From Winogradskyella sp. (GTDB lineage: Bacteria > Bacteroidota > Bacteroidia > Flavobacteriales > Flavobacteriaceae): a DNA stretch of 37,468 bases. Where the stretch lies: assembly GCF_013213975.1 (NCBI RefSeq), contig NZ_JABSST010000028.1:1-37468 (forward strand). The letters run 5' to 3'. Shown here piece by piece: positions 1-37,468 of the stretch. A program made the translations under genes and the position numbers. The first letter of the stretch is position 1; every line of letters begins with the position of its first letter. The notes under the pieces were generated by a model that worked only from the letters and a program-made list of their open reading frames with translations, did no database searches and had not been told where the DNA came from.

Positions 1-1170
1 AAGGAGCTTGAGATTTTAGGAGATTCAGATCCAGAGACCTACCCTATTCAACCTAAAAAACATACGTTTGAATTCCTTAGAGAAAATGCTCATTTAAGGA
101 CTCGTACGAGCACCTTTAGTGCTGTTATGCGCATAAAATCAGCTTTATCATTTGCCGTACATAAGTATTTTACGGAAAATGGCTTTTATAATATGCACAC
201 ACCCATAATTACTGCCAGTGATGCTGAGGGTGCAGGCGAAATGTTTCGTATCACAACCTTAGATGCTAAAAATCCTCCACTCGATGAATCTGGGGAAGTA
301 GACTATAGTCAAGATTTTTTTGGGAAAGAGGCCAATTTAACGGTTTCTGGTCAATTAGAGGCCGAAACCTATGCTATGTCCCTTGGTAAAGTATATACTT
401 TTGGACCTACATTTAGAGCAGAAAATTCTAACACATCACGACACCTTGCTGAATTCTGGATGATTGAACCAGAAGTGGCTTTTATGGATTTGGAAGGAAA
501 TATGGATCTTGCTGAGGATTTCTTAAAGTCTGTTTTAGGGTATGTTTTAGAGCATAACCAAGAAGATTTGGTCTTTTTAGAAAAGCGATTGCAAGATGCT
601 GAAAAATCATTACCTCAAGCAGAACGAAGCCCTATGCATTTAATTGACAAAATTAAGTTTGTGGTAGACAATAACTTTAAGCGGGTAAGTTACACTGAGG
701 CTATTGATATTTTAAGGAATTCAAAGCCAAATAAAAAGAAAAAATTTAAATACTTGATTAATGAATGGGGAGCAGATTTACAATCTGAACATGAACGATT
801 TTTAGTCGAAAAGCACTTTAAATGTCCTGTTATTCTCTTTGATTATCCTGCTAATATTAAAGCGTTTTACATGCGTTTAAATGAAGATGGAAAAACTGTA
901 AGAGCCATGGATATCCTTTTCCCTGGTATTGGAGAAATGGTTGGCGGTTCTCAGCGTGAGGAGCGCTTGGATGTTTTAAAAGAGAAAATGGCAGCTTTAG
1001 ATATTCCTGAAGAAGAATTATGGTGGTATTTAGATTTACGTAAATACGGCACTGCTGTACACTCTGGGTTTGGTCTCGGGTTTGAAAGACTTGTTATGTT
1101 CGCAACCGGAATGGGTAATATTAGAGACGTAATTCCATATCCTCGAACTCCACAGAATGCAGAGTTTTAA
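1..1170 (+). CDS. asnS: Asparaginyl-tRNA synthetase, 5'-truncated by the window edge
   Basis: The reading frame is open from base 1, so the gene begins upstream; the internal ATG at 127 is not the start. The encoded part is the class II catalytic core. Motif 2 is visible as [20 protein letters not shown] and motif 3 near the end as [20 protein letters not shown]. The C-terminus [12 protein letters not shown] is typical of bacterial AsnRS, where the aspartyl enzyme would instead carry a GAD insertion. The enzyme charges tRNA-Asn with asparagine in the cytoplasm. rpoN begins 12 bases after the stop on the same strand, suggesting co-transcription. The N-terminal OB-fold anticodon-binding domain lies outside the window. 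Identification is by recognised family motifs and is very secure. Confidence 0.97.
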
Positions 1171-1182
1171 TTATATTTATAT

Positions 1183-2649
1183 ATGTCATTAAAGCAATTT
1201 CTTCAATTTAAACTTTCTCAAAAGTTATCGCCTCAGCAGATTCAACTTATGAAGCTGATTCAGCTACCTACACAAGCTTTTGAGCAACGTTTAAAACAAG
1301 AACTCGAAGAAAATCCTGCATTAGATACCGGAAAGGAATCTGATAACTCGGAAGATGATTATGATGATTTCGACAACTCATCAGATGAATATAATGACAG
1401 TGATACGATTGATGCTGGTGATATCAACGTAGATGAATATTTAAGTGATGATGAAATTCCTGATTATCGTACACAAGCCAATAATTATAGTGTAGATGAT
1501 GAAGAAAAAAATGTTCCGTATGCGGCTGGTACTTCATTTACGCAACATTTAATTAATCAACTTAATACGTTTAGACTCTCCAAACAAGATCAAGACATTG
1601 CATATTTCTTAGTAGGTAGTGTAGATGAGAGTGGCTACATACGCCGTTCTTTATCTGATATAACAGATGATTTAGCCTTTACTCAAAATGTTTATACCAC
1701 TGAAAAGGAGGTCGAAAAAGTTCTCGAGGTTGTACATCAGTTAGATCCTGCAGGTGTTGGTGCTCGTAATCTTCAAGAGTGTTTGAGTATTCAGTTAAAT
1801 CGCAAAGAACAAAATCCCGATATTGAGTTAGCTTCTGCGATTATTGATAAGGCTTTTGAGCAATTCACTAAGAAGCATTATAACAAGTTAATGCATAAAT
1901 TTAGTATTGATGAAGAGCAACTTAGGGATGCCATTGAAGAAATTGAACGCCTAAATCCAAAGCCAGGTGGCTCCTATGCTGGAAATAATAAAATTGTTGA
2001 GCATATTGTTCCAGACTTTGCAATAAAAATTGTCGATGGAGAACTCGAGCTTACCCTTAATGGACGTAATGCGCCTGAACTTCACGTATCAAGAGAGTAT
2101 AATAATATGCTCAAGGGGTATAAAGACACCAAGGAAAAATCAAAAGCACAAAAAGATGCTGTTCTTTTTATTAAGCAAAAATTAGATGCGGCTAAGTGGT
2201 TTATTGAAGCAGTAAGACAGCGTCAACAAACTTTATTTGTGACTATGAGTGCTATTATGCATTATCAAAAAGAATACTTTCTGAGTGGTGATGAACGCAA
2301 GTTGCGTCCTATGATTTTAAAAGATATTGCCGACGAGATTGATATGGATGTTTCGACCGTATCGCGTGTTGCTAATAGTAAATATGTAGATACCCCTTAT
2401 GGCACCAAATTGATAAAGGAATTCTTTTCTGAATCCATGACCAATGATCAGGGTGAAGAAGTTTCAACTAGAGAGATAAAGAAAATTTTAGAGACGGTTA
2501 TCGAAGAGGAAAATAAAAAGAAACCACTCACCGACGAGGCACTTTCTAAAATTCTTAAAGAAAAAGGCTATCCAATTGCCAGAAGAACTGTCGCGAAGTA
2601 TAGAGAACAGCTCGATATCCCTGTTGCACGTTTGAGAAAAGAACTTTAA
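1183..2649 (+). CDS. rpoN: RNA polymerase sigma-54 factor
   Basis: 488 residues, a normal length for RpoN. Region I at the N-terminus is glutamine/leucine rich (FKLSQKLSPQQIQLMKLIQL), followed by a strongly acidic region II (about residues 45-105). The core-binding domain and the helix-turn-helix follow (DMDVSTVSRVANSKYV, about 385-400). The C-terminal RpoN box is intact as ARRTVAKYREQLDIP, which reads the -24 promoter element. Sigma-54 directs core polymerase to -24/-12 promoters and needs AAA+ activators; none of those is encoded in this window. The gene follows asnS by 12 bases and precedes a membrane-protein gene by 13 bases, so the three may share a transcript. The ATG at 1183 gives the expected start of region I. 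Confidence 0.97.
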   Translation: MSLKQFLQFKLSQKLSPQQIQLMKLIQLPTQAFEQRLKQELEENPALDTGKESDNSEDDYDDFDNSSDEYNDSDTIDAGDINVDEYLSDDEIPDYRTQANNYSVDDEEKNVPYAAGTSFTQHLINQLNTFRLSKQDQDIAYFLVGSVDESGYIRRSLSDITDDLAFTQNVYTTEKEVEKVLEVVHQLDPAGVGARNLQECLSIQLNRKEQNPDIELASAIIDKAFEQFTKKHYNKLMHKFSIDEEQLRDAIEEIERLNPKPGGSYAGNNKIVEHIVPDFAIKIVDGELELTLNGRNAPELHVSREYNNMLKGYKDTKEKSKAQKDAVLFIKQKLDAAKWFIEAVRQRQQTLFVTMSAIMHYQKEYFLSGDERKLRPMILKDIADEIDMDVSTVSRVANSKYVDTPYGTKLIKEFFSESMTNDQGEEVSTREIKKILETVIEEENKKKPLTDEALSKILKEKGYPIARRTVAKYREQLDIPVARLRKEL

Positions 2650-2662
2650 TTAACTCAATCGG

Positions 2663-3271
2663 ATGAAAGATTTTATTCTTAAAAGTATATCGTTTGTTTT
2701 TCATCCATTAATCATGCCCCTTTTAGGCGTGTTGTTTTACTTTCATAAAACTCCGCGATTTATTCCTAAACCGCTGCAGAATGCTAAAATCTTTTCAATC
2801 ATTATACTCACCATAATATTACCTATACTGCTATTTTTTTTACTTAAAACTATTAACAGGGTGGATACCATTTATTTAAAAAGTACAAAAGAGCGCTTAA
2901 TCCCTTTAGTGATAAATTGCGTTATAATCACACTTATATTAATTAGAGTTTTAACCCCAAATGAAATAATTGAGCTTTATTATTTTTTCTTGGGTATTTT
3001 GTACTCAACACTGGCCTGCTTAATAATGGCAATTTTTAAAGTAAAGGCAAGCATACATATGATTGCAGCTTCAGGCTTTTTTATGTTTGCTGTGGCTATT
3101 GGAATTCATTTCCAAATTAATATCAATGGAACTATTGCATTAATGATGCTAATTTTAGGAGCTATTGCAACATCAAGATTACACCTTAAGGCGCATACAA
3201 ATCAAGAGTTGATTATTGGGATTTTTACAGGCCTTTTTCCTCAACTTATCTTAATGAATTATTGGCTATAA
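2663..3271 (+). CDS. Membrane protein with degenerate PAP2-type phosphatase motifs
   Basis: 202 residues, mostly hydrophobic, with about five or six predicted membrane segments. It is not a protein I can name. What can be seen is a partial PAP2 signature. SR-x5-H-x3-E at residues 171-182 (SRLHLKAHTNQE) matches motif 3 (SRx5Hx3D) apart from Glu for Asp. A central ASGF (136-139) stands where PSGH is expected. K73-x6-IP stands where Kx6RP is expected. The acid/base His of motif 2 and the Arg of motif 1 are therefore missing while the presumed nucleophile H178 is kept. This suggests a diverged, perhaps inactive or altered, lipid-phosphate phosphatase fold. It sits 13 bases after rpoN and its stop overlaps the convergent gene at 3266. 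The PAP2 relationship is inference. Confidence 0.75.
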   Translation: MKDFILKSISFVFHPLIMPLLGVLFYFHKTPRFIPKPLQNAKIFSIIILTIILPILLFFLLKTINRVDTIYLKSTKERLIPLVINCVIITLILIRVLTPNEIIELYYFFLGILYSTLACLIMAIFKVKASIHMIAASGFFMFAVAIGIHFQININGTIALMMLILGAIATSRLHLKAHTNQELIIGIFTGLFPQLILMNYWL

Positions 3272-3967
3272 TATGTAAAACATTAAGCCTAGTTTTAAGG
3301 ATGACATATCTATAGACTGACCGTTGAGTTTTGCAGAATCATCAAAAATAGAATTTAAACCATAGTACACGTGGAAATTCCATGTACCATAGCCCGCACT
3401 TAAAGTAATTCCGTACTGCAGTTTGTTAAAATCATCTATATTTGACAATTTTACGTTACCATTATCAGAATTTAGTTTTGTGCTATTGTATAAGAGGTAT
3501 CCAAATTTTACACCAGCATAAATTCGCCAAAAATCATATTCTGCGTATGTAGAAGTTCTCCATCTGATCTCTAAAGGAACTTCGACTAAGTAAGTAGTAA
3601 ACTTATTCTTTGAAACATTTACTTCTCGCTCATCAATTATATTGTAAACTACAGTATTATTGGCTTCTGTTATAGCAATATTTTGATTGAACGAATTAGA
3701 AGACAAACCTAATCCTAAACCAATAGCGAAATTTCTCTTTTCATTTATTGGCATATCTCTTATAAAGCCAAAATGAAAACCTGAGGAAAATCCGTTCTGA
3801 TTTACATTATTAGGCTTTAAATTAAGCAGATTATAAGTAACCGAAACATAAAATTGATCTTCACGATAATTTTTATATAATTCAGACTTATCTGTAAAGT
3901 CATTATCTGTTTGAGAATATCCTAAAACACTAAAGAGAATGATGGTATAAAAGCATAGTAACTTCAT
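3266..3967 (-). CDS. Outer-membrane beta-barrel protein (PorT-like / OMP_b-brl family)
   Basis: 233 residues with a Sec signal peptide at the N-terminus (hydrophobic stretch, then GYSQ, cleavage near residue 18). The mature part has many alternating hydrophobic/polar strands, frequent Tyr/Phe/Trp and glycine-rich turns, and ends in LGLMFYIL, a terminal beta-strand with an aromatic. This fits the small porin-like barrels common in Bacteroidota. Some of these resemble PorT of type IX secretion, but nothing here proves a secretion role. It lies 88 bases after the ExbD cluster on the same strand, with a terminator hairpin between them, so it is probably a separate transcript or reached by read-through. 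It overlaps the convergent gene by six bases at its 3' end. Confidence 0.8.
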   Translation of the reverse strand: MKLLCFYTIILFSVLGYSQTDNDFTDKSELYKNYREDQFYVSVTYNLLNLKPNNVNQNGFSSGFHFGFIRDMPINEKRNFAIGLGLGLSSNSFNQNIAITEANNTVVYNIIDEREVNVSKNKFTTYLVEVPLEIRWRTSTYAEYDFWRIYAGVKFGYLLYNSTKLNSDNGNVKLSNIDDFNKLQYGITLSAGYGTWNFHVYYGLNSIFDDSAKLNGQSIDMSSLKLGLMFYIL

Positions 3968-4003
3968 AAGTTAAAACTACAAAATCTATTATTGAAAGTT
4001 AAT

Positions 4004-4033
4004 AAAAAACGCCTTGATTACTCAAGGCGTTTT
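4004..4033 (-). terminator. Rho-independent terminator after the Exb operon
   Basis: A perfect 12-bp inverted repeat, AAAACGCCTTGA (4006-4017) and TCAAGGCGTTTT (4022-4033), with a 4-base loop. Read on the minus strand it ends in six T residues. It lies 23 bases beyond the stop of the second exbD gene, so it should end the exbB-exbD-exbD transcript before the beta-barrel gene. Confidence 0.88.
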
Positions 4034-4055
4034 CAATATAAAATTAAGTTCTAAC

Positions 4056-4517
4056 TTATTCGGTTTTAACATTAGCGATATACATAACTTTTAATGTATT
4101 TGCCTTTCTAAGTTCTTGTTTAACATCAGAAACTAAGCCAGCATGCGTGTCTTTATCAACCTTTAATCCAACAACGAATTTAGGTTGCAATTCTTCTGTT
4201 AATTCTTGCTGTGCAGCAATAACACTTGGCTTCACTTCATCGACATCAATTATAGCATCATTAAATTGAATTACAGGTTCTGTACCTAATTGCTTAAACT
4301 GTGCACTTGGTTTCCCTGCATATATAAAAGCTGTTCTATCTTTTTTTAGCTTTTCTACCTGATCTGCGCTAGGTAAAATATTATCAATCATTAAGCTACT
4401 ATCTCGCATTACAGTTGCTACCATGAAAAAGAAAAGCAACATAAATACAATATCTGGCAAAGATGCTGTTGAAATCGCTGGTAAGTCCCCTTGTTTTCCT
4501 TTTTTAAACTTTGACAT
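4056..4517 (-). CDS. exbD: ExbD/TolR-family biopolymer transport protein (second of two)
   Basis: 153 residues. A short basic cytoplasmic head (SKFKKGKQG) is followed by one membrane helix carrying the conserved aspartate (LPDIVFMLLFFFMVATVM, Asp at about residue 22). The rest is a periplasmic domain ending in a beta-rich tail (LKVMYIANV). ExbD with ExbB forms the proton-driven stator that powers TonB and thus outer-membrane receptors. Start ATG lies 12 bases after the previous exbD stop. It is the last gene before the terminator at 4004-4033. The gene symbol is given for family membership; whether it serves TonB, Tol or another machine cannot be told from sequence. Confidence 0.9.
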   Translation of the reverse strand: MSKFKKGKQGDLPAISTASLPDIVFMLLFFFMVATVMRDSSLMIDNILPSADQVEKLKKDRTAFIYAGKPSAQFKQLGTEPVIQFNDAIIDVDEVKPSVIAAQQELTEELQPKFVVGLKVDKDTHAGLVSDVKQELRKANTLKVMYIANVKTE

Positions 4518-4529
4518 AATTGTTTTGTT

Positions 4530-5165
4530 TTAATTTTTATCTGGTTCTGCTTCAGATAATTTCATCGGATAAAGTTTCTTAATAACTTCTATTCTACCGT
4601 TAAGAATAGTGTCTTTACTAAATTGATTCTTCTCCTTTTCATCAAGCATAGCTCGATAGACATTCTCTGCATCTGGATAAAACTTCTTATATAAGCGCTT
4701 TGCTTCTCTTTCTCTTAAGAAATTGTAAGCTGCGACCAATTCGTTCTGTACATCCATATACTGCTCATACGTCGTTTCCCTATCGTGCTTCATAGATATG
4801 ATGGCTTTATCAGGATGGTCGGATGACGCTGCATCCCTATTTCCTTGACAATAATCACATTTTTGACCTTCAGCGTTTTCACTACCGCCATTATCCAAGA
4901 AATCAATTGCTGCTTGTCTTAAATCTTTTAATTCCATCAATTCCTCTTCTACAAGTAATTGATTTTGACGATTTATGTTTACAGTAAAGAGATTTTTCTG
5001 CTTGATAATTGGTGGTTCAACTTCTGAATCATCGATAGGTGGCAAACTTCTTAATAATCCTTTATCCTTTTCTATAGTTGTTGTAACTAAGAAGAAGATA
5101 AGAAGCAAGAAGGCAATGTCAGCCATTGATCCCGCATTTACTTCTGGTGCTGCTCTTTTTGCCAT
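4530..5165 (-). CDS. exbD: ExbD/TolR-family protein with extended periplasmic domain and CxxC
   Basis: 211 residues, longer than the usual 130-160 for ExbD. It has the expected head and single membrane helix with the proton-carrying Asp (NAGSMADIAFLLLIFFLVTT, Asp16). The periplasmic domain is long and charged. It contains a Cys-x-x-Cys pair (KCDYCQGN, about residues 103-106), which is unusual in ExbD and could form a disulfide or bind metal. The C-terminal third is rich in Lys/Glu/Tyr and may be helical. It starts 6 bases after the preceding membrane-protein gene and is clearly in the same operon as exbB and the second exbD. Two unequal ExbD proteins beside one ExbB is a known Bacteroidota arrangement and may mean a mixed stator. 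Confidence 0.88.
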   Translation of the reverse strand: MAKRAAPEVNAGSMADIAFLLLIFFLVTTTIEKDKGLLRSLPPIDDSEVEPPIIKQKNLFTVNINRQNQLLVEEELMELKDLRQAAIDFLDNGGSENAEGQKCDYCQGNRDAASSDHPDKAIISMKHDRETTYEQYMDVQNELVAAYNFLREREAKRLYKKFYPDAENVYRAMLDEKEKNQFSKDTILNGRIEVIKKLYPMKLSEAEPDKN

Positions 5166-5171
5166 ATCTTA

Positions 5172-5612
5172 TTATTTACTAATTACCTTTTTAACTCCGG
5201 AGAAAATCATTGCTAAAGCTGCAACTACAATTAGAATGTAGAATGCTGTAAGTCCTGCTCCAACCATCTGAGATTGTGCGTCAGTAGCAAATCCGTCTTC
5301 TAATCTGTATTTCAATTCATCTCCGCCTGCCATTACATAGGAGATTATTAGTACAGCAGCAAATGCTCCTACTCCTATTAACGTATTTTTCAGGCCTGCA
5401 GTATTTGTAAATAGATTTTTGACAACAAAAACCACTACAAATGCTAGCACTAAACCTAAGATGATGTAAGCTACAGAAGCTATAGGATCAACCAAGCCAG
5501 CTTTCTCACCTGTCTCTATTGCTTCATCTCCCGCAGCTATTATTCTCGCTAGGAAAATAACACCTGCTAAGCTTAAAACAATAGCAACTATTTTAAATAT
5601 TTTGTGTAACAT
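5172..5612 (-). CDS. Conserved four-helix membrane protein inside the Exb operon
   Basis: 146 residues with about four hydrophobic segments: near residues 7-25, 47-66, 80-95 and 122-141. Short charged loops separate them (for example GDEAIETGEKAG after helix 1). No enzymatic motif is visible and I do not recognise a named family. It is translated between exbB (18 bases upstream) and the first exbD (6 bases downstream), so it is expected to be made in step with the stator subunits and could be an accessory subunit or assembly factor. That role is inferred only from position. Confidence 0.78.
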   Translation of the reverse strand: MLHKIFKIVAIVLSLAGVIFLARIIAAGDEAIETGEKAGLVDPIASVAYIILGLVLAFVVVFVVKNLFTNTAGLKNTLIGVGAFAAVLIISYVMAGGDELKYRLEDGFATDAQSQMVGAGLTAFYILIVVAALAMIFSGVKKVISK

Positions 5613-5630
5613 AATCTATTATGGTCTTTA

Positions 5631-6398
5631 TTATTTTTTGTGTTTTACTAGTAAATCCATTAACGTAATGGAAGCATCTTCCATGTCATTTACAATACTA
5701 TCAATCTTAGCGATAATATAATTGTAGAAGATTTGAAGAATAATAGCCACAATAAGACCGAATACTGTTGTTAAAAGTGCTACTTTAATACCACCTGCTA
5801 CTAATGATGGTTGCATATCACCTGCAGCCTCAATTTTATCAAAAGCCTTAATCATACCAATTACTGTACCCATGAAACCAAGCATTGGTGCTAATGCTAT
5901 AAATAATGATATCCATGACACATTCTTTTCTAATTGTCCCATTTGAACTCCACCGTAAGCAACCACTGCCTTTTCAGCGGCATCTATATCCTCATCAGCT
6001 CTGTCTAAACCTTGATAGAAAATAGATGCAACAGGACCTTTTGTATTTCTACAAACTTCTTTAGCTGCTTCGATACCACCTGATGAAAGCGCATCTTCGA
6101 CGTCCTGAGTTAATTTTTTAGAATTGGTAGTTGATAGATTTAAAAAGATAATTCTCTCTATAGCAATAGCTAGTCCAAGAATTAAACATAGTAGTACGAT
6201 CCCCATAAATCCAGGACCACCCTCGATAAAACGCTTTTTTAATTCTTGATGGAAGCCCAATTCTTCTGCTGGTGCTTCACTCTGAGTCACACTAGTAGTT
6301 ACTGTCGCTGTTGTAGTGGCTAATGTAGTTGCATTGGCATTAACAGTTCCGATCGCCATTAAACATGTCATGGCAAGGATAGAAAATAATCTTTTCAT
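5631..6398 (-). CDS. exbB: MotA/TolQ/ExbB proton channel family protein
   Basis: 255 residues. An N-terminal signal-like segment (MKRLFSILAMTCLMAIGTVN) and a Thr-rich linker precede the family core. The core shows TM1 (GFMGIVLLCLILGLAIAIER, about 65-85), then the cytoplasmic helix with GPVASIFYQGLDRADED. Next come the paired helices LFIALAPMLGFMGTVIGMI (about 165-183) and KVALLTTVFGLIVAIILQIF (about 205-225), with the Thr residues that line the proton path. It is the first gene of a four-gene operon. ExbB pentamers with ExbD use the proton gradient to energise TonB-linked outer-membrane transport. The extra N-terminal hydrophobic segment is common in Bacteroidota members of the family. Confidence 0.92.
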   Translation of the reverse strand: MKRLFSILAMTCLMAIGTVNANATTLATTTATVTTSVTQSEAPAEELGFHQELKKRFIEGGPGFMGIVLLCLILGLAIAIERIIFLNLSTTNSKKLTQDVEDALSSGGIEAAKEVCRNTKGPVASIFYQGLDRADEDIDAAEKAVVAYGGVQMGQLEKNVSWISLFIALAPMLGFMGTVIGMIKAFDKIEAAGDMQPSLVAGGIKVALLTTVFGLIVAIILQIFYNYIIAKIDSIVNDMEDASITLMDLLVKHKK

Positions 6399-6473
6399 TG
6401 TTATTAATCTTAATTTTATTAGTTAAAGTGTTAAAGATAAAAAAAATAATGTAACATCCTTTTAAAATATAAG

Positions 6474-6561
6474 CAGAGAGGAAGGGATTCGAACCCTCGA
6501 TACCCTTTTGGAGTATACACACTTTCCAGGCGTGCGCCTTCGACCACTCGGCCACCTCTCT
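6474..6561 (-). tRNA. tRNA-Ser, anticodon GGA
   Basis: Read on the minus strand, the acceptor arms AGAGAGG and CCTCTCT pair fully, followed by discriminator G. U8 and the D-arm GGCCGAGTGG are present. The anticodon arm is CACGC-CTGGAAA-GTGTG with anticodon GGA (reads UCC/UCU). The long variable arm is typical of class II tRNA-Ser, and the T-arm contains GGTTCGAATCC. Length is 88 nt. The 3' CCA is not encoded and must be added by nucleotidyltransferase. Confidence 0.97.
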
Positions 6562-6639
6562 TTAAATCTTAAACGTAATTATTACAGTGGTGCCAAATAA
6601 CAAAAAAAACTTTAAACACTAAAATTTGCACCGTTAATT

Positions 6640-7665
6640 TTAGGACATTTCACCACGTAATGGCGTTTCATAAATTTCCTTGAAATCTGTAGCGTTGACA
6701 CCCTCACCTAATAAATACATTAATTTTGTAATGGCAGCCTCGGTGGTTATGTCTTTTCCTGAGATGACTCCTATCGATTTTAGTTGAGAGCTAGTTTCAT
6801 ATTGCCCCATAATTACACTTCCTCCTGAGCATTGCGTAACATTAACAACATGTAACCCATTATCAATGGCGCCTTTCATAAGATCAATAAACCAATCTTC
6901 AGTTGTAGCGTTACCAGATCCATAAGTTTCAAGCACTAATCCTTTTAAAGCTTTACTATTTATAATAGATGCAATATAAGGCTCAGAAATTCCTGGGAAA
7001 AGTTTAAGAATACCTACGCTTTTATTCATTTTGGTTCTAACAATTAATCCAGATTCTTCCTCAGTCCTCCACAAATATTCATCATTTACATTTAGATGAA
7101 CACCAGATTCTGCTAAATTGGGATAATTGAGTGATTCAAACGCTTGAAAATGCTCGGCATTTATTTTGGTTGTTCTATTACCACGATATAACTTGTATTC
7201 AAAATAAAGTCCAACTTCTCTAATCACTGGTTCGCCATCCTTTTGTAAGGATGCCATTTGAATTGATGTTATCATATTTTCTTTAGCGTCAGTTCTCAAA
7301 TCACCTATCGGCAGTTGAGACCCTGTGAAAATAACAGGTTTTGCTAAGTTCTCTAGCATAAAACTTAATGCTGATGCTGAATAACTCATAGTATCACTTC
7401 CATGCAAAACAACAAAACCATCAAAATCATGGTAGTTATCTCCAATGACAGCCGCAATATCCGCCCAATACTCTGGATTCATATTTGAAGAATCTATAGG
7501 CTCATCAAATGAAATAGTTTCAATTTGACAATCTAACAATCGTAGCTCAGGTATCTTATTAAGAATACTATCAAAATCAAATGCTATTAGTGCACCTGTA
7601 TTGGGATTTTTTACCATGCCAATAGTACCACCTGTGTATATTAAAAGTATGTTGGGTTTATGCAT
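6640..7665 (-). CDS. ansA: Type I (cytoplasmic) L-asparaginase
   Basis: 341 residues without a signal peptide, so a cytoplasmic enzyme. Both catalytic threonine motifs are present: YTGGTIG at residues 10-16 and HGSDT at 88-92. Further family blocks include FTGSQLPIGDLRTDAKENM and the C-terminal LETYGSGNATTED and TQCSGGSV. It hydrolyses asparagine to aspartate and ammonia. It starts 3 bases after the tatD stop on the same strand, a tightly coupled pair. The length matches bacterial AnsA. The family is secure; the exact substrate preference (Asn versus Gln) is assumed from the family. Confidence 0.94.
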   Translation of the reverse strand: MHKPNILLIYTGGTIGMVKNPNTGALIAFDFDSILNKIPELRLLDCQIETISFDEPIDSSNMNPEYWADIAAVIGDNYHDFDGFVVLHGSDTMSYSASALSFMLENLAKPVIFTGSQLPIGDLRTDAKENMITSIQMASLQKDGEPVIREVGLYFEYKLYRGNRTTKINAEHFQAFESLNYPNLAESGVHLNVNDEYLWRTEEESGLIVRTKMNKSVGILKLFPGISEPYIASIINSKALKGLVLETYGSGNATTEDWFIDLMKGAIDNGLHVVNVTQCSGGSVIMGQYETSSQLKSIGVISGKDITTEAAITKLMYLLGEGVNATDFKEIYETPLRGEMS

Positions 7666-7668
7666 GAT

Positions 7669-8436
7669 CTAAATACCAAAAATTTGTTTGGAGTTTGCAG
7701 TTGTAATTGAAGCAATTTCATCGATACTCACTTTATAAAGTTCTGATAATTTTTCTAAAACTTTAAGGATATACAAACTTTCATTGCGCTTACCTCTGTA
7801 AGGTTTTGGTGCCAAGTAAGGTGAATCGGTTTCTAAAACAATATGCTTAAGATCTATTTGATTTATAAATTGATCAATTTTACCATTTTTAAAAGTAACT
7901 ACTCCACCTATTCCAAGCTTCATATTATGAGAAATTGCTCTTTGAGCTTGCTCTAAAGTACCTGTAAAACAATGAAAAATCCCGAATATACCATCAGACT
8001 TTTCAGATTCTAACACCTCAAAAATTTCATCGAATGCCTCCCTGCAATGAATAACAATTGGTAATGAATATTTTTTAGCCAAATTGATTTGGTACCTAAA
8101 TGCTTCAATTTGAATATCTAAAGTACTCTTATCCCAATACAAATCAATTCCAATTTCACCTACAGCATAAAATGATCTGCTTTCTAACATGTGCTCGACA
8201 TGACGTAATTCATCTTTATAATTAGATTTAACATGTGTAGGATGTAAACCCATCATAAGAAATATATTTTCGGGATAGGCTAACTCAAGTTCTAACATGG
8301 CATCCGTGTATGTGGAATCTATTGCTGGAATAAAAAAGCGCTTTATGTCAGCATCAATAGCCCTTTCTATTGCTACTGAACGATCCTCTTGAAAGGCTTC
8401 ACTATACAAGTGCGTATGCGTATCTGTTATAATCAT
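7669..8436 (-). CDS. tatD: TatD-family metal-dependent DNase/hydrolase
   Basis: 255 residues from the ATG at 8436. An upstream in-frame ATG at 8475 would add 13 residues unlike any TatD, so the later start is preferred: it puts the metal-binding THTHLY motif at the very N-terminus. Other ligands are GEIGIDLYW, IVIHCRE, GIFHCFTG and the C-terminal ETDSPYLAPKPYRGKRN, giving the TIM-barrel amidohydrolase two-metal site. Family members are 3'-5' exonucleases or related phosphodiesterases. The gene is first in a two-gene operon with ansA and is divergent from the aspartic-protease gene, with 48 bases between the two start codons. Confidence 0.93.
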   Translation of the reverse strand: MIITDTHTHLYSEAFQEDRSVAIERAIDADIKRFFIPAIDSTYTDAMLELELAYPENIFLMMGLHPTHVKSNYKDELRHVEHMLESRSFYAVGEIGIDLYWDKSTLDIQIEAFRYQINLAKKYSLPIVIHCREAFDEIFEVLESEKSDGIFGIFHCFTGTLEQAQRAISHNMKLGIGGVVTFKNGKIDQFINQIDLKHIVLETDSPYLAPKPYRGKRNESLYILKVLEKLSELYKVSIDEIASITTANSKQIFGI

Positions 8437-8462
8437 AGCGCAAAAATAACCGTTTAGAGTCT

Positions 8463-8470
8463 TATATTTA
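8463..8470 (+). promoter_or_regulatory. Probable -7 promoter element for the protease/response-regulator operon
   Basis: TATATTTA matches 7 of 8 positions of the Bacteroidota -7 consensus TAnnTTTG and lies 14 bases before the ATG at 8485. No convincing -33 element was found, so this is a pattern match only. Confidence 0.45.
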
Positions 8471-8484
8471 CACAAATTCTAAAA

Positions 8485-8952
8485 ATGGATGCACTTAAAG
8501 ATTTTCTCCTAGCCAAAGGATATTCAAAAATTAAGCTGAAACTTACTAAAACCAACCATTTTGAAATAAAAGCAACTATAAATGGAGTTAAAGGTCGCTT
8601 TATTCTAGATACAGGAGCTTCGAGCAGTTGTGTTGGGTTTGAGGCTATTAACCGATTTAATCTAAAAGTTAAGGATTCTGATATAAAAGCTGTTGGTGCT
8701 GGTGCTTCTGATATGTTTACACAAATTTCTAAATCTAATCATTTAAAAATAGGAACTTGGCAGAAAAATAGAATTGCACTTATTCTTTTCAATTTATCTC
8801 ATGTTAATATGGGATTGATTAACCATAATGCTGATGCTGTAGATGGCATTATTGGAGCGGATGTTCTTAAAAAAGGAAAAGCTATTATTGATTATGAAAA
8901 AAAGTACCTCTATTTAAAACTGAAGGAAGTTTCATCTCCCGAAGATTCTTAG
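8485..8952 (+). CDS. Retropepsin-like (clan AA) aspartic protease
   Basis: 155 residues with no clear signal peptide or membrane helix. The active-site block is FILDTGASSSCVGFEA, with D42-T43-G44, preceded by a beta-hairpin (FEIKATINGVKGR). The second block IIGADVLKKGKAIIDYEKK (about 125-143) matches the hydrophobic-hydrophobic-Gly motif that closes a retropepsin lobe. There is only one DTG, so an active enzyme would need to dimerise, as in retroviral and other single-domain proteases. The gene precedes the response regulator by 32 bases and probably shares its transcript. Substrate and role are unknown; a regulatory proteolysis role is only suggested by the neighbour. There are no nearby retroelement genes, so a transposon origin is unlikely. 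Confidence 0.86.
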   Translation: MDALKDFLLAKGYSKIKLKLTKTNHFEIKATINGVKGRFILDTGASSSCVGFEAINRFNLKVKDSDIKAVGAGASDMFTQISKSNHLKIGTWQKNRIALILFNLSHVNMGLINHNADAVDGIIGADVLKKGKAIIDYEKKYLYLKLKEVSSPEDS

Positions 8953-8984
8953 TATATTTAAATCCCTAGTTGAATAATAGTAAA

Positions 8985-9611
8985 ATGAACCCATCATTAA
9001 TAATCGCTGATGACCACCCCTTGGTGCTCAAAGGACTGCAGGAATTTCTGATTGAAAATAATTATAATGTCTTGGCGAGCGCTAAAAATGGAAAACAGGC
9101 GTATGCATTAATAAAAGCCCATACTCCAGATATTGCTATTTTAGATATTCGCATGCCATTTTTAACCGGTTTACAGATTGCCGAAAAGTGTAAAAACGAA
9201 AACCTTAACACCAAAATCATTCTTATCACCTTTGAGAAAGAAGAGAAAATTTACAACAAAGCAAAAGCGCTAGGTGTCTATGGCTATGTATTGAAAGAAT
9301 TTGCCCTAGTTGAAATTGAAAATTGCATTACGTCTGTTCTCAAAAACATCCCATATTTTAGTCCTGAATTATTAGCCTACATCCAAGTAAATCAAACCCC
9401 AGATAAACTAGGTCTAATTACTAAAACAGAATTAAAAGTATTAAAATTAATCACCCAAAATAAGACTGCGAGAGAAATTGGAGAGAAGTTATTCATATCC
9501 CCAAGGACTGTTGAGAAGCATAAAAGCAATATTATCAGGAAGTTAGAGATTGGTAAATCACCTAATAGCTTGCTAATTTGGGTAAAGGAAAATGAAAACT
9601 ATTTATCCTAA
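8985..9611 (+). CDS. Orphan LuxR/NarL-type response regulator
   Basis: 208 residues from the ATG at 8985; a TTG 15 bases earlier is possible but less likely. The receiver domain (1-120) has the acidic pair in IIADDHP (9-10), phospho-acceptor D54 in ILDIRMP, and the conserved Lys in YVLKEF. The output domain (about 143-205) is a LuxR-type helix-turn-helix: LTQN-like KLITQNKTAREIGEKLFIS, then PRTVEKHKSNIIRKL. It should be a phosphorylation-controlled dimeric DNA-binding activator. No histidine kinase is encoded nearby. Only 3 bases separate its stop codon from a palindrome, TACGTAAGGTTACGTA, that recurs 152 bases on; this is the best candidate for its own binding site, though that is inference. 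Confidence 0.93.
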   Translation: MNPSLIIADDHPLVLKGLQEFLIENNYNVLASAKNGKQAYALIKAHTPDIAILDIRMPFLTGLQIAEKCKNENLNTKIILITFEKEEKIYNKAKALGVYGYVLKEFALVEIENCITSVLKNIPYFSPELLAYIQVNQTPDKLGLITKTELKVLKLITQNKTAREIGEKLFISPRTVEKHKSNIIRKLEIGKSPNSLLIWVKENENYLS

Positions 9612-9614
9612 AAA

Positions 9615-9664
9615 TACGTAAGGTTACGTATATTGTTACATCAAAATATTTCTGAATTTAGCAG
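9615..9664 (+). promoter_or_regulatory. Palindrome-plus-promoter unit 1
   Basis: TACGTAAGGTTACGTA (9615-9630) has perfect 7-base inverted arms around GG. The block TTCTGAATTTAGCAG follows at 9650-9664. Its TGAATTTA (9653-9660) is a weak match to the -7 consensus TAnnTTTG, and no -33 box is seen. If transcription starts near 9665-9667, the palindrome is centred about 42-44 bases upstream, the usual place for a LuxR-type activator that replaces the upstream promoter element. Likely bound by the adjacent response regulator; this is inference. Confidence 0.65.
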
Positions 9665-9747
9665 TGTTATTAATTAAGGGTTAATAACGAGCTATTAATT
9701 AGTTCTTAGGGGATTATAAAGCCTTGGGCGCAAGTCTGAGGCTTTTT
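9665..9747 (+). ncRNA. Candidate small RNA of about 80 nt with three consecutive hairpins
   Basis: Directly downstream of promoter unit 1. Hairpin 1 is GTTATTAA (9666-9673) with TTAATAAC (9681-9688). Hairpin 2 abuts it: GAGCTA (9689-9694) with TAGTTC (9700-9705), including one G-U pair. A single-stranded stretch TTAGGGGATTAT (9706-9717) follows. Hairpin 3 is a terminator: AAAGCCTTGGGC (9718-9729), GCAA tetraloop, GTCTGAGGCTTT (9734-9745) and a T-run. No usable reading frame is present. The compact fold, promoter and terminator argue for a stable regulatory RNA with the G-rich linker as a possible pairing region. There is no match to a known RNA family that I recognise. Confidence 0.55.
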
Positions 9748-9766
9748 CTTATTATCTAACAAAAAA

Positions 9767-9816
9767 TACGTAAGGTTACGTATAGTATCACATTATTATT
9801 ATTCTGAATTTAGCAG
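9767..9816 (+). promoter_or_regulatory. Palindrome-plus-promoter unit 2
   Basis: The second exact copy of TACGTAAGGTTACGTA is at 9767-9782 and the second exact copy of TTCTGAATTTAGCAG at 9802-9816. The spacing is the same 35 bases from block start to block start as in unit 1. The predicted start of transcription is near 9817-9819, reading toward the leader at 9832 and the 37-codon ORF at 9901. It is probably controlled by the same regulator as unit 1. Confidence 0.65.
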
Positions 9817-9847
9817 CGCTATTAATCAACAATGCCTCAAATTAAAT

Positions 9848-9888
9848 ATTCAAAGATTCTGATATTTTGAATGTTAAGAGTCTTTTTT
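9848..9888 (+). terminator. Attenuator-like pair of competing hairpins
   Basis: Two stems share bases 9852-9854. The upstream stem pairs AATATTCAAA (9845-9854) with TTTGAATGTT (9866-9875). The downstream stem pairs AAAGATTCT (9852-9860) with AGAGTCTTT (9877-9885), each with one G-U pair, and runs into six T residues (9883-9888), like a terminator. A 12-codon ORF (9832-9870) ends inside the structure. This could end a second short RNA, or control read-through into the ORF at 9901. Neither is shown by sequence alone. Confidence 0.45.
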
Positions 9889-9900
9889 AAAAAATTTTAT

Positions 9901-10014
9901 ATGCAACCCACAAAAGATAATATCACAAAAAAAGATAAACTGTGCATCATACTTTTAGTTATAAGTTCTATCATAGTAATCTCAGCGAACGTCGCTGTTA
10001 ATCTTTTTAATTAA
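9901..10014 (+). CDS. Possible 37-aa single-span membrane peptide
   Basis: ATG at 9901 opens a 37-codon frame. A polar, lysine-rich head (MQPTKDNITKKDK) is followed by a hydrophobic stretch (residues 14-33, LCIILLVISSIIVISANVAV) and a short tail ending NLFN. That is the shape of a one-pass membrane peptide with the N-terminus inside. It follows promoter unit 2 and the attenuator-like hairpins, and ends 35 bases before a strong terminator, so a complete transcription unit can be drawn. There is no recognisable ribosome-binding site, but that is normal in this phylum. It may be chance; the hydrophobic pattern and the flanking signals favour a real gene modestly. Confidence 0.5.
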   Translation: MQPTKDNITKKDKLCIILLVISSIIVISANVAVNLFN

Positions 10015-10049
10015 GTTAGTTAGAAACTCTTATACGTGTGTGGGAGTAG

Positions 10050-10083
10050 AAAAGCGCAGTCCTATTAGAATTGCGCTTTTTTT
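10050..10083. terminator. Bidirectional terminator between the small ORF and odhB
   Basis: AAAAGCGCA (10050-10058) pairs with TGCGCTTTT (10072-10080) over nine perfect base pairs around a 13-base loop, followed by a T-run on the plus strand and four T residues on the minus strand. It lies between convergent units: the 37-codon ORF ending at 10014 and odhB ending at 10104. Confidence 0.85.
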
Positions 10084-10103
10084 ATGTAAATTTTTATTGA
10101 ATA

Positions 10104-11324
10104 TTACATTTCTAAGGCCATAATTGGATTGTTACTCATTAACAATTCAACTGGATTTTCTAGTGCCTCCTTAACCGCTACAAGGAAACCTACAGATTCT
10201 TTTCCGTCAATTATTCTATGATCGTAAGATAAGGCCACATACATGATTGGCCTAATTTCTACTTTACCATCTACTGCAACTGGACGTTCCACAATATTAT
10301 GCATTCCCAAAATACCACTTTGAGGAGGGTTGATAATTGGTGTAGATAACATACTACCAAAAACACCACCATTTGAAATGGTAAATGTTCCACCAGTCAT
10401 TTCATCAACTGTAATTTGACCATCTCTTGCCCTTAATGCTAAACGTTTAACTTCTGACTCTACTCCTCTAAACGTTAAATTTTCTGCATTCCTAATGACT
10501 GGAACCATTAATCCTTTAGGACCAGAAACGGCAATACTGATATCACAAAAATCGTAAGAAATCATTTCCTTACCATCTATCATTGAATTCACTGCAGGAT
10601 ACATCTTTAATGCCCGTACTACTGCAAGTGTAAAGAAACTCATGAAACCAAGACTCACACCGTGCTTGGCTTTAAATTCTTCTTTATATTGTTTACGTAA
10701 GTCAAAAATTGGTGTCATATCAACCTCATTAAATGTGGTTAACATTGCCGTTGTATTTTTAGCCTCAACTAAACGCTCTGCAACTTTACGACGTAACATT
10801 GACATCTTACTTCGTGAAGTTCCACGACTTCCTCCTGAAGGAGTACCCATTGATGGTGTTGCCTTAACAGCATCGTTTTTTGTTATGCGTCCATCTCTCC
10901 CTGTTCCAGAAACTGAGCTTGACTCTATACCCTTTTCTTCTAAAATCTTTTTAGCTGCTGGACTTGGCGTTCCTGTAGCATAAGTTTTGGATTCAGTAGC
11001 TACAGGTTTTACGTCTTCTTTAGGAGCTTCAGCCTTTGCTTCTTCTTTAGCCGGAGCATCAGAACTCCCTTCAGGTTTTTCAGCACTAGTATCGATTAAA
11101 CAAACAATAGCGCCAACCTCAACTGCATCTCCTTCTTCAGCTTTTAAAGTTATAGTTCCACTCGCTTCAGCTGGTAACTCTAAGGTTGCTTTATCACTAT
11201 CGACTTCTGCAATAGCTTGATCCTTCTCCACATAATCTCCATCTTGGACTAACCATTCTGCAATTTCTACCTCAGTAATTGATTCGCCTGGTGAAGGCAC
11301 TTTCATTTCTAAAATCATGGGCAT
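10104..11324 (-). CDS. odhB: 2-oxoglutarate dehydrogenase E2, dihydrolipoyllysine succinyltransferase
   Basis: 406 residues. The lipoyl domain (1-78) carries the lipoylated lysine in [12 protein letters not shown] (K45). An Ala/Glu/Lys/Pro linker follows, then the E3-binding peripheral domain (about 120-155, [20 protein letters not shown]). The C-terminal acyltransferase has the catalytic HRIIDG motif (H369 to G374). E2 moves the succinyl group from E1 to CoA in the TCA cycle. It lies 33 bases after the E1 gene on the same strand, the usual E1-E2 operon; no E3 (lipoamide dehydrogenase) gene is present here. An ATG two codons later (11318) is an equally plausible start. The last bases precede the bidirectional terminator. 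Confidence 0.96.
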
Positions 11325-11357
11325 TATTATTTAAGCTCTATTTTGAGTTGTATTTAT

Positions 11358-14117
11358 TTAATTTCTTTGATTACTTTTTGATTTATCAAAAACGTAATCT
11401 ATTACTTGTTGATGTCTAATTTTTGATCTTACAGCGCTTCCTGCTGCAGGAGCTCCATATGGTCTTCTACTAGCAGCTCTCCATCCTCTTGCTTCTTCTA
11501 AATGCATGAGCATGTGACTATATGCTCCCATATTACGAGGCTCTTCCTGTGCCCAAACTATATCATCTGCATTTTTATACTTTTTAATAACTGCTCTAAT
11601 ATCTTCTACAGGTAATGGAAATAGTTGCTCAATTCTTACTAAGGCCATATCGTCTTTACCTAATTTTTCTTGCTCCTCTAATAAATCATAATAAAACTTT
11701 CCAGTAACAAAAACTAGGGTTTTAACCTTGGTTGGTTTGGCTTTTTCATCATCTATTAACATTTGAAAACCACCATTAGTAAATTCATCTACAGTTGATA
11801 TTACCTTTGGATGACGCAACAAACTCTTTGGTGTAAAAACAACCAATGGTTTTCTGTATTTGGCTTTCATTTGCTTGCGCAGTAAATGAAACATATTGGC
11901 CGGAGTTGTACAATCTGCAACAAACATATTATCTTTTGCACATACCTGAAGATAACGTTCCATTCTACCAGAAGAATGTTCCGCTCCCTGACCTTCATAA
12001 CCATGAGGCAGCAACATAACAAGACCATTCGACGTTTTCCATTTATCCTCGCCAGAAGAAATGTATTGGTCGATCATAATTTGAGCACCATTACTAAAGT
12101 CTCCAAATTGTGCTTCCCAAATTGTTAAAGTATTTGGACTTGCCATAGCATATCCATAATCGAAACCAACAACACCATACTCTGATAGAAGTGAATTAAA
12201 GACATTAAACTGTCCTTGATTTTCGTCTACGTTCTTTAGCAATATAATTTCTTCCTCACTATCTTCAACTTTGACCACAGCATGCCTGTGAGAAAACGTA
12301 CCACGTTCTACATCTTGCCCTGATATCCTTACATTAAATCCTTCAGCCAGAAGTGTACCATATGCTAAATGTTCGGCCATGGCCCAATCTAATCGGTCCT
12401 CATCGAACATCTTTTGTCGGGATTCTACCAATCGCTGGATTTTTCTTATAAACTTTTTATCTTTAGGTAAGTTAGATATTACTTTAGTAACATCTGCCAA
12501 TAATTCTTTAGACACTTTCGTTTCTACCGGCTTCATCATTTCTTTTTCATCTACACGTGCAAAATCTTTCCATTGCTCATGCATAAAAGGCGAAATGACG
12601 GTCTTCTCAATCTTACGAGAATCCTCAAGCTTTTCCTCTAATTTATCTTTGTATTCCTTTTCAATTTTAGTGACATGGTCTTTACCAATAATGCCTTCAG
12701 CAATTAATCGCTCAGCATAGATGTCTCTTGGATTTTTATGCTTGGCGATGGCTTGATATAATAAAGGTTGTGTGAACTTTGGTTCATCTCCTTCATTATG
12801 GCCATACTTTCGGTAACCCAATAAATCAATAAATACATCACGCTTAAACTTCATTCTAAAATGTAAGGCAAATAAGGTTGCATGCACTACCGACTCGGCA
12901 TCATCTGCATTTACGTGTAGCACTGGTGACAAGGTCACTTTACCGATATCTGTACAATAGGTACTGGATCTACCATCTAAATAATTGGTCGTAAACCCAA
13001 TCTGATTATTAACAACAATATGAATCGTACCATTTGTTTTGTACCCATCCAACTGTGCCATCTGAACGACCTCATACACTAATCCTTGACCGGCAATAGC
13101 AGCATCCCCGTGAACTACTATAGGTAATACTTGAGAGGCGTCTTCTATCTCATTTTTATCCTGTTTTGCACGCGAAATCCCTTCAACAACAGCACCTACC
13201 GTCTCGAGGTGCGAAGGGTTTGGAGCAATACTTAAATTAATTTTCTTACCAGAGTCTGTCTCACGGTCACTAGTCCAACCTAAATGGTATTTTACATCAC
13301 CATCAAATACTTTTTCTTCGTAGTCTTTTCCATCGAACTCACTAAAAATATCTTTAGCTGATTTTCCGAAAATATTTGTAAGTGTACTCAAACGGCCACG
13401 ATGAGCCATACCCATTACAAACTCTTTGACGCCGTATTCAGCAGCCGTTTCAATCATGGCATCCAAAGCTGGAATCAAAGATTCATTCCCTTCTAAAGAA
13501 AAGCGTTTTTGACCAACATATTTTGTGTGTAAAAAATTCTCGAAAGAAACAGCTTCATTTAACTTTCTTAAAATATTTTTCTTCTCATCCGCAGAAAATT
13601 GGGGATGATTATCATTTATATTTAATTTTTTCTGTATCCAATCAATCTCTTCAGGCTTTCGAATGTACATATATTCAACACCAATTGAATCGCAATAAAT
13701 TCGTTCTAAATGATCTATTATAACCTGTAAGGTCTTAGCACCTATTCCAATTATTTCTCCAGCAGAAAAAACAGTATTTAAATCACTTTTTGATAACCCG
13801 AAATTCTCAATCTCTAATGTTGGCGCATATTTACGTCTTGCACGAACAGGATTTGTTTTTGTAAACAAATGTCCTCGGCTTCTGTAACCGTCTATAAGTT
13901 TAACAACCTGAAATTCCTTTTGAAGTTGTTCAGGTATTTGCGTAGAAACACCTTCAACAATTTCACCCTCCATGCCATAGTGCTCTGAGCCAAAATCATA
14001 CCCTTGAAAAAAGGCGCGCCAGCTTGGTTCTATAGTATCGGGATTTTTTAAGTATTGGTCGTATAAATCAGCAAAATATGCTGTATGTGCAGCGTTGAGA
14101 AAGGAATATTTATCCAT
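11358..14117 (-). CDS. sucA: 2-oxoglutarate dehydrogenase E1 component
   Basis: 919 residues, normal for E1 of the homodimeric OGDH type. The N-terminal segment (FLNAAHTAYFADLYDQYLKN) resembles the E2-binding head of SucA. The core includes GMAHRGRLSTLTNIFGK, the thiamine diphosphate region (VHGDAAIAGQGLVYE, then NNQIGFTTN), and the C-terminal transketolase-like half (WEAQFGDFSNGAQIMIDQYI, LLPHGYEGQGAEHSSGRMER). It decarboxylates 2-oxoglutarate and transfers the succinyl group to lipoyl-E2. It forms an operon with odhB, 33 bases downstream. The divergent gene on the other side begins at 14247. Confidence 0.97.
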   Translation of the reverse strand: MDKYSFLNAAHTAYFADLYDQYLKNPDTIEPSWRAFFQGYDFGSEHYGMEGEIVEGVSTQIPEQLQKEFQVVKLIDGYRSRGHLFTKTNPVRARRKYAPTLEIENFGLSKSDLNTVFSAGEIIGIGAKTLQVIIDHLERIYCDSIGVEYMYIRKPEEIDWIQKKLNINDNHPQFSADEKKNILRKLNEAVSFENFLHTKYVGQKRFSLEGNESLIPALDAMIETAAEYGVKEFVMGMAHRGRLSTLTNIFGKSAKDIFSEFDGKDYEEKVFDGDVKYHLGWTSDRETDSGKKINLSIAPNPSHLETVGAVVEGISRAKQDKNEIEDASQVLPIVVHGDAAIAGQGLVYEVVQMAQLDGYKTNGTIHIVVNNQIGFTTNYLDGRSSTYCTDIGKVTLSPVLHVNADDAESVVHATLFALHFRMKFKRDVFIDLLGYRKYGHNEGDEPKFTQPLLYQAIAKHKNPRDIYAERLIAEGIIGKDHVTKIEKEYKDKLEEKLEDSRKIEKTVISPFMHEQWKDFARVDEKEMMKPVETKVSKELLADVTKVISNLPKDKKFIRKIQRLVESRQKMFDEDRLDWAMAEHLAYGTLLAEGFNVRISGQDVERGTFSHRHAVVKVEDSEEEIILLKNVDENQGQFNVFNSLLSEYGVVGFDYGYAMASPNTLTIWEAQFGDFSNGAQIMIDQYISSGEDKWKTSNGLVMLLPHGYEGQGAEHSSGRMERYLQVCAKDNMFVADCTTPANMFHLLRKQMKAKYRKPLVVFTPKSLLRHPKVISTVDEFTNGGFQMLIDDEKAKPTKVKTLVFVTGKFYYDLLEEQEKLGKDDMALVRIEQLFPLPVEDIRAVIKKYKNADDIVWAQEEPRNMGAYSHMLMHLEEARGWRAASRRPYGAPAAGSAVRSKIRHQQVIDYVFDKSKSNQRN

Positions 14118-14156
14118 TACTTTTTATAAACCATTGTCGTTTCAACAAAATTTCTT

Positions 14157-14164
14157 CAAAAATA
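14157..14164 (-). promoter_or_regulatory. Probable -7 element of the sucA-odhB operon
   Basis: On the minus strand, TATTTTTG matches the TAnnTTTG consensus at all fixed positions, 39 bases before the sucA start codon. AT-rich sequence makes chance matches common, so confidence is moderate. Confidence 0.45.
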
Positions 14165-14195
14165 CAACTTTTAACAAAAATAGCCTTGGTTTTAT

Positions 14196-14203
14196 TATAT
14201 TTA
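14196..14203 (+). promoter_or_regulatory. Probable -7 element of the outer-membrane protein gene
   Basis: TATATTTA (7 of 8 fixed and free positions of TAnnTTTG) lies 43 bases before the ATG at 14247, with TTGG at 14186-14189 upstream, closer than the normal -33 spacing. It is back to back with the divergent sucA promoter. Confidence 0.35.
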
Positions 14204-14246
14204 TAACAATTAGAAAACAACCCTTTTTACCGTTAAAAATACAGTC

Positions 14247-14777
14247 ATGAAATATTCCGCAAAACTGATAATTGGTATGACCTTTTTGCTTTCTGCAAGC
14301 TATTCTAGCTTGGCTCAAAATGACACAATTAAAGACCATAATTTTTGGAATAATGTTCAGTTTGGTGGCGGTATTGGACTTAATTTTGGAAATGGTTTTT
14401 TTAGCGGCACATTAGCACCTGCTGCCATCTACCGCCATAACGAGTATGTCTCATCAGGAATTGGTCTGAATTTTCAATACAGTTCCCAGCGTGATACTTT
14501 TAAGTCTACGGTTTTAGGAGGTAGTGTTATTGGATTATTTAATCCGTTCCAAGAACTCCAAATTTCAACCGAGTTCGAACAGCTTTATGTTAATAGAGAT
14601 TTTGACGAACAATTTGTAGCTAATGCAGACGATAACTATTGGTATCCAGCATTATTTCTTGGTATTGGTTATCGCAATAGAAATATGACCTTTGGGGTTA
14701 GGTATGATGTCCTATATGACCAAGATAAAAGCATCCTAAATCAAGCGTGGATGCCCTTTGTAAGATTTTGGTTTTAG
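14247..14777 (+). CDS. Small outer-membrane beta-barrel-like protein
   Basis: 176 residues with a clear signal peptide (KLIIGMTFLLSASYSSLAQ, cleavage after residue ~24). The mature part is rich in Gly, Tyr, Phe and Asn in alternating strands (FGGGIGLNFGNGFFSG, IGYRNRNMTFGVRYDVLYD) and ends in MPFVRFWF, a typical outer-membrane C-terminal strand with terminal Phe. It is not an enzyme by any visible motif. It sits divergently next to sucA, and any database label such as ketoglutarate decarboxylase would be a transfer from that neighbour and should not be believed. Its last four bases overlap the convergent gene at 14774. Confidence 0.82.
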   Translation: MKYSAKLIIGMTFLLSASYSSLAQNDTIKDHNFWNNVQFGGGIGLNFGNGFFSGTLAPAAIYRHNEYVSSGIGLNFQYSSQRDTFKSTVLGGSVIGLFNPFQELQISTEFEQLYVNRDFDEQFVANADDNYWYPALFLGIGYRNRNMTFGVRYDVLYDQDKSILNQAWMPFVRFWF

Positions 14778-15124
14778 GAGTATTTAGATTTAAACCACAC
14801 TTTTTGCCACTCGCGTTGAAGAATTAAAAAGGTAATATCTTCTGAAAGCAGAACCATATCGCGACCATCTAAAGCTTGCACCGTTTTTTCTGACACATCG
14901 ACTTGATAAAGTAAATTGAGGTAATCTGAAAATTTATTGTGAAGTAAATCTAAAACCATATCCTTGAGCACCAGTTTTAAACTCAAAGGATTCGTTTCTT
15001 CACTAAATTCCAAGTCAATATTGGCAAGAAGCAAATCTTTATTTAATTGAATAATTAGCTTTTTATAAAGCTGAAGTTGCGTCGCCTGAGCAATAAGATC
15101 TTCAAAATAAAGCGGCAGTTTCAT
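14774..15124 (-). CDS. Conserved-looking protein of unknown function
   Basis: 116 residues, no signal peptide or membrane helix, leucine-rich and probably mostly helical with a central beta stretch (LLANIDLEFSEETNPLSLKL). I do not recognise the family and see no catalytic motif. Translation is coupled to the prenyl synthase upstream: the TAA of that gene and the ATG of this one overlap as TAATG on the minus strand. This tight junction argues that it is a real gene in that operon. Its 3' end overlaps the convergent outer-membrane protein gene by four bases. Confidence 0.75.
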   Translation of the reverse strand: MKLPLYFEDLIAQATQLQLYKKLIIQLNKDLLLANIDLEFSEETNPLSLKLVLKDMVLDLLHNKFSDYLNLLYQVDVSEKTVQALDGRDMVLLSEDITFLILQREWQKVWFKSKYS

Positions 15125-16098
15125 TAGACGCGTCTATTCATTAGTTGTTCACCAAAACGTTGAAGTATTTTTTTCTTTTTGTAAGTGATGTTTAAGCCGT
15201 TTAGAACTGAAAAAGCCTTGTCTGTATACGCTTTAACCGCACTTTGAGTCGCTTTAGCTGCACCCGAGTCTATAAATAATTGCTTTACTTCCTCTACCTT
15301 TTTATCAGCGGAAAGCATATCATCTGAAATAGTATTCAACAAGTTCTTTCTCTGGTATTCAGTTCCCAATTCCATGGTTTTAAGATAGAGATACGTTTTT
15401 TTATGCTCTATAATATCTCCTCCTACTTGTTTTCCAAATGTTTCTGGATCACCAAACGCATCTAAGTAATCATCCTGTAACTGGAAAGCAATTCCCAAAT
15501 AACGCCCAAAATCATAAATGGTCTCTTGATCTTCAGTTGAAGCTTCAGCTACAATAGCACCCATTTTCATTGCTGCACCAACCAAAACGGCAGTTTTGTA
15601 TTCAATCATTTTTAAATATTCTGAGATTGTAACATCACTTCTTGTTTCAAAATCGATATCATATTGCTGACCCTCACAGACTTCTAATGCCGTTTTACTG
15701 AATAACTTGGCTAAGGCTTGAAAAATTTGTGGTTCATAATTTTCAAATAACTGATAGGCCAAAATAAGCATAGCATCGCCAGACAGTATTCCAGTGTTTA
15801 AATCCCACTTTTCGTGAACAGTAGGTTTACCTCTTCGTAATGGTGCGTCATCCATAATGTCATCATGGATTAATGAAAAATTATGAAACACCTCAATAGA
15901 TAAGGCAGCATTCATAGCGTTATCCGCAGCTGTCCCAAAAATTTCTGAGGTCATTAACGTCAAAACAGGACGCAGCCGTTTTCCGCCGAGTTTTAAGATA
16001 TAATTTATTGGCTCGTAAAGATTTTCAGGCTCTTTGGCAAGGGCGAAATCCTCTAAATAGGTTATAAAAGACTTTTGGTAGGCTTCAATGTTTTGCAT
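15124..16098 (-). CDS. Polyprenyl (farnesyl/geranylgeranyl-type) diphosphate synthase
   Basis: 324 residues. The family motifs are in order: GGKRLRP (38-44) for diphosphate binding, the first aspartate-rich motif LIHDDIMDD (77-85), the lysine-containing EYKTAV (about 166), and the second aspartate-rich motif LQDDYLDAFGD (about 211-221). The enzyme joins isopentenyl diphosphate to allylic diphosphates, feeding quinones, carotenoids or undecaprenyl phosphate; chain length cannot be assigned safely from sequence alone. dxs elsewhere in the window supplies the same pathway. It starts divergently from the TetR efflux operon, with 119 bases between start codons. The next gene overlaps its stop codon. 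Confidence 0.92.
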   Translation of the reverse strand: MQNIEAYQKSFITYLEDFALAKEPENLYEPINYILKLGGKRLRPVLTLMTSEIFGTAADNAMNAALSIEVFHNFSLIHDDIMDDAPLRRGKPTVHEKWDLNTGILSGDAMLILAYQLFENYEPQIFQALAKLFSKTALEVCEGQQYDIDFETRSDVTISEYLKMIEYKTAVLVGAAMKMGAIVAEASTEDQETIYDFGRYLGIAFQLQDDYLDAFGDPETFGKQVGGDIIEHKKTYLYLKTMELGTEYQRKNLLNTISDDMLSADKKVEEVKQLFIDSGAAKATQSAVKAYTDKAFSVLNGLNITYKKKKILQRFGEQLMNRRV

Positions 16099-16163
16099 AA
16101 AACAAAAATAACCTTTACTCCTTTTTGAAGCTAATGTTACCTGTGTTAAATAATTACTAAAAC

Positions 16164-16197
16164 TATGGAAACTTTTATTGTTTTTAAAGTTTCCATA
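16164..16197 (+). promoter_or_regulatory. Operator of the TetR efflux operon, perfect 12-bp inverted repeat
   Basis: TATGGAAACTTT (16164-16175) and AAAGTTTCCATA (16186-16197) are exact inverted copies around a 10-base spacer. They cover the -33 region and end two bases before the -7 box, so a bound dimer would block polymerase. The adjacent TetR-family gene starting at 16218 is the obvious repressor. Confidence 0.85.
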
Positions 16198-16207
16198 CGT
16201 ACATTTG
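16178..16207 (+). promoter_or_regulatory. Promoter of the TetR/TolC/adaptor/RND operon
   Basis: TACATTTG (16200-16207) is an exact TAnnTTTG -7 element. A TTG at 16178-16180 lies 19 bases upstream, the normal -33 spacing in Bacteroidota. The start codon is only 10 bases after the -7 box, so the transcript has almost no leader. The promoter lies inside the operator's footprint. Confidence 0.75.
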
Positions 16208-16217
16208 CGGACTGATT

Positions 16218-16823
16218 ATGAGAGATAAAATAATACACAAATCAACAGAGCTGTTTCTTACACTTGGTTTTAAAAGTGTAACCATGGATGATATTGCCAA
16301 CGAACTTGGAATCTCAAAAAAAACCATATATGTGCATTTTAGTAATAAAACAAAGTTGGTTGAAGCAGTGACATTTCATCTATTTGATACGATTTGTGAT
16401 GGTATTGATGATATTTGCGATAATGCACCAAATCCCATTGAAGAATTGTATTCCATTAAAATGTTTGTGATGCAACATTTAAAGAATGAAAAAACCTCAC
16501 CACAGTATCAGTTAAAGAAGTACTATCCTTTGATACACAGTCAATTAAAGTTTAAGCAGTTTGAAAAAATGCATAATTCGGTACAAGAGAGTCTACAACA
16601 AGGAGTAAATACTGGAGTATTTAGAGATAATATTGATGTTAATTTTATTTCAAGAATGTATTTCACTGGGATGACAGGCATTAAGGATAATATGTTCTTT
16701 CCACCTGAAGAATTTAACATGGAATATCTAATGGAAAGCTACCTAGAATACCACTTAAGAGCCATTGTAACGGAGAAAGGTTTTACCATATTAAATCAGT
16801 TTATAACAGAAAATCAATCATAA
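16218..16823 (+). CDS. TetR/AcrR-family transcriptional repressor
   Basis: 201 residues. The N-terminal DNA-binding domain is typical: KSVTMDDIANELGISKKTIY, then VHFSNKTKLVEAVTFHLF (about residues 18-55). The C-terminal ligand-binding and dimerisation helices show no named subfamily. It is the first gene of an efflux operon: the TolC-family gene starts 9 bases after its stop. It very likely represses its own operon through the inverted repeat at 16164-16197, and release by a toxic substrate of the pump is the common scheme for AcrR-like regulators. The inducer cannot be told from sequence. Confidence 0.93.
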   Translation: MRDKIIHKSTELFLTLGFKSVTMDDIANELGISKKTIYVHFSNKTKLVEAVTFHLFDTICDGIDDICDNAPNPIEELYSIKMFVMQHLKNEKTSPQYQLKKYYPLIHSQLKFKQFEKMHNSVQESLQQGVNTGVFRDNIDVNFISRMYFTGMTGIKDNMFFPPEEFNMEYLMESYLEYHLRAIVTEKGFTILNQFITENQS

Positions 16824-16832
16824 ATATAAATC

Positions 16833-18242
16833 ATGAAAAATACAGCAATTTTTCTATTACTAATCACCATTAGTTTTGGTTTTGCTCAAGATGTCCCGTC
16901 TACCTTTACATTGCAAGAAGCCATAGACTATGCACTAGAAAATAATCGACAAGCTAAGAATGCCTCTAGAGACATTGAAGCGGCAAAACAGCAAAAATGG
17001 GAAACAACAGCAACTGGATTACCCCAAATTAACGCCACAGTTAATTATCAAAACTTTTTAAAACAACAAGTATCCTTATTACCAAATGCCTTTTTTGATC
17101 CTTTTAGTCAGATCAGAAACCTAGATGAATATTATAGTGAATTGTCATCACCAACAGGTATTCCTGAAATTGAACCCGGTTTCACTGAGGTAATTTTTGG
17201 CACAAAGCAAAACGTCAATGCCACAGCAACTGTAAGTCAGCTATTATTTGACGGTTCCTATCTAGTTGGTCTTCAATCGGCAAAAGTATTTTTAGAAATT
17301 TCGAAGAATGCCAAAGACAAGACCGATCTTGAAGTTAGAAAGGGGGTTATAAATGCTTATGGCAATGTACTCTTATCTGAGGAGAGCGTTTTAATTTATG
17401 AAAAAAATATTACCGTACTTCAAAAGAACTTAGACGAAACAACCAAAATTTTTGAAAACGGTTTAGAAGAAGAAGAAAGTGTTGAGCAATTACAAATAAC
17501 ACTTTCCAACCTTGAAAGTAACTTAAATAATGCTAAAAGATTACGTGGTATAGCCTATCAAATGTTCAATATTACACTAGGTATTGATTATAATGCGGAT
17601 GTTATCTTATCTGAAAATTTAGAGGACCTAACTCAAAAGAATATTTCATTAGAACCTTTAACTCAAGACAGTGATGTAACTGAAACCTTAGATTATAAAA
17701 TAGCGGAAAATGATCGTAAATCTAAAGAACTCTTGTTAAAACTTGAAAAAAGTAAAGCCTTACCGCAATTAAGCGCCTTTATTAATGGAGGTTATTTAGG
17801 ATTTTCAGATGAATTTACCTTCTTTGAAAACCAACAAGATTGGGCTGGATTTTCGTCTTTTGGTTTTAATTTAAACCTACCTATTTTTAGTTCGGGAGGT
17901 CGAAGTGCAGCTACACAGCGCGCTAAAATTAATCTTGAAAAATCTAAAGATGATCTTACTGAAACAGAGCAGCGTTTAAAGCTTGAAATTGCAACGGCCA
18001 AAAGCAACTACAAATTTGCAACTGAGGATTACTTTAACAAAAAACAAAATTTAGCTCTGGCCGAACGCATAGAACTTAAAAATGAAACAAAATTTTTTGA
18101 AGGTATAGGTTCGAGTTTCGAATTAAGGCAAGCTCAGACTCAACTTTATACTGCACAACAAGAGTTGTTACAAACTATGCTGAATGTTATTAGTAGTAAA
18201 GCAGAACTAGAAACCATTACAAACAACACATCCAACTTTTAA
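16833..18242 (+). CDS. TolC-family outer-membrane efflux channel
   Basis: 469 residues with a signal peptide (AIFLLLITISFGFAQ, cleavage after about 19). The mature protein has the duplicated TolC pattern of long coiled-coil helices. Typical features are TLQEAIDYALENNRQAKNA at the start of the first repeat, ATATVSQLLFDGSYLVGLQSA, and in the second half FNLNLPIFSSGGRSAATQRA. No lipid-attachment cysteine is present, so unlike many OprM-type channels it is not lipidated. It forms the outer-membrane duct for the adaptor and pump encoded next; the adaptor gene starts 13 bases downstream. Confidence 0.93.
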   Translation: MKNTAIFLLLITISFGFAQDVPSTFTLQEAIDYALENNRQAKNASRDIEAAKQQKWETTATGLPQINATVNYQNFLKQQVSLLPNAFFDPFSQIRNLDEYYSELSSPTGIPEIEPGFTEVIFGTKQNVNATATVSQLLFDGSYLVGLQSAKVFLEISKNAKDKTDLEVRKGVINAYGNVLLSEESVLIYEKNITVLQKNLDETTKIFENGLEEEESVEQLQITLSNLESNLNNAKRLRGIAYQMFNITLGIDYNADVILSENLEDLTQKNISLEPLTQDSDVTETLDYKIAENDRKSKELLLKLEKSKALPQLSAFINGGYLGFSDEFTFFENQQDWAGFSSFGFNLNLPIFSSGGRSAATQRAKINLEKSKDDLTETEQRLKLEIATAKSNYKFATEDYFNKKQNLALAERIELKNETKFFEGIGSSFELRQAQTQLYTAQQELLQTMLNVISSKAELETITNNTSNF

Positions 18243-18255
18243 AAATCAATTGAAA

Positions 18256-19428
18256 ATGAAAAATATAATCAAACTAAGCGTTGTAATCTTATTGTTAGTT
18301 TCATGTGCAGGAGATAACAAATCGATGGCAGTAGAAGATTTAGTTTCCTCTGGCAGCTTAGAGCAGTTACGTGCAAAAAAGACAGAATTAAGTGGGCAGC
18401 AACAACAAATAGACGCGCAATTAAAGGCCTTGGATGAAAAAATCAACGAACTAAACCCACAGTTAAAAGTACCATTAGTTACAACCATTACCACCAAAGA
18501 AATAAAATTTGAACATTTTGTTGAACTTCAGGGTAATGTTATGACTAAACAGAACATTGTTATCCATCCTGAGTACTCTGGTGTGCTAACTAAAGTGTAT
18601 GTTCAAAAAGGAGAAACCGTTAGAAAAGGACAAGCGCTTGCAAAAATTGACGATGGTGGCTTAGGACAGCAACTCGCTCAAATGCAGATTCAAGCAGATT
18701 TAGCAAAAACAACTTTTGATCGTCAGAAACGTCTTTGGGATCAAAAAATAGGAAGCGAAATTCAATATTTGCAAGCAAAATCTAACTACGAGGCTCAACA
18801 AAAAGCTATTGCCCAAATGCAAAAGCAAATTGGTAAGACCATTGTTAGAGCACCATTCTCTGGAACTATTGATGACGTTATTACCGAACAAGGAACTGTT
18901 GTAAGTCCTGGACAATCCCAATTATTTAGGTTAGTAAATCTTGGTTCAATGTACATTGAAACAGATGTTCCTGAAAGTTATTTAACCAATGTTACCGTTG
19001 GAAAAAATGTTGAAGTAAATTTCCCAGTATTAAACCAAAACCTCACTGCTACAGTGCGCCAAGCAGGGAACTTTATTAACCCTGCGAATAGAACGTTTAA
19101 GGTTGAAATCGGAATTCCAAATAAAGACAAAAGTATAAAACCCAACCTTACGGCTAAACTTAGAATTAATGATTACACCAATGAAAAAGCCATTTTAATT
19201 CCGCAAAGTATTATTTCAGAAAATGCTGATGGAGAACAATACGTGTATATCGCAACAGCTAAAAACAAGAGTATTGCAGCAGTAAGTCGAGTCATCATTA
19301 CTACTGGTAAAACACGAGGCGATGATATTGAAGTATTAACAGGTCTTGAAAATGGCGCACAGATCATTGAAGAAGGGGCACGAAGCGTTAAAGATGGACA
19401 AGAAGTTAAGATTCTTGAGGTAGAGTAA
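18256..19428 (+). CDS. RND efflux periplasmic adaptor (HlyD/AcrA family), lipoprotein
   Basis: 390 residues from the ATG at 18256; a TTG two codons earlier is possible but unnecessary. The lipobox is LLLVSC with the acylated Cys at residue 18, so it is anchored to a membrane lipid. A coiled coil follows at once (about 35-75, LSGQQQQIDAQLKALDEKIN). Then come the lipoyl/barrel-sandwich half (VYVQKGETVRKGQALAKID), a helical hairpin (AQMQIQADLAKTTFDRQKRL), the second lipoyl half (TIVRAPFSGTIDDVITEQG) and the beta-barrel. The coiled coil before the lipoyl domain is an addition over AcrA. It bridges the RND pump and the TolC-type channel. Confidence 0.93.
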   Translation: MKNIIKLSVVILLLVSCAGDNKSMAVEDLVSSGSLEQLRAKKTELSGQQQQIDAQLKALDEKINELNPQLKVPLVTTITTKEIKFEHFVELQGNVMTKQNIVIHPEYSGVLTKVYVQKGETVRKGQALAKIDDGGLGQQLAQMQIQADLAKTTFDRQKRLWDQKIGSEIQYLQAKSNYEAQQKAIAQMQKQIGKTIVRAPFSGTIDDVITEQGTVVSPGQSQLFRLVNLGSMYIETDVPESYLTNVTVGKNVEVNFPVLNQNLTATVRQAGNFINPANRTFKVEIGIPNKDKSIKPNLTAKLRINDYTNEKAILIPQSIISENADGEQYVYIATAKNKSIAAVSRVIITTGKTRGDDIEVLTGLENGAQIIEEGARSVKDGQEVKILEVE

Positions 19429-19456
19429 AACTAATTAATCAAAAAAGTCTATTAAC

Positions 19457-22400
19457 ATGACTGATAAACTAAAAAAAGTATATAAAGAATTTCACTTGGC
19501 ATCCTGGGCAATTAATAATAAAACTACAATGTATGTGCTTATTGCAGTGATATTAATTCTAGGTACATCTGCCTACAGATCTATGCCAAGAGAAAATTTC
19601 CCTGAAATTAAGGAAACCAAAATTTACATCAGTACAATTTTTCCTGGAAACACTGCAGAAGATATTGAAAAACTGATTACAACACCGATTGAAGACAAAA
19701 TTAAAACAGTAAGTAATGTTATTGAGATTAAATCTACATCACTCGAAGATTATTCAAGTATTGCAGTAGAATTTGATGAAAATATTACTGTAGAAGCCGC
19801 CAAACAAAAAATAAAGGATGAAGTTGATGTGGAAACATCAAGTGAGGATTGGCCAACATTTAACGGAGCTAAGGTTCAGCCTAATATTTTTGACCTCAGC
19901 ATGTCCGAAGAAATGCCAATTCTTAATATTAATATCTCCGGAGACTATCCTGTCGATAAACTCAAATCATATGGAGAATATTTAGAAGATAAAATCGAAA
20001 GTCTTCCCGAAATAAAAGCTGTTGATATTCGTGGCGCTCAGGATAAAGAGGTTGAAGTTGCTGTTGACATCTATAAAATGATGGCAGCTAGAGTAAGTTT
20101 TAATGACATTACTAACTCTATTGCTAATGAGAATATGACCATATCTGCTGGAAATTTAATTTCGAGTGGACAACGAAGAACCATCCGTGTTATAGGTGAA
20201 ATTGACACACCAAATGAACTCAAATCTTTTGTTGTAAAATCTGAGAATGGAAATGCGATATACTTAAAAGATATTGCGGAAATTAATTTTAGAGATGAGG
20301 ATAAGACAACCTATGCTAGAGAGTTTGGTGCTGCTGTTGTAATGCTAGATGTAAAAAAACGTTCTGGAAAAAACATGGTTGCTGCTTCAGATCAAATAAA
20401 GGTTATCGTAGAGGATGCCATTAAAGACTATTTTCCAGCAGATTTAAGCGTCACTGTATCCAATGACCAGTCTTCGAAGACGATTGGTCAAGTTGATGAC
20501 TTAGTCAATAATATCATTTTCGGAATTATCCTCGTTGTAACAGTTTTAATGTTTTTCCTAGGATTTAAAAATGCACTTTTTGTTGGGTTTGCTATCCCCA
20601 TGTCCATGTTTATGTCCTTAATGATTCTAAATCTTTTAGGCTACACTATGAATACCATGATCTTATTTGGTTTAATTATGGGTCTTGGGATGTTAGTCGA
20701 TAATGGAATTGTGGTGGTTGAAAATGTGTATCGCCTCATGGACCAAGAAGGCATGAGTCGAATGGAAGCCGCCAAAAAAGGGATTGGTGAAATTGCATTC
20801 CCAATTATCATCTCTACAGCAACGACTGTCGCAGCATTTATTCCATTAGGTTTATGGCCAGGTGTTATGGGACAGTTCATGAAATATTTCCCAATTACGC
20901 TATCTGTAGTGCTTGGCTCATCCCTATTTGTAGCGATCTTTTTCAACTCTGTGCTAGTATCGCGATACATGTCTACAGAAGACAAAGAAATGACCTTAAA
21001 ACAAATCATTTCAATTTCTGCAGTTGTAGGTCTTATTGGATTACTCATCATTATTGTTGGTGGAGAATACAGAGCCTTAGGCAGTGTTATGGTGGTAACT
21101 GTAATTTTATTATGGGCGTATCGTCTGTTCTTAAGAAGCTGGGCAAATGGATTCCAAAACAAAATCCTCCCTCGTTGGGAACGTTTTTATGAGCGCATAT
21201 TAAGGGGTGCATTAGGCGGTAAAAAACCAATTTTTATTGCCTTAAGCACGGCATTTTTATTGATACTTGCTATGGTTGGATTTGTTGCATCAATGATGAG
21301 CCAACGTACTAAAGTGGAATTTTTTCCTGATAATACCCCGAACCAAATTATTGTTTATATAGAGTATCCAGAAGGCACGGACATTAAGAAAACAAACGCC
21401 ATCACAAAAGAAGTAGAACAACGTGTTTATACAATTATTAATGAAGAGGCCTATAAGCATCAAGATTATAATTTCTTAACAGAGAGTGCTGTGTCTCAAG
21501 TTGGGGAAGGGTCTGGTAACCCCATGACAGATGGAGGTTCTCAGGCAGAAATGCCACATCGCGGCAAGATTACGGCGACGATGCGGGAGTTTAAATTTAG
21601 AAAAGGTTCCGATAGTAATGAGTTGTATAAAAAGGTTCAGGAAAGTCTAAAAGACGTATACCCTGGAGTCACCATTTCTGTGGAAAAAGATCCAGTTGGA
21701 CCACCTGCTGGAGCACCAATTAATTTAGAATTAACAGGTGAAGATTATGCAGAGTTAATTACTACTGCAGAAAAAATGCGTGACTATATTAATTCTAAAA
21801 GTATTGCTGGAATAGATGAACTTAAAATAGATGTTAACCGTTCCAAACCTTCAATGCAAGTTGTTGTCGATAGAGAAAAGGCTGGTGCGTTAGGAGTATC
21901 TGCAGGACAAGTAGGGCAACAATTACGTAATGCTGTATTTGGCGCTAAAGCTGGCATCTACAAAGAAGGTGGTGAAGACTATGACATCTACGTAAGATTT
22001 AATGAAGAAAATCGCTATAACAACAGTGCTATATTCAATCAGAAAATAACGTTTAGAGATATGGCATCAGGACGTATTAAGGAAATCCCTGTTTCTGCTT
22101 TGGCGTCGCAAAGAAACACCTCTGGATTTAGTGCTATAAAACACCGAAATACAAAACGTGTGGTAACGCTGTACTCGGCATTAGCGCCTGGTTATACTGA
22201 TGCGGCAGCAATTGTTTCTGACGTTCAGGCTGTGATGGAAAACTTTAAAGAACAACCGTCAAGTGTTTCTGTTGACTATACAGGGCAGATTGAAGAACAG
22301 AACAAGCAGATGTCATTTTTAATGGGTGCATTTTTTGCTGGACTAGGATTAATTTTCTTCATATTAATCTTCCAATTTAACTCTGTATCCAAGCCTGCAA

Positions 22401-22999
22401 TTATTATGCTTGCTATTTTCCTAAGTTTAATTGGTGTATTTGGAGGTTTAATAATTACAGGCTCAGCATTCGTAATCATGATGACCATGATGGGTATAAT
22501 ATCTCTTGCTGGAATTGTAGTAAATAATGGTGTAGTACTTTTAGATTACACGCAACTATTAATAGACCGTAAAAAAGTTGAGAACGATCTCGACGGTTCA
22601 GCCTACCTTCAAAAAGCGGATCTTTTAGAAGCTATTATCAAAGGAGGTAAAGCACGCCTTAGACCAGTTTTACTAACTGCAATTACTACAATTTTGGGTC
22701 TTATTCCGTTGGCTACTGGACTAAACATCAACTTCTTTACCCTGTTTAGTGAGTTTAATCCAAATATTTATGTCGGTGGTGATAATGTCATTTTCTGGGG
22801 ACCTTTGGCTTGGACAGTCATCTATGGATTATTCATAGCAACATTCCTTACATTAATCGTAGTTCCAATCTTATTTTATTTAGTGACACGACTAAAAATG
22901 CGTTTGTATAAAAATAGAGTAGGATTAATAACAATGAGTGAGGAAACTGAAGAACATATTCAACTAGATGACCATATTCAACTAGCCTTGGACAAATAA
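19457..22999 (+). CDS. RND-family efflux permease (AcrB-like)
   Basis: 1180 residues, about 130 longer than AcrB. TM1 is near residues 21-40, followed by the porter loop (FPGNTAEDIEKLITTPIED). TM4 carries GLGMLVDNGIVVVENVYRL: D415 is kept but the second of the usual Asp-Asp pair is Asn416. A second porter loop and the second set of helices follow (LAGIVVNNGVVLLDY). Two additional hydrophobic segments lie at about 512-560, between TM6 and TM7, and explain part of the extra length. The pump uses proton flow to export substrates through the adaptor and TolC partner. Substrate is unknown. It ends the operon before the terminator at 23043. Confidence 0.94.
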   Translation: MTDKLKKVYKEFHLASWAINNKTTMYVLIAVILILGTSAYRSMPRENFPEIKETKIYISTIFPGNTAEDIEKLITTPIEDKIKTVSNVIEIKSTSLEDYSSIAVEFDENITVEAAKQKIKDEVDVETSSEDWPTFNGAKVQPNIFDLSMSEEMPILNINISGDYPVDKLKSYGEYLEDKIESLPEIKAVDIRGAQDKEVEVAVDIYKMMAARVSFNDITNSIANENMTISAGNLISSGQRRTIRVIGEIDTPNELKSFVVKSENGNAIYLKDIAEINFRDEDKTTYAREFGAAVVMLDVKKRSGKNMVAASDQIKVIVEDAIKDYFPADLSVTVSNDQSSKTIGQVDDLVNNIIFGIILVVTVLMFFLGFKNALFVGFAIPMSMFMSLMILNLLGYTMNTMILFGLIMGLGMLVDNGIVVVENVYRLMDQEGMSRMEAAKKGIGEIAFPIIISTATTVAAFIPLGLWPGVMGQFMKYFPITLSVVLGSSLFVAIFFNSVLVSRYMSTEDKEMTLKQIISISAVVGLIGLLIIIVGGEYRALGSVMVVTVILLWAYRLFLRSWANGFQNKILPRWERFYERILRGALGGKKPIFIALSTAFLLILAMVGFVASMMSQRTKVEFFPDNTPNQIIVYIEYPEGTDIKKTNAITKEVEQRVYTIINEEAYKHQDYNFLTESAVSQVGEGSGNPMTDGGSQAEMPHRGKITATMREFKFRKGSDSNELYKKVQESLKDVYPGVTISVEKDPVGPPAGAPINLELTGEDYAELITTAEKMRDYINSKSIAGIDELKIDVNRSKPSMQVVVDREKAGALGVSAGQVGQQLRNAVFGAKAGIYKEGGEDYDIYVRFNEENRYNNSAIFNQKITFRDMASGRIKEIPVSALASQRNTSGFSAIKHRNTKRVVTLYSALAPGYTDAAAIVSDVQAVMENFKEQPSSVSVDYTGQIEEQNKQMSFLMGAFFAGLGLIFFILIFQFNSVSKPAIIMLAIFLSLIGVFGGLIITGSAFVIMMTMMGIISLAGIVVNNGVVLLDYTQLLIDRKKVENDLDGSAYLQKADLLEAIIKGGKARLRPVLLTAITTILGLIPLATGLNINFFTLFSEFNPNIYVGGDNVIFWGPLAWTVIYGLFIATFLTLIVVPILFYLVTRLKMRLYKNRVGLITMSEETEEHIQLDDHIQLALDK

Positions 23000-23042
23000 T
23001 AAACTTTATATATTCATTTTTATAAAGTGATTAATAGCGAGA

Positions 23043-23070
23043 AAAGCCTCAACAATAGTTGGGGCTTTTT
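23043..23070 (+). terminator. Rho-independent terminator of the efflux operon
   Basis: AAAGCCTCAAC (23043-23053) pairs with GTTGGGGCTTT (23057-23067) over 11 base pairs with one G-U, a 3-base loop and a five-T tail. It lies 44 bases after the permease stop codon. Confidence 0.88.
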
Positions 23071-23093
23071 AAGTAATTATCCTTTAAGTTGAT

Positions 23094-23101
23094 TAAATTT
23101 G
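23094..23101 (+). promoter_or_regulatory. -7 promoter element of aspS
   Basis: TAAATTTG is an exact TAnnTTTG match, 18 bases before the aspS ATG at 23120 and after the upstream terminator. No good -33 box is seen. The short leader fits the -7 position. Confidence 0.6.
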
Positions 23102-23119
23102 CAGGATTAATTTTTGAAT

Positions 23120-24874
23120 ATGTATAGAAGTCATAATTGCGGTGAATTACGAGCTGCTCACAATAATAAAGAAGTTACTTTAGCTGGTTGGGTTCAAGGT
23201 GTAAGAGATAAAGGATTTATGATCTATGTCGATCTGAGAGATCGATATGGAATTACGCAATTGTATTTTGATGAGGATCAGTCTGCGAAAGACCTTATGC
23301 AAAAGGCTCAGAAGTTAGGACGTGAATTTGTAATTCAAGTAAAAGGTAAGGTTCAAGAACGCGCTTCAAAAAATCCTAATATTCCAACAGGAGATATTGA
23401 AGTATTGGTTTCAGAGTTAAACATTCTAAACAATTCAATTGTTCCACCATTTACTATCGAGGACGACACTGATGGTGGAGATGATTTACGTATGAAATAC
23501 CGTTATCTCGATATTCGTCGTAATCCAGTAAAAGAAAGTTTAATCTTTAGACATAAAGTTGCACAAGCTGTCCGTAATTATTTATCTAGTGATGGTTTTA
23601 TTGAGGTAGAAACACCCTATCTCATTAAATCTACTCCAGAAGGCGCACGCGATTTTGTGGTACCATCACGAATGAACGAAGGTCAGTTTTATGCGCTACC
23701 ACAATCACCACAGACCTTTAAGCAACTGCTTATGGTTGGTGGATTGGACAAATACTTTCAAATTGTAAAGTGTTTCAGAGATGAAGACTTACGTGCTGAT
23801 CGCCAACCAGAGTTCACACAAATAGACTGTGAAATGGCTTTTGTAGAGCAAGAAGATATCTTAAATACGTTTGAAGGTTTAACTCGTCATCTATTAAAAG
23901 AAATTAATGGTGTTGAGGTAGACAAATTCCCTAGAATGCTATATGAAGACGCCATGCGCTTATATGGTAACGACAAACCAGACATTCGTTTTGGGATGCA
24001 ATTTGGAGCGCTAAACGAGGTTGTAAAACACAAAGAATTAAATGTGTATAAAAATGCAGAACTCGTTGTAGGCATCGCTGTTCCTGGCGGAAATTCTTAT
24101 ACGAGAAAAGAAATTGACAAACTCATTGATTGGGTGAAACGTCCACAAGTAGGAGCTTTAGGAATGGTTTATTGTAGATGTAACGATGATGGTACTTTTA
24201 AATCATCCGTTGACAAATTTTATGACCAAGAAGATTTAGCAAAGTGGGCACAAGTTACTGGCGCAAAAGCAGGAGATCTTATTTGTGTACTTTCTGGAGA
24301 AACCAATAAAGTGCGTGCGCAATTAAGTGCCTTACGTATGGAATTGGCTGAGCGTCTAGGTTTACGTAAGCCAAATGAATTTGCACCACTTTGGGTTATG
24401 GACTTTCCGCTTTTAGAGTGGGATGAAGAGACAGAACGTTATCATGCCATGCATCATCCGTTTACTTCTCCAAAACCAGGTCAACTAGAGCTGTTAGACT
24501 CAAAACCAGGTGAGGTTAAAGCCAATGCTTATGATTTAGTTTTAAATGGCAATGAAATTGGTGGTGGATCAATCCGTATTCATGATAAAGCCACACAAGC
24601 GGTTATGCTAAAACATCTTGGGTTCTCGGATGAAGAGGCTAGAGCACAATTTGGCTTTTTAATGGATGCCTTTGAATATGGCGCACCTCCTCACGGCGGC
24701 ATTGCGTTTGGACTTGATAGATTAGTTGCAATTTTAGGAGGGCAAGAAACAATTAGAGATTTTATTGCCTTTCCAAAGAATAACTCAGGGCGTGATGTTA
24801 TGATAGATGCACCTGCGCCTATAGATGAAGAACAGCTCGATGAGCTCAATCTTAAGTTGAATTTAAAATCATAA
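23120..24874 (+). CDS. aspS: Aspartyl-tRNA synthetase
   Basis: 584 residues from the ATG at 23120; a TTG two codons upstream would add only Met-Asn. The bacterial AspRS architecture is complete: OB-fold anticodon domain ([20 protein letters not shown]), motif 1 ([20 protein letters not shown]), motif 2 ([20 protein letters not shown]), the bacterial GAD insertion in the middle, and motif 3 ([19 protein letters not shown]). The FTQID and FRDEDLR signatures mark it as aspartyl rather than asparaginyl. A separate asnS in this window means it can be the discriminating type, although Gln/Asn amidation cannot be excluded. It has its own promoter and a strong terminator at 24880. Confidence 0.97.
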
Positions 24875-24879
24875 CTATC

Positions 24880-24905
24880 AAATCCTGCTTCTTGCAGGAT
24901 TTTTT
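24880..24905 (+). terminator. Rho-independent terminator after aspS
   Basis: AAATCCTGC (24880-24888), loop TTCTT, GCAGGATTT (24894-24902), then a T-run. The stem begins six bases after the aspS stop. The next gene starts 15 bases later, so that gene either has a promoter within aspS or depends on read-through. Confidence 0.9.
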
Positions 24906-24919
24906 GTTAGATTTAAGCA

Positions 24920-26701
24920 ATGCCAACGGAATCAAAATTTTTTAAACGCTTGCTCATTTGGAGGCATAAGCACATATCAGAGAAAAATTTTGTCTTTTTA
25001 CTAAGTCTAATTATTGGATTACTTGCTGGACTTATCTCGGTGTTTATTAAAAACATCACCTTCGCCATTGAAGCAGTTTTTGAACAGGGTATTATTCATT
25101 CAGAAAATAGTATTTATTTTATTTTACCAATTATTGGGTTATTCCTTGTCTATCTGTTTGCAAAGTATATTTCAAAGCAACCAAGTGAACACGCTATACC
25201 CTCTATTTTATATGCTTTATCTAAACGCGATGGCATTATTAGTAAGCGTAAAACCTATTTACCTTTAATAACCGCACAACTTACTGTAGGATTTGGAGGG
25301 TCGGTTGGATTATTAGGGCCAGACATTCTATCGTCATCTGCTTTAAGTTCAAATATAATTCGGCTTTTACATATAGATCGGAAGATGCGTAGTTTACTTA
25401 TCGCATGTGCTGCAGCAGGTGCTATAGCATCCATTTTTAAATCACCTATAGCCGCTATTATTTTCGCTATCGAAGTTTTTAGTCTCGACTTAACCTTCGC
25501 ATCTTTATTACCCTTGCTCATGGCATCAGTTTCATCAGTAATAACATCCTATTTTTTCTTAGGAGACTCTGTTCTGTTCGATTTTAATGTTACTGACCGT
25601 TTCGCAATTAAAGACACTTTATTTTATTTACTATTAGGTATTGCAACTGGAACAGCCTCTATTTATTTCTCGAAAATTTACTTTGGAGTTACATCGATAT
25701 TCAACAGAATCAAATCCACAAGATATAAACTAATTGTAGGTGGTTTGGCAATTGGTATTATGCTTTTCTTTATCCCGCCACTTTATGGTGAAGGTTTTGG
25801 ATTTATAAATAATCTCATGCTTGGAAATGATATTGAAGCCTTAGGCAATACTCCTTTTGATAAACATTTGGACAATATCTGGATTGTAATAGGATTATTA
25901 TTTGGAATCACCATTTTTAAAGCGATTGCCATGACCACAACCTTTGCTGCAGGTGGTACCGGTGGAATTATTATCCCGACATTAGTTATGGGTAGTGCTC
26001 TTGGTAATGTTGTTGCTAAGGTTATTAATAATTGTGGTTTAGGGTTTAATGTATCTGAAGCCAATTTTACTTTAATTGGCATGGCTGGACTAATTGCTGG
26101 TGTATTACATGCGCCTTTAACTGCTATATTCTTAATTGCTGAAATCACTGGAGGTTACGAACTATTCGTACCACTAATGATTACAGCATCTATGTCATTT
26201 ATTATAAATAAAAATGGTTTGGACCATACGATCTATACCAAAGAGCTTTTAGAAAGAGGTGCTTTAATAACTCAAAACAAAGACAAAAGTATACTTACTC
26301 TAATGAAACTAGATACGGTTATAGAACAAAATTTTATAAAGTTACAGCCTAGCATGACCTTAGGAGAAATGCTCAAAGAAGGGGTTTCCAAGTCAAATAG
26401 AAATTTGTTTCCTATTACGGATAATAAGGATAATTTAGTGGGCATTATTTTACTTGATGATATACGATCTGTGATGTTTGAGCAGGCACTTTATAATTCA
26501 ACAACAGTAGAAACCTTTATGCAAAGGCCACCTGAAATTATCTATTATGATGAAGACTCTATGGAACGGGTAATGACAAAATTTCAAACCTCGGGTGCAT
26601 GGAATTTACCTGTAATTAAAAATAACAAATACTATGGATTTATTTCTAAATCCAAATTACTCACCGCCTATCGTAAAGAATTGATTAATTTTACATCATA
26701 A
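24920..26701 (+). CDS. ClC-type chloride channel/transporter with C-terminal CBS pair
   Basis: 593 residues. The ClC membrane domain (about 1-445) shows GGSVGLLGPDILSSSA in place of the usual GREGP-type gate, the helix with IIFAIEVFSLDL, and GGTGGIIIPTLVMGSALGN near the second half-channel. A tandem CBS domain (about 460-590) follows and could bind nucleotides. Two functional glutamates of proton-coupled ClC exchangers appear replaced: the external gating Glu by L132 and the internal proton Glu by V186 (after E185). The protein may therefore be a passive anion channel. The nearby 81-aa gene starts 13 bases after the stop and is probably co-transcribed. Confidence 0.92.
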   Translation: MPTESKFFKRLLIWRHKHISEKNFVFLLSLIIGLLAGLISVFIKNITFAIEAVFEQGIIHSENSIYFILPIIGLFLVYLFAKYISKQPSEHAIPSILYALSKRDGIISKRKTYLPLITAQLTVGFGGSVGLLGPDILSSSALSSNIIRLLHIDRKMRSLLIACAAAGAIASIFKSPIAAIIFAIEVFSLDLTFASLLPLLMASVSSVITSYFFLGDSVLFDFNVTDRFAIKDTLFYLLLGIATGTASIYFSKIYFGVTSIFNRIKSTRYKLIVGGLAIGIMLFFIPPLYGEGFGFINNLMLGNDIEALGNTPFDKHLDNIWIVIGLLFGITIFKAIAMTTTFAAGGTGGIIIPTLVMGSALGNVVAKVINNCGLGFNVSEANFTLIGMAGLIAGVLHAPLTAIFLIAEITGGYELFVPLMITASMSFIINKNGLDHTIYTKELLERGALITQNKDKSILTLMKLDTVIEQNFIKLQPSMTLGEMLKEGVSKSNRNLFPITDNKDNLVGIILLDDIRSVMFEQALYNSTTVETFMQRPPEIIYYDEDSMERVMTKFQTSGAWNLPVIKNNKYYGFISKSKLLTAYRKELINFTS

Positions 26702-26714
26702 AACGTACCTTCAA

Positions 26715-26960
26715 ATGAAACCAATTCATAGTGTTACTCTAATTGCTTTTATTGCTTCTATTGGGAGTATATTTTGCGGCTTTATTCTAGAGGTTGAGTA
26801 CTCACAAAAACTCATCGGCTTTGGAGTGCTAGGTTTATTTTTAGTGGTTTTCCCATTATTTTCTTATTACCGATGGAAAGGAAAAAACGTTAATGATTAC
26901 ATGTTAACCAAGGAAAATCTTGAAAAAATGCGTGAAAATCAGAAGCAGAACGAACATTAA
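26715..26960 (+). CDS. Small two-helix membrane protein
   Basis: 81 residues. Two hydrophobic segments, about 6-24 and 33-51, are joined by a short loop (LEVEYSQK). A charged, likely helical C-terminal tail follows (about 60-81, LTKENLEKMRENQKQNEH) and should be cytoplasmic. I do not recognise the family. It lies 13 bases after the ClC gene, so shared transcription is likely, and an accessory role to the channel can only be guessed. Codon use is like the neighbours. No terminator is obvious before the cold-shock gene promoter. Confidence 0.72.
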   Translation: MKPIHSVTLIAFIASIGSIFCGFILEVEYSQKLIGFGVLGLFLVVFPLFSYYRWKGKNVNDYMLTKENLEKMRENQKQNEH

Positions 26961-26997
26961 GAAAATGTAACTTTTTGAAATAAAAGACGTTATTTCC

Positions 26998-27026
26998 TTT
27001 GATTGAAATAATAAGCCTTACCTTTA
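26998..27026 (+). promoter_or_regulatory. Promoter of the cold-shock gene
   Basis: TTTG (26998-27001) and TACCTTTA (27019-27026, 7 of 8 for TAnnTTTG) are 17 bases apart. The 15-mer AGCCTTACCTTTACA that contains the -7 box is repeated exactly before dxs at 30603. The predicted leader is about 20 nt, much shorter than the long cold-responsive leaders of enterobacterial cspA. Confidence 0.65.
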
Positions 27027-27050
27027 CACTTTAATTTTTATTTATTTATA

Positions 27051-27242
27051 ATGACTGGAACAGTTAAATTTTTCAATGATTCCAAGGGATTTGGATTCAT
27101 TACCAACAAGGAAACAGGCAAAGACATCTTTGTGCATGTATCAAATCTAAACGGTATCGAATTACGCGAAGGCGATAATGTAGAGTATACAGAAGAAGAA
27201 GGAAGAAAAGGCATGGTAGCTGCAAATGTGCAAGTACTATAA
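27051..27242 (+). CDS. Cold-shock-domain protein (CspA family)
   Basis: 63 residues, a single cold-shock domain. It has both RNA-binding motifs: KGFGFI (RNP1, about 13-18) and DIFVHVS (RNP2, about 26-32), and begins MTGTVKFFNDSKGFGFI as in all family members. It binds single-stranded RNA or DNA and acts as an RNA chaperone. The gene is monocistronic, with its own promoter and a strong terminator at 27263. Several paralogues are usual in a genome, so no specific csp letter is assigned. Whether it is cold-induced cannot be told here. Confidence 0.95.
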   Translation: MTGTVKFFNDSKGFGFITNKETGKDIFVHVSNLNGIELREGDNVEYTEEEGRKGMVAANVQVL

Positions 27243-27262
27243 TTATATAGCTTACAAGTTTC

Positions 27263-27290
27263 AACGCCCAACAATAGTTGGGCGTTTTTT
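27263..27290 (+). terminator. Rho-independent terminator of the cold-shock gene
   Basis: AACGCCCAAC (27263-27272), loop AATA, GTTGGGCGTT (27277-27286), and a six-T run. It fills nearly all the space between this gene and the convergent tadA stop at 27293. Confidence 0.93.
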
Positions 27291-27292
27291 AT

Positions 27293-27742
27293 TTAATTAA
27301 GATTGCGTTTTTCTATTAAAAAGCGTTTCAACAAGGTTGACGCTTCATCCGCAAGAACACCACTAACAACTTTCGTCTTTGGATGTAATTTAGTTCCTAG
27401 AGTATTATAACCGCGTTGCTCATCAGAAGCCGCGTAAACGAGTTTGGAGATTTGGCTCCAATACAAAGCACCAGCACACATCTGGCATGGCTCCAAGGTT
27501 ACATACAAAGTACAATTGGTTAAATATTTTCCTCCCAAAAAATTTGCTGCCGAAGTTATTGCTTGCATTTCAGCATGTGCAGTAACATCGTTCAATAATT
27601 CAGTAAGATTATGTGTCCTTGCAATGATCCTGTCTTTCACAACAATAACAGCACCAACAGGAATTTCGCCCTTTTCATAAGCTACTTCCGCTTCTTGTAA
27701 TGCTTTCCGCATGAAGTATGTGTCATCAAAAGGGCTAATCAT
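27293..27742 (-). CDS. tadA: tRNA-specific adenosine deaminase
   Basis: 149 residues. The zinc site is complete: TAHAEMQAI (His and catalytic Glu, about 55-63) and PCQMCAGAL (two Cys, about 86-94). Upstream is the KGEIPVGAVIV strand seen in all TadA proteins. It deaminates the wobble adenosine of tRNA-Arg(ACG) to inosine. Its start is 13 bases after the stop of the M36 protease gene on the same strand, though they are functionally unrelated. The length matches the family and there is nothing odd in it. Confidence 0.95.
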   Translation of the reverse strand: MISPFDDTYFMRKALQEAEVAYEKGEIPVGAVIVVKDRIIARTHNLTELLNDVTAHAEMQAITSAANFLGGKYLTNCTLYVTLEPCQMCAGALYWSQISKLVYAASDEQRGYNTLGTKLHPKTKVVSGVLADEASTLLKRFLIEKRNLN

Positions 27743-27755
27743 ATTTTAAAACACC

Positions 27756-30380
27756 TTAGTTCTTAATAACTTTTTCTACAAAATTGAAGTTCTCACCACT
27801 GATTGATAAAATATAAATACCATCTTGGAGATTCGCAGTATTAATTGAAATAGTATCAATTAAATTACGCTTTATGTTCAGTACCTCTCTTCCATTCAAA
27901 TCTGTTAGTTTAATCGTCGCATTTCCTAAACTAACCTTTGTCGAAATAGACAATTCTGTTTGTGTTGGATTAGGATACACTTCCAAAGTATTACTAGAAA
28001 ACTCTTCAACACTTAAACTAGAACAATTTGCTAAGGATGGATCTGTACTTGGTGGCACTGAAAAATCTTCTACCTGATCTGATCTAGAACCCGATGAACC
28101 TTGTGTAGCATTCAGTCCAAGTCCTCGGGCAGCGAACACTTCCCAAATCATACATTGATCTTCTCCTCCCATAGCCGCGTCTGCAGCTAATAGTGCATCT
28201 CGTCCATCTATAAATCCTGGCTGACATGGTTGAAGCTTTAAACCATCTGTAACCAGCTGGATTACTTTGTTATTTCCACCTGTTCCGTTATAAAGATCAG
28301 GATCAAATCCATATTTATCAATGTACGCCCATGTTAAATCCCACAAAACAGTGGCCCAAACAAATCCAACACCATGTGGTACGGATAACCCAGGGTTATT
28401 TGTATCGCCGTACGTAAATCCATTAACAACTAAATCTGGACTGTAGCGTGCAGGTCTAATACCACCTCCAGTAGTTGGCTGGCTAACTGCGAATGTTCCT
28501 ATACCTCTTGCATCACCAGGTGAATCAGATGCACTCATAGTTATCATTAATCCGAACCAATCAGACCATCCTTCACCCATTTGTTCTTCATTAAACAGAC
28601 AACCTGCAGCACCTGCTCCACCAGTCAATCTTGTTGAAATTCCATGGCCATATTCATGTGCAACAATACCATTATCAAAATCACCATCAATTAAAAATGG
28701 ACCATTATTTGCTAAAGTTGCAGACAGGGTTTGTCCTCCTAATAAGGCTGCTATAATGGCTTCACCATCAGTTTGATTTACCATAATTGAAGGAATCGTA
28801 ACTTGATTTCCAACGGCACCACCACCCATAGTAATGGTAGCACCAGGTTCATTATTAACAATCACAGCTGCAACAGCTCCGGCATTTTCAGCAGCTCTTA
28901 CTTTAAAACCAAATTCGCAAGAACCCCTTCTTATAACCGCAATACTACCATTTAAGGCTCCTGTATTGGTCAATGGATCACAAGCATCATTTACATCTGG
29001 AGTAAAGTCTGAGGCAAGTGCTAAATTAGCTGTAATTGGTGTGGTTGTTAATCCACTTCCAAATGTGGCTTCACTACCGTCATAACTTCCTGCCACAGTT
29101 CCATTATTAATGGTTAGAGGTTCATTTAATCCCCCTGACGGTGTCCATAAGAACATTGTCATCGTTGGATTTTGCCCATCAGGTGGAGTTCCGAAAGTAG
29201 CATTGTTTTGCCCGCTTCCATCTTGAGCATCTGCATTAACAGAATCACTACCAACACCCATTCCTGTATAATTTGTTTCTTGGAAATTTCCTGATGCTTC
29301 GTCAAAACCATAATGATGCCAGATATCATGCATCATATTATTGGTATAAAACAGATTTGTAACCGAAACATCTTCATAATTTTCAGGTGGTTGATTTATA
29401 TCTAAAGGAAAATCGAAGTTTAAAGCATTTGTTCCATCAGGTGAAAAACCAATTGTGAACGGTAAACCATCTCTATCTTCTTGAGCCCACACATTGTTAC
29501 CTCTAGTTACTGTATGCTCTGGTCCTGCAATACCGTTAGTATCATGCCACCCAAATGGAGAGGCAGAAGGACTTGCTGGGTTAACAACTATTTGACGAGA
29601 ACCATGATTAGGACTTTCGACTGGAAGTGCAAATACGTTATACCTTGCTCCATCAACTAACATTGAAGAGGAGGAATTGACAACATCGAAAAAGTTCGTA
29701 TCTATCTCTTGCCTTTCATGTGTATGAGGCTCACCAAAATCGCAACTCAACACTAAATTATTTACATCAAGTAACTCACTAGTCGCTGCATCTATTCTCG
29801 CACTGTACCAATGGGTATTATCACTTGCGTAAATAATGACGTCCCAAGCTAATTTTAATTGGTCATTTACTTGAGCATAAACCAGTTCTACAGGAATATT
29901 CCTAGTTGATACATTTCCATTAGAAAATTCATAGGCATAACCTTCTTTAGAAAGTTGCGTTAAATTCTCTGGCGTACCAAGTCCAAAATGGTTTGCTAGG
30001 GTCTGAATGGCAGATGCTGGAGTTAATTGAGGGGCATTTGAATTAGCCTTTGCAGAAATATCAGAAATTAATCGATTTGCATAATACTGGATCGCACGAT
30101 CTTTAATAGCAACCGTAGAAATAGCATTGTAAATTCTAATCCCTTCATAGGCTTGATTAATATAGACATACGTCAAACCATTACTTCTAGAGTAAGATTT
30201 ATTATTAATTACAATTTCTTCAAAATCTTTAGTGTCTAAATTCATCTCTCCTTTATGTTCATCTAAATAGGACGCAATAATCGCCTCTATTTCTGAGATT
30301 TGTAAATTATTCTGACTATAAACAAACGAAGATGTTAATGAAAGACATAAAAAGGTCTGTAGAAGGTATTTTCTAATCAT
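27756..30380 (-). CDS. Secreted M36 (fungalysin-like) metalloprotease with PA and T9SS sorting domains
   Basis: 874 residues from the ATG at 30380, which puts a signal peptide first (MIRKYLLQTFLCLSLTSS, then FVYSQ). An in-frame ATG 16 codons upstream is unlikely. An FTP-like propeptide (about 25-200) is followed by the M36 catalytic domain. The zinc motif is VAHEYGHGISTRL and the downstream ligand is in EQMGEGWSDWFGL. A PA domain is inserted before the zinc motif (RGSCEFGFKVRAAENAGAVA). The last ~75 residues are a type A T9SS sorting domain (LEVYPNPTQTELSIS, then DLNGREVL and a final FVEKVIKN). It should be exported by Sec, then type IX, to digest extracellular protein. Confidence 0.95.
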   Translation of the reverse strand: MIRKYLLQTFLCLSLTSSFVYSQNNLQISEIEAIIASYLDEHKGEMNLDTKDFEEIVINNKSYSRSNGLTYVYINQAYEGIRIYNAISTVAIKDRAIQYYANRLISDISAKANSNAPQLTPASAIQTLANHFGLGTPENLTQLSKEGYAYEFSNGNVSTRNIPVELVYAQVNDQLKLAWDVIIYASDNTHWYSARIDAATSELLDVNNLVLSCDFGEPHTHERQEIDTNFFDVVNSSSSMLVDGARYNVFALPVESPNHGSRQIVVNPASPSASPFGWHDTNGIAGPEHTVTRGNNVWAQEDRDGLPFTIGFSPDGTNALNFDFPLDINQPPENYEDVSVTNLFYTNNMMHDIWHHYGFDEASGNFQETNYTGMGVGSDSVNADAQDGSGQNNATFGTPPDGQNPTMTMFLWTPSGGLNEPLTINNGTVAGSYDGSEATFGSGLTTTPITANLALASDFTPDVNDACDPLTNTGALNGSIAVIRRGSCEFGFKVRAAENAGAVAAVIVNNEPGATITMGGGAVGNQVTIPSIMVNQTDGEAIIAALLGGQTLSATLANNGPFLIDGDFDNGIVAHEYGHGISTRLTGGAGAAGCLFNEEQMGEGWSDWFGLMITMSASDSPGDARGIGTFAVSQPTTGGGIRPARYSPDLVVNGFTYGDTNNPGLSVPHGVGFVWATVLWDLTWAYIDKYGFDPDLYNGTGGNNKVIQLVTDGLKLQPCQPGFIDGRDALLAADAAMGGEDQCMIWEVFAARGLGLNATQGSSGSRSDQVEDFSVPPSTDPSLANCSSLSVEEFSSNTLEVYPNPTQTELSISTKVSLGNATIKLTDLNGREVLNIKRNLIDTISINTANLQDGIYILSISGENFNFVEKVIKN

Positions 30381-30602
30381 AGCAATTAAATAATGTTTAA
30401 TTAATAATGTATGTCGAAGTGACAGCACATTATATACAATTTGTTTTTTTCAAAAATAAGGAATCATTAAGGAATTATAAAATATTACCACTATTACCTA
30501 ATGAATTGAAAATTATATACAAGTTTTATTGAATTCGTGATAAAATAGAATTGCTCATTACTAAATAAAGTCTTACCAAATTCTGTCTTTTTAAATTTAA
30601 AA

Positions 30603-30617
30603 GAGCCTTACCTTTAC
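30603..30617 (+). promoter_or_regulatory. Promoter-like 15-mer before dxs
   Basis: AGCCTTACCTTTACA is identical to the sequence in the cold-shock promoter (27013-27027). Its TACCTTTA (30609-30616) is a 7-of-8 match to the -7 consensus. The GTG start of dxs follows four bases after the box, so the message may be leaderless. The -33 region (TTTT) is poor. Confidence 0.5.
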
Positions 30618-30620
30618 AAG

Positions 30621-32396
30621 GTGGAATTTTCAGGCTTAGAACATATAAATTTTCCTAAGGATCTTCGCAAGATCAATATAAAAGAGCTCCCTAATGTTGC
30701 TCAAGAACTGCGTGATTTTATAATAAATATCGTCGCAACTAAAGAAGGTCATCTAGGAGCGAGCTTAGGTGTTGTTGAGTTGACTGTAGCATTACATTAT
30801 GTTTTTAATACCCCAAATGATCTTCTTGTTTGGGATGTTGGTCACCAAGCTTACGGCCACAAAATATTAACTGGACGTAAACATGTCTTCGAAACCAATA
30901 GACAACTTAATGGTATTAGCGGCTTTCCAAAACGTGAAGAAAGTGAATACGATACTTTTGGTGTTGGTCATTCCTCAACAGCAATTTCTGCCGCATTAGG
31001 TATGGCCATTGCCTCTAAGCTTAAAGGCGAAGCCAGAAAACATCATATTGCTGTGGTTGGTGACGCATCAATAGCTAGTGGTATGGCCTTTGAAGGTTTA
31101 AACCATGCCGGAGTAACAAATGCTAACTTACTTGTTATATTAAATGATAATGCTATTGGTATTGATCCGAGTGTAGGTGCTTTAAAACAATATTTAACCA
31201 ACGTAAAAAAAGGCACACAAAAACAAGACAATATTTTTGAGGCTTTAAATTTTAGCTATTCAGGCCCTATTGATGGTCATGATCTACCGCTGTTGATTTC
31301 AGAACTTGAACGATTAAAAAATATTCAAGGCCCAAAATTTCTGCATGTCATAACAACTAAAGGAAAGGGCTTAAAGCAGGCCGAAGAAAATCAAGTAAAA
31401 TATCATGCGCCAGGTAAATTTGATGCTAATACTGGTGAATTGATTCCTAAATCAAACACTGGGCAACCATCAAAATATCAAGATGTCTTTGGAGAAACCA
31501 TTGTAGAACTTGCTTTAAAAAATGAACGTATTATTGGTATAACACCTGCTATGCCAACAGGGAGTTCTTTAAAATTTATGATGGATAAAATTCCTGATCG
31601 TGCTTTTGATGTTGGCATTGCAGAACAACATGCTGTTACATTAGCCGCAGGAATGGCGACGCAAGGATTGATACCGTTTTGCAATATTTACTCCACTTTT
31701 TTACAAAGAGCTTACGATCAAGTTATTCATGACGTTGCCTTACAGAAGTTACCTGTTGTATTTTGTTTAGATAGAGCTGGTTTAGTAGGTGAAGATGGAG
31801 CAACACATCATGGAGTATTTGATTTGGCTTATCTTAATTGTATACCGAATATGATCATTTTTGCGCCAAGAGACGCTATCGCCTTAAGAAATATGATGTA
31901 TACGGCTCAGTTAGGTATTGACTTTCCTATTGCTATTCGTTATCCAAGAGGAAAAGGTCATGTCTTAAATTGGAAGGTTCCATTTAAAAAGCTTGAAATA
32001 GGAAAAGGTGAACGTTTAAAAAAGGGACATGACATGGCTATACTGTCTGTTGGAACCATTGCAAAAAATATTGAAGATGCCATTGTAGACGTTGATGTTT
32101 CTCATTACGACTTGCAATTTGTTAAACCTTTGGATGAAAAACTATTACATCATATCTGTAGCTCTTATAGCATCATAATAACTGTAGAAGATGGTACTAT
32201 AAAAGGTGGCTTTGGAAGTTCCGTATTAGAATTTGCCAACAAAAACAACTACAAGCTTCCCGTACATATCCTTGGTATAAAAGATAATTTTGTTGAGCAT
32301 GGTACGGTGGCTCAACTTCAAGAAAGTCAAGCATTAAGCGTTTTAGCTATTAGACAAAAAGTTGAAGCCTTACTCCTCCTTCTCAACAATAGCTAA
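30621..32396 (+). CDS. dxs: 1-deoxy-D-xylulose-5-phosphate synthase
   Basis: 591 residues, slightly shorter than the 620 of E. coli. The start is GTG: no in-frame ATG exists early enough to keep the N-terminal domain (LPNVAQELRDFIINIVATKE). Family motifs are VGHQAYGHKILTGRK, the thiamine diphosphate region GDASIASGMAFEGLNHAG with LNDNAIGIDPS, and DRAGLVGEDGATHHGVFD in the transketolase central domain. It makes DXP from pyruvate and glyceraldehyde phosphate, the first step of the MEP isoprenoid pathway. It connects functionally with the prenyl synthase at 15124. Its last 27 bases overlap the antisense-strand small gene ending at 32370. Confidence 0.96.
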   Translation: MEFSGLEHINFPKDLRKINIKELPNVAQELRDFIINIVATKEGHLGASLGVVELTVALHYVFNTPNDLLVWDVGHQAYGHKILTGRKHVFETNRQLNGISGFPKREESEYDTFGVGHSSTAISAALGMAIASKLKGEARKHHIAVVGDASIASGMAFEGLNHAGVTNANLLVILNDNAIGIDPSVGALKQYLTNVKKGTQKQDNIFEALNFSYSGPIDGHDLPLLISELERLKNIQGPKFLHVITTKGKGLKQAEENQVKYHAPGKFDANTGELIPKSNTGQPSKYQDVFGETIVELALKNERIIGITPAMPTGSSLKFMMDKIPDRAFDVGIAEQHAVTLAAGMATQGLIPFCNIYSTFLQRAYDQVIHDVALQKLPVVFCLDRAGLVGEDGATHHGVFDLAYLNCIPNMIIFAPRDAIALRNMMYTAQLGIDFPIAIRYPRGKGHVLNWKVPFKKLEIGKGERLKKGHDMAILSVGTIAKNIEDAIVDVDVSHYDLQFVKPLDEKLLHHICSSYSIIITVEDGTIKGGFGSSVLEFANKNNYKLPVHILGIKDNFVEHGTVAQLQESQALSVLAIRQKVEALLLLLNNS

Positions 32397-32540
32397 ATCA
32401 GTTTGCTGCTCTATCTGATCGACTTGAGCTGCTTCTGGAATAGACGGCTGTTTTTGAGTATTCGAAATATCATCTAGCATCAATAGGCAAGTCAAGACAA
32501 CCATAAAAATGACTAAGCCCCCAAGTATATTATTTTTCAT
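32370..32540 (-). CDS. 56-aa membrane-anchored peptide
   Basis: An ATG at 32540 opens a 56-codon frame. The N-terminus is MKNNILGGLVIFMVVLTCLL, a single hydrophobic helix or uncleaved signal. A short acidic, glutamine-rich tail follows (IEQQTDLAIVEKEE). A cysteine at residue 18 follows VVLT, not a good lipobox. I do not recognise it. Its stop lies inside the 3' end of dxs on the other strand, a 27-base convergent overlap. The typical membrane-peptide layout and the gap between dxs and dgt (223 bases), which it mostly fills, favour a real gene. Confidence 0.62.
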   Translation of the reverse strand: MKNNILGGLVIFMVVLTCLLMLDDISNTQKQPSIPEAAQVDQIEQQTDLAIVEKEE

Positions 32541-32619
32541 AAGTAGGTTTTTAAAGCTGATTATGAGATAAATAAAAACAATATGTCGTTAAAAAACAAA
32601 TTTAATCGATGAAACGCAC

Positions 32620-33960
32620 TTATAAAACCTGCCCTTTTAGCTTTTGATGTAAGAGCATGGCATTTGTATCGGATAGTTTAGAGATGTGCAAACATACCGA
32701 AAGTAGATTATCGTAAAGGGATTCTTGCTGAAGATTTACCGTCTCTGGTAATAGGTTTAATAACAGATAATCGTAATCTGATATCCGATTTAAATAGCAA
32801 TGATGCGCTAATCTTCCATAGGTATTTAACAACTGATTTAAAATTTCATATCCTGCAATTTCCTTATCAATCACCTCCTTAGAACGGTAAACGTTCTTGA
32901 TACTTAATTGAATAATATCAGCAATCTGAGCTTTGTATTGACTCACATCAAGTAAAGCTGTTTCAAATTGTCCAGATAATATGGCCTCTTCGTGTTTCAT
33001 AAAGATTGAAACTGCTTCATCAATTAATGCACTAATGGCCAGAGCACGCAAATAACTCACACGTTCTTGCGTTGTGCTTAAGGCATTGTAATTCTCAGTA
33101 ATAATTTTACCCTTAACTAACTTTATTAAATATTCCAAGGCGTAATCTTCATCTATAAGACCAAGGTTTATGCCGTCTTCAAAATCAATAATCGTATAAC
33201 AAATATCATCTGCAGCTTCCACCAAATAAGCCAGTGGATGTCTATTGTAATTGATATGCTCACGACTTCTACTAATTAAACCTAATTCCTGAGCGACTTC
33301 AATAAACATGTCTTTTTCACTTTGGAAAAAACCATACTTTTTATCTACAATATGTGATGTTGGCTTCTTGGGTAGGGATTCTTTAGGATACTTCATAAAG
33401 GCACCAAGTGTTGCATAACTTAAACGCAGCCCACCTGTTCTTCCCGCTCGACTCTCAGTTAAAATTTTAAACCCATTAGCATTACCTTCAAAATCACATA
33501 AATCTTCGTATTCTTTGTCCGTTAACTGGGTTTTAAATTTTGCTCCTTCACCATTTTTAAAATAGGCACCAATGGCGTTTTCTCCAGAATGTCCAAACGG
33601 AGGATTTCCAATATCATGTGCTAATGCTGCAGCAGCCACAATAGCACCAAAATCATTAATTTTATAGCCGTGTACATTTTCTAAATGTGGGTGTTTTTGC
33701 AGTAACAGCTTACCAACCTTACGTCCTAAAGAACGGCCAACAACGCTTACTTCTAAACTATGCGTAAGTCGCGTGTGTACAAAATCAGTTTTAGATAATG
33801 GAACAACTTGCGTCTTATCTTGAAGACTTCTAAACTCAGAAGAGAAAATAATACGATCGTAATCTACCTCGAATCCTAGGCGTGTTTCATCCTGTTCTTT
33901 TCTAATCCTTTTATTAGTATCACCGAATCGTTTTAGTGAGAGTAGTTGTTCCCAATGCAT
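32620..33960 (-). CDS. dgt: Deoxyguanosinetriphosphate triphosphohydrolase (HD family)
   Basis: 446 residues. The HD metal site is clear: RLTHSLEVS (H67), AALAHDIGNPPFGHSGENA (H115, D116, H124), and a later Asp in AADDICYTIIDFEDG (about 240-254). The N-terminus DETRLGFEVDYDRIIFSSEF is characteristic of Dgt. It hydrolyses dNTPs, classically dGTP, to the nucleoside and triphosphate, affecting the dNTP pool and sometimes phage resistance. The gene appears monocistronic. Identification is by family motif; nucleotide preference is assumed. Confidence 0.93.
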   Translation of the reverse strand: MHWEQLLSLKRFGDTNKRIRKEQDETRLGFEVDYDRIIFSSEFRSLQDKTQVVPLSKTDFVHTRLTHSLEVSVVGRSLGRKVGKLLLQKHPHLENVHGYKINDFGAIVAAAALAHDIGNPPFGHSGENAIGAYFKNGEGAKFKTQLTDKEYEDLCDFEGNANGFKILTESRAGRTGGLRLSYATLGAFMKYPKESLPKKPTSHIVDKKYGFFQSEKDMFIEVAQELGLISRSREHINYNRHPLAYLVEAADDICYTIIDFEDGINLGLIDEDYALEYLIKLVKGKIITENYNALSTTQERVSYLRALAISALIDEAVSIFMKHEEAILSGQFETALLDVSQYKAQIADIIQLSIKNVYRSKEVIDKEIAGYEILNQLLNTYGRLAHHCYLNRISDYDYLLLNLLPETVNLQQESLYDNLLSVCLHISKLSDTNAMLLHQKLKGQVL

Positions 33961-34157
33961 GGTCTAAAATTTATAAGCTGCAAGATAGATAATTTGATAT
34001 AGAATCGAATAGTAAATTCTAGGTCCAAATACCTTAATTCTAATGTTAACAAATTGTTTCCTTAACATAAATACGCTTAATACTCAGCTCACAGTATTCT
34101 CACCTTTTCATTGCAAATCTTTAATTATTGTGTAACCTCTAAATAAGATTATCAAAC

Positions 34158-34165
34158 TTTCTTTG
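34158..34165 (+). promoter_or_regulatory. Probable -7 element of the TonB-dependent receptor gene
   Basis: TTTCTTTG matches TAnnTTTG at all but one fixed position, 21 bases before the ATG at 34187. The divergent gap of 226 bases between dgt and this gene holds no other recognisable feature. Confidence 0.4.
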
Positions 34166-34186
34166 CAGCATCAATTTTATAGACAA

Positions 34187-36979
34187 ATGAGAAGTTTGAA
34201 ATTTTTAATATTATTTCTTCTAACAACAGTTAGTTTTGCCCAAAATACTGGCTCAATTGCAGGTAAACTAACCGATAAAGAATTTAATGATGAGCCGTTA
34301 CCATTTGCTAATGTTCTTATCAAAGGTACGACCACTGGTACAACCTCAGATATAGATGGTTTATACATTTTTGATGAACTAGAACCAGGTACCTATACAT
34401 TAATATTTAGTTTTGTTGGTTATGAAACTCAAGAAATCGTAGCAGAAGTTATTGCTGGTCAAAAAACAACAGTTAATGTTTCTATGGGAGCTACTGCAGC
34501 AGCCTTAGACGAAGTTGTTTTAGAGAATGTAACTACAAGAAAAGAGAGTGAAGCGGCAGTTTTATTAGAACAGAAAAAAGCAGCTACAATTCAAACAAAA
34601 ATTGGAGCTGTTGAGCTTTCTAAAAAAGGTGTTGGAGATGTAGCAACAGGTTTAACTAAAGCTACTGGTATATCAAAAGAGAGCGATAAACTTTATGTTA
34701 GAGGATTAGGTGATAGATATAATACAGCCTACTTAAATGGCTTACCAATCCCTTCTTTAAATCCTAAACTTAAGCTTTTAGATTTAGGAATTTTTCCAAC
34801 TAAAATTGTTGAAAATTTAGGAATTTATAAAGCCTATTCATCGCACTTATATGGTGATTTTGCTGGTGCGAGTGTTGACATTAATACTAAAGACAGACCA
34901 GGTAAAAAACTATTAGAAATAGGATTTGGATCCGGAGTTAATACAACTGCAATATCAAATGATTTCTTTTTGCTTGATGGAGGTAAATACGATTTTTATG
35001 GGCTTGATGATGGTTCTCGATTTGCAACACCATTATTAAACATTCCATATTACACATACAACAGTAATGATATTGAATACTATCCGTTCTCAACAGGATT
35101 TAATCCTGAACAAAGATTAGACGGTCCAAATGTTAATGCCAACATTTTAGCTGGTCATAATTTTAACACTGGAGAATCTAGTACACTAAATTTATTATTA
35201 TCGGCATCATTTAGTAATGGACATGAAGCTACAATCAATGGTTTCGAAACTGTATTGAATAATCAAGGTGAGTTAGATCAAGGATCATTTGCCTTTAATT
35301 ATGACAGATATAGATATACAACCAATACTACGGTTCTTGGAAGTGCTTCATTTAGATGGAACTCTAACAACACAATTACTGCAACAACATTATTTGTTAA
35401 TGATACTGAAGACGAATTAAGAGAATTCTTTGGAGTATCTGGTGAGAATAATGAGCTCAATACATTTGTGCGTAGAGGAACTTTCCAACAGAATAACTTA
35501 TTTACACAGCAGTTAACTGGTAATCATAAGTTTGAAGAAGGAAAATACGAGCTTAATTATGGTGGTGCTTATAATAAAGCCCTTGGTTATATTCCAGACA
35601 GAAGACAGTTATTCTTTTCTGAAAGACAAGATGGATCAATAGTTTTAGGAAACTTCAGAAATACAAACGATAGTGATAACCAGAGATTTTACCAAGAACT
35701 TAATGAAGATGATTATTCAACAAAAGTTTCTTTTGATATTAACTTCTCTAAAGATGAAGATGATGTATTCAAAAACAAATTAACTCTTGGAATTAATACT
35801 AGAACTAAGACAAGAGACTTCGAAGCTCAGCAAATCAACTATATTTTTGATGCCAATAATACCGTTGTAGAGTTAGATAATCCAGACGCTTTTTTAAATG
35901 AAGAAAACCTTTTAAATGATGTGTATAGTGTTATTGAAGTAACGCGTCCACAGAATGCTTACGAAGCAGACTTAAATAATTTTGCTAGTTACGCCCTATT
36001 AAAATGGCAATTAACATCAAAAGTGGTAGTAAATACAGGAATAAGAGTAGAAGATTTTGAGCAAAATGTTTTCTACAAGGATCCTGTTACAAGTGAGGAT
36101 GCTACTGGAACTATTGATAAATTCTTTGTTTTACCAAGCTTAGACGTTAAATACACTATCAATGAAAAGACGAATTTAAGAGTTGCGGCAAGTAAATCGG
36201 TTACACTTCCATTATTTACTGAAACGGCACCCTTCTTAGACGAAGATGTAAATGAGTTTACGATTGGTAATCCAGATTTAGAAAATTCTGATAACTATAA
36301 TTTTGATGTCAAGTATGAATTTTTCCCAAGAAATGGTGAAGTATTCTCTATAACCGCATTTGGTAAATACTTAGATAAACCAATTGAAAAAATCAGAATT
36401 GCATCCGCAAACAACAACAACTCTTTTGTTAATTCTGATAATGCGAAGATTTTTGGTGGAGAAATCGAATATAGACAACAGTTAAACAACATCTTTACAA
36501 ATGAAAATGATGAAGGAGTATTAAGTAATTTATCCTTAGGTCTTAATGCTACAGTAATGTACACTAAAGTAGTTATTGATCCTTCAGTTACTGTTTTAAA
36601 TGCATCGATTGCTCCTACAAACCTAGAACGTAAATTACAAGGTGCATCTCCTTATATCTTTAATGCAGACATTAACTTTTCTAAAGAAATTGGAAAGCAT
36701 AACATCTCTTCTACGTTAGACTTCAACTATTTTGGAGACAGAATCTATTCTGCAGGTGGTAACGGTGTTGGCGACATTTTCGAAAAAGGATTCGGCACGT
36801 TAAACTTCAATTTTAAAGACACTATAAACGAACATTGGGAGATAGGCTTATCAGCTAAAAACATTTTAAATCCAACAATAGATCGTTACCAAGATCAAGA
36901 AGACTTAAACCAAGAACTTACAGTTAGTTCTTATAAAATCGGAGCTAATCTAAGCTTAGGTTTTACATATAAATTTTAA
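34187..36979 (+). CDS. TonB-dependent outer-membrane receptor with carboxypeptidase-regulatory-like domain
   Basis: 930 residues from the ATG at 34187; an upstream TTG would add 8 residues before the signal peptide and is rejected. The signal peptide is RSLKFLILFLLTTVSFAQ. A beta-sandwich carboxypeptidase-regulatory-like domain (about 23-105, GSIAGKLTDKEFNDEPLPFA) precedes the plug (about 110-235, VGDVATGLTKATGISKESDK, then VRGLGDRYNTAYLNGLPI). The 22-strand barrel ends in LGFTYKF with the terminal Phe. It takes up a large substrate using ExbB/ExbD/TonB energy. No SusC-type signature or SusD gene is seen; the lipoprotein that follows at 37006 is the likely partner. Substrate is unknown. Confidence 0.94.
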   Translation: MRSLKFLILFLLTTVSFAQNTGSIAGKLTDKEFNDEPLPFANVLIKGTTTGTTSDIDGLYIFDELEPGTYTLIFSFVGYETQEIVAEVIAGQKTTVNVSMGATAAALDEVVLENVTTRKESEAAVLLEQKKAATIQTKIGAVELSKKGVGDVATGLTKATGISKESDKLYVRGLGDRYNTAYLNGLPIPSLNPKLKLLDLGIFPTKIVENLGIYKAYSSHLYGDFAGASVDINTKDRPGKKLLEIGFGSGVNTTAISNDFFLLDGGKYDFYGLDDGSRFATPLLNIPYYTYNSNDIEYYPFSTGFNPEQRLDGPNVNANILAGHNFNTGESSTLNLLLSASFSNGHEATINGFETVLNNQGELDQGSFAFNYDRYRYTTNTTVLGSASFRWNSNNTITATTLFVNDTEDELREFFGVSGENNELNTFVRRGTFQQNNLFTQQLTGNHKFEEGKYELNYGGAYNKALGYIPDRRQLFFSERQDGSIVLGNFRNTNDSDNQRFYQELNEDDYSTKVSFDINFSKDEDDVFKNKLTLGINTRTKTRDFEAQQINYIFDANNTVVELDNPDAFLNEENLLNDVYSVIEVTRPQNAYEADLNNFASYALLKWQLTSKVVVNTGIRVEDFEQNVFYKDPVTSEDATGTIDKFFVLPSLDVKYTINEKTNLRVAASKSVTLPLFTETAPFLDEDVNEFTIGNPDLENSDNYNFDVKYEFFPRNGEVFSITAFGKYLDKPIEKIRIASANNNNSFVNSDNAKIFGGEIEYRQQLNNIFTNENDEGVLSNLSLGLNATVMYTKVVIDPSVTVLNASIAPTNLERKLQGASPYIFNADINFSKEIGKHNISSTLDFNYFGDRIYSAGGNGVGDIFEKGFGTLNFNFKDTINEHWEIGLSAKNILNPTIDRYQDQEDLNQELTVSSYKIGANLSLGFTYKF

Positions 36980-37005
36980 AAAATAATACAATCAAAATCG
37001 AAACT

Positions 37006-37468
37006 ATGAAAACTACAAAACAAATCATTAAAGGAGCTATTGCAGTATTGGTTCTTATATTACAAGGCTGTACTATTAATGAAGAATCTATAGGCGATGT
37101 TACAATCAATCTAGGTGGAGGTAATAATGGTAACACATGCATTCAACTTTCTGGCGAAATTGATTCCGACCTTATCTTAACATCAGATAACTGTTACGAA
37201 TTAGTTGGTGGTGTTTCTGTATTAGACGGAGTTACTATTACAATAGAAGCTGGAACAAGGATCGTTGCAGGACAAACTACAGACGGAATTTATTCATATT
37301 TATTAATCAATCAAGGAGCGACAATAATTGCAGAAGGTACTGCTTCACAACCAATCGTATTTACATCTAATCAAGCGACACCAAATCCTGGAGACTGGGG
37401 AGGTTTAATAATAGCAGGTAGAGCACCAATCAATAGAGGTGAAACTGCTACTGCTGAGGTTGCTAATA
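37006..37468 (+). CDS. Lipoprotein partner of the TonB receptor, 3'-truncated by the window edge
   Basis: 154 codons are visible, and the frame is open to the end of the window. A lipoprotein signal is at the N-terminus (IAVLVLILQGC, Cys at about residue 22), then an acidic, Gly/Asn-rich linker (NLGGGNNGNTC). The body looks like a parallel beta-helix or beta-rich surface domain (GVTITIEAGTRIVAG, LLINQGATIIAEGTASQPIV, GDWGGLIIAGRAPINRG). It starts 26 bases after the receptor stop codon, so the two are an operon. Such surface lipoproteins often capture the ligand for the receptor. Labels such as multidrug transporter, seen on some relatives, have no support here. Confidence 0.85.
   Translation, partial: MKTTKQIIKGAIAVLVLILQGCTINEESIGDVTINLGGGNNGNTCIQLSGEIDSDLILTSDNCYELVGGVSVLDGVTITIEAGTRIVAGQTTDGIYSYLLINQGATIIAEGTASQPIVFTSNQATPNPGDWGGLIIAGRAPINRGETATAEVAN

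Follow-up and report, generated by a model that had tools for sequence, protein, structure and literature searches.

Directly behind the gene of an orphan response regulator of Winogradskyella sp. lies a real and conserved cassette, which we read, with a probability of about 0.76, as self-contained: the regulator would act on the adjacent palindromes and thereby drive a predicted small RNA (sRNA 1) as well as a related leader RNA with a predicted membrane peptide. An orthologue of the regulator (E 1e-58) was found in 151 of 397 sampled genomes of the family, and the conserved circuit comprises this regulator, a candidate site, a fixed promoter distance, and a candidate RNA and peptide. Since all five are specified, each link between them is directly testable. 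The window, that is, the whole stretch of DNA analysed, comprises 37,468 nucleotides (assembly GCF_013213975.1, contig NZ_JABSST010000028.1, positions 1-37,468, forward strand).

Layout of the locus and its promoters

The features of the locus are the following.

8485..8952, + strand: retropepsin-like aspartyl protease gene (Pfam Asp_protease_2, 1.2e-11), 5' of the regulator gene
8985..9611, + strand: orphan response regulator gene, receiver plus GerE, NarL/FixJ type (Response_reg 5.4e-25, GerE 1.4e-13)
9615..9630, + strand: palindrome 1, predicted regulator site, centred at -43.5 relative to the derived +1
9654..9661, + strand: -7 box of unit 1 (GAATTTAG), a degenerate TAnnTTTG, its TTT one base closer to the palindrome than in most units
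9666..9753, + strand: predicted sRNA 1, with a 5' hairpin and a conserved core (9691-9753) that includes the terminator; predicted +1 at 9666
9767..9782, + strand: palindrome 2, identical in sequence to palindrome 1, predicted regulator site
9806..9813, + strand: -7 box of unit 2 (GAATTTAG), the same letters as in unit 1
9818..9892, + strand: leader RNA of unit 2, distantly related to sRNA 1; a terminator-like hairpin precedes the peptide gene; predicted +1 at 9818
9901..10014, + strand: gene of a 37-aa predicted single-span membrane peptide (47 aa from the alternative start at 9871)
10052..10084, + strand: terminator-like hairpin ending unit 2, found by eye, before the convergent odhB gene

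The first-pass annotation had described a palindrome, TACGTAAGGTTACGTA, that is repeated behind the regulator gene and followed both times by the 15-mer TTCTGAATTTAGCAG. This observation is confirmed: the palindrome occupies 9615-9630 and 9767-9782, at a spacing of 152, its first copy beginning three bases past the regulator's stop codon (9609-9611), and the 15-mer is present at 9650-9664 and 9802-9816. The 35 bases given as the distance from palindrome to 15-mer are correct when counted from start to start; the bases actually between them number 19. Allowing up to three mismatches, the palindrome pattern matched the window four times (two places, both strands) against 0.23 expected, and the 15-mer seven times against 2.69 expected, the two exact copies counted in. 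As a conserved motif the 15-mer did not hold: among 103 loci with at least two units, the window's is the only one with identical copies, and the 15-mer is a promoter stretch peculiar to its genome. The conserved part is the palindrome together with the A and the TTT of the -7 box, at a fixed distance.

This distance was read from 259 units in 130 locus rows, which contain two repeated loci (L066 = L064, L097 = L078) and hence 128 distinct ones. Of the 259 units, 246 have TTT[AG] at index 27 behind the palindrome, and 98-99% have A at index 24; TTT is at index 26 in nine units, the window's two among them, and at neither index in four. The -7 box of Flavobacterium psychrophilum, TAnnTTTG, spans -12 to -5 (PMC9723704). 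Fitting the units to this box places +1 at index 35 and the centre of the palindrome at -43.5, where an activator adjoining RNA polymerase would bind. At index 35, 171 of the 259 units have a G, in many units that of GCTATTAAT, and 77 have an A; the starts predicted in the first pass (9665 and 9817) are one base off the derived ones (9666 and 9818). The same annotation had remarked on the lack of a -33 box, which is true of Winogradskyella promoters, with TAG and not TTG at -33, but not outside the genus, where TTG or TTT lies at -33 directly behind the palindrome. A stricter search for palindrome-N26-TTTA gave 22 matches in 11 of 22 genomes and none with the reversed control; this pattern was discarded as too narrow because TTT lies at index 27 in most units.

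The aspartyl protease gene was near the regulator gene in 90 of 90 rows of one set of loci and in 30 of 40 rows of a second set from outside the genus; it is the usual neighbour of the regulator, not an obligatory one. The convergent gene downstream encodes a 2-oxoacid dehydrogenase acyltransferase (odhB, by Pfam) and adjoins the cassette in 32 of the 40 rows of the second set. Relatives have a comparable hairpin, GCGCAA..TTGCGC followed by a T-run, at the end of unit 2. In the regulator protein a receiver domain is followed by a GerE domain, both above the Pfam cut-off, and D9, D10, D54, T82 and K104 (acidic pair, phospho-acceptor Asp, Thr/Ser and Lys) are invariant in 130 of 130 orthologue rows; judging from these residues, the receiver domain is intact. 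No NCBIfam model reached its cut-off among the 25 listed of 99 matched. As the first-pass annotation had noted, no kinase is near: scanning the 28 ORFs of 130 aa or more in the window revealed no kinase domain.

Linkage of regulator and palindrome

Within the genus, an orthologue of the regulator (at least 60% identity) is present in 60 of 68 Winogradskyella genomes, and two or three TACGTA-N4-TACGTA palindromes lie behind it in 60 of 60 distinct loci. Counted with the centre left free (TACGTRNNNNYACGTA, one mismatch) and within 700 bases of the regulator, at least two units were found in all 60 loci and three in one of them. The named species W. algicola (L063/L050) is among those with the cassette. 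The window's own 16-mer, with at most one mismatch, occurs in 44 of the 60 genomes with the orthologue versus 0 of 8 without it (p 1e-4), and its reversed control in 4 of 68, with one match each. Across the family, the palindrome lies behind the orthologue in 126 of 128 distinct loci, and in 66 of 68 outside the genus; for these, 67 of the 148 regulator-positive genomes outside the genus were examined downstream (27 + 40), all of them better-scoring matches, together with Gelidibacter algens (L065). The palindrome is missing from two of the 130 rows (L154 and L163), and so are the usual neighbours there. In 17 of 128 rows, palindrome 1 overlaps the stop codon of the regulator gene.

The co-occurrence in relatives proposed as a test in the first pass came out strongly in favour of a link. 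The strict site with its -7 box was found in 118 of the 151 genomes with the regulator versus 14 of the 246 without it (p 2.7e-53), with the reversed pattern showing no association (5 of 151 versus 6 of 246, p 0.75); the palindrome is thus found in association with the regulator, and 33 of the 151 regulator-bearing genomes are devoid of the strict pattern. In two genomes that gave no regulator match (G118 and G188), the RNA stands under a palindrome of this first type with one and two mismatches. Changes within the palindrome are mostly symmetric, position 6 being complementary to 11 in 243 of the 259 units and position 7 to 10 in 212. The first two palindromes are identical within a locus in 66 of 103 cases, whereas palindromes of different loci are identical in 11.5%, suggesting that the units evolve in concert, and this apparent concerted evolution would explain the identical 16-mers seen in the first pass. 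On comparative evidence, the predicted assignment of the regulator to the palindrome is strong. The interpretation offered in the first pass, that the regulator acts on the adjacent palindromes, is supported, with binding, activation and transcription as its predicted steps.

The predicted RNA and peptide, and other regulators with the same RNA

The structured RNA that the first-pass annotation had put forward as a candidate is borne out by its predicted fold, which for 9666-9753 has a z of -5.3, with 0 of 200 shuffles equally stable. Our RNA model R1 matches the window at 9691-9753 (46.9 bits, E 4.9e-9), all 60 genus loci at E 0.01 or better, and 59 of 149 family genomes at E 0.001; the genus run gave 113 matches, not every one of them inside a palindrome unit. 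The transcript of unit 2 starts like sRNA 1 and scores as a distant relative, its leader in the window being weak (R1 11.6 bits, E 0.51; fold z -1.4), and many genus loci have a second R1 match stronger than that of the window's unit 2. Outside the genus, the predicted transcript starts with GCUAUUAAUUAGUUCUUAGGGAGAAUUA and ends in a terminator hairpin; in Winogradskyella an extra 5' hairpin is added. Over 48 sequences, the structure of the family is 95.2% paired, and 0 of 500 shuffles reached it in any of five measures. The terminator stem is 97.8% paired, and each of its 13 pairs shows changes on both sides. For the 5' hairpin, which carries the UAGGG loop, pairing amounts to 91.5%; this hairpin is nearly invariant, both sides having changed in one of its seven pairs, so that covariation is hardly informative there. 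Covariation may be seen in terminator stems in any case, and the telling feature is the near-invariant 5' block. Searches against Rfam gave only a tRNA at gathering score in 20 loci, and all matches within 9500-10200 of the window fell short of the gathering scores.

By our filter, 113 of 130 rows encode a short hydrophobic peptide behind a unit (29-47 aa, taking the shortest candidate per locus). It varies as a translated gene would, with codon entropies by position of 0.66/0.28/1.09 in 35 genus copies and silent codon differences of 5419/12496 in the peptide frame versus 1561/12965 and 642/13149 in the shifted frames, and is predicted to be a membrane protein; no Pfam or NCBIfam family matched it. 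By our criterion, a terminator-like hairpin precedes the ATG in 83 of 109 peptide leaders and is missing from 26, among which the window is counted because the upstream start at 9871 was taken as the start of the peptide. A conserved antiterminator, sought by eye in the leader of unit 2, fits some species, not the window, and is not claimed. In distant genera, the peptide unit occurs without the RNA (L144, L147, L152, L156, L157 and L161), and the palindrome type leading into the peptide is TACGTG-N4-CACGTA or near it.

The RNA is also found behind other regulators. Of 20 places hand-picked among the R1 family matches, all of them elsewhere than at the first regulator, 14 lie behind a gene for a 254-257 aa protein, which in the one tested is PAS-GerE by Pfam. 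The palindrome of this type, TACTCAA-W-TTGAGTA, is followed by TTG and by a -7 box spaced as in the first type. Site and -7 box were found together in 25 of the 35 genomes that carry the gene versus 0 of the 114 that lack it (p 1.1e-20), the reversed site in 0 of 149, and in 25 of the 25 genomes with the site one copy is situated between -8 and +261 bases relative to the gene's end. Three further places lie behind a receiver-like protein of 221 aa (in the one tested, Response_reg E 4e-5, below the cut-off), two of the three loci having the palindrome TTACGG-N4-CCGTAA; this third regulator class is a lead only. The remaining places are one displaced copy beside odhB and two without any regulator.

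A second module of this kind is present in the window's genome on another contig (C132), with a gene that has 70% identity to the PAS-GerE protein, a site 27 bases past the gene, a predicted transcript starting with GCTATTAAA, and a terminator. This RNA shares the start and the layout, not the core, since R1 did not match it at E 1 and its fold z is only -1.5. We lean slightly towards the view that one sRNA family serves as a plug-in output of several Flavobacteriaceae regulators with different signals (receiver-GerE, PAS-GerE and the receiver-like protein), each RNA copy lying behind a regulator gene with its own palindrome at a similar -7 distance, and all converging on one CsrA-free post-transcriptional switch. 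This natural swap of regulator and palindrome before one RNA family provides two independent regulator-site assignments from sequence alone.

Possible mechanism, related systems and further sites

In the mechanism we propose for the cassette, the phosphorylated regulator, receiving its signal from a kinase encoded elsewhere, would bind the palindrome, which has a 7-2-7 inverted-repeat layout and its centre at -43.5, and touch RNA polymerase. It would thereby activate both unit promoters, giving sRNA 1 from one and the leader RNA with the peptide from the other. The RNA would act in trans through its conserved 5' part and UAGGG loop, either by pairing with mRNAs or with an RNA-binding protein other than CsrA as its partner. 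The peptide would be an inner-membrane protein, with possible feedback to signalling proteins. Through the PAS-GerE module, a different signal would reach the same RNA output.

Other explanations were weighed against this one. The RNA stretches might be leaders or attenuators for the adjoining peptide, with sRNA 1 a duplicate that has no action in trans; the hairpins ahead of the ATG in 83 of 109 leaders and the kinship of the unit 2 leader with sRNA 1 speak for such a role in cis, but the strongest core belongs to ORF-less units, hardly varies from genus to genus and turns up elsewhere than at the peptide, behind other regulators, and we regard this explanation as unlikely. Palindromes can also serve repression, and position alone would be compatible with operators by which the regulator shuts off its outputs. 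However, a site centred at -43.5 lies upstream of the -7 box and not over it, the spacing is near-constant, and TAG instead of TTG at -33 in Winogradskyella is as expected of activator-dependent promoters; repression is quite improbable. A small hydrophobic peptide adjoining a small RNA is also reminiscent of a type I toxin-antitoxin system, in which the peptide would act as the membrane toxin and sRNA 1 as an antisense antitoxin. Here, however, RNA and peptide lie on the same strand without overlap, and predicted pairing of the RNA with the peptide start was no better than in shuffles (85 loci, mean z 0.09, two below -2); on this ground we rejected sRNA 1 as an antitoxin that pairs with the peptide mRNA, and we consider such a system very improbable.

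The comparison with the Gac/Rsm system raises the question of whether the RNAs are CsrA sponges. Like GacA/UvrY with RsmY/RsmZ/CsrB, the cassette combines a GerE-type response regulator and palindromic sites with several related sRNA outputs, and AGGG(A) stands in a predicted hairpin loop. Unlike in Gac/Rsm, the RNA gene adjoins the regulator and the RNA is a short hairpin plus terminator; moreover, CsrA (PF02599) was found in 0 of 31 relatives, the window's genome included, by a search whose control was positive in 3 of 14 named genomes. Because of this absence from the 31 relatives, the cassette is not taken for a Gac/Rsm system, and the sponge reading deserves next to no credence. As little is given to the idea that the palindromes are repeat elements or terminator parts with no link to the regulator: many genomes do have several copies, some of them in repeated, perhaps mobile, contexts, but against this stand the linkage and co-occurrence with the regulator, the single-base promoter geometry, and the different palindrome that a different regulator has at the same distance.

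The cassette shares traits with several further systems. NarL sites are 7-2-7 inverted repeats of the form TAC...GTA. The regulator is like NarL/FixJ proteins in its receiver and GerE domains, its intact phosphorylation residues and its predicted 16-bp inverted-repeat site ending in TAC/GTA, and unlike NarL in its half-site, TACGTA or TACGTG, and in the location of its sites behind its own gene. As with AgrA and RNAIII/delta-haemolysin, an RNA output adjoins the regulator and a small hydrophobic peptide is among the outputs; AgrA, however, is a LytTR protein and the cassette regulator a GerE protein, and, unlike for agr, we know of no pheromone genes for the cassette. Several copies of one sRNA family as a signalling output recall LuxO and the Qrr sRNAs of Vibrio, but LuxO is a sigma-54 activator with one kind of site, whereas here different regulators have different palindromes. 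The orphan GerE-type regulator, and the palindromes near curlin genes in several other genera, are reminiscent of CsgD and curli of E. coli; unlike CsgD, the cassette regulator has canonical receiver residues, and the window's genome has no curlin match.

To our knowledge, little is known about post-transcriptional control in Bacteroidota, and our literature search found no description of the cassette. Rfp18 of F. psychrophilum is a structured sRNA conserved in its genus, the deletion of which lowers two metalloprotease mRNAs in stationary phase (PMC9723704). Like the cassette RNA, it is a structured flavobacterial sRNA, and, compared by description, it may be a member of the family.

The palindrome also occurs away from the cassette, at sites that we take as motif associations with putative other targets. 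In the window's genome, the only other match of the 16-mer with at most two mismatches lies on contig C134, by reading 5' of a lipoprotein gene, and its TTTA is spaced as in the two units of the window. In the family sample, 40 non-cassette places were picked by hand among the matches listed. Curlin-repeat genes were recurrent neighbours of such sites in other genera; in 38 hand-picked genomes searched for curlin, the window's had no match, and a curli role is for this reason not claimed for Winogradskyella. In the other genera, the exact palindrome lies near 10 of 30 curlin loci, four of them with the strict -7 distance, three of these four being the loci that gave the lead. Also recurrent were proteins of 58-61 aa ending in APTGS or similar and proteins of 495-496 aa, with a metallo-beta-lactamase fold in the one tested. 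A second conserved RNA was found near such sites, and Rfam gave no match in 10 loci carrying it; it has invariant blocks, and 16 of its 39 predicted pairs are changed on both sides among nine sequences.

Curlin loci and RNAs behind the first-type palindrome

The first-type palindrome (TACGTA-N4-TACGTA), which is the predicted site of the receiver-GerE response regulator, was present at 12 of the 30 curlin loci, in exact form at ten and with one mismatch at two; this count includes the three loci from which the curlin lead came. The fixed spacing between palindrome and -7 box was kept in some, not all, of the 12.

Curlin loci with an exact or one-mismatch palindrome: L237-L241, L243-L245, L247, L249, L252, L253

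RNAs of the R1 family, the predicted sRNAs behind these regulators, lay under first-type palindromes with two mismatches in genome G188 (L276) and with one mismatch in G118 (L277), both genomes having no regulator match at E 1e-58. A second conserved RNA, as yet without a name, follows this type of palindrome in distant genera.

Loci of this second RNA, whose TTTTTTGTGGGGATA and TTTACTAAGTTAGGTTTGTTA blocks are invariant: L189, L190, L196, L197, L201, L202, L215, L216, L217

PAS-GerE module and window metalloprotease

The window's genome carries a second module, and by-eye reading placed PAS-GerE type sites (TACTCAA-W-TTGAGTA) before short lipoprotein-like ORFs at L310, L312, L316, L317 and L324.

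L308:1908-2822, contig C132: gene of the PAS-GerE regulator, followed by the palindrome TACTCAAATTGAGTA and a short predicted transcript with a terminator
Window 27756-30428: M36 fungalysin protease with type IX secretion tail

This protease is of interest because the sRNA Rfp18 is reported to affect metalloprotease mRNAs in Flavobacterium psychrophilum (PMC9723704).

Other genes behind palindromes

Unnamed small proteins of 58-61 aa, with a hydrophobic stretch and a C-terminal APTGS or similar, were seen behind palindromes in four genera (L187, L192, L211, L213). At L209 and L225, lipoprotein-like ORFs 3' of the palindrome have seven-base tandem repeats close to their start, which are possible contingency loci. 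In some Winogradskyella, palindromes precede a repeated element and assorted genes (L173, L180, L181, L182, L184), an arrangement that is perhaps integron-like. At L188, L203 and L204, palindromes are followed by defence-like genes, namely TIR (slightly under the cut-off), FRG, and AAA with DUF4435.
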